Below are positions 1-64,000 of a DNA stretch of 64,000 bases, one piece after another. Every line of letters begins with the position of its first letter. Position 1 is the first letter of the stretch. The notes under the pieces are model-generated. The model saw only the letters and a program-made list of their open reading frames with translations. It did no database searches and was not told where the DNA came from. Origin of the DNA: Terriglobia bacterium. Lineage in GTDB: Bacteria > Acidobacteriota > Terriglobia > Terriglobales > Acidobacteriaceae. Position numbers and translations under genes: made by a program. The stretch is from assembly GCA_020073495.1 (NCBI GenBank), contig JAIQFD010000006.1, forward strand, positions 124,001 through 188,000, written 5' to 3'.

Positions 1-1983
1 GCTGGTGAACACGTCGAGCGGCTGGTCGATTCCGGCGCCCTGGCTGTAGCGGGCCAGGACGGTTCCGGTCGCATCCACCTCCTCGATGACGTTTGCCCCG
101 TCGTACAGGTAATTCGTGGTTGCGGTCGGAGAGACCTTCTGGATCCTGCGCCCGAACGGATCGTACTTGAAGGTGATGGTTCCGCCGCTTCCCGGCAGAG
201 TGACGCTGGTCAGACGATTCTCGTAGTCCCACGCGTACGTAGTGGTCCCGTTCGAATCGACCTTGGTCGCGGTGTTCCCGTTGTTGTCGTAGGTGTAGGT
301 AACGCCAGGACGCGAGGTCAGATGGTTCGAGTTGTCGTAGTTCCAACCTGAATCGCTGACGGTGCTGAGGCGGTTGCCGACTGCGTCGTAGGTGTAGTTC
401 TCAGTTGTGTTCAGCCCCTGAACCACCTGGGTGAGCTGGTAAATGGGGTCGTAAGTGTAGTTCTCGGTAACGGCGTTGAGCTGATTCACCTTCGAGGTGC
501 GGTTGCCGACATTGTCGTAGGCGTAGGTGGCTCCGTCAACGGTGGTCAGACCGACCTGGTGCAGGACCGAGAGCAGGCGCGACAAGTTGTCGTAGGCATA
601 GTTGGTGCTGACGCCGTTGGGCCGGGTCTGTTGCGTCCGGCGGGAGAGCGCATCGTAGCTGAAGCCGAAGCTGTTGGAGTTGAAATCGGTGAGGCCGGTA
701 AGCCGGTTGAGCGAATCGTAACTGTAATTGGAAACGCCATTGGCCGGGTCGGTCATTGAGGTTCGGTTTCCGGCGGCGTCATAGGCATAGGAAGCCGTGT
801 AGGTGTGGCCGCTGAGGAACGAGTAATTCGTGGTGGTCTGAGTGAGGCGTCCGATGTTGTCGTAGGCGAACTGATAACAGCTGGCACTTGAGCAGCTGGT
901 GCCGTCCTGAACTTTGGTCAGGCGTCCCGCCTTGTCGTAGTAGTACCAAATGTAGCTCCCGATGTACTTGTACGAGAGCCGGTCGAAGCTGTCGTAGTAG
1001 TAGCTGCTCTGCTGCGACTTGCGGTTGACCTTGGAAGCCAGGTTACCTACGGAATCGTAGGTATAGGTCTCGTAGAGAGTCGAGGGGAAGGTGGTCTTGC
1101 TAATCCAGCCGTTGAAGTTGTAGGTGAAGCTGGTGGAATGGTTTGAGGCGTCGGTGATCGACGTCAGGTGGCTCTCGTTATCGTAGCCGTAGCGGGTCAC
1201 GTGGTTGGCCGCATCGGTGACCGAAGTCAGCCGGTCGCTGTCGTCATAAGCATACGTCGTGGTCTTGTTGTTTCCATCCGTTACCGAAGTACGCCGGCCC
1301 CGCGTGTCGTAAGCAAAGGTGGTGGTGGTCTGGTCAGGGTAGGTGATGGTGGTCAGCCGGTTGCGTGAGTCGTAAGCGAACGTGGTGGTGTGCGATAGGG
1401 CGTCCGTGACAGACGTGCGGTTTCCCCGTGCGTCGTACTGGTAGCTCGTAACATTGTTCTGGGCATCGGTGACGGTCGCGACCAGACCGGCCGTGGTGTA
1501 GGTCATGGTGGTGGTGTGGTTGAGAGGATCGGTGACCGTCAGTGGGAAGCCGTGAGAGTCATAGGTGAAGGTAGTGGTGCTGCCTGCCTGGACACCATCC
1601 GGGGATGGGGTAGTGGTGGAAAGCAGGTTGCCGTTCGAGTCGTAAGTATTGGTGGTGGTTTTGCCCAGGGGATCGGTCGCGCTCAGCACCTGTCCGAAGC
1701 CGTTGTAGGTGTAGTCCCATTCCGTGTAGTCGTTGGAATTGCCCGCCCGCTTCCATCCGGTCAGATTGCCCATGGAGTCGAAGCTCCGGTAGGTTGGGCG
1801 GTTGAGCGGATCGATGATCTCGGTCCGATTGCCGGGTGGATCCACGGCGTACGTGGTGAACAGGCCGCCGGACTGAAGATTGCAGGAAGCGCACCCCGAG
1901 GAATAGTACTTCGATATGTAGTAGCCGTTCCCGATCTTCTCGAAGCTGACCTGTGATGCCCCACCTGCCGCAGTCGCCTGCGG
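1..1983 (-). pseudogene. RHS/YD-repeat protein, 5'-truncated, runs off the left edge
   Basis: The minus strand is open for about 660 codons and encodes more than 20 YD-type repeats with recurring Y-x-Y-D-x-x-G-N/R-L cores, such as YAYDNLSRL and YTYDAVGNR. This is the stalk of an RHS/wall-associated YD-repeat protein. A stop codon (TGA, 1984-1986) closes the frame upstream, and the first in-frame ATG lies well inside the repeats, so the normal N-terminus is missing and the gene looks broken at its 5' end. The C-terminal core and tip lie outside the window. RHS proteins are large secreted or surface proteins that often deliver toxic C-terminal domains. An orphan RHS C-terminal piece sits at 61737-62915. 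Confidence 0.8.
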
Positions 1984-2132
1984 TCAGTGCCTTGGTGAAC
2001 GGCTACCTTGTCCCTGTTCTCGGCCACCCGGGTCCGGCTCTCCGTGGGATTTTCAAAATACGCCAGCAGAGTAGCCGAATTTTCCACAAGTCAACAAGAA
2101 AGTGATTCTTGGTCTGAAATCAGAACAAGGGC

Positions 2133-5100
2133 CTACACCCGCGCCATGGGCAGCGGCTCGGCGGTGCGTTCCAGCTTGTCCCAAGAGAAGGGACGGCCGT
2201 CGACTGCCCGCTTCAGAGTCTTGAACAGCACGATGGAGAACAACTGGCGGTAGGCGAAACGCTGCAGCCACACCTGGCTCAAGAGCAGCCAGTCTTCCTT
2301 CTGGCGCGCTTCCTTTCGCTCCAGGGTGAAGGCGATGGCCGAGGCCGCGAAATCGATGATCAGGAAGGCGAGGAAGTACACCACCAGGCGAATGAAATCG
2401 GCCGGGTTGGTCGAGTCAGGGTGGAAGTATTTGTTGATGCCGTAGGTAAGCGCGCCGAAGGCGAACATGATGTCGATGAAGGGCGAGACCAGGGGCAGCA
2501 GGATCTGGAAGATGAGGATGTTGGGCAGGGCGATCCAGCCCAGTTTGCCGCCACGCTGGAACGCCGCCGCGTGTTTCCACACCGCTTGCAGGATGCCGAA
2601 GGACCAGCGGAATCGCTGGCGCATGAGGCCACTGGCGTTCACGGGCGCCTCGGTGTAGGCCAGGGCGCGATCTTCGTACTCGACGCGGTAGCCAGCCTGG
2701 AGCAACGACATGGTGAGGTCGGCGTCTTCGGCGACGGTGTCCACGTGGAATCCGCCGACGGCGCGGACGGCCTCGGTGCGCCAGGCACCAATGGCGCCGG
2801 GCACCACGCTGACCGCGCCCAGGATATTCAGCGCGCGCCGCTCAAAATTCTGGCTGGTGATGTACTCCAGCGCCTGCCATCGCGTCCACAGGTTCACCCG
2901 GTTGCCAACCTTGGCGTTGCCCGCTATGGCGCCGATCTTGGGATCGGCAAAGTTCGGCACCAACTGCGAGATGGCGTTGCGCGCGATGACGGTGTCGGCG
3001 TCGATGCCGACGAAAATCTCCTCGTGCACGTGCTGCAGGCCGTGATTGAGAGCCTCGGCCTTGCCTGAGTTGGGCTGGGAAAGGATCAGAACGCGGCCCT
3101 GGGCCACTTCGCGCGGAAACGCGTCGCGCGCCACCTCGAGCGTGGCGTCGCTGGAGCCGTCGTCGATGCAGATGACGCGCAGGTTGGGGTAGTCGGAGCG
3201 GAGCGCGGCGCGGATGGTGCGCTCGATCACCTTCTCCTCGTTATAGGCGGGGATGAGGACGGCGACCGAGGGCTGGTAGTCGCCGGCAGCCCGTGCGCGC
3301 TGGTGGCGGATCAGGCGGTCGAGCACCGCGAGCAAGCCGATGATCAGCAGACGCGCGCTCATCAGCACGTCGCCCAGGCGGAAGACCCAGGGGATAAAGG
3401 TGTAGTAGATCGCACCCAGCATCCAGAAAGCGAAGAAGTTGGTGCGGGCCGACCAGCGCTCGCTGTCGGGGATGGGAGGCATGACGTCGGCGCGGGTCTT
3501 GCCCAGGAGCGCGGAGACGGGCACCAGATTGTAGCCGCGGGCGCGCAGCTCGCGGACGATCATGGGCATGGCGCGCACGGTCTCGCTGCGGTTCCCGCCG
3601 CCGTCGTGCAGCAGGATGATGTTGCCGCAGGGATGCGGATTACAGCGCTCGTGCGTGATCGGGTTCTCATCGAGCTGGGAGAGGATGGACTGCACGATCT
3701 GCTCCGCCGTGGGACGCGGGTTGTCTTTCCAGTCGCTGGGATCGATCTTATTCCCCACGCTGATGTAGCCGAGGTCCTGGGTGATCTCGAGCGGGCGCAC
3801 CTGGTCGGCGGTGTCGGGCTCCTGGTCGATGGAGTAGGGCGGACGGAAGTAGAGCGGGTGCACGCCGATGCGCGCGGCGAACCAGCGATCCGGCAGGTTC
3901 ATCTCGACGCGCATGAAGCGGCGGGAGATGTTGCTGATGTCGGGATGCGTCCAGGTGTGATTCCCGATCTCGTGGCCCTCGTCGTACATGCGCTTCACGA
4001 GCGCGGGGAACTGCTCGGCGTCGACGCCGATGACGAAGAAGGTGGCCTTCACGTTGTCGCGCTCGAGGGCGTCGAGCATGAGGGGCGTCCACTTGGGGTC
4101 GGGCCCGTCGTCGAAAGTGATGGCGAGGTCCTTGGGGCTGGCTCCGTACTGCTCGACCTGGTAGGGCGTGGGGATGTCCGTGATCTCCTCGTTGGTGATC
4201 AGGCCGGTCTGCGGATCCACGGTAAGCTTGCGCTGGCCGTGCTTGGGGCGCTCGGTGATGCGCAGGATCTCGCCGTGTCCTTCGTAGTCCACGTCCTGGC
4301 CGGGGGGTACGTCGCGCAGCTTGCCGGGAGCGAGCGGCTCGCCGGGAACGTCCCAGACGGCCCACAAAGAGCGGTCTTCCGAGCCGAGGCGCCAGAGGGC
4401 GAAGGTGGTCACGCCAAGCCGCTGCGCGGCGCGCATCTGGTTCAGCGCCGTGACCCCACCGAGATACCAGACGTCGTGGCGCCGGTTGTTCTCGTCCATG
4501 TACGCGTAGTGCGGGTTGAGCGAGTCGCCGTCGAATTCGATGTCGGTTTCCGATTCCTGCGCGTGCAGCCATGCGGTCTGGACGGACAGGTCCTCCACGC
4601 TGCCCGGCAAGCCGGGATGCTTGCGCCCGCGTGCGGGCACGGGCGGGGTCCAGTCATAGCCGTAGTTGCCGATGGCCACGATGAGCTTGTCGCGGGGGAC
4701 GACCTTCAGGACGTTCTGGAGGTTGCGGGTGAAGAAATCCTGCGAGGCGACAGGGCCGGGGCCGCTGGTGGAGGAGTGCTCGTCATAATCCATCAGGATG
4801 ACGCCGTCGCTGTGCCGGGCAATGTAGGCGTAGTCGTAGTCATCGTCGTCGGCGGGCAGGTTGACGTAGAGCTTCATGCCTTGCGCATGCAGGTCGTTGT
4901 TGAGCTCGGAAACCAGCGCGCGGAAGCCGGGCTGCGCCGCGGTGGGGATGTCCTCGAAGTCCACGCACAGGCCGCGGTATTTGTCGGAGGCAAGGAAAAG
5001 CGCGATCTGAAGGCGAAAATTCTTGCGCGCGTCGGGGCTGGAAAGGACCTGGCCGATGATGTCACCCAGCCAGGCGCGGGTCTGCGGCTGGAAGTTGTTC

Positions 5101-5636
5101 ACCAGGGGGAAGACTTCGATCTCGGCCTTCTCGTCCTTGAGCAGGCGCATGACCTTGTCGTCGGCAGGGCGGATGGCCGAACCGCGGATGACGTCAAAGA
5201 ACTTGTTATCGCTGGTGACGGCCTGGAGCTTGCCGTCCGGTGTCAGAACGTGCAGCCACTCGGGATAGAGCAGGTCGATCTGCGGGAGATATTCCTTTAG
5301 CGAGGCGAAGCTGGCGGCGTCCCACTGCACGTAGTAGGCGGCGCGGATGCCTTCCACGCTGTTCAGCGGCACCTGCGAGCCTCGGCGCGTGGCGGCGCGA
5401 GGCGTCTGGCGGGCCGGGCGACGGCGCTCCTTCTCCTTCAGCGCTCGGTAGGGGCGGGGCGGCTGGGGCAGCAGCAGACTGGGAAGATTCTCGCCGCGCA
5501 GCACGGTGACGATAAAAACGATGATCACCAGCGTGATGGCCACGCCGACCACGTCGAAGACGCGGCGCAACAGGCGCCAGCGCTTGCGTTGGGGATCGTA
5601 GAAGATCGGCTTGACCATGGGCGATTCTGAACTCAT
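2133..5636 (-). CDS. GH18-like / polysaccharide deacetylase / GT2 three-domain membrane protein
   Basis: The 1167-residue protein has one N-terminal membrane segment (about 28-46). Next is a GH18-like barrel (about 95-435) whose catalytic-type motif VDFE lies at 225-228. A complete NodB/CE4 deacetylase domain follows (about 500-710), with TFDDG 507-511, HTWTH 560-564, RPPY 598-601 and LLHD 675-678. After more membrane helices comes a processive GT2 domain (about 785-1020) with DDGS 825, DAD 879, ED 970 and QRFRW 1007-1011, and then C-terminal membrane helices. This joins in one chain the activities of PgaB (deacetylase plus GH18) and PgaC (GT2) of poly-N-acetylglucosamine systems. A role in making and trimming a partly deacetylated amino-sugar polymer at the inner membrane is inferred. 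The gene is divergent from the GT39-like gene. Confidence 0.85.
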   Translation of the reverse strand: MSSESPMVKPIFYDPQRKRWRLLRRVFDVVGVAITLVIIVFIVTVLRGENLPSLLLPQPPRPYRALKEKERRRPARQTPRAATRRGSQVPLNSVEGIRAAYYVQWDAASFASLKEYLPQIDLLYPEWLHVLTPDGKLQAVTSDNKFFDVIRGSAIRPADDKVMRLLKDEKAEIEVFPLVNNFQPQTRAWLGDIIGQVLSSPDARKNFRLQIALFLASDKYRGLCVDFEDIPTAAQPGFRALVSELNNDLHAQGMKLYVNLPADDDDYDYAYIARHSDGVILMDYDEHSSTSGPGPVASQDFFTRNLQNVLKVVPRDKLIVAIGNYGYDWTPPVPARGRKHPGLPGSVEDLSVQTAWLHAQESETDIEFDGDSLNPHYAYMDENNRRHDVWYLGGVTALNQMRAAQRLGVTTFALWRLGSEDRSLWAVWDVPGEPLAPGKLRDVPPGQDVDYEGHGEILRITERPKHGQRKLTVDPQTGLITNEEITDIPTPYQVEQYGASPKDLAITFDDGPDPKWTPLMLDALERDNVKATFFVIGVDAEQFPALVKRMYDEGHEIGNHTWTHPDISNISRRFMRVEMNLPDRWFAARIGVHPLYFRPPYSIDQEPDTADQVRPLEITQDLGYISVGNKIDPSDWKDNPRPTAEQIVQSILSQLDENPITHERCNPHPCGNIILLHDGGGNRSETVRAMPMIVRELRARGYNLVPVSALLGKTRADVMPPIPDSERWSARTNFFAFWMLGAIYYTFIPWVFRLGDVLMSARLLIIGLLAVLDRLIRHQRARAAGDYQPSVAVLIPAYNEEKVIERTIRAALRSDYPNLRVICIDDGSSDATLEVARDAFPREVAQGRVLILSQPNSGKAEALNHGLQHVHEEIFVGIDADTVIARNAISQLVPNFADPKIGAIAGNAKVGNRVNLWTRWQALEYITSQNFERRALNILGAVSVVPGAIGAWRTEAVRAVGGFHVDTVAEDADLTMSLLQAGYRVEYEDRALAYTEAPVNASGLMRQRFRWSFGILQAVWKHAAAFQRGGKLGWIALPNILIFQILLPLVSPFIDIMFAFGALTYGINKYFHPDSTNPADFIRLVVYFLAFLIIDFAASAIAFTLERKEARQKEDWLLLSQVWLQRFAYRQLFSIVLFKTLKRAVDGRPFSWDKLERTAEPLPMARV

Positions 5637-5733
5637 CGTACGGCGAGCGGCGCGGAGCGCGCAAACCCAGCTCCTCCGCGGCGGGTTGCGCCGCGAGGAT
5701 GACAGCTCCCGGAGTGGCTGTTATATTCCGCGC

Positions 5734-7125
5734 GTGCACGACCTGCTGCGTAAACACGCTGCGTTCTTTCTCGTGTTCACCGCCGCCGCCTTGGCTCTGC
5801 GGCTGTTGTTCCTGTGGAAGTTCAGCTTTGTCCAGGGCGACTCATTCGTCTACGGCGACATCGCCAAGAACTGGATGCTGCACGGCAGCTATGCGATGAC
5901 CGACGACGGCGTGACTGTGCCGACGCTGATCCGCCTGCCGGGATATCCCGCGTTCCTGGTCGCGGTGTGGTCGGTGTTCGGGATCGAGCACTACACCGCG
6001 GTGATGCTGGTTCAGATCGTGGTGGACGTCGTGACCTGCTTCCTGGTGGCGGAGCTGGCGCGCGCGACGGCCGGCGAGCGCGCCGCGCGGATCGCCTTCG
6101 CGCTGTGCGCACTGTGCGTGTTCTTCGCCAATTACGACGCGACCGCACTGACTGAACCTCTGGCCATCTTCTTCGCCGCGCTGGCCTTGCTGGGAGCGGT
6201 GAAGGGACTGGAACGGCTGAGGAACGGGCGGTGGGCCGGCTGGTGGATCGTCTGCGGGCTGGCCACCGGCGCGGGCATACTGCTGCGCCCGGACGGCGGC
6301 ATCCTGCTGGTGGCGCTCGGCGTTTACCTGCTGCTGTGGATGCTCGTGGTGGGCGATGCACGGCGGGTGATGGCGGCGGGGATGATTGTGGCGGTGCTGG
6401 CGCTGGCGCCGCTGGCGCCCTGGGCACTGCGCAATCAGCGCGTCTTTGGCGTCTTCCAGCCGCTGGCGCCGCGGTATGCGAACAACCCGGGCGAGTACGC
6501 GCCCACCGGCTTCTATCGCTGGGCCCGCACCTGGATCGTGGATTACATCTCGGTCGAAGACATCGAGTGGAAGGTGTCGGGCGAAGAGATTGACGCCGGC
6601 AAGCTGCCGGCGAGGGCCTTCGATTCCGAGTTGGAACGACAGTGGACCTTCGCCCTGTTCAACATCTACAACCGGACGCTGAAGATGACGCCGGAGCTGG
6701 ATGCGCAGTTCCGCTCGCTTGCCGGGGAGCGGATCGCCGCTCATCCGGTGCGCTACTACGTCTGGCTGCCGGGGCTGCGGGTGCTGGACATGTGGCTGCG
6801 GCCACGCACCGAGGCGCTTCCCCTCAACAGCCGCTGGTGGGAATTCCGCGACGACCCGCGCGACGCGGCGATCGGGAGCGCGCTGGGAGCGGCGAACCTG
6901 GCACTCATCGTCCTGGCGGTGATCGGAGCGGTGCGCGGAAACGTGCGCTTTGCCGGGGTGATGCTGGTGTGGATCGTGCTGCGCTCGGCTTTCCTGTCCA
7001 CGCTGGAAAATCCGGAGCCGCGGTACGTGCTGGAGTGCTATCCGGCTGTACTCGTACTTGCGGCAGCAGTGTTCCAAAAAAGGAAAGGCCGGGAAAGTCC
7101 TTGGGCAGATTGTGAAATTTCATAG
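5734..7125 (+). CDS. GT39/ArnT-like membrane glycosyltransferase
   Basis: This polytopic membrane protein of about 463 residues has the layout of lipid-linked sugar transferases (GT39, PMT/ArnT type). A first membrane helix is followed by an acidic periplasmic loop (GDSFVYGDIAKNW), many helices and a C-terminal soluble part. The frame stays open upstream to 5611, but that would overlap the divergent gene, so the GTG at 5734, which directly precedes the first hydrophobic stretch, is preferred. Family members transfer a sugar from a polyprenyl-phosphate donor to lipid, glycan or protein; the substrate here cannot be read from sequence. The divergent GH18-CE4-GT2 gene suggests a shared cell-surface polysaccharide role. 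Confidence 0.75.
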   Translation: MHDLLRKHAAFFLVFTAAALALRLLFLWKFSFVQGDSFVYGDIAKNWMLHGSYAMTDDGVTVPTLIRLPGYPAFLVAVWSVFGIEHYTAVMLVQIVVDVVTCFLVAELARATAGERAARIAFALCALCVFFANYDATALTEPLAIFFAALALLGAVKGLERLRNGRWAGWWIVCGLATGAGILLRPDGGILLVALGVYLLLWMLVVGDARRVMAAGMIVAVLALAPLAPWALRNQRVFGVFQPLAPRYANNPGEYAPTGFYRWARTWIVDYISVEDIEWKVSGEEIDAGKLPARAFDSELERQWTFALFNIYNRTLKMTPELDAQFRSLAGERIAAHPVRYYVWLPGLRVLDMWLRPRTEALPLNSRWWEFRDDPRDAAIGSALGAANLALIVLAVIGAVRGNVRFAGVMLVWIVLRSAFLSTLENPEPRYVLECYPAVLVLAAAVFQKRKGRESPWADCEIS

Positions 7126-7344
7126 ATGACCTTCCAAATTCTGCAACCGGGGAACGGTTGACCGCTGTAAGTGTTTAGTGCCACAAGACTTCCGACTGGC
7201 TTCCGAAGTGCTAAGGAGTTCTTATTAGGCCCGGTCGGCCGGCCGGTCCGGCCCAAAATCCAACCGAAAGTGCGGAGTTCCCGGAGTCCGGAGCGACAAG
7301 AAAACGACAATTCAGATGGGTTAACCGAGCGAGAGGAGATTTCG
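7126..7344 (+). other. long 5' leader before the TonB-dependent receptor
   Basis: About 220 bases lie between the GT39-like stop and the receptor start. They contain a small inverted repeat (CAACCG...CGGTTG, about 7143-7159) and a strongly palindromic GGCCGG-rich stretch (about 7230-7255). No convincing -35/-10 pair was found. The start codon is preceded by a clear Shine-Dalgarno sequence (GAGAGGAGA). The length and structure allow for post-transcriptional control, but no known riboswitch was recognised. Confidence 0.35.
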
Positions 7345-10300
7345 ATGCGCCGCCAACCCCGAATCCTGAGAGAGCGGTACTTGCAGGGCCTGGCCCTCGC
7401 ACTCTTCATCACACTTCTCACGTCCGTGCCTGCGCTCGCGCAGCAGGCGACCGGCAAGATCGTGGGCACCATCACCGACCCTCATGGCGCGGTGATGCCG
7501 GGTGTGACCGTGACGGCTACCAATATCGGAACGGACATCAAGAATTCAACGGTCACGGACAAAGATGGGTTCTTCCAGATACTGAATCTTCCCATCGGCA
7601 ATTATCGTCTCACTGCGGAGCGCGATAACTTCCGCAAACTGGTCACCAACACACCCCCGCTCCAGATCAACCAGGTGTTGCGCATGGATCTGCGCATGGA
7701 AGTCGGTGCGCGGAGTGAGACCGTCACGGTCGAAGCCAATGCCGTAGCCGTGGAGACGGTCAATGCGACGCTGGGCCAGGTGGTCACCGAACGCGCGGTC
7801 CAGGACATGCCGCTGAACGGCCGGAATGTGCTCGACCTGGCGCTGCTCCAGCCGGGTGTCACGGAAGTGAATCCCGGGGCAACGGAAAACGCCCAGGCCG
7901 GCAGCTACGGTATTGCCGGCGGCAAGTCGGATTCGGTCACCTTCCTGCTGGATGGTGGCATCAACAACGACCTGCTGGCCAACGGGGTGGTGTACAACCC
8001 CAACCCGGATACGGTCGCGGAGTTCCGCATCCTCACCAGCAACTACTCGGCTGAGTACGGGCGCAACGCCGGCGGCGTGGTCAGTGTTGTGACTAAGTCG
8101 GGGACCAACACCCTGCACGGCAGCGCCTATGACTTCCTGCGCAACGACGCACTCGACGCCAACAGCTACTTCAACAAAAAAAACGATCTCCCCAGAAACG
8201 TCCTCAAGCGCAACCAGTTCGGGGGTACGCTCGGGGGCCCCATCTACATCCCGAGTGTGGTCGATGGCAAGGACAAGTATTTCTGGTTCGCCAGCTACAC
8301 CGGACAACGCCAGACCCAGATTATCAGCACCACGCAACTCCCCGTGTACACCACGGATGAGCTCAACGGGGATTTCTCCCATTCGGGGCCGGGCGGCACT
8401 CCCGATCTGGCCGTGGCGGCTTTCCTAACGGCCAATCCCTACTGGCAGCCCAATCCGGTGGACGCGGCCAACGCCAAGATTCTTCCCGCCAGAATCAGCC
8501 CTGTGGCGAAGAACTACATTGCCGCAAACCTGATCCCGACTTCACCGACAGGGCTGAAGATCGCCACAGGAACCAGCACGGACAATTCCGATCAGTTCAC
8601 CACCAAGCTCGACTTGCAGCTCAGTCCCAACAACAAGCTCTCCGCCACCCTGGGCCTGGGGCGACATCCGGTGCTCAATCCTTTCAGCTTCTCGTTTGGC
8701 GCCGTTGCGGCGGATGCCTTCGGGTATGGCAGCACGGGTGATCATCACCAGAAGTTCGCCAATTTCACCTGGACCCACACATTCTCCAACGCCTTGCTCA
8801 ACGAGGCTCGGTTCACAGCCCAGCGTAACAACGTCGCGCAAGCCATACCCGCCAAGCAGTTGCCCACCGCTTCGGACTTGGTGGGGGTTGGCATCACGCC
8901 CGACGAGTCCACCGGGCCTCCCATGATCGAGTTCAATAAGGGTCTGACGCTCGGATTCCCCCCCCAGGGACCGACCAGCCTGATCAACAACACTTTCTCC
9001 CTCAGCGACACGCTTTCCTGGATCAAAGGGAAGCACACCATGAAATTCGGCTTCTACTGGGCGACGTTCCAGAACAACACCCATTACGATTTCTACGTGA
9101 ATGGAGATTTCATATTCTATGGCTCTGCCGGGAGCAGCTTCTCCGGTAATGACTTTGCGGATTTCCTCTTCGGCTTGCCCGACGAGTACGTCCAATTCGG
9201 CGCCGCACCTTCCAACATCCGCAGCAAGTCATATGCCCTGTTCGCCCAGGATGAATGGCACATCAAGAAGAACTTCGTCCTTACCTACGGCCTGCGGTGG
9301 GAGTTCAACTCGCCCAAGCTGGACACGCAGGGACGTTCCTTCACAGTCCTGCCCGGCCAGCAATCGCAGCGCTTTGTGAACGCTCCACCAGGCCTGCTCT
9401 TCCCCGGAGATCCAGCGGCTCCTAGGGGCGCCAATTTCCCGGATCACAACGACTTCGCGCCCCGCCTGGGATTCGCCTGGGACCCGTTCAACAACGGCAA
9501 GACGAGCATTCGCGGTGGAATCGGAGTCTTCTATGACATTCTGAAGGGGGAAGACAATTTGCAGTTCAACGGCCAGGGCCCGTTCTTTGGGTACAGCGAT
9601 TTGTTTTTCCCGGCGTTGGCCGGCAACCCCGCTGCCGATCCCGGCTATATGCAGCAACCCTACGTAGTGACGGGCCAGCCCAATCCGTTCCCGTCCAAGC
9701 CACCGGCTCCGAACATCGACTTTGGCGCCGCTGGGTTCATACCGTTCGGCGGCGGAGGCGTGTATTTCGTCAACCCGCACCTGCGCACTCCATACACCTA
9801 CCAGTACAACCTCAGCGTCCAGCACGAGCTCGCGACGGGGCTGACGCTGGAGGCCAGCTATGTGGGGAGCTCCACCCACAAACAAACCGCGCTGGCGGAC
9901 CAGAATCCCTTTGTCCTGGGAACCACTTCGCGTGTGCTCAATCCCGTGGTTGATAATTTCAGCTACTTGCTGACGTTCTATAACCTAGTCGGGGCTAGTT
10001 ACAACAGCCTGGAAACGAGCCTCACGAAGCGATTCACGGGCAACGAGTGGTTCGGCAAGAGCTACTTCACCCTTGCCTATACCTGGGGTAAGTCCATCGA
10101 CAATGCTTCCGGTTTCCGCAACATCAACTCCCAGGTCCCCTTCTACAATCCGGGACTGTTCCGGTCGGTCTCCGACTACGACGTCACCCATCGCATCGTG
10201 TTTAGCGGCGGCTGGGATCTGCCCTTCGATAAGGCGTGGGCATCCGGACCAAAGCGGCTGGTGAAGGGGTGGAGCATCTATCCGATCGTCACTTGGCGCA

Positions 10301-10854
10301 GCGGCTTCCCCATGGACATCTTCGCCGGCTTGCGAAACGGCGGGGGGGCTTCGGGACCGTCTGGTGCCGGCGATCAAGCGATTGTGCGAGCCAACCTGAC
10401 GAGCACCACGGTGGGCATCTACGACCCACGACAAGCGCAGACGTTCAACATCCAAGTGTTTGATCCAGCCACCTGTACCTTCGTGCCCACACCGACCTCC
10501 GGCAACTTCTATTTCGATCCAACGGTGTTCAACAACGAACCGTTCGCCGATCCGGGGCCGCCGTGCTTCCCGGCCTATGACCCGGTCGCCAATCCGTACG
10601 ATCGCTCCTACGGATCCTACCCGCGGAATTACCTGCGGGGGCCAAGCCGCGGCAATTTCGATTTCGCGATCAGCAAGAAAACACCGCTTGCCGGAGAACG
10701 GTTAAACCTGGAATTCCGGGCGGAGTTCTTCAACCTCCTCAATCAGGCGCAGTTCCAGATGCCCACCCTGAATATTTCGGATCCGAATTTCGGCCAGGTC
10801 ACGAGCACGTATGAGCCGCGCATTATTCAGTTCGGGCTGAGACTGAGCTTCTAG
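7345..10854 (+). CDS. Oar-type TonB-dependent receptor with carboxypeptidase-regulatory domain
   Basis: The 1169-residue outer-membrane protein starts at the ATG behind GAGAGGAGA; the longer open frame from 7171 has no such signal. Residues 1-31 form a signal peptide ending ALAQ. A carboxypeptidase-regulatory-like beta domain follows (about 35-115, GKIVGTITDPHGAVMPGVTV), then a plug with LPLNGRN-like residues (DMPLNGRNVLDLALLQPG), and a long 22-strand-type barrel ending in Phe (LRLSF), the usual outer-membrane sorting end. These Oar/CarboxypepD_reg receptors are greatly expanded in Acidobacteria and are thought to import polymer breakdown products. The gene appears to be its own transcription unit, with a hairpin terminator just downstream. 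Confidence 0.93.
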   Translation: MRRQPRILRERYLQGLALALFITLLTSVPALAQQATGKIVGTITDPHGAVMPGVTVTATNIGTDIKNSTVTDKDGFFQILNLPIGNYRLTAERDNFRKLVTNTPPLQINQVLRMDLRMEVGARSETVTVEANAVAVETVNATLGQVVTERAVQDMPLNGRNVLDLALLQPGVTEVNPGATENAQAGSYGIAGGKSDSVTFLLDGGINNDLLANGVVYNPNPDTVAEFRILTSNYSAEYGRNAGGVVSVVTKSGTNTLHGSAYDFLRNDALDANSYFNKKNDLPRNVLKRNQFGGTLGGPIYIPSVVDGKDKYFWFASYTGQRQTQIISTTQLPVYTTDELNGDFSHSGPGGTPDLAVAAFLTANPYWQPNPVDAANAKILPARISPVAKNYIAANLIPTSPTGLKIATGTSTDNSDQFTTKLDLQLSPNNKLSATLGLGRHPVLNPFSFSFGAVAADAFGYGSTGDHHQKFANFTWTHTFSNALLNEARFTAQRNNVAQAIPAKQLPTASDLVGVGITPDESTGPPMIEFNKGLTLGFPPQGPTSLINNTFSLSDTLSWIKGKHTMKFGFYWATFQNNTHYDFYVNGDFIFYGSAGSSFSGNDFADFLFGLPDEYVQFGAAPSNIRSKSYALFAQDEWHIKKNFVLTYGLRWEFNSPKLDTQGRSFTVLPGQQSQRFVNAPPGLLFPGDPAAPRGANFPDHNDFAPRLGFAWDPFNNGKTSIRGGIGVFYDILKGEDNLQFNGQGPFFGYSDLFFPALAGNPAADPGYMQQPYVVTGQPNPFPSKPPAPNIDFGAAGFIPFGGGGVYFVNPHLRTPYTYQYNLSVQHELATGLTLEASYVGSSTHKQTALADQNPFVLGTTSRVLNPVVDNFSYLLTFYNLVGASYNSLETSLTKRFTGNEWFGKSYFTLAYTWGKSIDNASGFRNINSQVPFYNPGLFRSVSDYDVTHRIVFSGGWDLPFDKAWASGPKRLVKGWSIYPIVTWRSGFPMDIFAGLRNGGGASGPSGAGDQAIVRANLTSTTVGIYDPRQAQTFNIQVFDPATCTFVPTPTSGNFYFDPTVFNNEPFADPGPPCFPAYDPVANPYDRSYGSYPRNYLRGPSRGNFDFAISKKTPLAGERLNLEFRAEFFNLLNQAQFQMPTLNISDPNFGQVTSTYEPRIIQFGLRLSF

Positions 10855-10879
10855 GACCGCTTCCGAACCAAACAAGAAT

Positions 10880-10907
10880 GGCTCCGGCTTCGGCCGGAGC
10901 TTTTTCT
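10880..10907 (+). terminator. Rho-independent terminator of the TonB-dependent receptor gene
   Basis: An 8-bp perfect stem GCTCCGGC/GCCGGAGC around a TTCG tetraloop (10881-10900) is followed by TTTTTCTTT. It lies 26 bases after the receptor stop codon. Confidence 0.9.
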
Positions 10908-10977
10908 TTGCAATGGATTCGCTTGGTGCTGCCCGTTATCGGTGGTGGAACAGAACGCCAGGGACAGTGGACGCCGC

Positions 10978-11199
10978 TTACTGCTCCCGATGCGGATGAT
11001 CGCTCATGCGGAAATTGTTGCGGAAATGGTCCGACAGCAACGAGATCGCGGGACGGTTCTGCCGCGGGTCGGTCTGCGCCAGGTAACGCATGGCCTGCAC
11101 CAGCAGGCGCTGTCCTTCGACGTAGCGGGAATCGCCCTTGCGTCCGCGCTTGATCCGTTGCGCGTCCGGTATCACGGGAATTGTGAAGACCTTGGCCAT
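10978..11199 (-). CDS. small hypothetical protein (73 aa)
   Basis: The encoded protein starts MAKVFTIPVIPDAQRIKRG and has no recognised domain. It is basic in the first third and helical-looking in the middle (GQRLLVQAMRYLAQ). The ATG at 11199 is preceded by an AGG at suitable spacing; a GTG two codons upstream is possible. It converges on the receptor terminator. Residue composition looks protein-like, unlike the opposite-strand frame, but without homologues in hand the call stays tentative. Confidence 0.5.
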   Translation of the reverse strand: MAKVFTIPVIPDAQRIKRGRKGDSRYVEGQRLLVQAMRYLAQTDPRQNRPAISLLSDHFRNNFRMSDHPHREQ

Positions 11200-11340
11200 C
11201 GTCACACCTGAGTCATTCTGCTGCGGGTTGCTGTTTTGAGCGCCGGGGCCAGCACCGGGCTCGAAAAGATCTTGCGAGTATACCGCCGCCCCCTCGTCTC
11301 CTACAACGATTTCCGTATCGCGTTGATTGCAAACGAGTTT

Positions 11341-12027
11341 CTAGCCCTGAGGGTTCACTACCTTGGTATGGCTCGTGGTCTTCAGTTTGAAGACGTCGTC
11401 GGAGACCTTCTCGTTGAGCTTGATATTGCTGTACTTGGCCAGGCGGAAGTTGCCGCTGGGCTCAAAGAACTGCTGCTGCACAGAGACGCCGCGGGCGGGA
11501 TCGATCCACAGCAGGATGCGGTTGAATACGCCGCGGGCTTTCTCGGATTTGGGTACCAGCTCCAGCTTTGCGGCGCTGACGCCACCTGCGGGTTCGTTGC
11601 CCAGCAGGGTCACGTCGAACGACTTCGACAGGTCATGTCCGCGGCCGCCGAAGCCGAGGATCAGGAAGGTCTCGAAGGTACCCTTGTCCTTGCCGGTGCT
11701 GTATTCGGTGACCTGGTCGATGTTGGGCTGGTAGACGCGCATCTTGTCGCCCTGGTAGAGGACGTTCTTCTTATCGCCCGGGGTGTCGCCGGAGATGTCG
11801 GCGGCCATCTGGATCTGGCTGGCGCTGCGGCGGAAGTACATCTTGCCGCTCTGCTTGGTGGTCTCGTTGACCACCTTCTCGTACTGGTCCCAGACGAAAT
11901 CCGCCTCGGCCGACTTGAACGAGGCTGCGGTCGAATCCATGCGGTTCAAGACGGCCTCCAGCCCCGCTTGCTGGGCGGCAGCGAGGGTGGCGAACAAGAC
12001 AAAGATGGACGCGATCAGTCGTTTCAT
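11341..12027 (-). CDS. LolA-like outer-membrane lipoprotein carrier/sorting protein
   Basis: The 228-residue exported protein has a signal peptide (residues 1-18, ending AAA-QQ) and a single LolA/LolB-type half-barrel. Visible features are the early LNRMDSTAASFKSAEADF segment and the strands FRRSASQIQM, KMRVYQPNIDQVTEY and ILLWIDPARGVSVQQQFFEPSGNFRLAKYSNIKLNEKVSDDVFKL. LolA shuttles lipoproteins across the periplasm; acidobacterial paralogues of this length are often annotated as outer-membrane lipoprotein-sorting proteins. It is upstream-adjacent on the same strand to a small membrane protein at 12064, so the two may be co-transcribed. Confidence 0.8.
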   Translation of the reverse strand: MKRLIASIFVLFATLAAAQQAGLEAVLNRMDSTAASFKSAEADFVWDQYEKVVNETTKQSGKMYFRRSASQIQMAADISGDTPGDKKNVLYQGDKMRVYQPNIDQVTEYSTGKDKGTFETFLILGFGGRGHDLSKSFDVTLLGNEPAGGVSAAKLELVPKSEKARGVFNRILLWIDPARGVSVQQQFFEPSGNFRLAKYSNIKLNEKVSDDVFKLKTTSHTKVVNPQG

Positions 12028-12063
12028 GTCAGTTCATTCGATGCTTCCGGCCGCCGGCCGGAT

Positions 12064-12459
12064 TTACGGATGGCGGACGCGCGCGCGGTACGCGATGACG
12101 TGGTTCTTGGCGTCACAGACCTCGTCGTAGCCCTCGATGCTCACCTCACCCGAGATAGGCTCGATGATGCGGCGCAACTGGTCCTCGACCGCCGGGTCGT
12201 TGTGCGAACCGCAGCGGGGGCGCGGACCGGACCGCACCGCCTGGGCGTCCACCTGGTACACCAGGCTCCCCTTGTCCGGAAAAACCACTACTCCGGTTGG
12301 ATGCGGCGTGCGCTCGGTTGGTTCATCCTTGAAATTGATGAAATACGGGGAAAGGAAGATGAAGAGCAGGATCAGGGTCACCATGACGTCGTAGTGGACG
12401 CTGCCGCGAGGGTAGGTCCACCAGATGTAGCCCTTCACGGTGCTCCAGAAGCGGCTCAT
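12064..12459 (-). CDS. small membrane protein, hypothetical (131 aa)
   Basis: The protein has a cytoplasmic N-terminus (MSRFWSTVKGYIWWTYPRGS), one strong membrane helix (about 24-42, VMVTLILLFIFLSPYFINF) and a soluble C-terminal domain of about 85 residues, with two Cys (in PRCGSH and EVCDAK). The ATG at 12459 directly precedes the membrane helix; the longer open frame to 12546 adds a non-conserved-looking leader. No family was recognised. Its position 36 bases upstream of the LolA-like gene on the same strand suggests an envelope-related partner. Confidence 0.65.
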   Translation of the reverse strand: MSRFWSTVKGYIWWTYPRGSVHYDVMVTLILLFIFLSPYFINFKDEPTERTPHPTGVVVFPDKGSLVYQVDAQAVRSGPRPRCGSHNDPAVEDQLRRIIEPISGEVSIEGYDEVCDAKNHVIAYRARVRHP

Positions 12460-12580
12460 GGCAATGTCCAAGTCTAACAGCCGCCTTTCAGCGATGTCAT
12501 CCTTCGCTAGTGGGCAGGATGTAACTCTGAGAAGGGCTGTTATCAACAGTTACGCAATTCGGGGCGGAAACTGCCAGGTC

Positions 12581-13147
12581 TCAGAACAACAAGCGGGGCA
12601 GTAGCTTAATTACCCAGATAAACGCCAACAGACTCGCAGCCGCAACCACCCACACCTTCAGCACTTGTTCCCAATCGAGAGGGAGTTTCTGCAAGACTGT
12701 CATTTCGCCCGAAAGAAACTCACGCTTCCTTTCGACAAGGTACGTTCCGGTCGGGATCAACGGAAGCCAGAACAATACAACAAACACTGTCGTCTTGAAG
12801 CGCTCCAGACCGGAATCGGCATCGTAGGTGCGTTCAGCCTTCCCAAAGCGCTTTCGGCCAATACCGTAAGGACGGATGAAGAAAAGCCTTCCGGGGTCTT
12901 TATCCCTTTCGGCTTTGCGCTCCCGCTCCTGCTGGCGAGCAGCTTCCAGGTGCTCGCGACCGTTGATTCTTCGCTTTGCCAGTTCGCCTGCGAGCGCGGC
13001 ATTTGCCTCAGGCGTCAACTGCGCTGGTTGCAATGCCAGCCGGAGCAGTTCTTCGTCGGATTTGCTGCCATACTCCTCTGCGAGTTCTTGGATGTCCACG
13101 GCGCGGAATGTTAGTCCAGCCAAGGCGTCCGCACAATTGGGTTTCAT
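12581..13147 (-). CDS. hypothetical protein with two C-terminal membrane helices (188 aa)
   Basis: An acidic N-terminal part (VDIQELAEEYGSKSDEELLRLALQP) resembles the short helical repeats seen in several bacterial membrane proteins. A charged region with many Arg/Glu residues (EHLEAARQQERERKAERD) follows, then two hydrophobic helices (about 116-134 and 163-181). A Tyr/Arg-rich segment (FFIRPYGIGRKRFGKAERTYD) sits before the first helix. No catalytic motif or named family was recognised. It is a single gene between serS and the small membrane protein. Confidence 0.6.
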   Translation of the reverse strand: MKPNCADALAGLTFRAVDIQELAEEYGSKSDEELLRLALQPAQLTPEANAALAGELAKRRINGREHLEAARQQERERKAERDKDPGRLFFIRPYGIGRKRFGKAERTYDADSGLERFKTTVFVVLFWLPLIPTGTYLVERKREFLSGEMTVLQKLPLDWEQVLKVWVVAAASLLAFIWVIKLLPRLLF

Positions 13148-13224
13148 AACTGGCGAAAAATCCTCTTCTCACCAGTAATCCCTCATGTGGGGAGTACCGT
13201 AGGGGAAGAGACTGGGGTTGACTC

Positions 13225-14517
13225 CTAGAACTTCTTCGGCGTGATCCGGTCGGCGCCGAGGTATGGGCGCAGGGCTTCGGGGATGAGCACGCTGCCATCC
13301 TTCTGCTGGTAGTTCTCCACGATCGCCACCCAGGTGCGGCCCACGGCGAGTCCGCTTCCGTTCAAGGTGTGCACGAACTCGGTCTTTCCCTTCCCTTCCG
13401 GCTTGTAGCGAATGTTGGCGCGGCGCGCCTGGTAGGCCTCGAAGTTCGAGCAGGAAGAGATCTCGCGGAAGAGCTGCTGGCCGGGAAGCCAGACCTCGAG
13501 GTCGTAGGTCTTGGCGCTGGCGGCGCCCATGTCGGCGGTGCAGAGCGTCACCACGCGGTAGTGCAGCCCGAGGCGCTGGAGGACGGTCTCCGCGTCGCGG
13601 GTGAGCTTTTCGTGCTCGTCCCAGGACTGCTCCGGGCGGGTGAACTTGACCAACTCCACCTTCTGGAATTGGTGCTGGCGGATGATGCCGCGCACGTCCT
13701 TGCCGTAGGAGCCGGCCTCGCTGCGGAAGCAGGGTGTGTAGGCGGTGAGCGAGATGGGCAGGCGCGCGGCGTCGAGCGTCTCGTCGCGGTACAGGTTGGT
13801 GACCGGGACCTCGGCGGTGGGCACGAGGTAAAGGTTCTTGTCGCCGTGCGGGACCCGGAACAGATCGGCCTCGAACTTGGGGAGTTGGCCCGTGCCGTAC
13901 ATCGAATCGGCATTCACCATGTAGGGCGGCAGGACCTCGGTGTAGCCATGCTCGCGGGTGTGCAGGTCGAGCATGAAGTTGGCCAGCGCGCGCTCCAGCT
14001 TCGCGCCCAGGTCCCAGTAGACCGCGAAGCGCGCGCCGGTGATCTTGGCGGCGCGTTCCAGGTCGAGCACGCCGAGCTGCTCTCCCAGCTCCCAGTGCGG
14101 CTTGGGCGTGAAGTCGAACTGGGGCGGCGCGCCCCAGCGGCGGACCTCGACATTGTCGTCCGGGGTCCTGCCCACGGGCACCGACGCGTGCGGCAGGTTG
14201 GGGATGCCGGCCAGGAGCTGGCGCAACTGGCTGTCCTTCTCGTTCGCTTGATCTTCCGCCAGCTTGATCTTCTCGCGGAAGCCTTTCATGGCTTCGATCT
14301 GGGCGGTGGCATCCTGCTTCTGCTTCTTCAGCCTGGCGATCTCTTCGGAGGCGCGGTTCTGCTGGGCCTTGAGGGTCTCCGCCTCGGTGATGAGCTTGCG
14401 GCGTTCGGTGTCAAGGGCGCGGAAGTCCCCGAGCACGACTTCGGGCGACATACCGCGGTCGCGCAGCTTTTGTTCGACGAGGTCGAGATGGTCACGGACG
14501 AAGACAAGATCGAGCAT
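13225..14517 (-). CDS. serS: seryl-tRNA synthetase
   Basis: This 430-residue class II aminoacyl-tRNA synthetase charges tRNA-Ser with serine (and tRNA-Sec, relevant because selC is encoded at 51660). The N-terminal 100 residues form the long antiparallel coiled coil that grips the tRNA variable arm ([22 protein letters not shown]). The catalytic core follows, with motif 2 ([28 protein letters not shown]) and motif 3 ([20 protein letters not shown]). Length matches the family. The gene is divergent from the phosphatase gene, with a heptamer array between them. Confidence 0.97.
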
Positions 14518-14536
14518 AGGAAACCGCTATCGTAAC

Positions 14537-14564
14537 AGTCGCTAGTCGCTGGTCGCTAGTGGTT
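14537..14564. repeat. heptamer array, four AGTCGCT-type units
   Basis: Four adjacent seven-base units (AGTCGCT, AGTCGCT, GGTCGCT, AGTGGTT) lie between the divergent serS and phosphatase starts. The unit junction creates CTAG, which supplies a stop triplet on both strands. Unlike most arrays in this window, it is beside start codons rather than stop codons. Confidence 0.75.
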
Positions 14565-14587
14565 TGCCCGCGTTACACTACACAGAG

Positions 14588-16171
14588 ATGAAAACCCGCC
14601 TCACGCGCACCTGTGCTGTTCTGGCACTCGTCCTGGTGCTGGGTCCCCTGTGTTTCTCCTCGGCGTACGACGCACGGCCGAGGCTGGTGGTGGTGGTGGT
14701 CGTGGACCAGCTCCGCGGCGACCTGCTGGAGCGCTTCCACGACAAGTTCGGGTCGAACGGATTCCGCCTGCTGATGGATCGCGGGGCCTACTTCGCGAAC
14801 TGTGATTTCGACTACGCGGACACACGCACCGCACCGGGGCACGCCACGCTGCTGACCGGGGCCTACCCCAACGGACACGGGATCATGTCGAACCTCTGGT
14901 GGGACCCGCAGCTCGCCAAGATGATCACGCCAATCCAGGACGCAGCTACGAAGCTGGTAGGGCGCGAGGGACGCGGCGTTTCACCCAAGAACCTGCTGGC
15001 GTCCACGCTGGGGGACGAGCTCAAGCTCGCCACCGACGGCAGGGCGCGAGTGTTCACCATCTCGCTGAAGGAATATGCCGCGGTTCTGGCCGCAGGCCAC
15101 GCGGCCGATGGCGCCTACTGGATAGCAGACTCGGACGGCGCCTGGGTGACTTCCTCCTACTACCGGTCCAATCTGCCGAAATGGGTCAGCGACTTCAACG
15201 CATCCGGACGCGCCGACAAGTATTGGAACCAGGAATGGAAAGACGCCGCGGGGAAGGTGCTCGGGCGCACCGACCGGAAGGCTGGCGACTTCTATCATGT
15301 GGTCGGAGCGTCGCCGTTCTCGGCCGATTACGAGCTGGAGTTCGCGCGCGAGCTGATGGTCAACGAGAAGCTGGGGTCGGGGCCGAACACCGATCTGCTC
15401 GTCATCAGCCTCTCGGGATTCGATCTCCAGGGGCACGCCACCGGGCCGGACTCGCCGGAGATCGCCGCCGAGGCGATGGCCCTCGACCGGCAGCTCGGCG
15501 ATTTCTTCTCCTTCGTCGGGCAGCGGCTGGGGCTGGCGAACGTCTGGATCGCGCTCTCGGCGGACCATGGCGTGGCACCCATGCCCGAGCACACGAAAGA
15601 GCTGCGCGCCGCGGATACGGTCCGCTACGACGGACGCAAGATGCTGGAGGAGATCAACCGGCAGCTCTCGGCCAAGCTCACGCCGGGCCGCAGCACACAG
15701 TTCGTGGTGGGCTTCGACCCGCCGACCTTCTTCCTCAACCGCGAGGCGTTCCCCAACCGCGACGACGAGCAGGCCGCCGAGGCCATGGTCGGACAGCTCG
15801 CCGAAAAGCTCGGCATGCGCGGATACTTCACGCGCGCGCAACTGGCGCGCGGCGAGGTCCCGGCTACCGAGATCGGACGCATCCACCTGCACAGCTTCAG
15901 CCCCATCCCGAGCTGGTTCGTGATGACCATGCCTCCGGTGTTCGCAGTCGCGGATGCAGGCCGCAGCACCGATCACGGCTCACCCTACTCCTACGACCGG
16001 CACGTGCCGCTGGCGCTGTTCGGCTTCCCTTTCGTGCCCGGCACCTATCGCACGCACAGCGAGCCCGTGGACCTGGCGCCGACGCTGGCGTCGCTGCTGG
16101 GCATCAACGCGCCCACGCACTCGGTCGGACGCGTGCTGACCGAAGCGCTTCAGAGGGAGGGCGGACGATGA
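14588..16171 (+). CDS. alkaline phosphatase family protein (PafA-like), exported
   Basis: The 527-residue protein has a signal peptide (about 1-25) and an alkaline-phosphatase/phosphodiesterase fold. Metal and nucleophile motifs are visible: VVVVVVDQLRGD with the metal Asp, then DTRTAPGHATLLTGAYPNGHGI with the Thr nucleophile, later SGFDLQGHATGPDS and ALSADHGVAPMPEH, and finally DHGSPYSYDRHVPL. This is the pattern of PafA/PhoV-type phosphomonoesterases acting in the periplasm. The ATG at 14588 precedes the signal peptide. Its stop overlaps the pyrD start (ATGA), so the two are translationally coupled although functionally unrelated. Confidence 0.88.
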   Translation: MKTRLTRTCAVLALVLVLGPLCFSSAYDARPRLVVVVVVDQLRGDLLERFHDKFGSNGFRLLMDRGAYFANCDFDYADTRTAPGHATLLTGAYPNGHGIMSNLWWDPQLAKMITPIQDAATKLVGREGRGVSPKNLLASTLGDELKLATDGRARVFTISLKEYAAVLAAGHAADGAYWIADSDGAWVTSSYYRSNLPKWVSDFNASGRADKYWNQEWKDAAGKVLGRTDRKAGDFYHVVGASPFSADYELEFARELMVNEKLGSGPNTDLLVISLSGFDLQGHATGPDSPEIAAEAMALDRQLGDFFSFVGQRLGLANVWIALSADHGVAPMPEHTKELRAADTVRYDGRKMLEEINRQLSAKLTPGRSTQFVVGFDPPTFFLNREAFPNRDDEQAAEAMVGQLAEKLGMRGYFTRAQLARGEVPATEIGRIHLHSFSPIPSWFVMTMPPVFAVADAGRSTDHGSPYSYDRHVPLALFGFPFVPGTYRTHSEPVDLAPTLASLLGINAPTHSVGRVLTEALQREGGR

Positions 16172-17109
16172 GCGCCCCGCAGCAGCAGCCGAACCTCCCC
16201 GACCTGAGCGTGAGCTTCTGCGGCATCCGTTTCAAGAACCCGGTGATCGCCGCCAGCGGAACCTTCGGGTACGGGGTGGAGTTCGAGGACATCGTCAACC
16301 TCGACAAGCTGGGCGGGTTCGTGGTGAAGGGCCTGTCGAAGGAGCCGATGCCGGGCAATCCGCCGCCGCGCATGTTCGAGACCGCCGCCGGCATGCTGAA
16401 CTCCATCGGCTTGCAGAACATGGGGGCGCGCGCGTTCGTCGAGGAGAAGCTGCCGCTGCTGCGCAAGATCAAGGGCGCGGTGGTGATCGCCAACGTTTTC
16501 GGTTACACGCGCGAGGATTACGAAACCACCATCCGCATCCTGAACGAGGGCGAAGGCATCGCCGCCTACGAGCTGAACGTTTCCTGTCCCAACACCAAAC
16601 GCGGCGGGATCATGATCGGCAGCGACCCGGTGCTGTTGGAGGAAGTGGTGGCCAGCGCGAAGAACGCCGCCGACCGTCCGCTGATCGTGAAGCTCTCGCC
16701 CAACGTGACCAGCATCCCGCAGATGGCGCGCGCGGCGGAGAACGCCGGCGCCGACGCCATCTCGCTGGTCAACACCTTTGTCGCCCTGGCCATCGACGCG
16801 GAAACGCGCAAGCCGCGCATCTCCAACGTGACCGCCGGGCTGAGCGGGCCGGCCATCAAGCCCATCGCGCTGCGCATGGTGTACGAGGCGGCGCACTCGG
16901 TGGACATTCCGGTGCTCGGCATCGGCGGCATCACCACCGCGGTGGACGTGGTGGAGTTCCTGCTCGCCGGCGCGGCGGCGATCGAGGTGGGAACCGCCAA
17001 CTACTTCGATCCCTGCGCCACGGAGAAGATCGTGGACGGGCTGCGCAACTGGTGCATCGAGCACCGCGTGGACAAGATCACCGACCTGATCGGCGGCCTG
17101 CAAACCTAG
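16168..17109 (+). CDS. pyrD: dihydroorotate dehydrogenase, class 1B catalytic subunit
   Basis: The 313-residue FMN enzyme oxidises dihydroorotate to orotate in pyrimidine synthesis. Family features include the N-terminal FKNPVIAASGTFGYG, the substrate-binding NSIGLQN region, ELNVSCPNTKRGG with the catalytic Cys of the class 1B type, VKLSPNVT, NTFVALAID and the FMN-phosphate segment GIGGITTAVDVVEFLLAGAAAIEVGT. A class 1B enzyme normally pairs with PyrK; no pyrK is in the window. The start overlaps the phosphatase stop by four bases. The stop TAG is the first triplet of a heptamer array. Confidence 0.95.
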   Translation: MSAPQQQPNLPDLSVSFCGIRFKNPVIAASGTFGYGVEFEDIVNLDKLGGFVVKGLSKEPMPGNPPPRMFETAAGMLNSIGLQNMGARAFVEEKLPLLRKIKGAVVIANVFGYTREDYETTIRILNEGEGIAAYELNVSCPNTKRGGIMIGSDPVLLEEVVASAKNAADRPLIVKLSPNVTSIPQMARAAENAGADAISLVNTFVALAIDAETRKPRISNVTAGLSGPAIKPIALRMVYEAAHSVDIPVLGIGGITTAVDVVEFLLAGAAAIEVGTANYFDPCATEKIVDGLRNWCIEHRVDKITDLIGGLQT

Positions 17110-17141
17110 TTTCTGGTTTGTCGTTTCTCGTTTCTAGTTGC
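17107..17141. repeat. heptamer array, five TAGTTTC-type units, containing the pyrD stop codon
   Basis: Units TAGTTTC, TGGTTTG, TCGTTTC, TCGTTTC and TAGTTGC start on the pyrD stop codon. A 15-base stretch (17123-17137) is the exact reverse complement of 17191-17205, so the two arrays could pair around a 53-base loop between the convergent genes. Confidence 0.8.
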
Positions 17142-17183
17142 TGCGCAGAACTATACTCGGGCGCAATGGCCCGAAGCAGAAAT

Positions 17184-17211
17184 CTAGAAACTAGAAACGA
17201 GAAACTTCTTA
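17184..17211. repeat. inverted heptamer array (CTAGAAA-type), ending on the stop codon of the 17209 gene
   Basis: Units CTAGAAA, CTAGAAA, CGAGAAA and CTTCTTA run into the minus-strand stop codon (TTA, 17209-17211). Together with 17123-17137 it forms a 15-bp perfect inverted repeat that could act as a bidirectional terminator; no T-tract is present. Confidence 0.75.
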
Positions 17212-17652
17212 CGAGATCCGCTGCTTGAGCTCTTCCGGGATGCGATCGCGGACTTTTTCCGGCAGGCGGTCGTGCAGGCGGCGGGCGCCGGTCTTGGCGG
17301 CGTCCACCATGACCAGCGGCGCTGGAGTGGCGATGGCCACGATCACCCACATCAGGGTGGAGAAAGCGAACCCGCCCAGCGCGACGATCTCCAGGATCAG
17401 GGCGTGGCGCGGCGAGAAGTGGCGAACGGCCAGGAAAGCGACCAGGAAAAGCACCGCGGAGATGGTGGCGATGACGATGAGAGAGATGTCGATGGTGCGG
17501 TGCAGGCGCTGCCGCGAACGGCAATGCGCGCATTCGGCGAAGTGGGCCTCGTAGTCGCCGCGCATCTCCGCCGCCAGGCCGGAGATGTCGTAGCGCCATC
17601 CCGCCAGAATGCCCCCAACGACCTTGTCAGTACATTTCTGACTCATCCACAT
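17209..17652 (-). CDS. small membrane protein with a zinc-finger-like N-terminus
   Basis: The 147-residue protein begins with a Cys/His-bearing segment (DYEAHFAECAHCRSRQRLHRTID, an H-x3-C-x2-C pattern like the zf-HC2 fold of anti-sigma factors). Two membrane helices follow (about 55-75 and 88-110), then a basic amphipathic tail (RLPEKVRDRIPEELKQRIS). Such proteins can be anti-sigma-like, but no sigma factor is nearby. Its ATG directly follows the TGA of the MBL gene at 17653, so the two form an operon. Confidence 0.65.
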   Translation of the reverse strand: MWMSQKCTDKVVGGILAGWRYDISGLAAEMRGDYEAHFAECAHCRSRQRLHRTIDISLIVIATISAVLFLVAFLAVRHFSPRHALILEIVALGGFAFSTLMWVIVAIATPAPLVMVDAAKTGARRLHDRLPEKVRDRIPEELKQRIS

Positions 17653-18441
17653 TCACAGCCGGATCGGGTCCAGCACGCAATGCTGCGCCGCCAGCATCAG
17701 CCGGTTATGCAGCAGATTCCGGCGCGGTTGCAGGGCGGATTCTGCGCTGCGCCGGGCGATCTCCGGATGATTGTTCTGCTCCGAAAGATGCGCCAGCACG
17801 ACGAACGATGCATTTCCATCATAGTCGTTCGCAAAAAATTCCGCGAGTGCGTCATTGGAGAGATGTCCCACCCGCGACATCACGCGCTGTTTCACCGCCC
17901 AGGGATACGGTCCCCCGCGCAGCATCTCCAGGTCGTGGTTGGATTCGATCATCAGCACATCGCAACCGCGGACGTGTTCGCGCACACTGGTTGGGATGTA
18001 TCCCAGGTCGGTAACGATGCCTGCCTTTACGCCCTCGGCGCGAAAAGTGAAGGCTACGGGATCGGCGGCGTCGTGCGGGATGGTGAAGGGCGTCACCTCG
18101 ATGTCGCCGACGGTGAAGCGGCGTCCCGCGGAGAAAAGTTCCAGGCGGTCCAGATCGGAATCGTCGCAGTCGCGTGCCCAGGCGTCGTTCGCCGGGCCGG
18201 TCATGAACACCGACGCCCTGGTCTTGCGCGCCAGCACGGGCAGGCCGCCAAGATGGTCGGAGTGCTCGTGCGAGATGAGGATGGCGTCGAGCTGGTGCGG
18301 ATCTTCGCCTGCTTCGTGCAGGCGGCGGAAGATCTCACGGCAGGAAAGGCCGCAGTCCACCAGAATGCGCGTCCGGGTGCTGGCGATGAGTGTGCTGTTG
18401 CCCTTGCTCCCGCTGGCCAGCACCGCGATTCGAAGCGCCAT
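17653..18441 (-). CDS. MBL-fold metallohydrolase, YycJ/WalJ-like
   Basis: The 262-residue protein opens with the typical MALRIAVLASGSKGNSTLI and the metal-binding motif HEHSDHLGG, followed by further ligand regions (TIPHDAAD, VTDLGYIP, IESNHDLEML, GHLSNDAL, VVLAHLSEQNNHPE). This matches the YycJ/WalJ branch of metallo-beta-lactamase fold phosphohydrolases, reported elsewhere as 5'-3' exonucleases. The start was set at the Met immediately before the conserved ASGSKGNS; the longer frame to 18714 covers the neighbouring gene. The gene lies 83 bases downstream of a small membrane protein gene. Confidence 0.88.
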   Translation of the reverse strand: MALRIAVLASGSKGNSTLIASTRTRILVDCGLSCREIFRRLHEAGEDPHQLDAILISHEHSDHLGGLPVLARKTRASVFMTGPANDAWARDCDDSDLDRLELFSAGRRFTVGDIEVTPFTIPHDAADPVAFTFRAEGVKAGIVTDLGYIPTSVREHVRGCDVLMIESNHDLEMLRGGPYPWAVKQRVMSRVGHLSNDALAEFFANDYDGNASFVVLAHLSEQNNHPEIARRSAESALQPRRNLLHNRLMLAAQHCVLDPIRL

Positions 18442-18524
18442 GCAGGCAGAATAGCTGGATACGCACCCGGGCGGGAGTAACTGATCCATAACTAAGCGCC
18501 CGTTTCCGTGGAAAGTGCTGCCAA

Positions 18525-18866
18525 TTATTCTTTCTGCTGCCAGAGGATCTCGACCGAGCGGCGGCAGAGAGCGCCCAGATACGCGCCGCTGATGGCCGGA
18601 AACAGCGTGGCAAACGCGTAGCCCACTCCCTCCCAGTGCTGCAGGTGCTCGACCCTGACCAGCAGCACGCGCGCGATGATCAGCGGAATGGAGATCAAAG
18701 CCGCCCAACGCCACGCCTGCTCGCGGCGCCAGATCCCGATCGCCATGGGGAACACGGACGCCAGCAGCAGGGTGATGCCCTTGTCATCGAGCCGCAGGTC
18801 GATGAAGACCAGCAGGGCAGCGAGTGCGATCCCCACCAGCCACACCGGTATGTCGCGTCTCCGCAC
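18525..18866 (-). CDS. small membrane protein (113 aa)
   Basis: The sequence is strongly hydrophobic, with about four membrane segments: VWLVGIALAALLVFI, ITLLLASVFPMAIGIW, WAALISIPLIIARVLLV and YAFATLFPAISGAYLGAL. It starts with GTG directly abutting the stop codon of the dehydrogenase gene, which argues for co-transcription and coupling. No family was recognised. The C-terminal CRRSVEILWQQKE is cytoplasmic-looking. Confidence 0.6.
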   Translation of the reverse strand: MRRRDIPVWLVGIALAALLVFIDLRLDDKGITLLLASVFPMAIGIWRREQAWRWAALISIPLIIARVLLVRVEHLQHWEGVGYAFATLFPAISGAYLGALCRRSVEILWQQKE

Positions 18867-19715
18867 TCAGTACTTGTAGAACCCGCGGCCGGATTTGCGG
18901 CCCAGCCAGCCCGCGTCCACGTACTTGATCAGCAGCGGGCAGGGACGGTACTTAGGGTCGCCCAGGTTTTCGTGCATCACGCGCATGATGTCCAGGCAGA
19001 CGTCAAGCCCGATGAAATCAGCCAGCGTGAGCGGCCCCATGGGGTGCGCCATGCCCAGCTTGAACACCTCGTCCACCGCCTCCGGCGTGGCCACGCCTTC
19101 CATCACGGCGTACATGGCTTCGTTCAGCAGAGGCATGAGCACGCGGTTGGCGACGAAGCCGGGTGCGTCGTTGACCTCGACCGGCGTCTTGTCGAGTTTC
19201 TTGGCCAGTTCGAACACGGCGTTAAAGGTTTCGTTCGAGGTCGCCAGGCCGCGGATCACCTCCACCAGCTTCATCATCGGGACCGGATTGAAGAAGTGCA
19301 TCCCGATAACCAGGTCGGCGCGCTTGGTGAGTGCCGCCAGCTTGGTGATGGAGATAGAAGAGGTGTTTGACGACAGGATGATCCCCGGCCGGAGGATCTG
19401 GTCGAGTTCGCGGAAGAGCTGGGCCTTGATCTCGAACTTTTCCGTCGCTGCCTCGACGACGAAATCCGCCGCCGCCAGCTCCTTGCGGTCGAGCACCGGG
19501 CGGATGCGCTTGAGCGACGCGGCTTTGTCCTCGGCCGTGAGCTTCTGTTTGGCCACCTCGCGCTCCATGTTCTTGTTGATGGTATCGAGTGCGCGGTCCA
19601 GAAACCGCTGTTCCACGTCGCACAGGATGACGTTATAGCCGCTCTTGGAGAACACGTGGGCGATGCCGTTGCCCATAGTCCCGGCGCCGACCACGCCAGC
19701 CGTCTTGATGTCCAT
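18867..19715 (-). CDS. 3-hydroxybutyryl-CoA / 3-hydroxyacyl-CoA dehydrogenase
   Basis: The 282-residue NAD-dependent enzyme has an N-terminal Rossmann motif ([26 protein letters not shown]). It carries the catalytic region with [39 protein letters not shown], whose His is the general base, and a C-terminal 3HCDH domain ([43 protein letters not shown]). It interconverts 3-hydroxyacyl-CoA and 3-oxoacyl-CoA in butyrate-type or beta-oxidation metabolism; the ETF cluster at 41.6-45.3 kb would fit as electron acceptor of the dehydrogenase steps. The ATG at 19715 sits immediately before the Rossmann fold. Confidence 0.93.
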
Positions 19716-19785
19716 GATTGCCTCCGGAGTATGAAAGGAAACACAAAAGTCTAGCAGAGCCGCCGGTCGGCAGTCGGTGACCACG

Positions 19786-19821
19786 GGCAAAAACAAAGGA
19801 CGGGCGCGTTGCCCGTCCTTT
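19786..19821 (-). terminator. Rho-independent terminator of the PP2C/FHA operon
   Basis: An 11-bp perfect stem AAAGGACGGGC/GCCCGTCCTTT (19795-19805 and 19811-19821) has a GCGTT loop. Read on the minus strand, it is followed by a T-rich tract (TTTGTTTTT). It lies just past the FHA gene stop. Confidence 0.85.
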
Positions 19822-19823
19822 CT

Positions 19824-19851
19824 GAGTACTGAGTACCGAGTACTGGGTCCC
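19824..19851. repeat. heptamer array, four GAGTACT-type units, abutting the FHA gene stop
   Basis: Units GAGTACT, GAGTACC, GAGTACT and GGGTCCC end on the minus-strand stop codon of the FHA gene (19851-19853). The unit junction contains TGA on the plus strand. Confidence 0.75.
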
Positions 19852-20648
19852 TAATCGGCGTAGCCGAAGGTCATCTGCACGCCGGAAACCTCGACGATGT
19901 CGCCGTCGTTGAGCTGGAACTGGCCGCTGATGGCCTGACCGTTGACCTTGACCACGATCTTTCTCTCCGAGGCCGAGATCATGTATCTGCCTTCACTGCG
20001 GTTGATGGCGGCGGCCACCTGGGGTTTGAACCAGCCCCTCAGCTTGATGGACGCCATCTCGGACTTCCCGATCACCGTCATCTTGCCGGTCAGGGTGTAG
20101 CTGGGCTGGTCGGTCTTGCCGGAGATGACGCTGAGACTGCCCACGCGCTCCTTCATCGGTGGCGGGGGAGGCGGAGGCGCCTGGTAAGCCGATCCCGCAC
20201 CGGAGCCGGCGGCGGGAGCCGCTGCGGGCGCTCCGCCGGCGCGCATCTGGGCCATCATCTCCTTGGCCTTCTTGGTGTCGAGCACCATGGTGGCTTCCAT
20301 CTTGGGCACGGGCTTGGTCGCGACCTCGGCCATGGTGTGCCCGGTGGGCGCGTCCTCGTGCCACTCGTCCTTGAAAGCCAGCGTGTGCTTGCCGATCAGC
20401 ACGGCATCGCCGTCCGCCAGCGCCTGCTTGGTGATCTTGCGGTTATTCACGAACGTGCCGTTAAGGCTGTTGTTGTCCTCGATGACGTAGTGGTCGGTTT
20501 CCCAGTAGATCTTGGCGTGGTGCCCGGAGACGGCAAGATTGTCGATCTGCACCGTGTTGTCAGGCGTCCGTCCGATGGTGACCAGGCCTTGGCCGAGCGT
20601 GATCTCCTTCAGGACCTTTTCTTCGAACTTCAGAGCGAGTTTTGCCAT
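19851..20648 (-). CDS. FHA-domain protein with two FHA modules
   Basis: The 265-residue cytoplasmic protein has an N-terminal FHA domain (about 1-100) with the phosphothreonine-binding residues: VTIGRTPDNTVQIDNLAVSGHHAKI, then NSLNGTFVNN. An Ala/Pro-rich linker follows (about 135-170). A second, degenerate FHA-like module is at 173-265 (MTVIGKSEMASIKLRGWFKPQVAAAINRSEGRY ... LNDGDIVEVSGVQMTFGY). FHA domains dock phosphothreonine proteins. The gene overlaps the PP2C gene upstream by 19 bases, so the pair probably works in one Ser/Thr phosphorylation circuit; no kinase gene lies in the window. Confidence 0.9.
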   Translation of the reverse strand: MAKLALKFEEKVLKEITLGQGLVTIGRTPDNTVQIDNLAVSGHHAKIYWETDHYVIEDNNSLNGTFVNNRKITKQALADGDAVLIGKHTLAFKDEWHEDAPTGHTMAEVATKPVPKMEATMVLDTKKAKEMMAQMRAGGAPAAAPAAGSGAGSAYQAPPPPPPPMKERVGSLSVISGKTDQPSYTLTGKMTVIGKSEMASIKLRGWFKPQVAAAINRSEGRYMISASERKIVVKVNGQAISGQFQLNDGDIVEVSGVQMTFGYAD

Positions 20649-21454
20649 TTGTGGGCTCCTCCGGGAAAGATGCTGCGCCACCAGGACTGCTGCACCAGGC
20701 GCAAAAGCACGCAGGTGATGTTGTCGTCGCCGCCGTCGTCCTTGGCGGCGCTGATAAGCTCGTCGCACGCTTTGTCGAGCGTGGGGGCAGACTGCACGAT
20801 CTGCAGGATCTTGGGGTCCTTCACGTGCTTGGTGAGGCCATCGCTGGCCAGCATGAGGACGTCACCGGGCATGGCCATCAGGTCGTCCACGTCGGGCTCC
20901 ACCGTCTCCTCCGAGCCCAGCGCGCGGATGATGATGTTCTGGATGGTCGAGGACTCGGCTTCTTCCATCGTGATCAGCCCGCGGCGCACCTGTTCCATCA
21001 CCAGCGAGTGGTCGTTGGTGAGCTGGCGGATCTCGCCGCCGCGAACCAGGTAGATGCGGCTGTCGCCGACGTTCACGATGGAAAAGAAATTCCCCTTCAC
21101 GGCGACCGCCACCACGGTCGACCCCATGCCGGCATGTTCCTTGTTCTTGCCGGCGCTCTCGAAGATCTCGGCATTGGCGAGTTGCACGGCGCTGGCCAGC
21201 GCATTGGCGCGCTTCGAAACCCCCTCGAACTGTTTGCCGAAGGACGGGAACAGGCCGTTCTTGGCGTGCTGGCGGAAATAATTCAGCACCGTATCGACCC
21301 CCAGCTTACTGGCCACTTCGCCCGAAGCCGCACCGCCCATGCCGTCGCAGACGACAAAGATCCCGCAGCGGGTATCGTAGCCGAAGTTGTCTTCGTTGTT
21401 GGTGCGGATGCACCCCAAATCGCTCTTTCCGGCTACCTGGACAGCAAGGCTCAT
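20630..21454 (-). CDS. PP2C-type Ser/Thr protein phosphatase
   Basis: The 274-residue PPM/PP2C enzyme removes phosphate from Ser/Thr. Metal-binding motifs are visible: SDLGCIRTNNEDNFGYDTRCGIFVVCDGMGGAASGE, GMGSTVVAVAVKGN with VNVGDSRIYLVRGG, VLMLASDGLTKHV and DDGGDDNITCVLL. It has no receptor or membrane segment, as in Stp1/PrpC. A short basic/aromatic C-terminal tail extends beyond the normal end. The 19-base overlap with the FHA gene supports translational coupling. Confidence 0.93.
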   Translation of the reverse strand: MSLAVQVAGKSDLGCIRTNNEDNFGYDTRCGIFVVCDGMGGAASGEVASKLGVDTVLNYFRQHAKNGLFPSFGKQFEGVSKRANALASAVQLANAEIFESAGKNKEHAGMGSTVVAVAVKGNFFSIVNVGDSRIYLVRGGEIRQLTNDHSLVMEQVRRGLITMEEAESSTIQNIIIRALGSEETVEPDVDDLMAMPGDVLMLASDGLTKHVKDPKILQIVQSAPTLDKACDELISAAKDDGGDDNITCVLLRLVQQSWWRSIFPGGAHKWQNSL

Positions 21455-21676
21455 TCAGACGTTCCTGGGTTGACTGCGCACATCGTACCCTAACGCCGGT
21501 ACGTTTGGCTGCTGATTTTCCGCATGCCGGAGGCCGAAGAACGGCGCTCGGCACGGCTGTCGGCACGGGGGAAGTTGGCGGATTGTACCGAGCCAAGTTC
21601 CTGATTGGCAAGCACTTTCCCACTTCCTCGGAATGCGATCGCCAGGCCGGAGGCTGCGGCCTCAGCCGTCGCCCAA

Positions 21677-21700
21677 AATGAAAGGACCGCCGGGTGATGG
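21677..21700 (-). terminator. probable terminator of the atp operon
   Basis: On the minus strand, after the atpC stop, an inverted repeat (CCGCC...GGCGG) is flanked by AAAAG and TCCTTTCATTTT. The tail is T-rich but interrupted. It is the only plausible termination signal in the 270-base gap, which otherwise holds nothing recognisable. Confidence 0.55.
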
Positions 21701-21725
21701 GCGGCTTTTCTCGAACCACTCAACT

Positions 21726-22136
21726 TCAGGAATGGCGCTTGGCGGCCACCGCCAGGCGGGTCTCGGCGCGCTGCAGCGCGTTGAGGGCGCGCGGGTAATC
21801 GATGTTGGGATCGCCCGATTTCAGGTACTGCTCGGCGCGGTCGCGCTGCTCCTGGGCGCGCTCGATGTCGATGTCCTGGGCGCGCTCGGCGGTCTCGGCC
21901 AGGATGGTGACTTTATCCGGCAATACCTCGGCGAATCCCCAGGCGACCGACAGGTGCTCCGTAGCTCCTTCTTTGCGGTAGGAGATCTCGCCGACGGCCA
22001 GCTCGGTGATCAGCGGCGCGTGCCCGGGCAGGATGCCCAAGTAGCCGTTCTTGCCGGGGATCTGGATCTCCTCGGCGGTGTCGCTGACCACCTTCTTGTC
22101 CGGCGTGACGATCTCGAGTTCGAAGGTCTCGGCCAT
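21726..22136 (-). CDS. atpC: F1Fo ATP synthase epsilon subunit
   Basis: The 136-residue subunit of the central stalk has the N-terminal ten-strand beta domain (FELEIVTPDKKVVSDTAEEIQIPGKNGYLGILPGHAPLITEL) and a C-terminal helical hairpin (ERAQDIDIERAQEQRDRAEQYL...RALNALQRAETRLAVA). It is the last gene of the atp operon, four bases after atpD. Confidence 0.95.
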   Translation of the reverse strand: MAETFELEIVTPDKKVVSDTAEEIQIPGKNGYLGILPGHAPLITELAVGEISYRKEGATEHLSVAWGFAEVLPDKVTILAETAERAQDIDIERAQEQRDRAEQYLKSGDPNIDYPRALNALQRAETRLAVAAKRHS

Positions 22137-22140
22137 GGTC

Positions 22141-24664
<2,524 letters not shown>

Positions 24665-24667
24665 TCG

Positions 24668-26257
<1,590 letters not shown>

Positions 26258-26280
26258 GCCCGCCAACTCGATGGCTGAAC

Positions 26281-26322
26281 GCTAATAGCTAATAGCTAAT
26301 CGCTAATCGCTAACAGCTATCC
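26281..26322. repeat. heptamer array, six GCTAATA-type units, containing the atpH stop
   Basis: Units GCTAATA, GCTAATA, GCTAATC, GCTAATC, GCTAACA and GCTATCC. The minus-strand stop codon of atpH (26317-26319) lies in the last unit. Each GCTAAT unit gives TAA on one strand and TAG on the other. Confidence 0.8.
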
Positions 26323-26856
26323 CGCGCTCAACTGCTCCTTCAACCGCTGTAACTGCCCTTTTACCGACCCGTCATAGATGGTGCTGCCGACCCTGACCAC
26401 GGCGCCGCCCAGCACCTTTTCGTCGCGCCGGTAATGTGCGCGGACTTTCTTGCCGGTGATGGACGCGATCTGCTGCTCCAGCGTCCGTTTCTCGTCGTCG
26501 GCCAGGTCCCGCGCCGTGGTGATCTCGGCGTCGGCGATGCCCAGCCGCATGTCCAGCTCCTCCCGGAATTGGCGCGCGATCTCCGGCAGCGCCGCGATGC
26601 GCCGGTTGTCGATCAGTACCGCGACCAGGTTGCGCGTCATCTTCGACGCGCCCACCGCGTGAATGATCTTGTCCAGCACCGCGCGCTTCTGCGGCGCCGG
26701 CACTGACGGGCTCTCCCAGACCGTTCGCAGCGCGGGCGTGCCCGCCAGCATCTCCGCGATCGATCTCAACTCCTCGACGCTCTGGTTGGGATCGAGCTTC
26801 TTTTCGAAGACCACGTCCACGAAGGCGCGCGCGTAGCGGCTGTTGACGGCGGCCAT
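26317..26856 (-). CDS. atpH: F1Fo ATP synthase delta subunit
   Basis: The 179-residue peripheral-stalk subunit has the N-terminal helical bundle (NSRYARAFVDVVFEKKLDPNQSVEELRSIAEML) and the C-terminal GxxVRVGSTIYDGSVKGQLQRLKEQL signature of OSCP/delta. It links the b/b' stalk to the top of F1. Its start overlaps the atpF stop by one base. Confidence 0.95.
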   Translation of the reverse strand: MAAVNSRYARAFVDVVFEKKLDPNQSVEELRSIAEMLAGTPALRTVWESPSVPAPQKRAVLDKIIHAVGASKMTRNLVAVLIDNRRIAALPEIARQFREELDMRLGIADAEITTARDLADDEKRTLEQQIASITGKKVRAHYRRDEKVLGGAVVRVGSTIYDGSVKGQLQRLKEQLSAG

Positions 26857-27602
26857 TACTTGCCGTCCTTTCTCAGCTGGTCGGCGAACGTGCGCACCAG
26901 TTCGCGGTCTTCGCCGGCGTTGACGCGGATCTTCCTCTCGGCCAGCGACACGGCCAGTTCCGCGGCGTAGGCCTTCAGCTCCGTGCGGGCGCCGCGCGCG
27001 GCGGCGGCGATCTCCTGCTCGGCGGTCTGCACCACCTTCTGGCGGTCCTCCTCCGCGGCGGCCCGGATGCGCTCTTCTTCCTTGCGCCCCTCTTCCTCGG
27101 ACCCGCTGCGCAGGCCCGCGATCTCCTGGTCGAGCCGCGCCAGCCGGCCCTCGATGTCGCCCAGACGGCGGTTGGCTTCCTCGCTCGCCTTGCGCGCTTC
27201 TTCCATCGCCTTCTGGATCATCGCCGTCCGGTCGCGGAACATGCCCGGCAGCGCCTTCTTCAATCCCCAGAAAATCAGGATGGCGATGACGGCGAAGTTG
27301 GCGATGGTGCTCACCCAGTACGCCGCCGTCAGGCTCAGGCCGGTGATGCGCGCAAGGAAATGCACCGAGGGCGATTGCCGGAACTGGGCCGACTCGTCCT
27401 CCTCGCTCGCTTCCTTTGACGCTTTTGCGTGCCCCGGCTGAGCGCTCGGCTGGGAGGCGGCGTGGTCAGCGGGTTTCTGCGGCTCGACGGAAGCCTGCGG
27501 CTCGCTGGGGGGCGCCGGCGCCTTGTGCTCCTGCGCGAAAACCAAGGCAGAGAAGGCGAGCACGAGAGCGAACACGACGGTGCTGCGCTTCATGGCCATC
27601 AC
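26856..27602 (-). CDS. atpF: F1Fo ATP synthase b subunit with signal-like N-terminal extension
   Basis: The 248-residue protein ends in a normal b subunit: one membrane helix (AAYWVSTIANFAVIAILIFWGLKKALPGMF) and a long charged helix for dimerisation with b'. Ahead of it are about 80 extra residues: a signal-peptide-like stretch (VVFALVLAFSALVFAQ) and a Pro/Ala/Glu-rich low-complexity region. If the signal is cleaved, the extension lies in the periplasm. The gene overlaps atpF' and atpH by a few bases. Confidence 0.92.
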   Translation of the reverse strand: MMAMKRSTVVFALVLAFSALVFAQEHKAPAPPSEPQASVEPQKPADHAASQPSAQPGHAKASKEASEEDESAQFRQSPSVHFLARITGLSLTAAYWVSTIANFAVIAILIFWGLKKALPGMFRDRTAMIQKAMEEARKASEEANRRLGDIEGRLARLDQEIAGLRSGSEEEGRKEEERIRAAAEEDRQKVVQTAEQEIAAAARGARTELKAYAAELAVSLAERKIRVNAGEDRELVRTFADQLRKDGK

Positions 27603-28066
27603 TGCTGCCCCGTTGCGGATGCCGAGACCGGCTTGAGGATGATTCGGATGACTTGGTTGGCCAGGGCCTCGGCCTCACCTTCGAGACGCCCCTTGGCGGC
27701 GGTGACGTCCTGCTCCATGGCCTGCTTGGCGGCGCGGACCTGGGCGTCGGCGGCGGCGCGCGCCTCGGCAACGGCTTTGGCACGTCTTTCCAGCGCTTGC
27801 TGGCGCCGCTGCTCCTGCGCCCTGTAGAGGGCGAGTTTGGCGTCGCGAAGGCGCTGCTCGTAATCGGCGGTCTTGGCGTCGGCGGCCGCCACATCGGCGC
27901 GCGCTTTCTCGATTGCGCCGTCGGTGCGGGCGCGCCGCTCCGCCAATACATCCTTCAGTCGGTTGTGGACGATGTTGCGGTAGGCGATATACAGCAGGAT
28001 GAAAAGTACGACCGTCGGAACGGCTCCGAGCAGTAATCCACCTAGTTGCCGAAGGATTTCATCCAT
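27599..28066 (-). CDS. atpF': F1Fo ATP synthase b' subunit
   Basis: The 155-residue protein has an N-terminal membrane helix (LLLGAVPTVVLFILLYIAYRNIV) and a long Ala/Arg/Glu-rich helix (KARADVAAADAKTADYEQRLRDAK), as in b' subunits of split-b enzymes. It is the first gene of the operon behind a good promoter at 28109-28137. The membrane a and c subunits are absent from this locus and must be encoded elsewhere. Confidence 0.9.
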   Translation of the reverse strand: MDEILRQLGGLLLGAVPTVVLFILLYIAYRNIVHNRLKDVLAERRARTDGAIEKARADVAAADAKTADYEQRLRDAKLALYRAQEQRRQQALERRAKAVAEARAAADAQVRAAKQAMEQDVTAAKGRLEGEAEALANQVIRIILKPVSASATGQQ

Positions 28067-28108
28067 GAATGTACGGGCCAGCCTGAGAGCGGGGGTCTAA
28101 AACATAAA

Positions 28109-28137
28109 AAATTAACATTCACCTGCCCTTCTGTCAA
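28109..28137 (-). promoter_or_regulatory. sigma70-type promoter of the atp operon
   Basis: On the minus strand, TTGACA (28137-28132) is followed after 17 bases by TAATTT (28114-28109), about 43 bases before the first start codon of the operon. Confidence 0.7.
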
Positions 28138-28222
28138 TTTGAGAAATGGGCGCAATTGCAGATTTTTCAGATGTTTGCGGGCCGGACGGGAGCAGACTCC
28201 CGCCTCCCGCCCGTAAGTTTCC

Positions 28223-28250
28223 TTGACAAGCGGGAAAGTGGGTTTACCAT
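28223..28250 (+). promoter_or_regulatory. sigma70-type promoter of a putative small RNA
   Basis: TTGACA (28223-28228), a 16-base spacer and TACCAT (28245-28250) on the plus strand. No open reading frame follows; a structured 80-base segment does. Confidence 0.6.
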
Positions 28251-28256
28251 GTAAGT

Positions 28257-28340
28257 ATCACCTCCGATCCGTTTCAGGATCGAATGGGCCGGTCGCGTAG
28301 GAATTGTCACCGCTTCTACGCAGTCGGCCCATTTAATTTC
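28257..28340 (+). ncRNA. putative structured small RNA of about 84 nt
   Basis: Downstream of a clear promoter are two hairpins. The first is CGATCC/GGATCG with a six-base loop (28265-28282). The second is a long stem: AATGGGCCG/CGGCCCATT (283-291 with 325-333), a symmetric GTC/AGT internal loop, then GCGTAG/CTACGC (295-300 with 316-321), closing a 15-base loop. It ends in TTAATTTC and runs straight into a heptamer array. There is no coding potential. It may belong to an acidobacterial RNA family such as Acido-1, but no match could be established by eye; it could instead be a stand-alone regulatory hairpin. Confidence 0.5.
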
Positions 28341-28342
28341 TG

Positions 28343-28377
28343 AGTACTCAGTACTCGGTATCCAGTACTCAGATCGG
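28343..28377. repeat. heptamer array, five AGTACTC-type units, containing the stop of the four-helix-bundle gene
   Basis: Units AGTACTC, AGTACTC, GGTATCC, AGTACTC and AGATCGG. The minus-strand TGA stop of the adjacent gene (28369-28371) is formed by a unit junction. It is inverted relative to the array at 28798-28832. Confidence 0.8.
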
Positions 28378-28749
28378 ATTCGCTGTTCCTGTACGCTTTT
28401 TTACCGAGGCAGTCAGCCCGTTCAGGACGCGACCTAACTCTGCGGTCTGTTTCAATAACTCACGCTCATGTGCATCGGGTAGATATCCGAGGCTGTGGGC
28501 GATCATCAACTGTGTTTCCAACTCTACGAGCGAGCCACGGGCCACCCGCAAAAACCGGTGAAACTCAGGGTTTGAGTAGCGAGCTTGTCCCTCCGCGATG
28601 TTGCTCGGAACCGAAACGGCGCACCTCTGGATCTGCTGGGTCAACCCGTACTGCTCGTGTTTTGGGAACGACTTGGTAGCTCAATACACTTCCAAAACCA
28701 ACTCCATTCCCTTCCGCCACGCGACCAGATCCCGGTATGTTTTCGCCAT
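28369..28749 (-). pseudogene. four-helix-bundle protein (S23/IVS type) with an in-frame stop
   Basis: The 126-codon frame starts MAKTYRDLVAWRKGMELVLEVY, meets TGA at codon 23 (28681-28683), then continues in the same frame ATKSFPKHEQYGLTQQIQRCAVSVPSNIAEGQAR through to the stop at 28369. This is the full length and motif content of the four-helix-bundle family related to 23S rRNA intervening-sequence proteins. The family usually has Arg after the VY, so a CGA-to-TGA change is the simplest explanation. A shorter product from an internal start (28644) is possible but would lack helix 1. The gene is bracketed by inverted heptamer arrays. Confidence 0.85.
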
Positions 28750-28797
28750 AGGAATTCTCCCCGTCGATACTCAGATGCCTGCATCGGCGCAACAACT

Positions 28798-28832
28798 GAG
28801 TACTGAGTACCGAGTACTGAGTACTTCTTAGG
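28798..28832. repeat. heptamer array, five GAGTACT-type units, containing the YbaK-like gene stop
   Basis: Units GAGTACT, GAGTACC, GAGTACT, GAGTACT and TCTTAGG. The minus-strand TAA stop of the deacylase gene (28828-28830) lies in the last unit. Confidence 0.8.
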
Positions 28833-29310
28833 CCGCCGGGGTGTATTTGATTCGCGCCACGCGCACTACCACGGGCTTGACCAGGCGCGCAAAATCCTCG
28901 TACGACATCTTGATCAGCTCGTAGTGCGAACCCGCGTTGAAGGCGATCTCCTTGTCCGCGGCGAGCGATTCGTCCACGTACACGGTCATGTCGTAGAGGT
29001 TGCCGAAGGGCGGCATGGCGCCCGTCTCGCAGCCGGGGAAGCAGTTCTGGAAGTCCCGCTCGTGGGCGATGGTGACGTTCTTTCCCCCGGTGACCCCGCG
29101 CATCAGATCGAGGTCCACGTGATACGAGGCCGGCAGCACCACCATGGCCAGTGCATCGTCGACATTCACGATGACGGTCTTGGCCAGTTCCTTGCCGGGG
29201 ATGTGGGTCAGCGCAGCAATACCCTGCGCCGTGAAGGCGGCCGAATGTGTGATGGCGACGTACTGGACGTGGTTGGCGTCGAGGAACTCGCGCAACTTGG
29301 CGACTGGCAT
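28828..29310 (-). CDS. YbaK/ProX-type aminoacyl-tRNA deacylase
   Basis: The 160-residue single-domain protein has the YbaK/EbsC fold of trans-editing factors that hydrolyse mischarged tRNA. Visible features are HSAAFTAQGIAALTHIPGKELAKTVIVN, whose Lys is the expected conserved one, followed by VLPASYHVDL, CFPGCETGAMPPFGNLYDMTVYVDESL and IAFNAGSHYELIKMSYEDF. The ATG at 29310 has a strong ribosome-binding site (GGAGG) and precedes the first conserved residues; the longer frame to 29418 is not supported. Which mischarged tRNA it edits cannot be read from sequence. Confidence 0.88.
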   Translation of the reverse strand: MPVAKLREFLDANHVQYVAITHSAAFTAQGIAALTHIPGKELAKTVIVNVDDALAMVVLPASYHVDLDLMRGVTGGKNVTIAHERDFQNCFPGCETGAMPPFGNLYDMTVYVDESLAADKEIAFNAGSHYELIKMSYEDFARLVKPVVVRVARIKYTPAA

Positions 29311-29481
29311 AAAAACCTCCACGCGTGCGGCATTCGGCGGAGGAACCAGTTTCCGTGCTGGCCGCGCCGGTGTGACTGCCCGTAGGCAGCACCACACGAC
29401 CCCGCACGCTAAGGGCACGATTTCACATCCTGGAATACACGTCAGTAACGGGCGTCACACAGGGACGTGCTGAGGGGAAGA

Positions 29482-29502
29482 AGTACCCAGTACTCAGTTA
29501 GA
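29482..29502. repeat. heptamer array, three AGTACCC-type units
   Basis: Units AGTACCC, AGTACTC and AGTTAGA form the inverted partner of 29531-29551, about 30 bases away, giving a possible stem between the YbaK-like gene and hflX. Confidence 0.7.
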
Positions 29503-29530
29503 ACCTGCTTGGGCGCTGTTGACGTGATCT

Positions 29531-29551
29531 GAATACTGAGTACCGAGTACT
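29531..29551. repeat. heptamer array, three GAATACT-type units, overlapping the hflX stop
   Basis: Units GAATACT, GAGTACC and GAGTACT; the minus-strand TAG stop of hflX (29550-29552) overlaps the array end. Confidence 0.75.
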
Positions 29552-30890
29552 AGCTCGTCACCACAAACTCTTGCAGCTTCCGCAGCACCGACTCCGGCGC
29601 TTCCGCCTCGAGGTGCACGACTCCATCCTGGTACTCCCGCGCGTACACCCGAGCCTTCCCTTCCAGCATCGCCAGCGCCTTGCCTTCGCGCTGGGGGATG
29701 GCGAGCTTGACCCGCCGGAGCGGGTCGTCCTGCAGCATCGCGTCGATGCGGTCGAGCAGGGCGGAGACTCCGGCGCCGGTGACCGCTGACAGGTGCACCG
29801 TGTGCGCATCGTCCTCCAGCGCATCGCGCTGGGCCGCGGGCAGCAGGTCGATCTTGTTCATCACCCGGATGCGTGGCTTGCTGTGCGCCTCCAGCTCTTG
29901 CAACACCTTGTCCACCTGGATGTCCTGCTCGTGCCGGATGGGGCTGGTCACGTCCGAGATGTGGAGGATCAGCGAAGCGCGCTGTACCTCTTCCAGAGTG
30001 GCGCGGAAGGCCGACACCAGCGTGTGCGGCAGATTGCGGATGAACCCGACGGTGTCGGAGAACAGCGCCTTGCGCCGCGAGGGCAGGATGGCCGCGCGGA
30101 TGGTGGGGTCGAGCGTGGCAAACATCTTCGCCGACGCCAGCACGCCAGACTGCGTCAACTGGTTGAACAGCGTGCTCTTCCCCGCGTTGGTGTAGCCCAC
30201 CAGCGCGACCGTGGGAACGGGCACTGACTCGCGCCGCTGCCGCTGCTGCGCCCGCACCCGCCGCACGTTCTCCACTTGCTCCTGAATATGCCGGATGCGC
30301 CGGTTGATCTTGCGGCGGTCGGTCTCCAGCTGGGTCTCGCCCGGTCCGCGAGTGCCGATCGGCCCGCGCGCTCCCGCCGACGTCCCCGCGATCTGCGACA
30401 TCTGCACCCCGCGCCCGGTCAGCCGCGGAAGCAGGTACTCGAGCTGCGCCAGTTCCACCTGCAGCTGGCCTTCGCGCGTGCGCGCGTGGCGGGCAAAGAT
30501 GTCGAGGATGAGCTGCGTGCGGTCGATCACCCGTGCGTCCGCGATCTTCTCGATGTTGCGCTGCTGCGAGGGCGTCAGGTCGTGGTCGAACAGCACCAGA
30601 TCGGCGCCCGCCGACGCCACCATCCCCCGGATCTCTTCCAGCTTGCCCTTGCCGATCAGGGTCGCGGGATCGGGCTTGTCCTTGGACTGGATGATCTCTC
30701 CCAGCACCTCCGCGCCGGCGCTGGTGGCCAGTTCGCGCAGCTCGGCCATGGACTCTTCCGCGCTGAAGTCGGCGCTGTGCGCGGTGGTGGTGCGGGCGAC
30801 GGCGGCGGCGTCGCGCGCCTGCGCGATCACCGACGACGCTGCCTTGCGCCGGCGAACGTCGATCCCCACCAGGAACGCACGCTCGCGCAC
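29550..30890 (-). CDS. hflX: GTPase HflX
   Basis: The 446-residue ribosome-associated GTPase splits stalled 70S ribosomes. The N-terminal HflX domain contains GKGKLEEIRGMVASAGADLVLFDHDLTPSQQRNIEK, then the Gly-rich linker GTSAGARGPIGTRGPGETQLETDRR. The G domain has G1 GYTNAGKSTLFN, G3 DTVGFIRNLPH and G4 NKIDLL. The start is a GTG. Downstream of hfq on the same strand, as in many bacteria. Confidence 0.96.
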   Translation of the reverse strand: MRERAFLVGIDVRRRKAASSVIAQARDAAAVARTTTAHSADFSAEESMAELRELATSAGAEVLGEIIQSKDKPDPATLIGKGKLEEIRGMVASAGADLVLFDHDLTPSQQRNIEKIADARVIDRTQLILDIFARHARTREGQLQVELAQLEYLLPRLTGRGVQMSQIAGTSAGARGPIGTRGPGETQLETDRRKINRRIRHIQEQVENVRRVRAQQRQRRESVPVPTVALVGYTNAGKSTLFNQLTQSGVLASAKMFATLDPTIRAAILPSRRKALFSDTVGFIRNLPHTLVSAFRATLEEVQRASLILHISDVTSPIRHEQDIQVDKVLQELEAHSKPRIRVMNKIDLLPAAQRDALEDDAHTVHLSAVTGAGVSALLDRIDAMLQDDPLRRVKLAIPQREGKALAMLEGKARVYAREYQDGVVHLEAEAPESVLRKLQEFVVTS

Positions 30891-30959
30891 CTCGCGCGAG
30901 ACACGTGTCCCTTCCGAAATGTCTGAGAGTCGCTTGCGGCGCGGTGTGCCGCGAATAAC

Positions 30960-31253
30960 TTATCCCTCCGTGCCGGACGGAGCTGCGGGCGTGGCCGCCG
31001 GAGGCGCAGGCGCCGTGGCCGCGGGCTTGGGTTCCACCGCGTGCGGCGCCTTGGCCATCACCACGGTCGAGATGGCGTGCTTGAAGATCAACTGCTCCTG
31101 GTTGTTCGTCTCCAGCACCACCGAGTACTTGTCGAAGGAGCGGATGCGGCCGGTCAGTTTCACCCCGCTGAGCAGGTAGATGGTAATGTTGATCTTGTCC
31201 TTGCGGGCGGTATTAAGGAAAGAATCCTGGATATTCTGTGCCGGCTTGTCCAT
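30960..31253 (-). CDS. hfq: RNA chaperone Hfq
   Basis: The 97-residue protein has the Sm1 motif ([40 protein letters not shown]) and an Sm2-like motif ([16 protein letters not shown], where the classic form is YKHAIST). The last 30 residues form a Pro/Ala-rich disordered tail unlike the acidic E. coli tail. Hfq pairs small RNAs with mRNAs, relevant to the putative small RNA at 28257. It precedes hflX by 69 bases. Confidence 0.95.
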
Positions 31254-31507
31254 GTGGCCGTTCTCCCTTCCCTGAGGCAGCGCGCCCCAGCCGAGGCGTA
31301 AAAGACATCTGCCAAACCCCTGTAACGATACGACTCTGTCCCGCGCTTTTCAACCGGTGCGCGGCCCGGCCCGGGGCATTGACAGGGGCGGGGGCGGCGT
31401 GGAAAGATGCGTCCACTTTTCACTTGCGGGCTCGTTCGCATTCATCGCCTTTCTCGTGACACAGACGTTTTTGGGCCCCAGCAATCGAACTGTCCGGAGG
31501 AACGCCG

Positions 31508-32236
31508 ATGTCCGCAACCGTCGCCCTCGCCGCCTGGCTCATGCCCAGCCACACCCCCATCGAAACCTTCGCGGTCATCCTGCGCTGGATCCACCTCCTG
31601 GCCGGCATCACCTGGATCGGCCTCTTGTACTTCTTCAACCTGGTCAACGTCCCCTGGATGAAGCAGGTGGACGCCTCCATGAAGCCCAAGGTCTTCCAAT
31701 ACCTGACGCTCCCTGCGCTGCAATGGTTCCGCTGGAGCGCGCTGGTGACGGTGTTCGTCGGCTTCTGGTACTGGGCGCAGATCTATGTGGTCGCCGACGC
31801 CGAACGCGACCAGATGAGCCCCTGGGGCACGATCGGCCTCTTCCTGCTGATCTGGATCGTCGCCTGGGCCATCGAATATGTCGTGCTGCTGAAGATGCTG
31901 CCCAAGGGGCCGGTTTTCGCCGTGATCGTCGCGGTCATCGTGTCGATCGCCGGATTCCTGTTCGTGAATTTCTCGCCCGTAGGGCAGGACGACAACCACG
32001 TGCTGGCCATCGGCGTGGGTGGAGGCATGGGCCTGTTCATGATGCTCAACGTCTGGGGCATCATCTGGCGCAACAACAAGAAGGTGATCACCGGGGTGCT
32101 CGCCGGAACGCCGCCCGCCGACGGCGCCACCCTCGCCCGTCAGGCCTTTCTGGCCTCGCGCGCCAATGCCTATCTCTCCATCCCCATGCTCTTCTTCATG
32201 GCCAGCAGTTATCACTACGTGATCCTGGGCCGATAA
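31508..32236 (+). CDS. PuuD/DUF989-like membrane protein (urate hydroxylase N-terminal type)
   Basis: The 242-residue protein has six to seven membrane helices and matches the Urate_ox_N (DUF989) architecture: ILRWIHLLAGITWIGLLYFFNLVNVPWMK near the N-terminus with heme-ligand-type His, FRWSALVTVFVGFWYW, GGGMGLFMMLNVWGIIWRNNKKVI, and the end SIPMLFFMASSYHYVI. In PuuD this domain is fused to a C-terminal cytochrome c that is lacking here, so urate oxidation is uncertain. The ATG at 31508 follows GGAGG. Confidence 0.78.
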   Translation: MSATVALAAWLMPSHTPIETFAVILRWIHLLAGITWIGLLYFFNLVNVPWMKQVDASMKPKVFQYLTLPALQWFRWSALVTVFVGFWYWAQIYVVADAERDQMSPWGTIGLFLLIWIVAWAIEYVVLLKMLPKGPVFAVIVAVIVSIAGFLFVNFSPVGQDDNHVLAIGVGGGMGLFMMLNVWGIIWRNNKKVITGVLAGTPPADGATLARQAFLASRANAYLSIPMLFFMASSYHYVILGR

Positions 32237-32251
32237 AGAGGAGATGCTTCC

Positions 32252-32285
32252 AAAGGGCCCGCGTCACGGCGCGGGCTCTTCGTTT
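32252..32285 (+). terminator. probable terminator after the PuuD-like gene
   Basis: A 7-bp GC stem GCCCGCG/CGCGGGC (32257-32276) is followed by TCTTCGTTT. The T-tract is imperfect. Confidence 0.55.
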
Positions 32286-32312
32286 ATTGCAGCAATCGGC
32301 ACTAAGCATGCG

Positions 32313-32362
32313 TGGTTCCCTTCGTGTTTTCCTTCGTGTACCTTCGTGTCCTTCGTGGTGAG
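32313..32362. repeat. CCTTCGTGT tandem micro-repeats
   Basis: Four spaced copies of CCTTCGTG(T/G) lie directly upstream of the DUF309 gene. A related CACAAAGG repeat occurs near 58275-58305. These are intergenic micro-repeats of unknown role. Confidence 0.6.
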
Positions 32363-32371
32363 TCTTGACCG

Positions 32372-32725
32372 ATGCTGGATCGCCGAAAGATCGACGAAGG
32401 CCTTGCACTTTTCAACGCCGGGAAGTTTTACGATGCCCACGAGGCGCTCGAGGACGCCTGGCGCGAGATGTCCGGCGATGACCGGCGGTTCTTGCAGGGA
32501 CTGATCCAGGTCGCGGCGGCGTTTCACCATTACTCGACCGGGAACCCCACGGGCGCGCGTTCGCTGCTGGCACGCGGCGCAAGCCAACTCGACGACGCTC
32601 CCGACGTCTTCCTCGGCGTCTCCATGCCGCCCTTGCGCGCGGCGCTCCGCCAGTGGCAAGCGGCGCTGGCCGAGGGCTCGCCTGTGCCTCCGCTTCCCCG
32701 TCTGCAGAGAGCGGGCGAATGTTAG
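32372..32725 (+). CDS. DUF309-type protein
   Basis: The 117-residue helical protein has the DUF309 hallmark: LFNAGKFYDAHEALEDAWREMSGDDRRFLQGLIQVAAAFHHYSTGNPTGARSLL, with the conserved Asp-His pair in the first half and the LIQ-H segment. Function is unknown; the His/Asp/Glu pattern suggests metal binding. It precedes a DegT-family aminotransferase by 13 bases and probably shares a transcript with it. Confidence 0.85.
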   Translation: MLDRRKIDEGLALFNAGKFYDAHEALEDAWREMSGDDRRFLQGLIQVAAAFHHYSTGNPTGARSLLARGASQLDDAPDVFLGVSMPPLRAALRQWQAALAEGSPVPPLPRLQRAGEC

Positions 32726-32738
32726 ACTTTCCTTCTCC

Positions 32739-33905
32739 ATGGCCAAGGTAGCGAGCCACAAGGTGGGGGCGGCTGTTCCTCTGCTGGACCTCCAGCGCCA
32801 GTACGCGGCGATCCGCGAAGAAGTGCTCGCCGCCATCGAACGCGTCTGCGCCTCGCAGCGTTTCATCCTGGGAGAGGAAGTCGCAGCCCTGGAGCGCGAG
32901 ATCTCCGCCTACATCGGCGCCTCGGAGACGGTGGCATGTGCCTCTGGCACCGACGCCCTCTGGCTGTCCCTGCTCGCGCTGGGTGTAGGCCCGGGCGACG
33001 AGGTCATCACCACGCCGTTCAGCTTCTTCGCCTCTGCCGGCGCCGTGGTGCGCGCGGGCGCGCGGCCGGTCTTCGTGGACATCGACCCGCTCACCTTCAA
33101 TCTTGACCCCGCCAAGGTGGAGCGCAAGCTGGCGGCGTATGCTCCGACGCGCGTCAAGGCCATCATCCCGGTGCACCTCTACGGGCAGGTCGCTGACCCG
33201 GACGCATTCCAGCGCATCGCTATCGGCTACGGCTTCGCCGTGCTGGAAGATGCGGCGCAGGCATTCGGCGCGGCCTGGCGTGGAAAGCGCGCCGGTTCGC
33301 TGGGCGCCGCCGCCGCTTTCAGCTTCTATCCGACGAAAAATCTCAGTGCGTTCGGCGATGCCGGATGCATCACCACCTCCGATCCGAAGCTTGCCGAGCG
33401 TCTCCGCCACCTGCGCGTGTACGGCAGCGCCGAGCGCTATTTCCACGAGGAAGTGGGCTGGAACAGCCGTCTGGACGCCATCCAGGCGGCGGTGCTGCGG
33501 GTCAAGCTGAAGTACGTCGACCGCTGGAACGCGCAGCGCGGGGAGCACGCCGCTACCTACGATCGGCTCCTGGCCGACGCCGGCCTTACGCGCGGCGAAC
33601 CCGCCCCGGTCCGCCTGCCGCAGCGCGCCCGCGAGGCCCACCACACCTTCCACCAGTACGTGCTGCGCGCGCAGAAGCGCGACCAATTGCGCAAGTTCCT
33701 GGCCGAGCGCAGCATCGGCACCGAGATCTACTATCCCCTGCCTCTGCACCTGCAGCGCGCGCTCGCCTATCTCGGATACGCGGACGGCGACTTCCCCGAA
33801 GCCGAGCGCGCCGCCCAGGAAGTCCTTGCCCTGCCCGTCTTCCCCGAGTTGCGAGAGGACGAACAGCGCACCGTGGTGGACGCTATCGCCGAGTTCTACT
33901 CTTAG
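32739..33905 (+). CDS. DegT/DnrJ/EryC1/StrS-family PLP aminotransferase
   Basis: The 388-residue fold-type I aminotransferase probably acts on a nucleotide sugar or related keto sugar. Family features are VPLLDLQRQYAAIREEV, the cofactor-binding VACASGTDALWLSLLALGVGPGDEVITTPFSFFA, the VFVDIDPLTFNLDP strand, VLEDAAQAFGA, and the PLP lysine in FSFYPTKNLSAFGDAG. It ends normally with LPVFPEL. There is no sugar-nucleotide gene cluster around it, so the substrate is open. Confidence 0.93.
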   Translation: MAKVASHKVGAAVPLLDLQRQYAAIREEVLAAIERVCASQRFILGEEVAALEREISAYIGASETVACASGTDALWLSLLALGVGPGDEVITTPFSFFASAGAVVRAGARPVFVDIDPLTFNLDPAKVERKLAAYAPTRVKAIIPVHLYGQVADPDAFQRIAIGYGFAVLEDAAQAFGAAWRGKRAGSLGAAAAFSFYPTKNLSAFGDAGCITTSDPKLAERLRHLRVYGSAERYFHEEVGWNSRLDAIQAAVLRVKLKYVDRWNAQRGEHAATYDRLLADAGLTRGEPAPVRLPQRAREAHHTFHQYVLRAQKRDQLRKFLAERSIGTEIYYPLPLHLQRALAYLGYADGDFPEAERAAQEVLALPVFPELREDEQRTVVDAIAEFYS

Positions 33906-33947
33906 CTCTCCATCCGGAGAGCAGCTGCGCGCAGCACTGTCGGAATT

Positions 33948-35012
33948 TCAGCGCTTCTTTTTGTGTGGAGTTTTCTTCGGGACGGCCGGGCGCATGCTCT
34001 TCACCGATTGCTCGCCAGGCGCCAGCACGCGCCGCACGATGGGCGTGTTGAGCTTGTACTTGCGCTCGGCGGCGTTGCCGTCCTGGTCCTTGATGCGGAA
34101 GCTGAACGTGGGCAGTTTGCCTTCCTTGCCGAAATCCTCGGTGCCGATCGTGATGGGCAGGAGGCCGAAGAAATTGCGCTCGCGGTAGGCGGTCTCGTAG
34201 CGATGCCGCTTCCCGTTCCAGGTGAACACCCGCACCTGGTTGAAGTCGAACGCGAGGCCGTCCTTGGGCTCGGTGAGCGCGAGCAGGTACTGCGCCACTT
34301 TCTTGTCACCGTCCGCGACCTCGTTCAGCACGAAGTAGGCGACGATGCGCTGCCCTTCGGCGTATTGCGCGACATCGAGCGGCGCGTCCAGGTCGAGCAT
34401 GCGGCCCAGTACCCATCCCGCGTGCCCATGCGCATCGCGCACCAGCCAGAAATCTTCCAGAATGGGCTGGGGTCTCTCTTCGCTGTCCGCTTCCTTCTTC
34501 CTGGCCTTCACCGGCGCAGGCGCCGCCACGGCGCCCGGCTTTTCCGCCGTGGCGCGCCCCAGCACCTGGACCTTCGCGCCCTCGTCGAGCTGGAAGATGT
34601 GCTCGCTCTCGCGCCCCGGAGCGACGTGCAGGTTGGTCTCATTGCGGGCGGTGGCTTGGCCTTGTGCCGGACGGTTCGCCGCATCCCGCGCCACCTTCTG
34701 GACCTCGTCGAAGACCTTCTGGTCCACCAGGTAGCGCTGTTCCATCCAGCCTTCCTGGCCGGAGCTGCCGCGCACCCGCACGAATCGCTTCTGTCTTTCC
34801 AGCACCTCGACCCGCTCCCCGGCCTTCACTGTCCCGACCTTGTTGTAGAGAGCGGCAACGCGGTCGCGTAGCGTGACCTGCGGCACCGAGACGTACAGCG
34901 ATTCCTTGGGTTTGCCCACACCCTCGCCGCAGCCGGCGAGCGCACCTGCGAGCACGATTGGAACAAGGATACGAAGAAAGATTTGCCTATGAATGATCAC
35001 GGCTCGAACCAC
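33948..35012 (-). CDS. lipoprotein with two SH3b-type domains
   Basis: The 354-residue exported protein has a lipobox (LAGALAGC, Cys at about 28). Two bacterial SH3 repeats are visible: about 40-95 (LYVSVPQVTLRDRVAALYNKVGTVKAGERVEVLERQKRFVRVRGSSGQEGWMEQRYL) and about 120-215 (NETNLHVAPGRESEHIFQLDEGAKVQVLGRA). They are followed by a beta-rich C-terminal domain and a Lys-rich tail (KKTPHKKKR). SH3b domains commonly bind peptidoglycan or proteins, suggesting a periplasmic, envelope-anchored role. Confidence 0.82.
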   Translation of the reverse strand: MVRAVIIHRQIFLRILVPIVLAGALAGCGEGVGKPKESLYVSVPQVTLRDRVAALYNKVGTVKAGERVEVLERQKRFVRVRGSSGQEGWMEQRYLVDQKVFDEVQKVARDAANRPAQGQATARNETNLHVAPGRESEHIFQLDEGAKVQVLGRATAEKPGAVAAPAPVKARKKEADSEERPQPILEDFWLVRDAHGHAGWVLGRMLDLDAPLDVAQYAEGQRIVAYFVLNEVADGDKKVAQYLLALTEPKDGLAFDFNQVRVFTWNGKRHRYETAYRERNFFGLLPITIGTEDFGKEGKLPTFSFRIKDQDGNAAERKYKLNTPIVRRVLAPGEQSVKSMRPAVPKKTPHKKKR

Positions 35013-35068
35013 TCACTATAGCAGCAGCGAGTCGCGTGTCGTGCAGGCCGAGGGCCCGCTCCCCCGTG

Positions 35069-36160
35069 TCAGTCGCCGAAGCAGATCCCGATGGCACGCG
35101 CCGTCTGCACCAGGTCACTGTCGGGCTCCACGGCCTTCATCTTGCCGATGGCCTCGGAGATGGGCACCGAGATGACACGCGCGTTGCGCAAGGCCACCAT
35201 CTTGCCGAACTCACCTTTGGCGATCAGCTCGACCGCCGCCACGCCGAAGCGCGTGCTCAGGATGCGGTCGAAGGGCGAGGGCGAGCCGCCGCGCTGCACG
35301 TGGCCGAGCACGGTCACGCGGGTCTCGCGCTTGGTCCCGCGGCCGATGGCGTCGCCGATCAGGTTGCCGACGCTTCCCCCGCGCGGCACTTGCCGCTTCT
35401 CGCGGTCGAACTTCGTCACCAGGTCATCGGGCAGCTTCACGCCCTCGGCCACCACGATGATGGTGAACTTCTTGCCCGCGCGCGTCCGGTCGGCGACGAA
35501 GTTGCACACCCTCTCGATTGTGAACGGGATCTCGGGGATCAGGATGACGTGAGAGCCGCCCGCTATGCCGGTCTCCAGCGCGATCCAGCCGGCGTCCCGC
35601 CCCATGACTTCGATGACCATGATGCGGTGGTGCGAGACTGCGGTGGTGTGGATCTTGTCCACGGCATCGGTGCAGGTGTGCAGCGCGGTATCGAAGCCGA
35701 ACGTGATCTCGGTGGCGGATAGGTCGTTATCGATGGTCTTGGGCACGCCGACCACATTCAGTCCTTTCTCGTGCAGGCCGAGGCCGATCTTCTGCGTGCC
35801 GTCGCCGCCCACCACGATGAGCGCGTCCATGCCGATGGCGTGCGCGTTGCGGATCACGTCGTCGGAAAAATCCTTCACCACCTCCGTGTCGCCCTCACTG
35901 ATCTTGTACTTGAACGGGTCGCCGCGGTTGGTGGTGCCGATCATGGTGCCGCCGCGAGGCAGGATGCCGCTGACGCTGTCCATGTCGAGCGGCATGGTCT
36001 TCTCCGCCGGCCAGATCAGGCCGTCGAAGCCGTCGCGGACGCCGATCACCCGCCAGTTGTATTTCAAGATGGCGGTCTTGACCGCCGCACGGATGACCGC
36101 ATTCAGGCCGGGACAGTCGCCCCCGCCGGTGCAGATGCCGATGGTACGAACTTTCTGCAT
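35069..36160 (-). CDS. pfkA: 6-phosphofructokinase, mixed ATP/PPi-type motif
   Basis: The 363-residue enzyme phosphorylates fructose 6-phosphate. It shows GICTGGGDCPGLNAVIR, the nucleotide motif VGGDGTQKIG (118-122), PKTIDND (140-146), a substrate region MGRDAGWIA, and LGHVQRGGSPSPFDR. The residue after GGD is Gly, as in ATP-dependent enzymes; PPi enzymes have Asp there. The Lys in PKTIDND is the PPi-type residue, where classic ATP enzymes have PGTIDND. This combination is typical of group III ATP-using PFKs, so ATP use is inferred but PPi cannot be excluded. Confidence 0.92.
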   Translation of the reverse strand: MQKVRTIGICTGGGDCPGLNAVIRAAVKTAILKYNWRVIGVRDGFDGLIWPAEKTMPLDMDSVSGILPRGGTMIGTTNRGDPFKYKISEGDTEVVKDFSDDVIRNAHAIGMDALIVVGGDGTQKIGLGLHEKGLNVVGVPKTIDNDLSATEITFGFDTALHTCTDAVDKIHTTAVSHHRIMVIEVMGRDAGWIALETGIAGGSHVILIPEIPFTIERVCNFVADRTRAGKKFTIIVVAEGVKLPDDLVTKFDREKRQVPRGGSVGNLIGDAIGRGTKRETRVTVLGHVQRGGSPSPFDRILSTRFGVAAVELIAKGEFGKMVALRNARVISVPISEAIGKMKAVEPDSDLVQTARAIGICFGD

Positions 36161-36304
36161 GGTCTCGCCTCTAAGGCGCAGCGCGAGCGCGCTTTCCGAC
36201 GGGTCCCCGACGCGAGCAGCTTTTGCGCGGGTCGGGGTGCCTAAGCTCGATCAGGATGCCGCGCCGAACCGGGGATTGTATACCACCGCGCTCACGCTCG
36301 CTTC

Positions 36305-37390
36305 TTACTGCACTACCAGCACGTCACTCGGATTCGTGCCCGTGCTCGTGGTACCCGTCGAATTCAGCTTCCCCGGCGTGGTCGTGTCGATGGTGAAGAT
36401 GGAGACCGATCCCGCCGTCTGGTTGGCCACGTACACGTACCGCGACGAGGGATCGACCGCGACCGCGACCGGGAATGTGCTGGCGGCGAACGGCGAGCCC
36501 GCCACCGCGGTCAGCGCTCCGGTCGAGGAGGTCACGGTATAGGCCGAAACATCGTTCGACCCGGAATTGGTGACAAAGACGAAGGCTCCGTTCGGCGAGA
36601 CGGCAACGTTTGAAGGATTGGTCCCGGCTGCCAGCGCGCCTCCCACCGGGGTCAGCATGCCCGTCGTCGTGTCGATGCTGTAAGCATTGACGCCCGTCGC
36701 ACCATCCGCCACGTAGGCATACTTTGCCGTGACCGCGATGCCGTTGGCCGCGCCCAGCGCCACGGTCTGTACGTGCGTCAGCGCGCCTCCGTTGGCGATG
36801 GTGAATACTTCCACCCCCGACGCTCCTTCCGCTACGAAGAGGAACTTGCCGGTCGGGTCCTCCACCATGCGCAGGGGATTTCCCACTGTGGCGACCGTGC
36901 CGCCCATGCCGGTCAAGACTCCCGTCGCACTCGTGATGGTGAATCCCTGGATGGCCGCGGACCCGCTTGCCCCGGCATACACGAAGCGCGCCGTGGGATC
37001 GACCGCCAGCGAGCTGTAACTGGCGCCCGACAGGAACGGGCTGCCGTTCATCGCCGTCAGCGTCGCGTCCGCGTTGATGGTCCATCCGGAAACGCCGCCG
37101 TTGGTGCCCCCGCCGCCCACATTCGCCGAATACAGGAACACGCCGGTGCTGTTCGTCCCCAGCGCGCCCGGGCCCGTGCCGGAGGTGAACGGCGACCCGG
37201 TAGCCTGGCTCAGCGCCCCGCTGCTGGGATCGAGCTTGAAGGCGGAAATGCTGCTCACTCCGGAATTGGCCACGTACACCGGGAACGAGACCGTAGTGTT
37301 CTCGTCGACGAAGAAGCCGTTGCAGCCAAGGATCAAGGAGACGAGCAGGATGCTTGCGGCGAGCGCGACTGCGGCCGAGCGGGCCTTCAT
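36305..37390 (-). CDS. beta-propeller lipoprotein (lactonase/YncE-like repeats)
   Basis: The 361-residue protein has a lipobox (LILGC, Cys at 23). It then carries about seven repeats of 40-45 residues with the pattern of seven-bladed propellers: YVANSGVSSISAFKLDPSSGALSQATGSPF, FVFVTNSGSNDVSAYTVTSSTGALTAVAGSPF, YVYVANQTAGSVSIFTID. Such 6-phosphogluconolactonase-like propellers are abundant in Acidobacteria; catalytic function is usually unproven. It is a single gene. Confidence 0.85.
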   Translation of the reverse strand: MKARSAAVALAASILLVSLILGCNGFFVDENTTVSFPVYVANSGVSSISAFKLDPSSGALSQATGSPFTSGTGPGALGTNSTGVFLYSANVGGGGTNGGVSGWTINADATLTAMNGSPFLSGASYSSLAVDPTARFVYAGASGSAAIQGFTITSATGVLTGMGGTVATVGNPLRMVEDPTGKFLFVAEGASGVEVFTIANGGALTHVQTVALGAANGIAVTAKYAYVADGATGVNAYSIDTTTGMLTPVGGALAAGTNPSNVAVSPNGAFVFVTNSGSNDVSAYTVTSSTGALTAVAGSPFAASTFPVAVAVDPSSRYVYVANQTAGSVSIFTIDTTTPGKLNSTGTTSTGTNPSDVLVVQ

Positions 37391-37477
37391 GTGCCAGTCC
37401 TCCTGGGGTGGGGCCGGATGGGAAAGCTTACGACAGGAAAGTATAACGCCCGGAGGTGGGCGAAAGGCGAATGACGG

Positions 37478-37921
37478 TCAATGGACCGGGCCGTCGGATT
37501 TGTTTGCCTTGAGGATCGTATCGTCGATGGGTTTGCGCCTGCGATAGCCCTCTTCCAGGCCGTGCCAATGCGCGATGTTCTTCTCCCCGAGTTTCCAGCA
37601 CAGCAGAATGGTCTGGTCCTCCACCACGCAGGGGAAGTCCAGCAGCCCCATGTCCAGGTCTTTCACCTGGACCCCGGTGGCATCGATTTCGCCCAGTGCG
37701 TCCTTCACCCGCTGCACCGCCTTGTCCTTCTCTGCCTTGCGCCGCGCCAGGGCCGCCACATCCACCTCCACCCCGCCGTGCAGGAAGATGCGGTTCGACA
37801 CCTGCTGGAAGTCCTCGTCCACCTGCTCGATCAGCTTCTTGCCTTCGATCGCCGTCTTCAGCAGGGTCTCCAGCACTGGCAGCAGCACTTGCGCTTCCTG
37901 CAATGTGAACGTCCGCTCCAT
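37478..37921 (-). CDS. DUF2203-type protein
   Basis: The 147-residue protein matches the DUF2203 layout: RTFTLQEAQVLLPVLETLL at the start, a coiled segment, then GVQVKDLDMGLLDFPCVVEDQTILLCWKLGEKNIAHWHGLEEGYRRRKPID. The conserved end (W-GE--I-HWH--EEG) suggests ligand or metal binding, but no function is established. It lies 8 bases downstream of nadA and is probably in its operon. Confidence 0.85.
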   Translation of the reverse strand: MERTFTLQEAQVLLPVLETLLKTAIEGKKLIEQVDEDFQQVSNRIFLHGGVEVDVAALARRKAEKDKAVQRVKDALGEIDATGVQVKDLDMGLLDFPCVVEDQTILLCWKLGEKNIAHWHGLEEGYRRRKPIDDTILKANKSDGPVH

Positions 37922-37929
37922 GGATCTCC

Positions 37930-39042
37930 CTAATGGATCTCCAGCATCCGGTCGAGCGCGATGCGCGCCCAGTATTTCACTTCTTCGTCCACCACGATCC
38001 GGTTCACGACGTTGCCGTCCACCAGGTTCTCCAGCGCCCAGCAAAGATGCTGCGGCGTGATGCGGAACATGGTGGTGCACAGGCACCCGGAATCGTCGAG
38101 GGTGACCACGAGTTTATCGCGGTTTTCCTTCGCCAGCCGGTTCACCAGGTGGATTTCCGTGCCGATGGCGAACTTCGAGCCCGCAGGCGCGTCCTGCACC
38201 GTCTTGATGATCTTATCGGTCGAGCCTAGCTCGTCCGCCTTCTGGCACACCTCCCACCGGCATTCGGGATGGCACAGGACCTTGATGTCTGGATACTTCG
38301 CTCGCACCTTGTCCACGTGCTCCGGCAGGAACCGTTGGTGCACCGAGCAGTGCCCCTTCCACAGGATGATCCTCGCCTTGCGCAATTGCTCGGCCGTCAG
38401 CCCGCCGTTCAAGAGGTACGGGTCCCACACCACCATCTCGCTCAGCGGGATCCCTTTCGCCCAGGCGGTGTTGCGTCCCAGGTGTTGGTCGGGCAGGAAG
38501 AAGATCTTCTCGACGCCCTTGGAGAAGGCGTAGTCGAAGGCCGCGGACGCGTTGGTCGAGGTGCAGACGAACCCGCCGCGCTCCCCGCAGAACGCCTTGA
38601 TCGCCGCCGACGAGTTCATGTACGTGATCGGCATGATCCTGTTACCCAGGTCGCTGGTCAGGCCCATGCCCACGAATGTCTCCCAGGCGTCTTCCACCTG
38701 GCCGATCTCGGCCATGTCGGCCATGGAGCAGCCCGCGTTCAGATCGGGCAGAACCACCCGCTGCCCCGGACGGCCCAGAATATCTGCGGCTTCCGCCATG
38801 AAGGTCACGCCGCAGAAGACGATGTAGCGGCCCTTGGCCTGGGCCGCTGCCTGGCACAAGCGGTAGGAATCGCCGCGGAAATCCGCGTATTTGATGACTT
38901 CGTCGCGCTGGTAATGATGTCCGAGCAGGATGCAGTCCTCGCCCAGTTCGGCCCGCGCCGAGGCGATGCGCTCGTCCATCGTGGTGTCGGGGAGAACAAG
39001 ATAGTTGTCCAGCCGACAAGATGTCGCTGCTGTAGCTGCCAT
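37930..39042 (-). CDS. nadA: quinolinate synthase A
   Basis: The 370-residue [4Fe-4S] enzyme condenses iminoaspartate with dihydroxyacetone phosphate in NAD synthesis. Visible are LGHHYQRDEVIKYADFRGDSYRL, the cluster Cys in LNAGCSMADM (C105), GGFVCTSTNASAAF, the substrate loop FLPDQHLGRNTA, and HPECRWEV with the C-terminal Cys. The ATG at 39042 precedes the conserved core; the open frame to 39105 is not needed. nadB and nadC are not in the window. Confidence 0.95.
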   Translation of the reverse strand: MAATAATSCRLDNYLVLPDTTMDERIASARAELGEDCILLGHHYQRDEVIKYADFRGDSYRLCQAAAQAKGRYIVFCGVTFMAEAADILGRPGQRVVLPDLNAGCSMADMAEIGQVEDAWETFVGMGLTSDLGNRIMPITYMNSSAAIKAFCGERGGFVCTSTNASAAFDYAFSKGVEKIFFLPDQHLGRNTAWAKGIPLSEMVVWDPYLLNGGLTAEQLRKARIILWKGHCSVHQRFLPEHVDKVRAKYPDIKVLCHPECRWEVCQKADELGSTDKIIKTVQDAPAGSKFAIGTEIHLVNRLAKENRDKLVVTLDDSGCLCTTMFRITPQHLCWALENLVDGNVVNRIVVDEEVKYWARIALDRMLEIH

Positions 39043-39361
39043 TTCGCTTCCGCCTTCAGTCCCGGCGCCCGAAGGGCCCGGAACGGGGATGTTGAAAGCA
39101 CCCACCGGCTCCAGTAAGTACGCTGCGGGGTTCCGCCCTACTTACGGGGTTGTTGAAGCCAGTAGTTTCAGCCTCTGGTCATTCGATGCCCCCACTCACG
39201 AAACGCTTCCGTTTCCGGGAGCTTGGATCATCGGCAGCCAGTGGCTCACCTATATTCTCCCACTGCACCGGATCACATGCAAGTGCCGGCGCTGGCCGGA
39301 CGTCGGAGCCCGCCGCCGGCGTCCTGATGCCCACGAGTGCGGCGAGCAGGCGGAAGGCCCC
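39043..39361. other. intergenic gap nadA-moaA
   Basis: No gene was seen. It contains a stem of GTAAGTA/TACTTAC (39114-39120 with 39139-39145) around a GC-rich loop, about 75 bases before the nadA start on the minus strand. No convincing promoter or known riboswitch. Confidence 0.4.
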
Positions 39362-40399
39362 CTAGCCGCCGATGTGCACCATGGTCCGCGATGCCGGCTG
39401 GAAGCCGGGTTCGCCGATGTGGTGGCGCTCTTCTTTGCGGTGTGCCACGCCGCGGATGTAGTCGGCCAGGTGACTGTCGTCGGCGCCCCGGTGCATCACG
39501 CCCGCCAGGTCGTGGTCGAGGACGGAGAACAGGCAAGTGCGGATCTTGCCGTCCGAGGTCAGCCGCACCCGGCTGCAATGTCCACAGAAGGGACGGGACA
39601 CGGGCGCAATGATCCCGATCTCGCCCACGCCATCCTCGAACGTGTATCGCCGCGCGGTCTCGCTCTGCCCGTGCGGCAGCTCGACCAGCGGCCTCCACGC
39701 CGAAATGGTCTTCACGATCTCATCCAGCGTCACCACGATCTGCGGCGACCACACCCGGTCTTCTTCCAGCGGCATGAACTCGATGAACCGCACCACCACG
39801 TTTTCTTCGCGCGCGAATTTGGCGAAGTCCACGATCTGGTCGTCGTTGAATCCGCGCAGTAGCACGCAATTGATCTTCACCGGCTGCAGTCCGGCTTGCT
39901 TCGCGGCGCGGATGCCCGCCTGCACGGCGTCGAATCCATTGGGCACGCGCGTGATCTTCGAGAAGCGCACGGCATCCACCGCATCCATGCTCACCGTCAC
40001 ACGCCGCAGTCCCGCATCTTTCAGCGGCTGTGCCAGCTCCGCCAGCAAATGCCCGTTGGTGGTGATGGCCAGGTCGAGCCCCTCGCCGTCGAGCGCGCGC
40101 AGCTTCGACAGTTCGCGCACGAACTCCACTACGTCGTGCCGCAGCAGCGGCTCGCCGCCGGTGATGCGCACCTTCTCGATCCCCAGCTCCGTGAACACCC
40201 TCGCGATGCGCAAGTAGTCGGCCAGCGGCAGCTCGGAGTAGATCGCGCCCTGGTTCCCCGTCCGGCAGTAGACGCACTTGTAGTTGCAGCGGTCGGTGAT
40301 GGAGATCCGCAAATCGGTGATGGCCCGCCCGAACTTGTCCATCAGGCGCGGCAGCACAGCCGGAACATGCGTCGGGACCGGATTGGTGACGGTAGCCAC
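39362..40399 (-). CDS. moaA: GTP 3',8-cyclase (molybdenum cofactor biosynthesis protein A)
   Basis: The 345-residue radical-SAM enzyme performs the first step of molybdopterin synthesis. The N-terminal cluster motif is CNYKCVYC (C38, C42, C45). SAM and substrate regions are RITGGEPLLRHDVVEFV, ITTNGHLL and VSMDAVD. The C-terminal second cluster is in CGHCSRVRLTSDGKIRTCLFS. The usual C-terminal double glycine is present (VHIGG). No other mo genes adjoin it. A structured leader of about 210 bases precedes it. Confidence 0.95.
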   Translation of the reverse strand: MATVTNPVPTHVPAVLPRLMDKFGRAITDLRISITDRCNYKCVYCRTGNQGAIYSELPLADYLRIARVFTELGIEKVRITGGEPLLRHDVVEFVRELSKLRALDGEGLDLAITTNGHLLAELAQPLKDAGLRRVTVSMDAVDAVRFSKITRVPNGFDAVQAGIRAAKQAGLQPVKINCVLLRGFNDDQIVDFAKFAREENVVVRFIEFMPLEEDRVWSPQIVVTLDEIVKTISAWRPLVELPHGQSETARRYTFEDGVGEIGIIAPVSRPFCGHCSRVRLTSDGKIRTCLFSVLDHDLAGVMHRGADDSHLADYIRGVAHRKEERHHIGEPGFQPASRTMVHIGG

Positions 40400-40613
40400 G
40401 AATGCGCCCTACTGCTCAGATTCCTGGGTTTGGAGAAAGGTTCGACGCGGACAGGGACGCGGAGAGGCGTCCACGAGGCGGGTCGTTTCCTTTCCAAACG
40501 GGAGGCAGAGGCGTTTCCCCCTCTACCCTCACCGGCCAGACTCAACCGGCTCGCCCTGCTGGCCACGGTATCCCGACAGGCCACAAGGGTCGGAAACTGC
40601 GGGGGACATTATA
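40400..40613 (-). promoter_or_regulatory. structured leader of moaA with a TATAAT -10 element
   Basis: A perfect TATAAT lies at 40613-40608 on the minus strand; no good -35 was found at 17 bases. Between it and the moaA start are about 200 non-coding bases with several hairpins, including GGACGC/GCGTCC (about 40465-40482) and AGAGG/CCTCT (about 40506-40523). Molybdenum-cofactor riboswitches occur in this position in other bacteria, but the consensus could not be confirmed by eye. Confidence 0.4.
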
Positions 40614-40707
40614 TGCCCCAAAGTCAACTGGGAGCACGCCGGCGCCCGCAAAATGTTTATCGCAATGAACCAGCCCGGCCGCAGCCGGGCTTCTGTGCCA
40701 CTCTGCT

Positions 40708-41604
40708 TTACTGGGCGCTGGCCTGCTTGGCTGCGGGCCGGTTGATGTCTCCCAGTACGCCGGACATGCGAGTTTTCAGGATGGCTTGGCGGACACGGTC
40801 GCGGTCGGCGTAGGGCCACATCTCCTTTAGCGCTTGCCACGCTTCCTGGCCTTTGCCGCCGTAGATATTGTCCAGCACGATCTCCAGGATGATCGCCTTC
40901 GTTTCTTGCTTACGGGCGATCTCCTGCGGGGTCTCTTCCTTTGGTTTGTCCTTGCCGCCGCCGCCGACGCCGCTGGGGGTCGTGCCCAGGTCTCCCTTGA
41001 AGTCCGAGATGTCATTCTTGCCCAGCTTGCCGCGCGCGATCTGTATCTCCCGCTCGTACTCGGGCCAGTACGCTGTGCTGACGTTATAGATCTCCTTCCC
41101 CTTCAGCCGCAGGAAGAGCAGCGGCGCCGGCGACTGCTCGGGGGTGAGACCGTCGAATTCGCGGAACGCCGTGTCGCGAGTGACGATCTCCGTGTGGCCG
41201 TCGCCCTTCCGGTCTTCGAAGCTGAGTGTGGCCCCCGTGACGATCTGGCGGATCAGCCCGGCTGGGTCGCCGGTGCCCAAGATAGAGTAAACATTGTCAG
41301 AGGAAGACGCGTTGTGGGTCAGCAGCACCACGTCGGGCTTGCCGTCATTGTTGACGTCGCGGCCGGTGACGCTCTCCATGGCCGCGTCCACTCCCCAGAT
41401 CTCGAAGATGGCTTTTCCGTCGGCGGCGAGCACCCCGGCGTAGCAGGGATTATTGGGGTCGTCGGTGGGGCCGATCTTGAGCGTGTAGCCGTCCCAAAGC
41501 TGGCGCTCGATCTCCCCACGGCCGTTGATGCAGGCAGGCGCTGCCAGCGCCGTGCCGCACAGGGCCAGCACAACACACACGTACAGAATCCTGCGATTTC
41601 GCAT
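40708..41604 (-). CDS. exported protein with FG-GAP/VCBS-like segment
   Basis: The 298-residue protein starts at the ATG behind AGAGGAA, with a signal peptide (about 1-22). A short Asp-rich repeat resembling FG-GAP/EF-hand calcium motifs is present (VTGRDVNNDGKPDVVLLTHNAS, then FEDRKGDGHTEIVT). A C-terminal helical part follows (DNIYGGKGQEAWQALKEMWPYADRDRVRQAILKTRMSGV). Function is unknown. It is immediately downstream of the ETF-ubiquinone oxidoreductase gene but may be separate. Confidence 0.7.
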   Translation of the reverse strand: MRNRRILYVCVVLALCGTALAAPACINGRGEIERQLWDGYTLKIGPTDDPNNPCYAGVLAADGKAIFEIWGVDAAMESVTGRDVNNDGKPDVVLLTHNASSSDNVYSILGTGDPAGLIRQIVTGATLSFEDRKGDGHTEIVTRDTAFREFDGLTPEQSPAPLLFLRLKGKEIYNVSTAYWPEYEREIQIARGKLGKNDISDFKGDLGTTPSGVGGGGKDKPKEETPQEIARKQETKAIILEIVLDNIYGGKGQEAWQALKEMWPYADRDRVRQAILKTRMSGVLGDINRPAAKQASAQ

Positions 41605-41656
41605 GAGAGTTCCTCTCATGATTACGCGGCCACCAAAGGAATGCAAACCGCTGAGG

Positions 41657-43372
41657 CTACATCCCATCGTAATTCGGCCCGCCCCCGCCTTCCGGCGGCA
41701 CCCAGGTGATGATCTGGTACGGGTCCATGATGTCGCAGGTCTTGCAGTGCACGCAGTTGGACGGGCTCAGGTGGATCTCCTTGCCGCTGCGCACGTCCGA
41801 CGCCTCCGTCATCTCGTACACGTTCGCCGGGCAGAAGTGCTGGCAGGGATTGCCGAACTCGGTCACGCAGCGCCCGTTGCAGATGTCCGTGTCGTGGATC
41901 ACCAGGTGCGCCGGCTGATCTTCCTCGTGCTTTGTCCCCGAATGGTAGAGGTCGGTCAGCTTGTCGAATGTCAGCTTGCCGTCGCCCTTGTAATCATTGA
42001 TAAGGTGTTGTTCGTCGCCGCCGTCGGCCGGCAGATCCGCCAGTTTCTTCAGTCGCGCATGGCCTGCGTTTGCCGGATAGCGCGCGTGCAGCCCGCGCCC
42101 GCCGGTGATCTGCTGCAACCCCGCGTGGAACATCCCCGCCCAGAAGCCGTGCTCGAAACCCTGATGGAAGTTGCGCACCGCCCACAGCTCTTTCTTGATC
42201 CAACTGCTCTCGACCCGGCTCTGATACGCCCCGAGCTGCGCCGCCGAAAAATCGGCCTTCACCATCGCTTCGTAGGCGGTCTCGGCGGCCAGCATCCCGC
42301 TCTTGATGGCCAGGTGGATCCCCTTCAGCCGCTGCGAATTCAATAGGCCCGCTGAATCGCCCAGGATCATCCATCCGTCGCCGGCCAGCGGCGGCACCGC
42401 CCACCAGCCCCCGTAGGGTAGCGACTTCGCCCCGTAGCGGATCATCTTCCCGCCCTCGAGCAACTGCCGCACGAACGGATGCTCCTTGAATTCCTGCAGC
42501 ACGCGCTGCGGATCGAGCCGCGGGTCGGGATAGTCCAGTCCGGTCACGAATCCGATGGAAACGATGTTTTCCTTGCCGCCGTAGATCCACGCTCCGCCGT
42601 ACTCTTTCGTTGTCAGCGGCCAGCCCATGGTGTAGATGACCTCGCCCGGCGCGATCCGTCCCGAAGGCACCTCCCACAACTCCTTCACGCCTACGCCGTA
42701 GGTCTGCGGGTTGCGGTCTTTGTCCAGGTTGAAGCGGCCGACGAGCTGCTTGGTCAGCGACCCGCGCGTGCCCTCCGCCAGGATCGTGACCTTTGCCTTC
42801 AGGTCGTACCCCGGCTCGAAGTTCCCTTTTTGCTGGTTAGTCTTGTCCACGCCCTTGTCGTCGGTGCGGACGCCGAGCACGCGGTTACCCTCTATGAGCA
42901 GCTCCGACCCCGCGAACCCGCTGAACACGGTGATGCCGGTCTCTTCGACCTTCGATCCCAGCCACTTCACGAACTTGTTGATGGAGATCACGTAGTTGCC
43001 GTGGTCGCGCAGTGGCGGCGGCGTGATGGGCAGCTTGAATTTGCCCCTGCGCGTCATGAAGTAGACGGCTTCTTTTGTGACCTCGGCGTCGAGCGGAGCT
43101 TCTTTTTCGAACCCTGGCAGCAACTCGCGCATGGAGCGAGGGTCCAGCAGCGCGCCCGACAGGCAGTGCTGGCCCACCTCGCGTGCCTTCTCCAGCACGT
43201 AGATGTTCTCTTTCGTAAGCTGCGCGTCGGGGTGTTTCTGGTTGTGCTCGTCGATGAGCTGCGATAGGCGCAGCGCGCAGGCCATCCCCGCCGGCCCGCC
43301 GCCGACGATCACCACGTCCGCCTCCATTTGCGGCCGCTCGATACCTTCCAGGGGTTTGCGGAAGATCAGCAT
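41657..43372 (-). CDS. electron transfer flavoprotein-ubiquinone oxidoreductase
   Basis: The 571-residue membrane-associated FAD/[4Fe-4S] enzyme passes electrons from ETF to the quinone pool. Features: N-terminal FAD motif [20 protein letters not shown], the quinone-binding and membrane-surface middle region ([38 protein letters not shown]), and a C-terminal ferredoxin-like cluster domain ([20 protein letters not shown] and [33 protein letters not shown]). Its start directly abuts the etfA stop, forming one operon with etfA and etfB. Confidence 0.96.
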
Positions 43373-44368
43373 TTACGCGCCGGCTTTGGCCTTTTTGATC
43401 TCTTCAATGAGAGGTGGCACGACGTCGAACAGATTCCCCACTACGCCAACATCCGCGATCTCGAAGATCGGCGCCTCGGCATCCTTATTTACTGCGATGA
43501 TGGTCTTCGATCCCTTCATTCCGACGATGTGCTGGATGGCGCCGCTGATGCCCAGCGCCAGGTAGAGCTTGGGGGCGACCGTCTGCCCCGACGACCCGAT
43601 CTGCCGGTCCATCGGCAGCCAGCCGTTGTCGCAGATCGGACGCGACGCCGCCAGTTCCCCGCCCAGCGCGTCGGCCAGTTGCTTAGCGAGATCGATATTC
43701 TTCTGCTCCTTGATCCCGCGCCCCACGGCCACGATGATCTCCGCCTGCGTCAGGTCCACCGCCTGCTTCGCCTCCTTGAACGGCGCTTCCGGCTTGGTGC
43801 GGATTTTCTCCGCGGCGATGCTGACCTGCACGGTCTCGACGGGCGCGGCCGCGCTGCCCTGCTGTACCTGGTCGCCGCGATACGCGCCCGCCTGGAAGGT
43901 GACGAACCACGGCGCATCGGACTCGATCGACACATCGGCCGCAAACTTGCCCTGGAACATCTGCCGCGTGAACAGCAGCCTCCCGCCTTCGTTGCGGAAG
44001 CCGACGCAATCGCTCACCATCGTCCGCCCCATCGAGGTCGCCAGTTGCGGCACGAAGTCGCGCACCTGGTAGGTGTGCGGCAGCAGCACCAGCTTCGGCT
44101 TTTTCTCGGAGATGAAGCCGCGCAGCGCTTCGACGAATCCGTCCGGCGTGTACGCCGCCAGCGCCGCGTTCTCGATCGCATGGACCTTCTTCACCGCCGC
44201 TGCGGCGATCTCATTGGCGACAGCGGCCACGCCGCTGCCCACCACCGCCGCCTCGATCTCCCACTTGGTTTCCGCGGCGATCATCTGCGCCGCACGCACG
44301 GTCTCCCACGAGACCCGGTTCAGCTTCCCTTCCCGCTGCTCCACAACCACAAGGATCGTATCTGCCAT
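43373..44368 (-). CDS. etfA: electron transfer flavoprotein alpha subunit
   Basis: The 331-residue subunit has an N-terminal ETF domain ([26 protein letters not shown]) and the C-terminal FAD-binding domain ([111 protein letters not shown]). It forms the ETF heterodimer with EtfB and feeds the adjoining ETF-QO. Confidence 0.97.
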
Positions 44369-44536
44369 ATCAGTCCCTACTTATCGGAATCAAAGTATTG
44401 TCGGAACAAAAATAGAAGGTGTCATCCTGAGCGAAATCCCGTAGGGATGAGCGTGAGGACCTATCGCCCGCAGTTCGCAGCGAGCCCCACGCCAGTGGGG
44501 CGATTTCCGCGCATACGAAAACCTCACGCCCCAACC

Positions 44537-45307
44537 TCACAGCACCCTTACTTCGTTCTTCAGCTTCTCCACCAGTTTCTTCGCCACTTCGCCCGGCGCG
44601 CCCTCCAGCATCTCGGTCTTCTTGGTCTTCTGCGGCACGTACAGCTTCTCGATCTTCTGCTGGTTCGGCCCCAGCGCCGGCTGCACCTCCGCCGGCGTCA
44701 CCTTGCGCATTGGTTTGTTCTTCGCCTGCTTGATGCCGATCAGCGTGGCGTAGCGCAGCTTGTTGATGCCCGACTGGATGGTCAGCACGGCCGGCAGCGG
44801 CATGTCCACGAACTGAAAAAAGCCCGCCTCCAGCTCGCGCTTCACGCGGATGCCCGCGTCCTTCTTCTCGATCCGCATGATGATGGTCGCGTGCGGCCAG
44901 CCCAGCAGCTCCGACAGGATCACGCCCGTCTGCGCGAAACCGTAGTCGTCCGACTGTAGCCCGGTGAAGATCAGGTCGAACTTCTCGTCCTTGATCGCCG
45001 CCGCAAAGGCCTTGGCGGTGTTCATTGCGTCCAGCGCGGTGAACTCGTCGCCCTCCAGGTGGATTGCGCGGTCGGCGCCCTTGGCTAGCGCCTCGCGCAA
45101 CACCTGCTGCGCCCGCGCCGGGCCCGCGGTGATGGCCACCACCTCCCCGCCGTTCTTCTCTTTCTGCCGCAGCGCCTCTTCCAGCGCGTATGCGTCCGGC
45201 TCGTTGACCTCGTACGACACGTCTTCGCGGATCCACTTCCCGCTCTCGTTCAGCTTCAGGGGCGCATCTTTCTGCGGCACCTGCTTCATGCACACCAGGA
45301 TCTTCAT
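44537..45307 (-). CDS. etfB: electron transfer flavoprotein beta subunit
   Basis: The 256-residue subunit begins MKILVCMKQVPQKDAPLKL, the classic EtfB opening, and contains NEPDAYALEEALRQKEKNGGEVVAITAGP and the ETF-beta signature region GWPHATIIMRIEKKDAGIRVKRELEAG. The ATG at 45307 follows AGAGG; the open frame to 45526 is excluded. A 168-base gap containing an intergenic repeat fragment separates it from etfA, longer than is usual for this pair. Confidence 0.96.
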   Translation of the reverse strand: MKILVCMKQVPQKDAPLKLNESGKWIREDVSYEVNEPDAYALEEALRQKEKNGGEVVAITAGPARAQQVLREALAKGADRAIHLEGDEFTALDAMNTAKAFAAAIKDEKFDLIFTGLQSDDYGFAQTGVILSELLGWPHATIIMRIEKKDAGIRVKRELEAGFFQFVDMPLPAVLTIQSGINKLRYATLIGIKQAKNKPMRKVTPAEVQPALGPNQQKIEKLYVPQKTKKTEMLEGAPGEVAKKLVEKLKNEVRVL

Positions 45308-45444
45308 GAGGACCTCTTCCGGAACACGTGGCGGCGGGTCTTTGACCGCCGGTGCGCTAACGATTTTCGCGGCGCACCGTCTATTCGAATGAAAGCGATC
45401 GATACAAGGTTCGCCGACCCGTTCAGGCAAACAGGCAAGTATAA

Positions 45445-45603
45445 ATGACGCGCAACGCTGGAGAAAATTCGAGGGCCATGACCTGGAACCAAACTCAAGT
45501 TCCAATGTGGAACGAGGCCGAGACAACCGGCCGCCTCAGCGCCTTCGTCGGCATCGTGGTCGGCGTCCTCACCGCGCTGGCCGCCAACCTGATGCTCCGC
45601 TAG
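45445..45603 (+). CDS. small membrane peptide (52 aa)
   Basis: A short plus-strand frame with two in-frame ATGs (45445 and 45478) ends with a membrane helix SAFVGIVVGVLTALAANLMLR and TAG. No homologue was recognised. A TATAAA box overlaps the first start, so a leaderless transcript is conceivable. The clean membrane helix and the positioning between two minus-strand genes support a real small gene, but this is weak evidence. Confidence 0.35.
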   Translation: MTRNAGENSRAMTWNQTQVPMWNEAETTGRLSAFVGIVVGVLTALAANLMLR

Positions 45604-45836
45604 CGGGCGGACGGCACAGCCGCCCCCAGGCTGTGCGCTTGGAAGCCGGCTTTCCTTCCGGCTTGTGACTGACCAGATCTTGAACTGGAGTTTGCGCGGA
45701 GTTCCCGCGCGCAAGCGGGACTGCGTCCGCTCGGACGCGGTGCGTTGTCCCTGGAGAATTGAGCCCCTTCAGGGACGACAAAAACGGCGCCGCAGTCTTG
45801 CGGCGCCGTTGACCGATCGGAAATTCCGGCGAGCTA
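45604..45836. other. gene-free stretch with three hairpins
   Basis: Contains GCACAGCC/GGCTGTGC (45614-45621 with 45629-45636), which resembles the ACAGCC...GGCTGT repeat near 53.9 and 60.4 kb, and AAGCCGG/CCGGCTT (45643-45664). At the right it holds a strong terminator-like hairpin at 45783-45810. Confidence 0.55.
45776..45810 (-). terminator. Rho-independent terminator, minus strand
   Basis: A 12-bp stem AACGGCGCCGCA/TGCGGCGCCGTT is followed on the minus strand by TTTTTG. It lies beyond the duplicated 3' tail of the zinc-ribbon gene, so it was probably that gene's original terminator. Confidence 0.8.
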
Positions 45837-45905
45837 ATCCAGAAATGCCACGCTCTGCACGCCGCTCACCTCGATCCGCTTGCGGCAGCGCATGTTGAGG
45901 CGCTT
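45837..45905 (-). pseudogene. duplicated 3' tail of the zinc-ribbon gene
   Basis: The minus strand reads CRKRIEVSGVQSVAFLD followed by a stop, the same 17 residues that end the intact gene at 45966. The two DNA copies differ at about five positions over 57 bases. Between them lie about 60 bases with two small inverted repeats (AGCGGGC/GCCCGCT and ATCCT/AGGAT). Confidence 0.8.
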
Positions 45906-45965
45906 AGCGGGCGTGAGCGAAGCGGGAGCCCGCTGCCGAAATCCTGAGGCGTAGCCGAAGGATCC

Positions 45966-46247
45966 CTAATCCAGGAACGCCACGCTCTGTACTCCGCTCA
46001 CCTCGATCCGCTTGCGGCAGCGGATATTCTTGCACATGACCAGATCGTCCTTCCGGACCATGTAGGAGCGCGCCTTGGCGAACTTGGCGCGGTCGCGCTC
46101 GTCGGCGCGCGGCGGAAGCTGGCGCTTCTTGGTGCGCACCAGCCACGAGAGTTCGTACTCCGCCGACTGGCGGCAATGCGGACAATTCAGTGTGGCCGGC
46201 TTCTTTTCTTCCTTCTCGTCGTAGAACTCGCGTTCGTCCAATGCCAT
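45966..46247 (-). CDS. small zinc-ribbon protein (93 aa)
   Basis: Two Cys pairs are positioned as a zinc ribbon: CPHC (about residues 22-25) and CKNIRC (about 72-77), with a basic linker between them. The start is the ATG at 46247; the longer frame to 46481 includes the hairpin repeat and is not credible. A GGTGCCCCACCC-headed hairpin (46251-46286) sits directly upstream of the start codon. Function is unknown; it could bind nucleic acid. Confidence 0.7.
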   Translation of the reverse strand: MALDEREFYDEKEEKKPATLNCPHCRQSAEYELSWLVRTKKRQLPPRADERDRAKFAKARSYMVRKDDLVMCKNIRCRKRIEVSGVQSVAFLD

Positions 46248-46250
46248 GTG

Positions 46251-46286
46251 GGTGCCCCACCCAAACCTGGTTTTGGTTTGGGTGGG
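46251..46286. repeat. GGGTGCCCCACCC-headed hairpin repeat
   Basis: A 12-bp stem (46256-46267 with 46275-46286) lies 8 bases upstream of a minus-strand ATG. It is the same family as 62921-62955 and, in the other orientation, 54336-54365 and 60584-60613. Confidence 0.7.
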
Positions 46287-46330
46287 TTCAGGCCTCAGCT
46301 TGATTATTGCACAACCGCCGCGGCTGCCCC

Positions 46331-46507
46331 ATGCTTGGTGCAGTGACGCGCAGAAAGAAAAAGACGTTCTCCGCCGCCAAGGCCGTGCGATCCGCCGCCC
46401 GCGAGCACATCGGCTCGCCTCCCCCGACCCGCCGTGTCCCCGACGCCACCAAGCAGAAGAAGGACAAGCACAAGCCGACACTGGGGAAAATGCTGTCGGA
46501 AGACTAG
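46331..46507 (+). CDS. small basic protein (58 aa)
   Basis: The peptide RRKKKTFSAAKAVRSAAREHIGSPPPTRRVPD followed by a Lys-rich tail (KQKKDKHKPTLGKML) has the composition of small basic proteins often seen in Acidobacteria, with an AREHIGSPPPTRRVPD core that looks conserved. The start could be the ATG at 46331 or the GTG four codons later. No ribosome-binding site stands out. Function unknown; nucleic-acid binding is plausible from charge alone. Confidence 0.5.
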   Translation: MLGAVTRRKKKTFSAAKAVRSAAREHIGSPPPTRRVPDATKQKKDKHKPTLGKMLSED

Positions 46508-46527
46508 AAATTGACCTGCCAGCCTCT

Positions 46528-47604
46528 TCACGGGCGATACTCCGCCAGCGCTTTCGCCAGCCGCACGAGCCCCTCGGCCGTCATCGCCACATCTCCACCG
46601 ATCCCGATGCGGAAATGTTGCGGCGCTTCGAAAAACCGCCCGGGCACGACACTCGTTTCGTACTTCTCGCGCAATAGCTTGACGAACTCCTCGGCATTCC
46701 CCTGGCGCAATCGGGGAAAAATCACCGTTCCGTGCTCCGGGCGGAACACGTCCACTTGACTGAGCGCCGCATCGAGTTCCCCCCGGTTTGCGGCAATAAT
46801 CTTCTTCGCGCGCTCCGCGATCTTCTCAAGGTTATCGAGTACCACCACGCTCAGCAGCTCCGCCGGATGCGCGGGCGTGGCGGCGAACAGATCGTTCAAT
46901 CTCCATATTTTCTCCGCCAGCGCCGGCTCCGCCAGGATCCACCCGCACCGCAGCCCGCTGAGCCCGTACGCTTTGGTCAGGCTACTGGTCACGACGAACC
47001 GCGGCCCCAGGTGGAACGCCGACCGTGGCGTCTGCTCGAACACCGCCTCCAGGTAGACCTCGTCGACCAGCACGCGCGCGCCGACCTGCGCCGCCATCTC
47101 CCCGATCTCGCGCAGTGTCGCTTCATCGGTGAACGCGCCGGTCGGATTGTGCAGGTTTGTGATGACGATCAGCCGCGTCCGCGGCGTGATCTGTTTCTTC
47201 ACTTCTGCCGGATCGATGCGATACCCATGCTCGAACCGCCGCTCGAAGCGCCGCACCTCCGCACCCAGATACTCCGCGGCCTCCACCAGCAGTCCATACG
47301 TCGGACGCTCGATGAGCACCTCGTCGCCCGCCTCCACGGTCGCAGCCATCGCCAGGTGGTTCGCCATCGACGTCCCTGTCGCCGCCACCACGCACTCCGG
47401 CGGCACCCCCGCCTTCCGCGCCAGCCTCTCCTGTAGCGGCAGATAGCCGTACACCGTCGGCCCGTTGATCTCCAGTTGCTCCAGCTTCACCGGCAACTCC
47501 GCGAGCGGATAACTCATCACCCCGCTGGTCGCCAGGTTGTACGGCGCGGCGGAATGCAGCTTGGCCCACTCCATGTACGCCGATCGCATCGTCCGCTTCT
47601 TCAC
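46528..47604 (-). CDS. PLP-dependent aminotransferase, class I/II
   Basis: The 358-residue fold-type I enzyme shows VVAATGTSMANHLAMAATVEAGDEVLIERPTYG, ITNLHNPTGAFTDEATL, VLVDEVYLEA and the PLP lysine in VTSSLTKAYGLSGLRCGWI. The Arg that binds the substrate carboxylate is in HFRIGIGG. It starts with GTG overlapping the permease stop (GTGA), so it is translationally coupled to an amino-acid permease gene and probably acts on the transported amino acid. The specific substrate is not evident. Confidence 0.9.
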   Translation of the reverse strand: MKKRTMRSAYMEWAKLHSAAPYNLATSGVMSYPLAELPVKLEQLEINGPTVYGYLPLQERLARKAGVPPECVVAATGTSMANHLAMAATVEAGDEVLIERPTYGLLVEAAEYLGAEVRRFERRFEHGYRIDPAEVKKQITPRTRLIVITNLHNPTGAFTDEATLREIGEMAAQVGARVLVDEVYLEAVFEQTPRSAFHLGPRFVVTSSLTKAYGLSGLRCGWILAEPALAEKIWRLNDLFAATPAHPAELLSVVVLDNLEKIAERAKKIIAANRGELDAALSQVDVFRPEHGTVIFPRLRQGNAEEFVKLLREKYETSVVPGRFFEAPQHFRIGIGGDVAMTAEGLVRLAKALAEYRP

Positions 47605-48998
47605 TTTGTTGTCGCTCCCGCCGTTCTCCGGCTCCAGAACGCGTACACCGGCAGGCCCAGCGCCAGGATCGCCATGCCCAGCAAGCTGTTCTCCGGATAC
47701 TTGTAGATCGTGTTCGCCACCACCGCCCAGCACGAGCCGATGAACAGCACCGTCGTGACCGGATGCCCCGGAACACGATACCCCACAGTCTCCCCGCTGT
47801 GTCCTCTTCCCCGAAACACGAACAGCGTGGCCGCCGTCAGCCCGAAGAACAGGAAGTCCATGGAGACAACATAATTCAGGATCTGCTCGTAGCGTCCCGA
47901 CAGCGCGATCACCGCGGTCCAGACGCTTTGCAGCACGATGGCCGCCACCGGCACGTGCGTGCGCGCGTTCACCGTGCCCACGCTGCGGAAGAACAGCCCG
48001 TCCTCGGCCATCGCGAAGTACACGCGCGGCGCCGTCAGGATGGACTGGCTGAGAAACCCCACGCTCGACACCGCGATCGCCAGCGCGATGAACTTCACTC
48101 CCGGCGCGCCCAGCGCGACCCGCATCACCGATGTCGCCGGCACCGTCGTCGCTGCCAGCCCATCCGGCCCCAGCGCGCGCAGGCAAACGATGTTCACCGA
48201 AACATACAGCGCGATCACGCCCGCCACGCCGATCAGCAGCGCCCGCGACAGGTTTCGCCGCGGGTCTTTGATCTCCCCCGCGACGAAGTTGGCCGTCTGC
48301 CACCCGCCGTACGCGAACAGCACCGGCACCATCGCCGCGCCAAAATCGCTGAGTTGCCCCCACGAGCCGCCCTGCTCCAGCAGGTTGTCGAGGATCGAAT
48401 GCGGTGCGCGCACCAGAAACAACCCCGCTGTCACCAGCATCGCGATGGCAACGATCTTGGCCACCATCAGCACGCTCTGCACCCGGCTGCCGATCTTCAC
48501 GCCCATGCAGTTGATCCAGGTCAGGATCACCAACGCCACCAGCGCGATCGCGCGGTCGGACGCTTGTAGGCCGGTCAGCTCGACGAAATAGCGCGCGAAC
48601 GTGACCGTCACCGCCGCCATTCCGCCCGTCTGGATCACCAGCAGCAGCACCCAGCCGTAGAGGAACCCCGCCGCCGGATGGAACGCCGCTCGCAGGTACG
48701 CGTACTGGCCGCCGACATCGGGCATGTGGTCCGCCAGTTCGGCGTACACGAATGCGCCCAGCAGCGCGATCAGCCCACCCGCCACCCACGCGCCCAGGAT
48801 CAGCAGCGGCGTGTGCACCTGCCGCGCCACGACGTACGGATTAATGAAGATGCCGGCGCCGACGATCCCGCCCATCACCAGCATCGTGGCGTCGAACCGC
48901 CTCCTCCCGCCCGCCGCGTTCCCGCCCTGATGGAAAACCAGGAAACGTACAAGCCCCCCTTGGCCATTTGCTCGCCGGAATTGTGCGATCGGTCGCAA
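47601..48998 (-). CDS. APC-superfamily amino-acid permease
   Basis: The 465-residue protein has about twelve membrane helices. The first carries the substrate-binding glycine motif GGIVGAGIFINPYVVA; TM6 region GGWQTANFVAGEIKDPRRNLSRALLIG is also typical of the APC family (LAT-like branch). The N-terminal 35 residues before FDATMLVMGG are not membrane-like, so a later start is possible. It is coupled to the downstream aminotransferase by a GTGA overlap, suggesting uptake plus first catabolic step. Confidence 0.9.
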   Translation of the reverse strand: MRPIAQFRRANGQGGLVRFLVFHQGGNAAGGRRRFDATMLVMGGIVGAGIFINPYVVARQVHTPLLILGAWVAGGLIALLGAFVYAELADHMPDVGGQYAYLRAAFHPAAGFLYGWVLLLVIQTGGMAAVTVTFARYFVELTGLQASDRAIALVALVILTWINCMGVKIGSRVQSVLMVAKIVAIAMLVTAGLFLVRAPHSILDNLLEQGGSWGQLSDFGAAMVPVLFAYGGWQTANFVAGEIKDPRRNLSRALLIGVAGVIALYVSVNIVCLRALGPDGLAATTVPATSVMRVALGAPGVKFIALAIAVSSVGFLSQSILTAPRVYFAMAEDGLFFRSVGTVNARTHVPVAAIVLQSVWTAVIALSGRYEQILNYVVSMDFLFFGLTAATLFVFRGRGHSGETVGYRVPGHPVTTVLFIGSCWAVVANTIYKYPENSLLGMAILALGLPVYAFWSRRTAGATTK

Positions 48999-49123
48999 GG
49001 CCCGTCTGCCCTGTCCTTATGGCCAACCGCTTCCGTAACCCCCTTATGTGACTCCCTTCCTATCGTTTCCACATCTTTGAAGATAGCTTTAAGCAAGAAA
49101 CACTGCTCGTCGGTTGCCGACTC

Positions 49124-49648
49124 ATGGCCAATCTCCCCACTTCCGACCTGCGTGCGCGACGGTTCCCCCTGCGGTTCGCTCTGCAGTATCGCGGCGACGC
49201 CACAGCGGACTGGCACGCCGCCACCACTGAGAACATCAGTTTGTCCGGTGTCTTGTTCCATGCCAAACATCCCCTGCCGCTTCACACCCCGGTTGAGCTG
49301 ACTTTCCGGCTCCCGAAACTGCTTTCGGGTAGGACCCCGGTTCGGGTCATCGGAACTGCCTACGTCGTCCGCGCCACCGGGTCCAGGCCCGGCAACGGGC
49401 ATTCCCGCATTGCGGCCAGTTTCCTGCAATTCCGATTTGCGGATACCGGGGCGGCCAGGCCCCGTGTCCAGCCTCCTCTGTACGCTGGAACTCAGCACAA
49501 GCTCTACAACTTGCTCGCAGTCATCTTGGGTACTACCGAACTGCTCCTCGACCGCGGTGACCTCGCCGTGGATGTGCGCGCGAGCATCTCGCGCATTCAA
49601 GATGCCGCTATGTCGCTCGCCGCGGGCGTACGGCGTCTTCCACTTTAG
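49124..49648 (+). CDS. PilZ-domain protein with a HisKA-like C-terminal segment
   Basis: Residues 1-110 look like a PilZ domain: RARRFPLRFALQYRG at the start, TENISLSGVLFHAKHPLPLHTPVELTFRLP in the middle and SRIAASFLQFRF at the end. The c-di-GMP motif RxxxR is present (RARRFP), and the second motif reads NISLSGVLF, with the usual DxSxxG replaced by NxSxxG. The last 55 residues (QHKLYNLLAVILGTTELLLDRGDLAVDVRASISRIQDAAMSLA) resemble a histidine-kinase dimerisation helix pair without an ATPase domain. A role in c-di-GMP or phosphorelay signalling is inferred. The helical gene at 49659 follows by 10 bases. Confidence 0.75.
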   Translation: MANLPTSDLRARRFPLRFALQYRGDATADWHAATTENISLSGVLFHAKHPLPLHTPVELTFRLPKLLSGRTPVRVIGTAYVVRATGSRPGNGHSRIAASFLQFRFADTGAARPRVQPPLYAGTQHKLYNLLAVILGTTELLLDRGDLAVDVRASISRIQDAAMSLAAGVRRLPL

Positions 49649-49658
49649 AAAGGACTGC

Positions 49659-49937
49659 ATGCAGGATCTGCGACAAGGGATGCGAAAGCTGGCGAAGGAA
49701 CTCCACGAAGCGGAGCGGCGATTCACTCGCGCCCTGCGCGACCGCTCCGAACCGCCGAAGGAGATGCTTCTCGATCTGCAGCGGCGGTTGGATCAGCTCC
49801 GCCAGGGCATCTGGGAAGCTCGTAAACTTTGCGATCCGTACCTGGTCGGCTCCAAGCCCGAGTTCGCCGCCGAGTCCGCCGCGACCCTTGCCGAGCGCAT
49901 CCTCAACCTCGTCGACTCCCGGAAGAGAACTGCCTGA
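49659..49937 (+). CDS. small helical protein (92 aa)
   Basis: An almost fully helical, charged sequence (MRKLAKELHEAERRFTRALRDRSEPPKEMLLDLQRRLDQLRQGIWEARKLCDPYLV) is likely to form a coiled coil. The start at 49659 follows AGAAAGGA; the frame is open further upstream but overlaps the PilZ gene. It lies 10 bases behind that gene and is probably co-transcribed. No family recognised. Confidence 0.6.
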   Translation: MQDLRQGMRKLAKELHEAERRFTRALRDRSEPPKEMLLDLQRRLDQLRQGIWEARKLCDPYLVGSKPEFAAESAATLAERILNLVDSRKRTA

Positions 49938-50004
49938 GATACATAAAGATGGGGGAAGCATTTCAGGCCCAAGCGGCACGTGATCTCCGCCCCTGCCCTG
50001 CAGC

Positions 50005-50619
50005 TCACTTCTGGCTGGCCGTCACCGCGGCAGCCGTTACTCGTCCCACGGCGTGCACCGTGATGTCCACCCGGTCGCTGACGCGAAGGAAGAAGCTGCT
50101 TGGGTTCTTCAGTCCCCACTGCACGTAGGGCACGACGAAGTGGGCGTCCGCCGTGACGCTGCCCTGGTTCACCTGCACCGCAGCCGTGATCGTCATCTCG
50201 TGCTGTCCTCCGTGCAGCGTCATGATCCCTTCCAGCTGCACCTGGGACGAGCCCTCCGTCGGCACGGTGCCACGGACCTGTTGCACCGTGAACTTGATCT
50301 CCGGGTAGCGCTGGCTCTCCAGGATTTCCCGGTGCATTCTTTTGTCGCGGCTGCTATTCCCCGTGTCGCCGCTGGTCGCGTCCACCACCAGCTCCCCGCC
50401 GGCGGCCCCGGTAGTGGGATCGAAGTGAATCTCCCCGCCCTTCAGCCGGAAGCTCCCGTGGACGGTGTGGAACGAGGCCCCCAGCGTGAACTCCACGTGC
50501 GTCTGCGCCGCCTCCGCCTCGAACACCAGCTCCTGCGCGGCAGACGGTGCAGCCCCCCAGGTCAGCGCCAGAACTAGGAGTGGCAACACGGCTCGGCTAC
50601 GGCACACCAGCAGGTCCAT
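50005..50619 (-). CDS. YceI-family periplasmic protein
   Basis: The 204-residue protein has a signal peptide (about 1-28) and the YceI lipocalin-like barrel: AAQTHVEFTLGASFHTVHGSFRLKGGEIHFDPTTGAAGGELVVDATSGDTGNSSRDKRMHREILESQRYPEIKFTVQQV. Family members bind polyprenoid-like lipids in the periplasm. It shares a strand with the TPR gene upstream (21-base gap). Confidence 0.92.
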   Translation of the reverse strand: MDLLVCRSRAVLPLLVLALTWGAAPSAAQELVFEAEAAQTHVEFTLGASFHTVHGSFRLKGGEIHFDPTTGAAGGELVVDATSGDTGNSSRDKRMHREILESQRYPEIKFTVQQVRGTVPTEGSSQVQLEGIMTLHGGQHEMTITAAVQVNQGSVTADAHFVVPYVQWGLKNPSSFFLRVSDRVDITVHAVGRVTAAAVTASQK

Positions 50620-50640
50620 GGAAGAGGGATTCGTTGGGGG

Positions 50641-51474
50641 CTACTGAAGTTTCGCGAGTTCCTGGGCGTACAGGTGATTGGCGGGAAACTCTTGCGACAG
50701 CCCGCGCAGCAGCGACCGCGCTTGCGCGCGGTCTTTGTCGCGCAGCGCCGCCACCGCCAGCAGCAGCCGCGCGTAGGGCAGAAGGTAGTGTCCCTTCTCC
50801 GCCGTGATGCGCAGCTTCTCCAGGCCCGTCTCTTTGTCCGTCTGCGCCCCGGTGATGCGCAGCAGCCAGCGCATCGGCGCCGATCGGAGGCTCAGCAGGT
50901 AGTTCTCCGCTCCGACTGCGACGTACGCGTCGTAGTAGGAAGGGTTGGACTCGAGCAACTTCTCCGCCATGACGCGCCCGTTCTTAAGGAAGCTCAAGGC
51001 GGCCAGGTCGCGCTTTTCGATCAGCGCCGCGTAGTCGCCGCGCAGCCCGCACACCATTACTGCGGCGAACAGCGCATCGCCGTTCTGGCCATCGCGGGCC
51101 AGCACCCTGTCCGCGAGTTCATTGCCTTTGTTCAGTTGCGCGTCGAAGGCCTGCCTCACCTTGGGGTCCGGCGCCAGCTTGGAACGGCTCTCGAACCTAT
51201 GGTCGTCGGTGAACAGCTCCGATTCCAGCACGTGCAGCCGGTCGAGCTCGGAGAACAGGTAGGCCGCCGCGTCCGAGACTGGTCCCAGCGGGTCCTCGGG
51301 ATGCTCGCGCCCCCAGTCCTGGAACACCTTGTGCGCTTCCTCGAATTGCAGGTTGTACATCTTGCGGTAGCCCGAATCCAGCGTCGCGCCAGGATCGGCG
51401 GGACTCTCCTGCGCCATCGCCACGGGGGCGGCAGCCGACAACGCCAGCGCGAGGAGCAGCGGACGAAGACGCAT
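50641..51474 (-). CDS. exported TPR-like repeat protein
   Basis: The 277-residue protein has a signal peptide (about 1-22, ending AMAQ) and helical repeats of TPR type (GYRKMYNLQFEEAHKVFQDWGREHPEDPLGPV, LAALSFLKNGRVMAEKLLESNPSYYDAYVAVG, LLPYARLLLAVAALRDKDRAQARSLLRGLSQEFPANHLYAQELAKL). The ATG at 51474 precedes the signal peptide; the long open frame to 51873 runs through a tRNA gene and is not coding. Likely a periplasmic scaffold protein. Confidence 0.8.
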   Translation of the reverse strand: MRLRPLLLALALSAAAPVAMAQESPADPGATLDSGYRKMYNLQFEEAHKVFQDWGREHPEDPLGPVSDAAAYLFSELDRLHVLESELFTDDHRFESRSKLAPDPKVRQAFDAQLNKGNELADRVLARDGQNGDALFAAVMVCGLRGDYAALIEKRDLAALSFLKNGRVMAEKLLESNPSYYDAYVAVGAENYLLSLRSAPMRWLLRITGAQTDKETGLEKLRITAEKGHYLLPYARLLLAVAALRDKDRAQARSLLRGLSQEFPANHLYAQELAKLQ

Positions 51475-51659
51475 TATGTTTCCAACACCAGCCTTTCCCC
51501 CAAGTTGCGCATTCCGATGGCGCTCAGGGGGATGGGAGACTCTACACCAAGAATCGCATGGCGACACGTCCAGCTCGGCTTCTTCCGGTGTACCCGCACC
51601 GCCATCACCACCACCAGCGCCACAGCACTGGATCGCTTCATGTCGGCCCTCAAAAAATC

Positions 51660-51758
51660 TGGCGGAAGCGTGTGCGGGTCGAACGCACCCGCGACGGGAC
51701 GAACCCGCCGCGCGCCGGTTTTGAAGACCGGGAGGATCACCGGACCCCATTCGCTTCC
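51660..51758 (-). tRNA. selC: tRNA-Sec (anticodon TCA)
   Basis: A 99-base tRNA on the minus strand shows all selenocysteine-type features. The acceptor begins GGAAGCGA and ends ACGCTTCC-G-CCA, 8 bases long, though the eighth pair is A opposite A. The D stem is long (6 bp, GGGGTC/GATCCT) with a tetraloop. The anticodon stem CCGGT/ACCGG encloses CTTCAAA, giving anticodon UCA at 51724-51722. The variable arm is long (about 9 bp with a TTCG-type loop). The T arm is GTGCG/CGCAC with a TTCGACC loop, and CCA is encoded. The organism therefore probably makes selenoproteins; selA/selB/selD are not in the window. It sits between a peroxiredoxin gene and a TPR gene. Confidence 0.92.
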
Positions 51759-51784
51759 GCGTAAACTGAGTGTAACAAGAGAGC

Positions 51785-51810
51785 GGGAGCGCCGTAGCGG
51801 CGGCGCTCCC
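51785..51810 (-). terminator. hairpin after the peroxiredoxin gene
   Basis: A 10-bp GC-rich perfect stem GGGAGCGCCG/CGGCGCTCCC (51785-51794 with 51801-51810) lies just past the peroxiredoxin stop. The T-tract on the minus strand is weak. It separates the gene from selC. Confidence 0.65.
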
Positions 51811-51818
51811 GGTAAAGC

Positions 51819-52511
51819 TCAGGCGGTCTTTTTCGCGGCGACGGCGGAGAGCTTCTTCTTGGTGAAGTACCAATCCTTGACGTCGTGGCCTTCCTGACCG
51901 GCGGCGCGTTTCTCGGCGTCGATCTGGGTGATGGGCGCGGGCACGATGACGGGATCGCCGGGCCGCCAGTTGGCGGGGGTGGCGACGCCGTTGGCGTCGG
52001 CGGTCTGCAGCGCCTCGAACACGCGCAGCAGTTCGTCGATGTTCCGCCCCAGCGACAGCGGATAGTACAGCAGCGCGCGGATCACGCCCTTGGGGTCGAT
52101 GAAGAACACCGCGCGCACCGTGGCCGTGTCGCTGACCGCTTCGTGCACCATGCCGAAGGCCCTGGCCACTTTCTGATCGAGGTCGGCGATGACCGGGAAC
52201 TTCACCTTCACGCCGAATTTCTCCTCGATGTTGCGCACCCAGGCGATGTGCGCGTACACGCTATCCACCGAATTGCCGATGAGCTGCACGTTGTGCTTTT
52301 CGAAATCCTCGTGGCGGCGGGCGAATTCCACGAACTCGGTGGTGCACACCGGGGTGAAATCGGCGGGATGGGAGAACAGCAGTACCCACTTCCCCTTGGC
52401 GAAGTAGTCGCTCAGCTTGATGACGCCGTGCGTGCTCTTGGCCTCGATCAGGGGCGCGGGCTCGTTGATGCGGGGGATCCGAGCCGGTGTGGTGGTCGTC
52501 TCCGTGCTCAT
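51819..52511 (-). CDS. 1-Cys peroxiredoxin (Prx6 type)
   Basis: The 230-residue thiol peroxidase reduces peroxides. The peroxidatic Cys is in HPADFTPVCTTEF (C56), and no second Cys occurs in the sequence, so it is a 1-Cys enzyme needing an external thiol. The C-terminal extension with DANGVATPANWRPGDPVIVPAPI is the Prx6 hallmark. The start at 52511 has a strong purine-rich site (GAGGAGGAAGAG). It is preceded by a promoter, a Cys-rich leader peptide frame and an attenuator-like hairpin. Confidence 0.95.
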   Translation of the reverse strand: MSTETTTTPARIPRINEPAPLIEAKSTHGVIKLSDYFAKGKWVLLFSHPADFTPVCTTEFVEFARRHEDFEKHNVQLIGNSVDSVYAHIAWVRNIEEKFGVKVKFPVIADLDQKVARAFGMVHEAVSDTATVRAVFFIDPKGVIRALLYYPLSLGRNIDELLRVFEALQTADANGVATPANWRPGDPVIVPAPITQIDAEKRAAGQEGHDVKDWYFTKKKLSAVAAKKTA

Positions 52512-52569
52512 AGTCTCTTCCTCCTCTTCGGTACTCTTGATGTATGCGGCGGTCCGGCGGGAGGATTCA

Positions 52570-52616
52570 AAATCTAAAAAAGTAAAACCCACCCGCTGCT
52601 ACCCCCGGGTGGGTTT
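52570..52616 (-). terminator. attenuator-like terminator in the peroxiredoxin leader
   Basis: On the minus strand an 11-bp perfect stem AAACCCACCCG/CGGGTGGGTTT (52616-52606 with 52595-52585) is followed by TACTTTTTTAG, the form of an intrinsic terminator. It lies about 60-100 bases before the peroxiredoxin start and 20 bases after the leader-peptide stop. GTGGGT at the end of the leader frame could pair with ACCCAC in the stem's first arm and block its formation. Confidence 0.7.
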
Positions 52617-52635
52617 CCGGAACCCTTCTATGGCC

Positions 52636-52692
52636 CTACCCACACCCCGGCGCCGAGGTACAACAACCGGCGCAGGTGCGGCGGATGGCCAT
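52636..52692 (-). CDS. Cys-rich leader peptide (18 aa) upstream of peroxiredoxin
   Basis: The frame reads MAIRRTCAGCCTSAPGCG then TAG: 4 of 18 residues are Cys, including a Cys-Cys pair. The ATG lies 10 bases after a promoter -10 box, so the transcript would be nearly leaderless. The stop is 20 bases before a terminator hairpin. This is the layout of an amino-acid-responsive attenuation leader, here for cysteine. A flanking pair TATGGCC/GGCCATA may close the leader as an alternative structure. No homologue is known to me. Confidence 0.55.
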   Translation of the reverse strand: MAIRRTCAGCCTSAPGCG

Positions 52693-52702
52693 AAAGCCGG
52701 GT

Positions 52703-52731
52703 AGCATACCCGCATCGGGGCAGGGTGTCAA
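52703..52731 (-). promoter_or_regulatory. sigma70-type promoter of the leader peptide-peroxiredoxin unit
   Basis: TTGACA (52731-52726), a 17-base spacer and TATGCT (52708-52703) on the minus strand: one of the best promoter matches in the window. Confidence 0.75.
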
Positions 52732-52751
52732 AAGCTGAAAACCCCATTCTT

Positions 52752-52932
52752 ACCGCAGAGAACGCGGAGAACGCAGAGCAATTCAGAATGAGGATCTCAG
52801 CTTGAGGATTCCCCGTGGTTGGTCCCTTCCCTCCGCTCTGGGCAGGTAAAGAACGGTCGTCGGCCAGGCAGCAGTTGTCCGGATTTTGGACCATGTCCAA
52901 ATTCTCTGCGTTCTCTGCGTGCTCTGCGGTTA
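52752..52932. repeat. inverted nine-base micro-repeats (GCAGAGAAC type)
   Basis: A cluster of CAGAGAACG/CGGAGAACG units (about 52752-52777) faces its reverse complement TCTGCGTTC/TCTGCGTGC (about 52898-52927), with about 120 bases between. They lie between the divergent peroxiredoxin leader and phzF. Confidence 0.65.
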
Positions 52933-52942
52933 AATTAATCGC

Positions 52943-53869
52943 ATGCACGACAAAGAACGCCGGCGTTATCCCTTCATCCATCTGGACGTGTTCACCAGGC
53001 ACGCGCTGGAGGGCAACCAGCTCTGCGTCTTCCCCGACGCCAGCGGCCTCTCCGACGAAGAGATGCAGGCCCTGGCGCGCGAGACCAACCTCTCGGAAAC
53101 CACCTACGTGCTGCCGCGGGACGTGGAGACGGAGCGGGCGAAAGGCATCCGGGTGCGCATCTTCACCACCCAGGAGGAGCTGCCCTTCGCCGGACATCCC
53201 ACGCTGGGGACGGCCTTCGCGCTGCACGGCGAGGACCGCCGCCAGTCCGACACCTTCCGCACGCGCTCCAGCACCAACCTGATCGAGCTGGACCTGAACG
53301 TGGGCAAGATCCCGGTGGAGTTCAATTTCCAGGACGGACACCTGTTCGGCGAGATGCTCCAGCGCGATCCCCAGTTCGGCCAGACCCACCACGCCGAGGA
53401 CGTGGCGCGCGCCATCGGCCTCAACCTGCGCGACTTCGACTCCAGCCTGCCCATCCAGACGGTCTCCACCGGCAACGCCTTCGCCATGGTGCCGCTGCGC
53501 TCTCTGCAAGCCATCCGCCACCTCAGCTTCGCCTACAAGTCGGCGGCCGAGTACTGCGCCAAAACGGACGCCAAGTTCCTGTACTTCGTCACCCGCGAGG
53601 TGGAGGACAAATCGGCCCGCCTGCATGCGCGCATGATCTTCTACAACGGGGAGGACCCGGCGACGGGCTCGGCCGCCGGACCCTGTATCGCCTGGATGGT
53701 GCGCCACGGGGTGGCCCAGAGCGACGAGCGCTGCCTCATCGAACAGGGACTGGAGATCAAGCGCCGCAGCCACATGTACGTGCGCGCCACGCGCACGGGC
53801 GACCGCGTCAGCAACGTCCGCGTGGGCGGGAACGTGGTCGAGGTGATGAGGGGAGAGGTCAGCTTCTAG
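52943..53869 (+). CDS. PhzF-family isomerase/epimerase-like protein
   Basis: The 308-residue protein has the two-domain diaminopimelate-epimerase fold of PhzF. FIHLDVFTRHALEGNQLCVFPDASGLSDEEMQALARETNLSETTYV carries the catalytic Glu (E52). TTQEELPFAGHPTLGTAFAL, the FYNGEDPATGSAAGPCIAWMV loop and the end VGGNVVEVMRGEVSF are also characteristic. Function in the non-phenazine branch is unknown. Its stop codon is inside a heptamer array, and its last 25 codons are duplicated at 60282-60370. Confidence 0.93.
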   Translation: MHDKERRRYPFIHLDVFTRHALEGNQLCVFPDASGLSDEEMQALARETNLSETTYVLPRDVETERAKGIRVRIFTTQEELPFAGHPTLGTAFALHGEDRRQSDTFRTRSSTNLIELDLNVGKIPVEFNFQDGHLFGEMLQRDPQFGQTHHAEDVARAIGLNLRDFDSSLPIQTVSTGNAFAMVPLRSLQAIRHLSFAYKSAAEYCAKTDAKFLYFVTREVEDKSARLHARMIFYNGEDPATGSAAGPCIAWMVRHGVAQSDERCLIEQGLEIKRRSHMYVRATRTGDRVSNVRVGGNVVEVMRGEVSF

Positions 53870-53909
53870 CTTCTAGCTTCTAGCTTCTAGCCACTAGCTG
53901 CTAGCTACT
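53861..53909. repeat. heptamer array, seven AGCTTCT-type units, containing the phzF stop
   Basis: Four AGCTTCT units, then AGCCACT, AGCTGCT and AGCTACT. The phzF TAG (53867-53869) spans the first junction. CTAG at each early junction gives stop triplets on both strands. Confidence 0.85.
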
Positions 53910-53945
53910 GCTCTCCTGTATGGGACAGCCGCCCCGGCTGTTGTG

Positions 53946-54081
53946 GAGGTAGTGCGGCGCTTCAGCGCCGCGTTCCCGACGCGAAAGAAAAATTGGCTTT
54001 AGCCACCGAGGGACCTCAGCGGCTAAAGCCGTCCGATTCTGGGGCTGCGACAACGCGGGCCTGAAAGGCCCGCTCTACCTC
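53946..54081. mobile_element. MITE-like palindromic element, copy 1
   Basis: A 136-bp element with terminal inverted repeats GAGGTAGTGCGG/CCGCTCTACCTC (one mismatch). It holds three internal palindromes: GCGGCGC/GCGCCGC, GGCTTTAGCC/GGCTAAAGCC and GCGGGCC/GGCCCGC. GTTGTG occurs on both sides (53940-53945 and 54082-54087) as a possible target duplication. It differs from copy 2 at only about two positions. Confidence 0.75.
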
Positions 54082-54175
54082 GTTGTGTGGGACAGCCGCC
54101 CCGGCTGTCCTGGACTTCCTCGCCGCGGATGGACGCGAACGATTGCGGCTGAAGAGAGACGCCGTCAGGGTCGAG

Positions 54176-54311
54176 GAGGTAGTGCGGCGCTTCAGCGCCG
54201 CGTTCCTGACGCGAAAGAAAAATTGGCTTTAGCCACCGAGGGACCTCAGCGGCTAAAGCCGTCCGATTCTGGGGCTGCGACAACGCGGGCCTGAAAGGCC
54301 CGCACTACCTC
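54176..54311. mobile_element. MITE-like palindromic element, copy 2
   Basis: Same element, with perfect 12-bp terminal inverted repeats. It is in direct orientation to copy 1, about 94 bases away. The intervening 54088-54175 includes a second ACAGCC...GGCTGT hairpin. A GGGTGCCC-type hairpin repeat follows at 54336-54365. Confidence 0.75.
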
Positions 54312-54499
54312 GTAGGTGTCGAATCTCGAGTTCCCACCCTTTGCTGCGCAAAGGATAGGGCACCCTCAGGATTTTTCGAGAGGTGGGCCACCCGCCATGC
54401 CGGGATTTTATCCCTTCGGTCCGGTACGAAACAGAAGTCCTTTCAAAGAGGCTTGCACCCGACTAACATTTGACCTCCTTCCCAGGAGGAATGCCGCCC

Positions 54500-55699
54500 A
54501 TGGAGAACTTAGCTCCGTCTGAGCAGACGATGTGGGTTCGCCCTGTCAGGAGCTCCGCCCCCAAGCTGACCGACGAAGAAATCAATGTGAAATACGGGAA
54601 GCGCGAGCTTCGAATCGTGACTGAATCTAATCGCGAGCAGCTCCCAAATTTCGTTGAAGCTCTGAAGCGCTCCGGCTGGATGGAACTTAGGCCGTTTTAC
54701 CAACGGCGTCCACGCTGGGATCCTGTGCGACAGTCCAGGCTGATCGAGTCATTCATTATGAACATACCCGTGCCGCCTCTATTCGTGTACGAATCCGACT
54801 TGGCGAAATATGAAGTGATGGATGGTCAGCAGCGAATTACCGCAATCAAGGAGTTCTATACAAATAAGTTCAAACTGCAAGGCCTCGAGCAATGGCCCGA
54901 GTTGAATGGCCGGTTCTACGACACGTTACCCAACGAAATCAGAAAGGGACTGGATCGCCGCTCAATTTCGTACATCGTCCTGTTGAAGGAATCCGCTGAA
55001 ACCTCTGAAGAGCAGGAATTATTGCGCCAGCAGGTTTTCGAACGTCTTAATACCGGCGGCGTCCAGCTCAGCCATCAGGAAATCCGAAACAGTTTGTATC
55101 AGGGCACCTTTAACGACTTGCTCTTCGAGGTTGCGCGTCATCCCTTGTTCAGAAAGGCTTGGGGCATTCCTCCTTACAGCGAATCCGAACACAGATGGCT
55201 CTCTGACGATCTCGCTAGTAATAGGACGTACGTGATGATGCGCGATTTGGAGATCGGCCTCCGCTTCTTTGCGCTTAGACACGTTGAGCATTATCAACGT
55301 GGCATGAAAGGATTTCTTGATCTTTACATGCTGCGGGCGCGCACTTTCGGTGTCGAAGACATTGCGTTCTTGCAGGGCTTATTTGCGCAAACAATCGAAC
55401 TTGGAGCCGGCCTTTACGGCGACCTCTTGTTTCGACCTTGGATCTTTCCCGGAGAAACTTGGGCAGAGAAACCGCAAGTCGCATTTGCAGATGCCGTAAT
55501 GGTCGGCTTGAGCCGTGAGGTCGCTCATCGCGAAGAGCTCTTGAGGCGGCGCGAGGAATTGATAAAGCAAACCCAACAGCTGTTCCAAGTGCATCCACCA
55601 GGAACGTTTACCGGTCGGGGAAATACAAAGCAAGATGTCCAGGAGCGCCTGACCTTATACCACGACATGGTCGAGCATGTGCTTGTCAGTGGAAAGTAA
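54500..55699 (+). CDS. DUF262 (ParB/Srx-like) protein of a DUF262-HEPN pair
   Basis: The 399-residue protein has a DUF262/GmrS-type N-terminal domain: RPFYQRRPRWDPVRQSRLIESFIMNIPVPPLFVYE (about 64-98), then the hallmark VMDGQQRITAI (D108-R112), and FERLNTGGVQLSHQEIRNSLYQGTFNDLL (about 180-208). The C-terminal half is helical. In related proteins the DGQQR region binds or hydrolyses nucleotide and senses modified DNA or phage components. The start at 54500 is 10 bases behind AGGAGG. The stop overlaps the next start (TAATG), so the two proteins are made together. GC content is visibly lower than in the flanks, suggesting transfer. Confidence 0.88.
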   Translation: MENLAPSEQTMWVRPVRSSAPKLTDEEINVKYGKRELRIVTESNREQLPNFVEALKRSGWMELRPFYQRRPRWDPVRQSRLIESFIMNIPVPPLFVYESDLAKYEVMDGQQRITAIKEFYTNKFKLQGLEQWPELNGRFYDTLPNEIRKGLDRRSISYIVLLKESAETSEEQELLRQQVFERLNTGGVQLSHQEIRNSLYQGTFNDLLFEVARHPLFRKAWGIPPYSESEHRWLSDDLASNRTYVMMRDLEIGLRFFALRHVEHYQRGMKGFLDLYMLRARTFGVEDIAFLQGLFAQTIELGAGLYGDLLFRPWIFPGETWAEKPQVAFADAVMVGLSREVAHREELLRRREELIKQTQQLFQVHPPGTFTGRGNTKQDVQERLTLYHDMVEHVLVSGK

Positions 55700-56919
55700 T
55701 GTTTTCGAAGCTAACTCGTGAACTGCGAGATCAGGTCGATAGGACCGGCGCTGTTCTCAGCGCCAATGATCGCCTTCGAGCTGTTCTCTTCGAACCCCCA
55801 CCCACTGCTTCAGTGGAGCGTGACGAACCCGGGGGAGCTCACGAGCCGGTACGAGCAGGCATCGGCCAGGACTGCCGACAGAGTCTAACAGCTGCCATCG
55901 CGCCCCTGCCTAACAAAGTCGATTGGCAAGTCTACGATCATTGTGCGGCGTTCACGCGCCTGTATGCGGCTTACGAAACATTTGTGAATGAATTGGTCAC
56001 GGCATACGTCAATCAACTTCCTGACCTCTACGGAACGTACAATGACCTTCCCGAAGTCGTCTCCTCGCACCACCGTCGCGGAATTGGGCAAATACTTTTG
56101 AAGATGGGCCCAAGCAAACAATATAGAGAGCTCGACGAGGGTGACGTAGTAAGGGCGATTTCAAGTGGACTTAGAACTACCGAACGTTACGCCCTTATTC
56201 CAGCAGCATTCCTCCTAGAAGGTCAGAATTACAGGTTTAATGTCATTACAGCTATTTTTGGGGGCATAGGCTTCGAAAACTGCGGCCAGTGGATTGTTCG
56301 GCACTCCCGTATGACGGAGTTCATGCGAGTGACACGTGGTGAAGAGGATACGCCACAAGCGGAGCTGGAAAGCTTCATCGAGTATCGTAATGAGGCTTCG
56401 CACGGCATCGTAGAAAACATCGTCGGAACGGACGAGATAGAACGAATCGGGGAGTTCGTTTGCGTTCTGGGAGATGTTCTCGCAGAAATGATCGAATTGG
56501 CGGTTGCGAAGCGCAAGATTGAGCTGGGCACCTCACAGTCCATGGGCCATGTTGAAGAGGTACATCATCGGGGAGTAGTTGCTGTGGCCCGAATGTCGAA
56601 GACTTCAGTATCCGTGGGTGACCAAGTAATTCTCTACGACGGTAGGACGTGCAAGAAGACGAGAGTGGAGTCTCTGCAATTGGACAACATCGATCAGCAG
56701 CGGATTGATGCTGAAGATGGACAGAGAGTCGGAATCCGCTTCTCGACCACCGTGCGGCACGGATCAGTACTGTATCGGCCAGTTTCACCCGCGGAACCAT
56801 CTATGCAGTTGACAATTGAAGAGGCGACGTCGGAACCAGTTGAGGAGATTCTCCTGGAAGCTCAAGTGCAGGATGAGCCCGATACGATACGAACGGAGCC
56901 TGAGGAGCCGTTGGCTTAG
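55699..56919 (+). CDS. HEPN-like ribonuclease fused to an EF-Tu domain II-like barrel
   Basis: The 406-residue protein has an all-helical region (about 75-275) with the HEPN RNase motif R-x4-H in EYRNEASHG (R230, H235), and an early segment DHCAAFTRLYAAYETFVNELVTAYVN typical of the MAE_28990/MAE_18760 HEPN group. Residues about 283-362 (GVVAVARMSKTSVSVGDQVILYDG ... AEDGQRVGIRFSTTVRHGSVLYRP) match the beta-barrel of EF-Tu/IF2 domain II. An acidic tail follows. HEPN proteins cut RNA in defence and toxin systems; a translation-factor barrel could direct this one to ribosomes or tRNA. It overlaps the DUF262 gene. Function is inferred. Confidence 0.75.
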   Translation: MFSKLTRELRDQVDRTGAVLSANDRLRAVLFEPPPTASVERDEPGGAHEPVRAGIGQDCRQSLTAAIAPLPNKVDWQVYDHCAAFTRLYAAYETFVNELVTAYVNQLPDLYGTYNDLPEVVSSHHRRGIGQILLKMGPSKQYRELDEGDVVRAISSGLRTTERYALIPAAFLLEGQNYRFNVITAIFGGIGFENCGQWIVRHSRMTEFMRVTRGEEDTPQAELESFIEYRNEASHGIVENIVGTDEIERIGEFVCVLGDVLAEMIELAVAKRKIELGTSQSMGHVEEVHHRGVVAVARMSKTSVSVGDQVILYDGRTCKKTRVESLQLDNIDQQRIDAEDGQRVGIRFSTTVRHGSVLYRPVSPAEPSMQLTIEEATSEPVEEILLEAQVQDEPDTIRTEPEEPLA

Positions 56920-56966
56920 TCATTTTGCTCCTACGTGTAAGTTCCTCCGCATTTTGTCCGCCGCGG

Positions 56967-57085
56967 TTTCTGGATTGTCTTAAAGCTATTCTCGCGGCAA
57001 CACGGGCCCTGTGCAGGTTGGGATGGCAGGGAGCCTAGGCAAGTAGGGACCAGGCTTCGCGGTACTTCTCGAAAAGGCGGCGGGA
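56967..57085. repeat. 119-bp direct repeat left of hicBA
   Basis: Matches 57687-57805 at roughly nine of ten bases, offset by exactly 720. On the minus strand it encodes SRRLFEKYREAWSLLA followed by a stop: the 3' tail of the PD-(D/E)XK gene plus its downstream flank. Confidence 0.85.
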
Positions 57086-57115
57086 GAGGAAGTCAACGGG
57101 GCAAGGGCGAACAAA

Positions 57116-57331
57116 TCACAAGTCGTTGGGTGTCAGGCCAGTGTATTTCGCGATCTTCTTGAGGGCTACGGGCCCAAGTTCCTCGTCATCATGCCACGCC
57201 CAGGTGTAATCAGGATATCCAGCTCGCTGAAGTTGCACGTGAGAGCCCTTCTTGGAGGTCTTGGGCTGCCAGCCGATGCGCAGCAGGGCTTGATATACGC
57301 GACGGGCTTTACTGCTCGGCCAATTGCTCAC
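57116..57331 (-). CDS. hicA: HicA-type mRNA interferase toxin
   Basis: The 71-residue double-stranded-RNA-binding-like fold has the catalytic His in KKGSHVQLQR (H31), preceded by the usual GWQPKTSKKGSH. The C-terminal ELGPVALKKIAKYTGLTPNDL resembles the HicA end. HicA cleaves mRNA independently of ribosomes. It overlaps hicB by four bases (ATGA), toxin gene second. Confidence 0.9.
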   Translation of the reverse strand: MSNWPSSKARRVYQALLRIGWQPKTSKKGSHVQLQRAGYPDYTWAWHDDEELGPVALKKIAKYTGLTPNDL

Positions 57332-57555
57332 AAGAAGTGGATGGACTTGGGGGGCTTCCTTACTTGCTCCGTCCTGTCAGCAATGACGCGAAGGGCTAGA
57401 GCAGTAACGGCAACTTCGGCATCCTTTTTTGTTTTGCCATAGGCCATGACGCCGGGAAGTTCGGGGACTTCGGCCAGCCAACGACCATCCGTTTCTTGTT
57501 CAAAGAGGATGCGGAAGGATTCGCTGCCCTCTGGCGGCTGCGGAACAGTGGCCAT
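57328..57555 (-). CDS. hicB: HicB-type antitoxin
   Basis: The 75-residue protein has the HicB partial RNase H fold: FRILFEQETDGRWLAEVPELPGVMAYGKTKKDAEVAVTALALRVIADR. There is no C-terminal DNA-binding domain, so autoregulation would need another contact. It is the first gene of the hicBA unit behind the promoter at 57592-57621. Confidence 0.9.
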   Translation of the reverse strand: MATVPQPPEGSESFRILFEQETDGRWLAEVPELPGVMAYGKTKKDAEVAVTALALRVIADRTEQVRKPPKSIHFL

Positions 57556-57591
57556 CGCCTCTCCTGTCGGCTGGAGTCGGCTGTCGCAGAG

Positions 57592-57621
57592 ATTATGGGT
57601 CGCCAGAGATGGCTACGTCAA
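57592..57621 (-). promoter_or_regulatory. sigma70-type promoter of hicBA
   Basis: TTGACG (57621-57616), 18-base spacer, CATAAT (57597-57592) on the minus strand, 37 bases before the hicB start. Confidence 0.6.
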
Positions 57622-57686
57622 CCTTAAACGCAACCGCTGCCGAAGCCAAGTGACGGCACTGGTTCCTGCGCGCGTACGACCAACAC

Positions 57687-57805
57687 TTTCCGGATTATCT
57701 TAAAGCTATTCTGATGGCCACACGGGCCCTGTGCAGGTTGGGATGGCAGGGAGCCTAGCCGAGTAACGGCCAGGCTTCGCGGTACTTCTCGAAAAGGCGG
57801 CGGGA
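57687..57805. repeat. 119-bp direct repeat right of hicBA
   Basis: Second copy of the repeat at 56967-57085. It contains the 3' end and stop codon (57755-57757) of the intact PD-(D/E)XK gene. The two copies bracket the hicBA unit. Confidence 0.85.
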
Positions 57806-58174
57806 TTGGGGGTGGTCGGAGGCGAGGTTGATGCGCACGCGTCCGGCGAGCGCCCGGACGGGAATGACGTACCAGACCCGCTCCGGGGCGATCAGCACCA
57901 CCACAAAATCCACATCCGAAGGACGATAGGCGAGCTTGAGGCTCTTGCCGTGTCCGACGGTGACCGCGTAGGCGCGGCGGTTGCGGGCGGGATGCGCCCA
58001 CACCGACTTGACCTGCACACGGTACAGTCCCTGGCTGCCGTCCACGATGAAGTCGAACGGAGCACTCTCACCCCAGGGCTTGAAGACCAGCAGCCCCCGG
58101 GTGGAAGCGTCGAGCAGGAACCGGGCTTCCGCCGCCTCCCCCTGGCGCTTGCGCGCGGAGAGGCGAAGTTGCAT
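57755..58174 (-). CDS. PD-(D/E)XK endonuclease, group I intron-associated type
   Basis: The 139-residue single-domain nuclease has the catalytic arrangement Glu (RKRQGEAAEARFLLDA), Asp in APFDFIVDG (D41) and Q-x-K in YRVQVKSVW (Q54, K56), as in the I-Ssp6803I-like family. Such proteins are common as stand-alone genes in Acidobacteria, often without an intron; none is visible here. Its 3' end is duplicated on the other side of hicBA. Confidence 0.82.
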   Translation of the reverse strand: MQLRLSARKRQGEAAEARFLLDASTRGLLVFKPWGESAPFDFIVDGSQGLYRVQVKSVWAHPARNRRAYAVTVGHGKSLKLAYRPSDVDFVVVLIAPERVWYVIPVRALAGRVRINLASDHPQSRRLFEKYREAWPLLG

Positions 58175-58348
58175 TTAGGACAAATTACCCCAAATAAATT
58201 CCACCATCGCAGGCGGGTGAGCGTCTGTATCCGCGGTCACGGGTCTGCGTGGGCGTCGTCACGCGAAACAAGACTCACCACAAAGGACACAAAGGTACAC
58301 AAAGGCAGGCGCGAAGGAAGAGAACACGCAACACCAGCCGCCAGGCAC

Positions 58349-58564
58349 TCAAGCAGATGCAGGGCGGACAGTCGGCTGTGCCGGTGCTAGCGGGCAGGTC
58401 AACTGGTGCTCGTACAAGTCGCTTGCGGCTCGTTCCATGTCGACCTCCCTTTTTGCTGCGATTTCGGTGCTGACCCGATAAAACGCTGCAGCTAGAGCTT
58501 CGACATGCTTCGTCTGGGTCAATTCAAGGGCCCGGGTTAGATTCCTGCACTCTAAGCAATTCAT
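58349..58564 (-). CDS. small protein with N-terminal CxxC (71 aa)
   Basis: The sequence MNCLECRNLTRALELTQTKHVEALAAAFYRVSTEIAAKREVDMERAASDLYEHQLTCPL has one CxxC near the start and a distal Cys, with two helices between. The layout and composition look like a conserved small acidobacterial protein. Function unknown; metal binding by the cysteines is possible. Confidence 0.6.
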   Translation of the reverse strand: MNCLECRNLTRALELTQTKHVEALAAAFYRVSTEIAAKREVDMERAASDLYEHQLTCPLAPAQPTVRPASA

Positions 58565-58617
58565 AAACGCATTACCGTTCTCGATCTCGCAGCCGACCGC
58601 CGCGGGGATCGTTTCCG

Positions 58618-58842
58618 TTACTTGCGTCCGACGAGCATCTCCCGTTCGGCAGTGAACCAGTCTCGCTGATCCCTGCCGTCTTGACGTCCACCGCGTTCAT
58701 ACAATTCATAAGCCCGCTGACTTATCTCATTGTGTGAGGGGGCTGCTGCCGGCGTCCGGAGCATATTGGGGAGAGGAGTATTTTTCCGGGGAAGAATGCT
58801 GGGCTTCTGCTGCTTGTATGCTTTGGGATCGAACATTGTCAA
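58618..58842 (-). CDS. DUF2934-type small protein (74 aa)
   Basis: The C-terminal half HNEISQRAYELYERGGRQDGRDQRDWFTAEREML is the DUF2934 signature (x-I-x-x-RAYELYE-RGG...D-W--AE-EL). The N-terminal part is Pro/Lys-rich and likely disordered. DUF2934 proteins are abundant in Acidobacteria and Proteobacteria; function unknown. Confidence 0.85.
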   Translation of the reverse strand: MTMFDPKAYKQQKPSILPRKNTPLPNMLRTPAAAPSHNEISQRAYELYERGGRQDGRDQRDWFTAEREMLVGRK

Positions 58843-58964
58843 CCTCCTGGTTGCGGTGGGCTAAGGAGGGCCTGCCCGAAGGCGGGCCCAGGGTTAGGGG
58901 TGACTCTAATCTCCACCTGACACAGGGGACGTACACTGCCGTCCCCCGTATCAGTGGCGCTCAC

Positions 58965-59285
58965 TTACGCTGCCATGACGATGGCAAGCTTGTGAAGCGT
59001 GGAGCTGATGACGGTCGAGACTCGCACCGTAGGCGCACCGTCGAGCATTTTTTCAAAGCTCTTCAGTACGGCGGGGAAAGCAGCCTTTTCGTAGGTTTCA
59101 GCTTGTTCCTTGCTGTCCCACAGACTGATCACAGTCACATTGATCCCGCCCTCGGATTCGAAAGCGATCTCGTCACGGAACCCCGGCTGTTTTCGCAGCA
59201 CTGGGAGGACTTCTTTTTCTAATGTCTGGGTGAACGCACTCAGGGTATTGGGCTTCAAACGCATGGAGACGTTGCGGGAAAACAT
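58965..59285 (-). CDS. ABM-like dimeric alpha-beta barrel protein
   Basis: The 106-residue protein matches the antibiotic-biosynthesis-monooxygenase-like fold: FSRNVSMRLKPNTLSAFTQTLEKEVLPVLRKQPGFRDEIAFESEGGINVTVISLWDSKEQAETYEKAAFPAVLKSFEKML. Members range from monooxygenases to heme-degrading enzymes and stress proteins; the substrate is unknown. A weak promoter (TTGACA, 17 bases, TAGGGT) lies at 59391-59419. Confidence 0.8.
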   Translation of the reverse strand: MFSRNVSMRLKPNTLSAFTQTLEKEVLPVLRKQPGFRDEIAFESEGGINVTVISLWDSKEQAETYEKAAFPAVLKSFEKMLDGAPTVRVSTVISSTLHKLAIVMAA

Positions 59286-59550
59286 TGCAACCTCCTAAAG
59301 GTTGTAGTTGTGCTAAGAGAGAAGACTTCAGACGAGCTGACTTAGTTCAGGGGATCTGAAAGAGGGAGAGGTGCTGCTCACTCACTCTGTACCCTACGCG
59401 GAACGCGAGGCATTGTCAAACGAGACACTGCCGCGGGCGGCAGCTGCTCGATCCGATTGTTGGCGAGAAATCCCCCCATCACCACCAATCCTGATTTCGC
59501 GGGTGACTGGCGAGAGGGATTGTTCTCGTCAATCAACGGTCGCCCGCGCT

Positions 59551-60222
59551 TCACGACTGCGCCGCGAAATACGCGCACTCCCGCCGGACCGGACACTCCC
59601 CACACCGCGGCTTCGATCGCCGGCACAGCTCCTGCCCATGCCGCCGCAACAACACATGCGCCTGGATGAGCGCGTCGCAATCCGGCGCCAGCTCCGCCCT
59701 CACCGCCTCCTGCACCGCGCGATAGGTCGCGGCGTAGTCCTTCCCTTCCTTCGCGTACCCCACGCGCACCAGCACCCGCAGCCCATTCGATTCCAGCGCC
59801 AGCACGGGATGGGTGCGGGTCAGCAGCAGGAGCTTGTCGGCGCCGGGACCGCCGATCATGGGGAACTTCTTGAGTGCGCGCCGCGCTTTCTCGGGCGGCA
59901 GGGCCAGGATGGATTCCGCGTCGCCATCGAACTCGTCGCGCGCGATCTGCGCGATCTTGCGCAGCTTCTTCACCGTACTGTCGGGGACGATGCCGGCGCT
60001 GGCGATGTCCTTGAGCTTCGCGGCCGGTGCGGCCAGGATCTTGTCGGGGGCGAAGCCGACCTCTTTCTTCAGCCGCGCGAACGCGGCCGCACGCCGTTGG
60101 TCGTCCGCCAGGTAGGCGATGTTCTCCCACAGCACCAACTCCAGCACACCTCGGGCTGGCGGCGGCTCCACCTTCCCATAGTGCCGCCCCAGTTCCGAGA
60201 TCAGCTTGGAGAAGCGGGACAT
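59551..60222 (-). CDS. EndoIII-like HhH-GPD protein with altered active site
   Basis: The 223-residue protein has the HhH-GPD helical fold (LELVLWENIAYLADDQRRAAAFARL ... ALKKFPMIGGPGADKLLLLT) and an EndoIII-type iron-sulfur loop with exact spacing C-x6-C-x2-C-x5-C in CRRSKPRCGECPVRREC. The catalytic pair looks changed: the LPGVGRKTA lysine position reads IGGPGADK, and the VDTHV aspartate aligns with Glu in LESNGLRV. It may be a divergent glycosylase or a non-catalytic DNA-binding paralogue. The ATG at 60222 was chosen; upstream lies phzF remnant. Confidence 0.78.
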   Translation of the reverse strand: MSRFSKLISELGRHYGKVEPPPARGVLELVLWENIAYLADDQRRAAAFARLKKEVGFAPDKILAAPAAKLKDIASAGIVPDSTVKKLRKIAQIARDEFDGDAESILALPPEKARRALKKFPMIGGPGADKLLLLTRTHPVLALESNGLRVLVRVGYAKEGKDYAATYRAVQEAVRAELAPDCDALIQAHVLLRRHGQELCRRSKPRCGECPVRRECAYFAAQS

Positions 60223-60281
60223 TTGGGCGAAAACGGTACGCGCCCGGCGGGCAGCCGTCAACGGTGTCCCCAGGCCGCGGA

Positions 60282-60370
60282 AGCCACATGAGCGCACCGG
60301 CGACCGCGTGACCAACGTCCGCGTGGGCGGGAACGCGGTCGAGGTGATGCGGGAAGAGGTGAGTTTCTAG
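60282..60370 (+). pseudogene. 3' fragment of phzF (tail duplication)
   Basis: The plus strand reads RTGDRVTNVRVGGNAVEVMREEVSF followed by TAG, nearly the same as the end of the intact phzF gene at 53869. The identity continues downstream into the heptamer array, the ACAGCC hairpin, the MITE-like element and the GGGTGCCC hairpin, so this is part of a duplicated block of about 370 bases. Confidence 0.9.
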
Positions 60371-60389
60371 TTTCTAGCCACTAGCTGCT
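60362..60389. repeat. heptamer array, four AGTTTCT-type units, containing the phzF-fragment stop
   Basis: Units AGTTTCT, AGTTTCT, AGCCACT and AGCTGCT. It is the diverged copy of the array at 53861-53909, with fewer units and a changed first half. Confidence 0.8.
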
Positions 60390-60425
60390 GCTCTTCTCTG
60401 TGGGACAGCGGCCCCGGCTGTCGAG

Positions 60426-60561
60426 GAGGTAGTGCGGCGCTTCAGCGCCGCGTCCCGGACGCGAAAGAAAAAATGGCTTTAGCCACCGAGGCACCTCAGC
60501 GGCTAAAGCCGTCCGATTCTAGGGCTGCGACCACGCGGGCCTGAAGGGCCCGCACTACCTC
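60426..60561. mobile_element. MITE-like palindromic element, copy 3
   Basis: A 136-bp copy with perfect 12-bp terminal inverted repeats and the same three internal palindromes. It differs from copies 1 and 2 at several positions. GTCGAG precedes it and recurs shortly after its right end. Confidence 0.75.
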
Positions 60562-60873
60562 ATAGGTGTCGAGCTTCGAGTTCCCACCCTTTGCTGCGCA
60601 AAGGATGGGGCACCCTCAGGATTCTCCAGAGGTGGGCCACCCGCCTTGTCTGGGCTCGAAAGGGTGGGCCACCCGCCACCCGCAAAGTTAGATTGCTGAG
60701 CGACGAAAGGGTGGGCCACCCGCCGTTAGTTGCAGGTCTGGGTGTTGGCGGAGTTGAGCTTGACCTGCCTCTTTCCCTTTCCTTCGTCCGAAATCATACT
60801 TGCCTATGTGCGGATTCAGGGGAGCAGGTCAGGGCCTTGACAATCCAGACTGGAATGAGGTTGACGAGACCCC
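60562..60873. repeat. gene-free repeat region with GGTGGGCCACCC palindromes
   Basis: Holds a GGGTGCCC-type hairpin (60584-60613) and three copies of GGTGGGCCACCCGCC (about 60632, 60662 and 60711), the same as at about 54381. No gene is supported here. Confidence 0.6.
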
Positions 60874-61737
60874 TCACTGTAGAGCGCCAATGTTCCTGTT
60901 GCCTACTGGCAACCGCACCCGCCATTCCCGGTCACTTCGAATGAGTTCCACGATCTCGGAAGGATAAGGCAGGTCGTGAGGAAGTACGTCTTGAGCGGTC
61001 CGGTCACTAAGCGGCACAGGGGACAATACTAAGCACATCGTGACTAATGGGCGACCACCATATGAGGAGAACCTCCATTGCCGAATGATTTCGGCTGTGC
61101 GACTGGCTTTCTCCGATCTGGAGCTCACTACCCTGCCGTCCGAGTCGATTTCGACCACGAAAATCAATGGTTGGGTGTCTCGTTCGGTGAGCAGGTCTCG
61201 TGGCAGCGGTGTCGTATGGATTAACACAGGACTAGGCCTTGCGGTTTCGAATCCCGCGCGATAGGTCGTCCCGTCTTCAACCTTCAAGTAGTAGGCGGCA
61301 ATCCGAGCCGAGGATGGACACCGCTGAGGTACGACAGGCGACTCGAATGCGACGTTCACGCTTTGCCCAGCCAATAACGGAATGCCTTGCGGCCCTGCTT
61401 GTGCTCCCAACCAATCACTTTCCACCCAGCCTGCTGCAGAGTCCAGACTCTTGAATGCTGCCACGGAAGCTACTTGGTTTTCATCCGCCCCAAGGAACTC
61501 AAGGATGAAGAGATAGTCAGAGATTCGAGATGAAGTCGTACTCTTAATTCGGAGTATGCCGCGGCTTGAAGAATACGAAGAACTAAACTGCACACCAAGA
61601 ATTCTCACAATGTCCGATATCTGAGAAGTGGCAAACTCTCTCGCTTCGCATTTGAGCGAGTCGACCGCACCTGCTCTTGGTGCTAGGACAAAGGTCAGGC
61701 TAAGTACAATTGATGCAAGACGTAAGCATTTCGTCAT
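60874..61737 (-). CDS. exported protein with TonB C-terminal-like domain, partner of the RHS tail
   Basis: The 287-residue protein has a signal peptide (about 1-24). Its middle is beta-rich. Residues about 190-240 resemble the TonB C-terminal fold (LIFVVEIDSDGRVVSSRSEKASRTAEIIRQWRFSSYGGRPLVTMCLVLSP). Its start overlaps the stop of the upstream RHS tail gene by one base, so the two are made together. It could be an immunity or accessory protein of the RHS tip, but no known immunity family was recognised. Confidence 0.6.
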   Translation of the reverse strand: MTKCLRLASIVLSLTFVLAPRAGAVDSLKCEAREFATSQISDIVRILGVQFSSSYSSSRGILRIKSTTSSRISDYLFILEFLGADENQVASVAAFKSLDSAAGWVESDWLGAQAGPQGIPLLAGQSVNVAFESPVVPQRCPSSARIAAYYLKVEDGTTYRAGFETARPSPVLIHTTPLPRDLLTERDTQPLIFVVEIDSDGRVVSSRSEKASRTAEIIRQWRFSSYGGRPLVTMCLVLSPVPLSDRTAQDVLPHDLPYPSEIVELIRSDREWRVRLPVGNRNIGALQ

Positions 61738-62915
61738 TAGCGGACCCCCACGTAGATCGGATAAGTTGCTTCGTACCAGCTCAAGTTATGACTAATGTGA
61801 AACGATGCGGGTGCGCCAGCGGGAATCTCATGCCTAAACGTTAGGTTGATATCGGACAATTCGAGGGTCACACTCGTGTTTCCCTGAACCCGCAGAAAAA
61901 CAGTGGTCGGATCATAGCCAAATTGCCCGCGATTTGACGGAGCTCCAACGTTGAAGTAAGTGCCGGAGGTGAAAACCGCTGGGTCACTAACTGATGCCCC
62001 TCCTGCACTGAATCTTGTGACCTTGTATTGACTGAGATCGACCTCAGCTCTTAACTGGAGGTCGATTGGCTTCCCTGCAGGCACAAATTTGGGGCTAACA
62101 GTAATATAAGTCTGCTTTGCAACCCGTTCCGCCTCATCGAGTTGATCATTCGCCAAGTTTGTGATCGTGACGCTGCCATTCTGGAAACTGACGACCACCG
62201 ACCCGTAGCATATCTCTCCGCCTGGTTCACACCCGGTGGTTCGAATAGAGTTGTACCGCTCTAGCCCTTCCATGATCGCGGTCGATCCTCCCCCTCCCCC
62301 GCCCCCACCCCCGCCGTAGTTCATAGCGACCAAGTCGCCATCCCACGTCGTACCTCCACCACAGCTTTGGAACTCTGCGGAACAAGACGAGGCGTTCAAT
62401 CCCTTTGGGTCAACCAGCGTCGTGGGCGCATTCATCACATACGCATACCGATTGAGCGACTGCGGTGTCGTCGGGTTCGCCGCCCCCAAACCCGCCGGAT
62501 CTGGCGAAATCCATCTTCCGTAGAGGGCGTACTCGCGGTACAGGAAATCGTAGAGGCCCGCTGTTCCGCCCTGAATGGTGTCCTGGTTTTGGCCGGTGAA
62601 AGAGCGGTCGGGGGTGCCGGACTCGGCATAGGTTTCCCCGAAGGGAGCATACGCCAGGCTGGAATAGAGGGTGCGTGAGGTGGTGGTGGTCAGGCGCGAG
62701 CTGCCCAGCCAGTCGGGATGGCGGAAATAGGCCAGCGTGCTCCCCGAGTACACCGCCTGCGCCCCTGCAGGGAGGGGTACAAAAGCTTTCGTTACAGTCT
62801 GTCCATTCATCAATGCGAACTTCTGTCCGCTGGGGGCATAGACGATCTGGGTGGTCCCGCTCTCGACCATTCGGGCGGGTGGCCCAGACAACGCCAGAAT
62901 GTTACACCTCTCCAT
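61737..62915 (-). pseudogene. orphan RHS C-terminal region with variable tip
   Basis: The 392-residue frame begins inside an RHS stalk and includes the conserved core end: STLAYFRHPDWLGSSRL, PFGETYAESGTPDRSFTGQNQD, YDFLYREYALYGRWISPDPAGLGAANPTTPQSLNRYAYVMNAPTTLVDPKGL. After DPKGL comes a unique tip of about 220 residues with a ten-glycine linker and a beta-rich domain. The stalk and signal are missing, and the frame starts directly at a hairpin repeat (62921-62955), so it is a displaced or truncated piece. No toxin motif was recognised in the tip. Confidence 0.8.
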
Positions 62916-62920
62916 GATGG

Positions 62921-62955
62921 GGGTGCCCCACCCAACGCGGTTTTCGTTGGGTGGG
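62921..62955. repeat. GGGTGCCCCACCC-headed hairpin repeat
   Basis: An 11-bp perfect stem (62927-62937 with 62945-62955) lies 11 bases upstream of the RHS-tail ATG. Family member of 46251-46286 with a different but self-complementary stem. Confidence 0.7.
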
Positions 62956-63182
62956 CGTGATTCTGCCTCTGCGCATCAGCGGTTGATTTCTAAAGAAAAG
63001 AATGGTCGGCCCTACAGGATTTGAACTTCTTCCGGTAAGTGTTGAGCTCGATCATTCCATCCGGCTGACCGAGCGGCGGACCATCTCATTAATCCCCTTC
63101 TCACTAGCAATCCCGCTTTGGCCGCGCGCACCCGCCTTTCCCAGAGTCCGATCTCTGGTCTAAGCTCCACTGCACAGCGCAC
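62956..63182. other. intergenic gap; degenerate tRNA-like segment
   Basis: No gene is supported. The minus strand near 63003-63085 contains a TTCAAATCC box and a CCGACCA end that recall a tRNA 3' half, but the stems do not pair. Confidence 0.3.
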
Positions 63183-63974
63183 TCATTGGTGCCCCAGGAT
63201 CAGAGGAAGTCCGTTCTTTGGGTTACCGATGACGATGATCTTTGCGTTGGAGCTTTTGGCAAGCGTCTCGGTGGCTTCGATGCCCTTCCATTCAAGCAGT
63301 TGAGGGCTGATGCCCTGCGCCACAATCTGTTGAAAATCACGAATACCGGCCGCTTCGATACGCTTGCGCTCGGCTTCTTGCTTCTCCTTTTGCAGGCGGA
63401 AACTCATCGCCAATGACTCCTGTTCGGCCTGTTGTTTGGTTTCGATCGACGTTTTTAGCGCGGCTGGAAGTTGAATGTCACGCAACAGGATGTTCTCAAC
63501 AATGACTCCGCGTTTATTCAGCTCGCGCCCGAGTTGTTCCGTGATCTGCTGGGCAACGCGCTCGCGGTCGCTGGAGTACAGGGCATTGGCGGAGTGTGAG
63601 GCCGTAGCTTCCCGGATCGCCGAGCGCAGGTTAGGCTCGACCACTATCTCAGGGTATCGCGGGCCAAGGGAACGGTACACTTCAGAAGCTTGCGCGGGAT
63701 TCAGGCGGAACAGCAGCGAGGTGTCCAGTGTAATGATGAGGCCTTCGTTGGAGGGGACGCTGGCGGTCTCCTTGATCTCCTGCGTGCGAACCGACATGGT
63801 GTTGTTCCCTTTGAAAGGATTCACCATGTGCGTGCCTTCCGGCAACACCTCGCCGGTTACCCGGCCGAACAGCGTCAGCACACCCACGTGACCAGCGGGA
63901 ACGTAAGCGATGGACGTCCACAGCAGCGCTGCCATGATCACGACTGCTAACCCGATTCCGAGGGAGCGCGTCAT
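63183..63974 (-). CDS. SPFH/prohibitin-family membrane protein
   Basis: The 263-residue protein has an N-terminal membrane helix (about 7-27) and a band-7/SPFH domain (YVPAGHVGVLTLFGRVTGEVLPEGTHMVNPFKGNNTMSVRTQEIKE, LITLDTSLLFRLNPAQASEVYRSLG). A coiled-coil region follows (KTSIETKQQAEQESLAMSFRLQKEKQEAERKRIEAAGIRDFQQIVAQG). Prohibitin-like proteins form rings at membranes and chaperone or restrain proteases. The remaining 26 bases upstream hold nothing further recognisable. Confidence 0.92.
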   Translation of the reverse strand: MTRSLGIGLAVVIMAALLWTSIAYVPAGHVGVLTLFGRVTGEVLPEGTHMVNPFKGNNTMSVRTQEIKETASVPSNEGLIITLDTSLLFRLNPAQASEVYRSLGPRYPEIVVEPNLRSAIREATASHSANALYSSDRERVAQQITEQLGRELNKRGVIVENILLRDIQLPAALKTSIETKQQAEQESLAMSFRLQKEKQEAERKRIEAAGIRDFQQIVAQGISPQLLEWKGIEATETLAKSSNAKIIVIGNPKNGLPLILGHQ

Positions 63975-64000
63975 CGTTCCACGTGTTGCCTCAATGACCC

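Follow-up and report, generated by a model that had tools for sequence, protein, structure and literature searches.

The uORFC-8-2 motif, for which 145 examples have been described, is located ahead of cysS in Rhodobacterales and usually has its cysteines at codons 14–15 (PMC8632094). In mycobacteria, leaderless short open reading frames with poly-cysteine stretches have been linked to the cysteine-responsive control of cysteine genes (PMC9094748, PMC13236596, citing Canestrari 2020), and no conserved terminator hairpins were found at mycobacterial cys leaders (Seliverstov 2005, PMC1262725). The element analysed here precedes a one-cysteine peroxiredoxin gene in a 64,000-nucleotide stretch of DNA (the window) from a Terriglobia bacterium of the family Acidobacteriaceae. 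We propose, with a probability of approximately 0.84, that this element attenuates transcription in a ribosome-mediated, cysteine-specific manner. The proposal rests on sequence and comparison, namely on the parts of the element, its recurrence, the cysteine and sulfur genes among its targets, and the complementarity of its arms together with the variation of this complementarity between classes. The transcript start, the translation of the leader, ribosome stalling, termination, and the response to cysteine, including read-through on starvation, are inferred in the absence of expression data.

All features of the locus are on the minus strand. The promoter, identified by a sequence scan, is of the sigma70 type (TTGACA-17-TATGCT, 10/12) and occupies positions 52703–52731, with the −35 hexamer TTGACA at 52731–52726, a 17-nt spacer, and the −10 hexamer TATGCT at 52708–52703. 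It is the single sigma70-like site within 52000–53000 (shuffle mean 0.2), and the predicted transcript start is near 52696. The leader frame MAIRRTCAGCCTSAPGCG (52636–52692), which was compared with the leaders of relatives, has 18 codons, and codons 7, 10, 11, and 17 encode cysteine. Its start codon ATG at 52692 is 10 nt past the −10 hexamer and about 4 nt past the predicted transcript start, and its stop codon TAG is at 52638–52636. Because the start codon is so close to the predicted transcript start, we infer that the leader is translated as a leaderless message. The best-fit promoter reaches at least 9/12 ahead of 15 of 26 leaders, the window included, in an analysis without a shuffle control. 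In ten of the 26, again including the window, such a promoter is positioned 6–11 nt from the start codon, although all these starts are predicted only. One leader (L014) contains the Shine–Dalgarno-like sequence GGAG.

The stop codon of the leader is followed, after 19 nt, by an intrinsic terminator hairpin (52585–52616) recognised from sequence and folding. Its perfect 11-bp stem is formed by AAACCCACCCG (52616–52606) and CGGGTGGGTTT (52595–52585), which are separated by a 10-nt loop and followed by TACTTTTTT; the U-rich tail UACUUUUUU is at 52576–52584. A simple terminator scan, which allowed loops of 3–8 nt only, did not list any terminator. The leader RNA has a minimum free energy of −77.1 kcal/mol (z −2.27), and 5 of 200 shuffled sequences were equally stable. 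The Shine–Dalgarno sequence AGGAGG at 52520–52525 precedes the peroxiredoxin gene (51819–52511), which starts with the ATG at 52511, stops at 51819, and encodes 230 amino acids with a lone cysteine in the motif PVCTTE. The protein contains the Pfam domains AhpC-TSA and 1-cysPrx_C (PF00578, PF10417) and scores above the cut-off of NCBIfam PRK13189; with peroxiredoxin domains and a single cysteine, it qualifies as a 1-Cys peroxiredoxin. Peroxiredoxin itself is not a cysteine synthesis gene. The gene for tRNA-Sec with the anticodon TCA (51660–51758; Rfam and ARAGORN scans), possibly the last of the unit, begins 60 nt past the peroxiredoxin stop on the same strand. Between the two genes there is another 11-bp hairpin (51784–51811) with the weak U tail CTCTCTTGTT, which may be a terminator or a processing site. 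The original prediction had named the promoter, the 10-base gap, the 18-codon frame with four cysteines including a pair, the 11-bp terminator with its T-tract, and the 1-Cys peroxiredoxin. All were found in place at the coordinates given. The window leader gave 30.4 bits with the Rfam rnk_pseudo leader model (RF01772; gathering score 55), which was taken as a chance match. The Rfam scan of 20 loci yielded no leader match at gathering score, and scanning the leader peptides with NCBIfam returned nothing above a cut-off.

According to the mechanism that we propose, RNA polymerase would initiate near 52696, and ribosomes would immediately translate the leader from the start codon near the 5′ end of the message. 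When Cys-tRNA is plentiful, the ribosome would reach the stop codon and cover region 2, GCCGGGGUGUGGGU (52638–52651), which comprises the 3′ end of the frame and the first base of the stop codon and is the 5′ side of the putative antiterminator. With region 2 covered, the nascent RNA would fold into the 11-bp terminator, and the peroxiredoxin transcript would be cut short. When Cys-tRNA is scarce, the ribosome would pause at Cys 7, 10, or 11 and leave region 2 free. Region 2 could then pair with region 3, ACCCACCCGG (52605–52614), a segment common to the 5′ arm of the terminator and the antiterminator, and the polymerase would read into the peroxiredoxin gene. In many relatives, read-through would also enter a gene for tRNA-Cys or tRNA-Sec. 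In the absence of translation, region 2 of the window is predicted to fold back on the leader, allowing the terminator to form.

The pairing analysis provides qualified support for the two alternative structures. The complementarity of GUGGGU (52643–52638) to ACCCAC (52614–52609), pointed out in the original prediction, is present and extends as CCGG (52650–52647) paired with CCGG (52608–52605); the terminal part of the frame, GCCGG-GGU-GUGGGU, thus faces ACCCACCCGG in ten pairs with a 3-nt bulge. Taken alone, the pairing in the window is only marginally better than that of shuffled sequences (fraction 0.062), and in a subgroup of six leaders (L008, L015–L017, L022, and L023) the pairing of region 2, in the definition used, does not exceed that of shuffles (0.14–0.59). 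In 30 aligned peroxiredoxin leaders, 89.4% of the antiterminator cells and 97.1% of the terminator cells are paired. An alignment of related leaders had been suggested as a check for conserved cysteine codons and covarying stems: the codons do recur, whereas neither the antiterminator nor the terminator of these 30 leaders covaries beyond shuffles, because the arms hardly vary within the peroxiredoxin class. RNAalifold applied to seven leaders identified no pair changed on both sides. Between target classes, the antiterminator and the terminator vary together; for example, some sulfite-reductase leaders end with TCTGGCG, and their terminators hold CGCCAGA (L231). The mean pairing energy of region 2 was best with the arms of its own class in seven of eight classes, the exception being cysD (n = 2), in a comparison that included at most 25 loci per class and arms of differing length. 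Within the peroxiredoxin class, 35% of the arms from other classes pair equally well or better. Relative to shuffled region 2 sequences, the mean z was −1.61 over 135 loci; since these sequences are related, any value combined over them is inflated.

Folding was also modelled with the ribosome at defined positions. When the ribosome is placed on the Cys codons, the predicted coverage of the arm by the antiterminator at the decision point is 0.73, compared to 0.46 for shuffled segments, and 88 of the 91 peroxiredoxin loci modelled exceed their shuffled segments. For the window, the calculated occupancy of the antiterminator is 0.63, 0.65, and 0.48 with Cys 7, 10, and 11 in the A site, respectively; it drops to 0 once Cys 17 or the stop codon occupies this site, because region 2 is then masked by the ribosome. 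Once the RNA of the window is complete, the terminator prevails irrespective of the ribosome state (0.98–1.00), and the switch would therefore have to be kinetic, as it is in classical attenuators. Equilibrium folding of the whole leader cannot, on its own, establish a switch. Over the class, the pairing also forms in untranslated RNA at the decision point (0.42), and for this reason the silence without translation that is seen in the model of the window is not general.

The distribution of the leader was determined from searches with the peroxiredoxin protein, which identified homologs in 45 of 200 genomes of the family (E ≤ 1e-60) and 40 of 399 genomes of the class (E ≤ 1e-70). Sufficient upstream DNA was available for 44 of the 45 family loci (L031 was dropped). 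Under a strict poly-cysteine rule, which requires either CCC or a CC in a frame of four or more Cys, a short frame is located upstream of the gene in 20 of the 44, one of which (L137) may be a chance occurrence. The same rule is satisfied in 2 of the 67 loci taken from other phyla, and in 2 of the 44 family loci when the reverse strand is read. Judged by these counts, the frame upstream of the family peroxiredoxins exceeds chance. At an identity of at least 64%, 19 of 32 loci have the strict frame. The tally rises to 23 with the inclusion of two weaker leaders (L006 and L013, with three and two Cys, respectively) and of two that precede another peroxiredoxin gene just upstream (L021 and L028). 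In the second family of the order, all four peroxiredoxin loci have a leader. The remaining nine of the 32 close loci (L005, L011, L018, L019, L020, L024, L027, L135, and L139) have no leader in the 0.6–1.5 kb upstream, among them that of a congener with 89% identity (L005). The leader element is thus not obligatory for the peroxiredoxin gene. Relatives retaining the gene without the leader had been named beforehand as an observation that would refute the regulation, and this occurs in part, in nine loci as against the 23 that have a leader.

The covariance model R1 was built from 22 aligned peroxiredoxin leader-to-terminator segments, including that of the window, and its E-value at the window is therefore circular. 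R1 matches 144 of 200 genomes of the family, representing 63 of 79 genera (E ≤ 0.01), 165 of 399 genomes of the class (E ≤ 0.001), and 44 of 396 genomes of the phylum (E ≤ 0.001), all according to rough E-values. The leaders of 95 of the best 96 family matches listed (down to E 5.6e-7) contain adjacent Cys codons. Ninety of the 96 were fetched, and each has a leader with CC; the other six are already known peroxiredoxin loci, five with CC and one (L013) with two separate Cys. Cysteine leaders are partly built into this result, since R1 carries the signal of the Cys codons and the most Cys-rich frame was chosen, and the frame statistics, biased by the same choice, were excluded from use. Two (L298 and L301) of 20 weaker R1 matches that were read lack a recognisable leader, and the congener with the leaderless locus L005 gave no R1 match at all. 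The counts are lower bounds, as L029, L319–L321, L323, L324, and L333 were missed or fell below the matches listed. The number of cysteines in the leaders of relatives ranges from 2 to 10, and their spacing varies freely; for example, peroxiredoxin genes are preceded by a leader with MCCCVPAPVCG in L156 and by MRGYSMRGTRCCSTWVPVRGC in L255. That nine of 32 close relatives do without the element would be compatible with a hairpin that merely terminates transcription or serves as a spacer, and with a Cys frame that arose by chance. However, this explanation is scarcely credible in view of the excess of the frame in the family over other phyla, the CC leaders in all fetched matches, and targets that are mostly peroxiredoxin or sulfur genes.

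The targets of the 90 fetched family matches include 71 peroxiredoxins, which form two sequence groups. Ten others belong to one nitrite/sulfite-reductase-like cluster, a tested member of which remained below the cut-offs, two are cysteine-synthase-like, and two are CysD-like (one tested, above cut-off). Siroheme synthase, a ThiS-like protein, an NMT1-like transporter protein, an FAD/NAD oxidoreductase, and tRNA-Cys occur once each, and cysS was not recognised among these 90 targets. Leaders with cysteine codons also precede phosphoadenylyl-sulfate reductase (cysH) genes in eight loci of family f31 (one tested, above cut-off). Among weaker family matches and in other classes, they are located before genes for cysteine synthase, sulfite-reductase-like proteins, and uroporphyrinogen-III methyltransferase (cobA/cysG), and also before those for YeiH-like permeases and outer-membrane beta-barrel proteins. 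The regulatory codon therefore matches the downstream function when the element is considered as a class, as exemplified by the targets tRNA-Cys, cysD, cysH, siroheme synthase, cysteine synthase, and sulfite-reductase-like genes. R1 additionally recovers leaders with other codons: Trp leaders before trpE (L291, L292, L295, and L296; L292 and L295 tested), a Thr-rich leader before thrB (L306), a Leu/Ile leader before a leuA-like gene (L294), and an aromatic-residue leader before a DAHP-synthase-like gene (L354). In the genome of the window, the Ile/Val/Leu leader MSHVGQNTVGVLLLIGVSVVLLITPVLAGRT precedes ilvD (L187) and is the sole leader recognised among the 18 weak R1 matches read there. The cysteine-synthase homologues read in this genome lack a Cys leader, and a sulfite-reductase query had no match in it.

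The strongest case for the codons being the sensor is made by their agreement with the downstream pathways. An upstream frame responding to copper in a cysteine-dependent manner is said to exist in Bordetella. The nascent Cys-rich peptide of the window could similarly sense a metal or an oxidant and arrest the ribosome, with a signal other than Cys-tRNA; it has four cysteines in 18 residues, the target is a peroxide enzyme, and a copper-responsive upstream frame has been reported (PMC9426467). We nevertheless regard a peptide sensor as improbable, given the freely varying number and spacing of cysteines between relatives, the existence of leaders of identical architecture in which Trp, Thr, Leu, or Ile/Val codons fit the downstream pathway, and the many other targets that are cysteine or sulfur genes. 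The stalling of ribosomes at Cys codons, which the original prediction had inferred as the signal, is supported by comparison and not by experiment: by the CC leaders of the fetched matches, the sulfur-gene targets, the codon-to-pathway match of the kindred leaders, and the class-dependent antiterminator pairing. The element very probably measures cysteine supply, as far as can be told without experiments.

The natural signal for such cysteine attenuation might still be oxidative: oxidants would drain free cysteine, the level of Cys-tRNA would fall, and peroxiredoxin would be induced. This possibility, which is compatible with a cysteine-specific attenuator, could account for the predominance of peroxiredoxin among the family targets (71 of 90) and for the presence of the leader at all four peroxiredoxin loci in the order's second family. 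It is made doubtful by a sample of 20 matches from four other families of the class, the targets of which were named by reading the sequences without a family search. Nine are sulfite-reductase-like, four rhodanese-like, three TauE-like, two CysD-like, and one is DAHP-synthase-like; thus, the 19 readable targets were sulfur genes and one aromatic gene, with no peroxiredoxin among them. Because no peroxiredoxin was among the readable targets of this sample, sulfur supply is more likely than oxidation to be the wider signal, although there are no peroxide data. In locus L336, the contig is too short for the target to be read, and the leader resembles the peroxiredoxin type.

The original prediction linked thiol supply to peroxide defence, which is incomplete, since it did not report the tRNA genes that follow the peroxiredoxin gene. 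According to Rfam and ARAGORN scans of the 71 leader-peroxiredoxin loci, 34 have a tRNA-Cys gene and 7, including the window, a tRNA-Sec gene downstream on the same strand; in these 41 loci, the distance from peroxiredoxin to tRNA is 19–300 nt. No tRNA was found in the stretch read of the other 30 loci, two of which are cut short; in two of the 30 (L207 and L228), a second peroxiredoxin gene follows and then tRNA-Sec or tRNA-Cys. A search for tRNA-Cys genes, of which the best 69 of 89 matches listed were used, shows that 51 of the 69 (50 genomes) are preceded on their own strand by an attenuator no more than 3 kb away; in six of the 51, the distance is 44–75 nt. The 20 weakest matches were not, by eye, downstream of listed R1 matches. 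The search had no match at E ≤ 1e-6 in 121 of the 200 genomes and missed divergent tRNA-Cys genes; 70 of the 79 genomes with a match have a single one. The order leader, terminator, and tRNA-Cys, without an intervening gene, occurs in nine genomes (L245, L314–L318, L323, L324, and L333), and L333 has a leader of the sulfite-reductase type.

We consider it somewhat more probable than not that an attenuator reading charged tRNA-Cys controls the tRNA-Cys gene itself in a self-correcting supply circuit, often with peroxiredoxin in the same unit, and that the unit of the window, which ends in tRNA-Sec, would couple selenocysteine decoding to cysteine supply. Where the unit of a relative includes tRNA-Cys, we infer that the switch also replenishes the tRNA that it reads. 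Alternatively, the downstream tRNA could be unrelated to the switch and have its own promoter, with the hairpin in the window cutting the transcript after peroxiredoxin. The 11-bp hairpin with its weak U tail in the gap of the window is in agreement with this, as are the presence of tRNA-Sec behind the peroxiredoxin gene of the congener (L005) too, which has no leader, and the 30 loci without a tRNA in the stretch read. The recurrence of 34 tRNA-Cys and 7 tRNA-Sec genes at short distances on the same strand is evidence to the contrary. Furthermore, among 40 peroxiredoxin-to-tRNA gaps of up to 190 nt, only three, one of them that of the window, contain a terminator-like hairpin, and none has a sigma70-like promoter of at least 9/12; in the nine direct loci, the best promoter match between the terminator and tRNA-Cys is only 6/12. 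An unrelated tRNA is thus unlikely, albeit not to the extent that it can be dismissed.

The control of tRNA-Sec in the window is the weakest part of our reading, because of the hairpin in the gap and because the genome's own tRNA-Cys gene is elsewhere and lacks a leader. This gene is about 16 kb away, beside tRNA-Gly; it has no R1 match, and the kilobase preceding it does not contain a convincing Cys leader. The tRNA-Cys query from L158 misses it, and an empty answer to that query is therefore uninformative. The genome of the window contains selB.

Acidobacteriota are a major soil phylum. The attenuator reading would provide a concrete, testable function for unexplained attenuators of this phylum, and a cysteine regulon has been outlined without experimental data. 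Tying peroxide defence to cysteine supply predicts when peroxiredoxin is made. If a tRNA gene is indeed governed by a leader-peptide attenuator, this would illustrate how cells match the supply of one tRNA to demand, a process that, to our knowledge, is poorly understood in bacteria. Among the matches listed in a search of the open-licence literature, none reported a leader-peptide attenuator for a tRNA gene or for a unit of peroxiredoxin and tRNA.

The element has the components of the attenuator class, that is, a short open reading frame rich in regulatory codons near the promoter, an intrinsic terminator, and an antiterminator, the last with the marginal pairing of the window noted above. 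It shares regulatory codons, competing hairpins, and an intrinsic terminator with the classical trp, his, ilv, and leu attenuators (PMC2965389, PMC8079986), but its targets, unlike theirs, include peroxiredoxin and tRNA genes. The PBC-28-3 motif is similarly a cis-element upstream of an ahpC-like peroxiredoxin gene; however, in the accessible text of its description, it has a long stem and a conserved loop by the start codon, is proposed to act on translation, and has no Cys frame (PMC8632094). The poly-cysteine upstream frames of mycobacteria are leaderless, as is predicted here, but they are cited as acting by translation attenuation (PMC9094748, PMC13236596), whereas here the leader is followed by an intrinsic terminator. 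The uORFC-8-2 motif likewise has a short upstream frame in which Cys codons stand in tandem, together with an intrinsic terminator and U run, and there, too, read-through has been proposed to occur when aminoacylated tRNA-Cys is short (PMC8632094). That motif is located only before cysS in an alphaproteobacterial order, whereas the element described here precedes many genes, including peroxiredoxin and tRNA, in Acidobacteriota. Cysteine attenuators are already known elsewhere, and what is unusual here is their peroxiredoxin-tRNA and tRNA targets.

The peroxiredoxin gene is divergent from a PhzF-family isomerase gene on the plus strand (window 52943-53869). On visual inspection, a repeat of the CTCTGCGTTCTCTGCG type occurs in inverted copies (window 52745-52785 and 52903-52935) on either side of the stretch upstream of the promoter of the peroxiredoxin leader, and a similar repeat is located upstream of the leaderless peroxiredoxin gene of a congener (L005). 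Past the PhzF-family gene (window 53865-54200), as judged by eye, the short unit TAGCTTC is repeated in tandem, and GTAGTGCGGCGCTTCAGCGCCG also recurs.

Cys leaders, short cysteine-rich frames, also precede other genes in related genomes. YeiH-like putative sulfate exporters are located downstream of them at three loci (L299, L302, and L307); the L299 protein, which was the member tested, scores below the NCBIfam cut-off. At L300, a Cys leader is followed by a large gene, the product of which contains outer-membrane beta-barrel and CarboxypepD_reg domains, and on reading, the large gene behind the leader at L303 resembles it. Both products may transport sulfur compounds. At L355, a locus from a different family of the class, a Cys leader is followed by a rhodanese-like gene and, farther downstream on the same strand, tRNA-Cys.

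The covariance model built from peroxiredoxin leaders additionally matched leaders with other codons: Trp leaders preceding trpE (L291, L292, L295, and L296), a Thr-rich leader preceding thrB (L306), and an aromatic leader preceding a DAHP-synthase-like gene (L354). From these leaders, attenuation by leader peptides may be general in Acidobacteriota. The window's own genome, outside the window, contains the leader MSHVGQNTVGVLLLIGVSVVLLITPVLAGRT with a terminator (L187; G000:C2:37574-37715), and ilvD starts 20 nt past this element. The element is a branched-chain amino acid attenuator, with the same architecture as the Cys leader.
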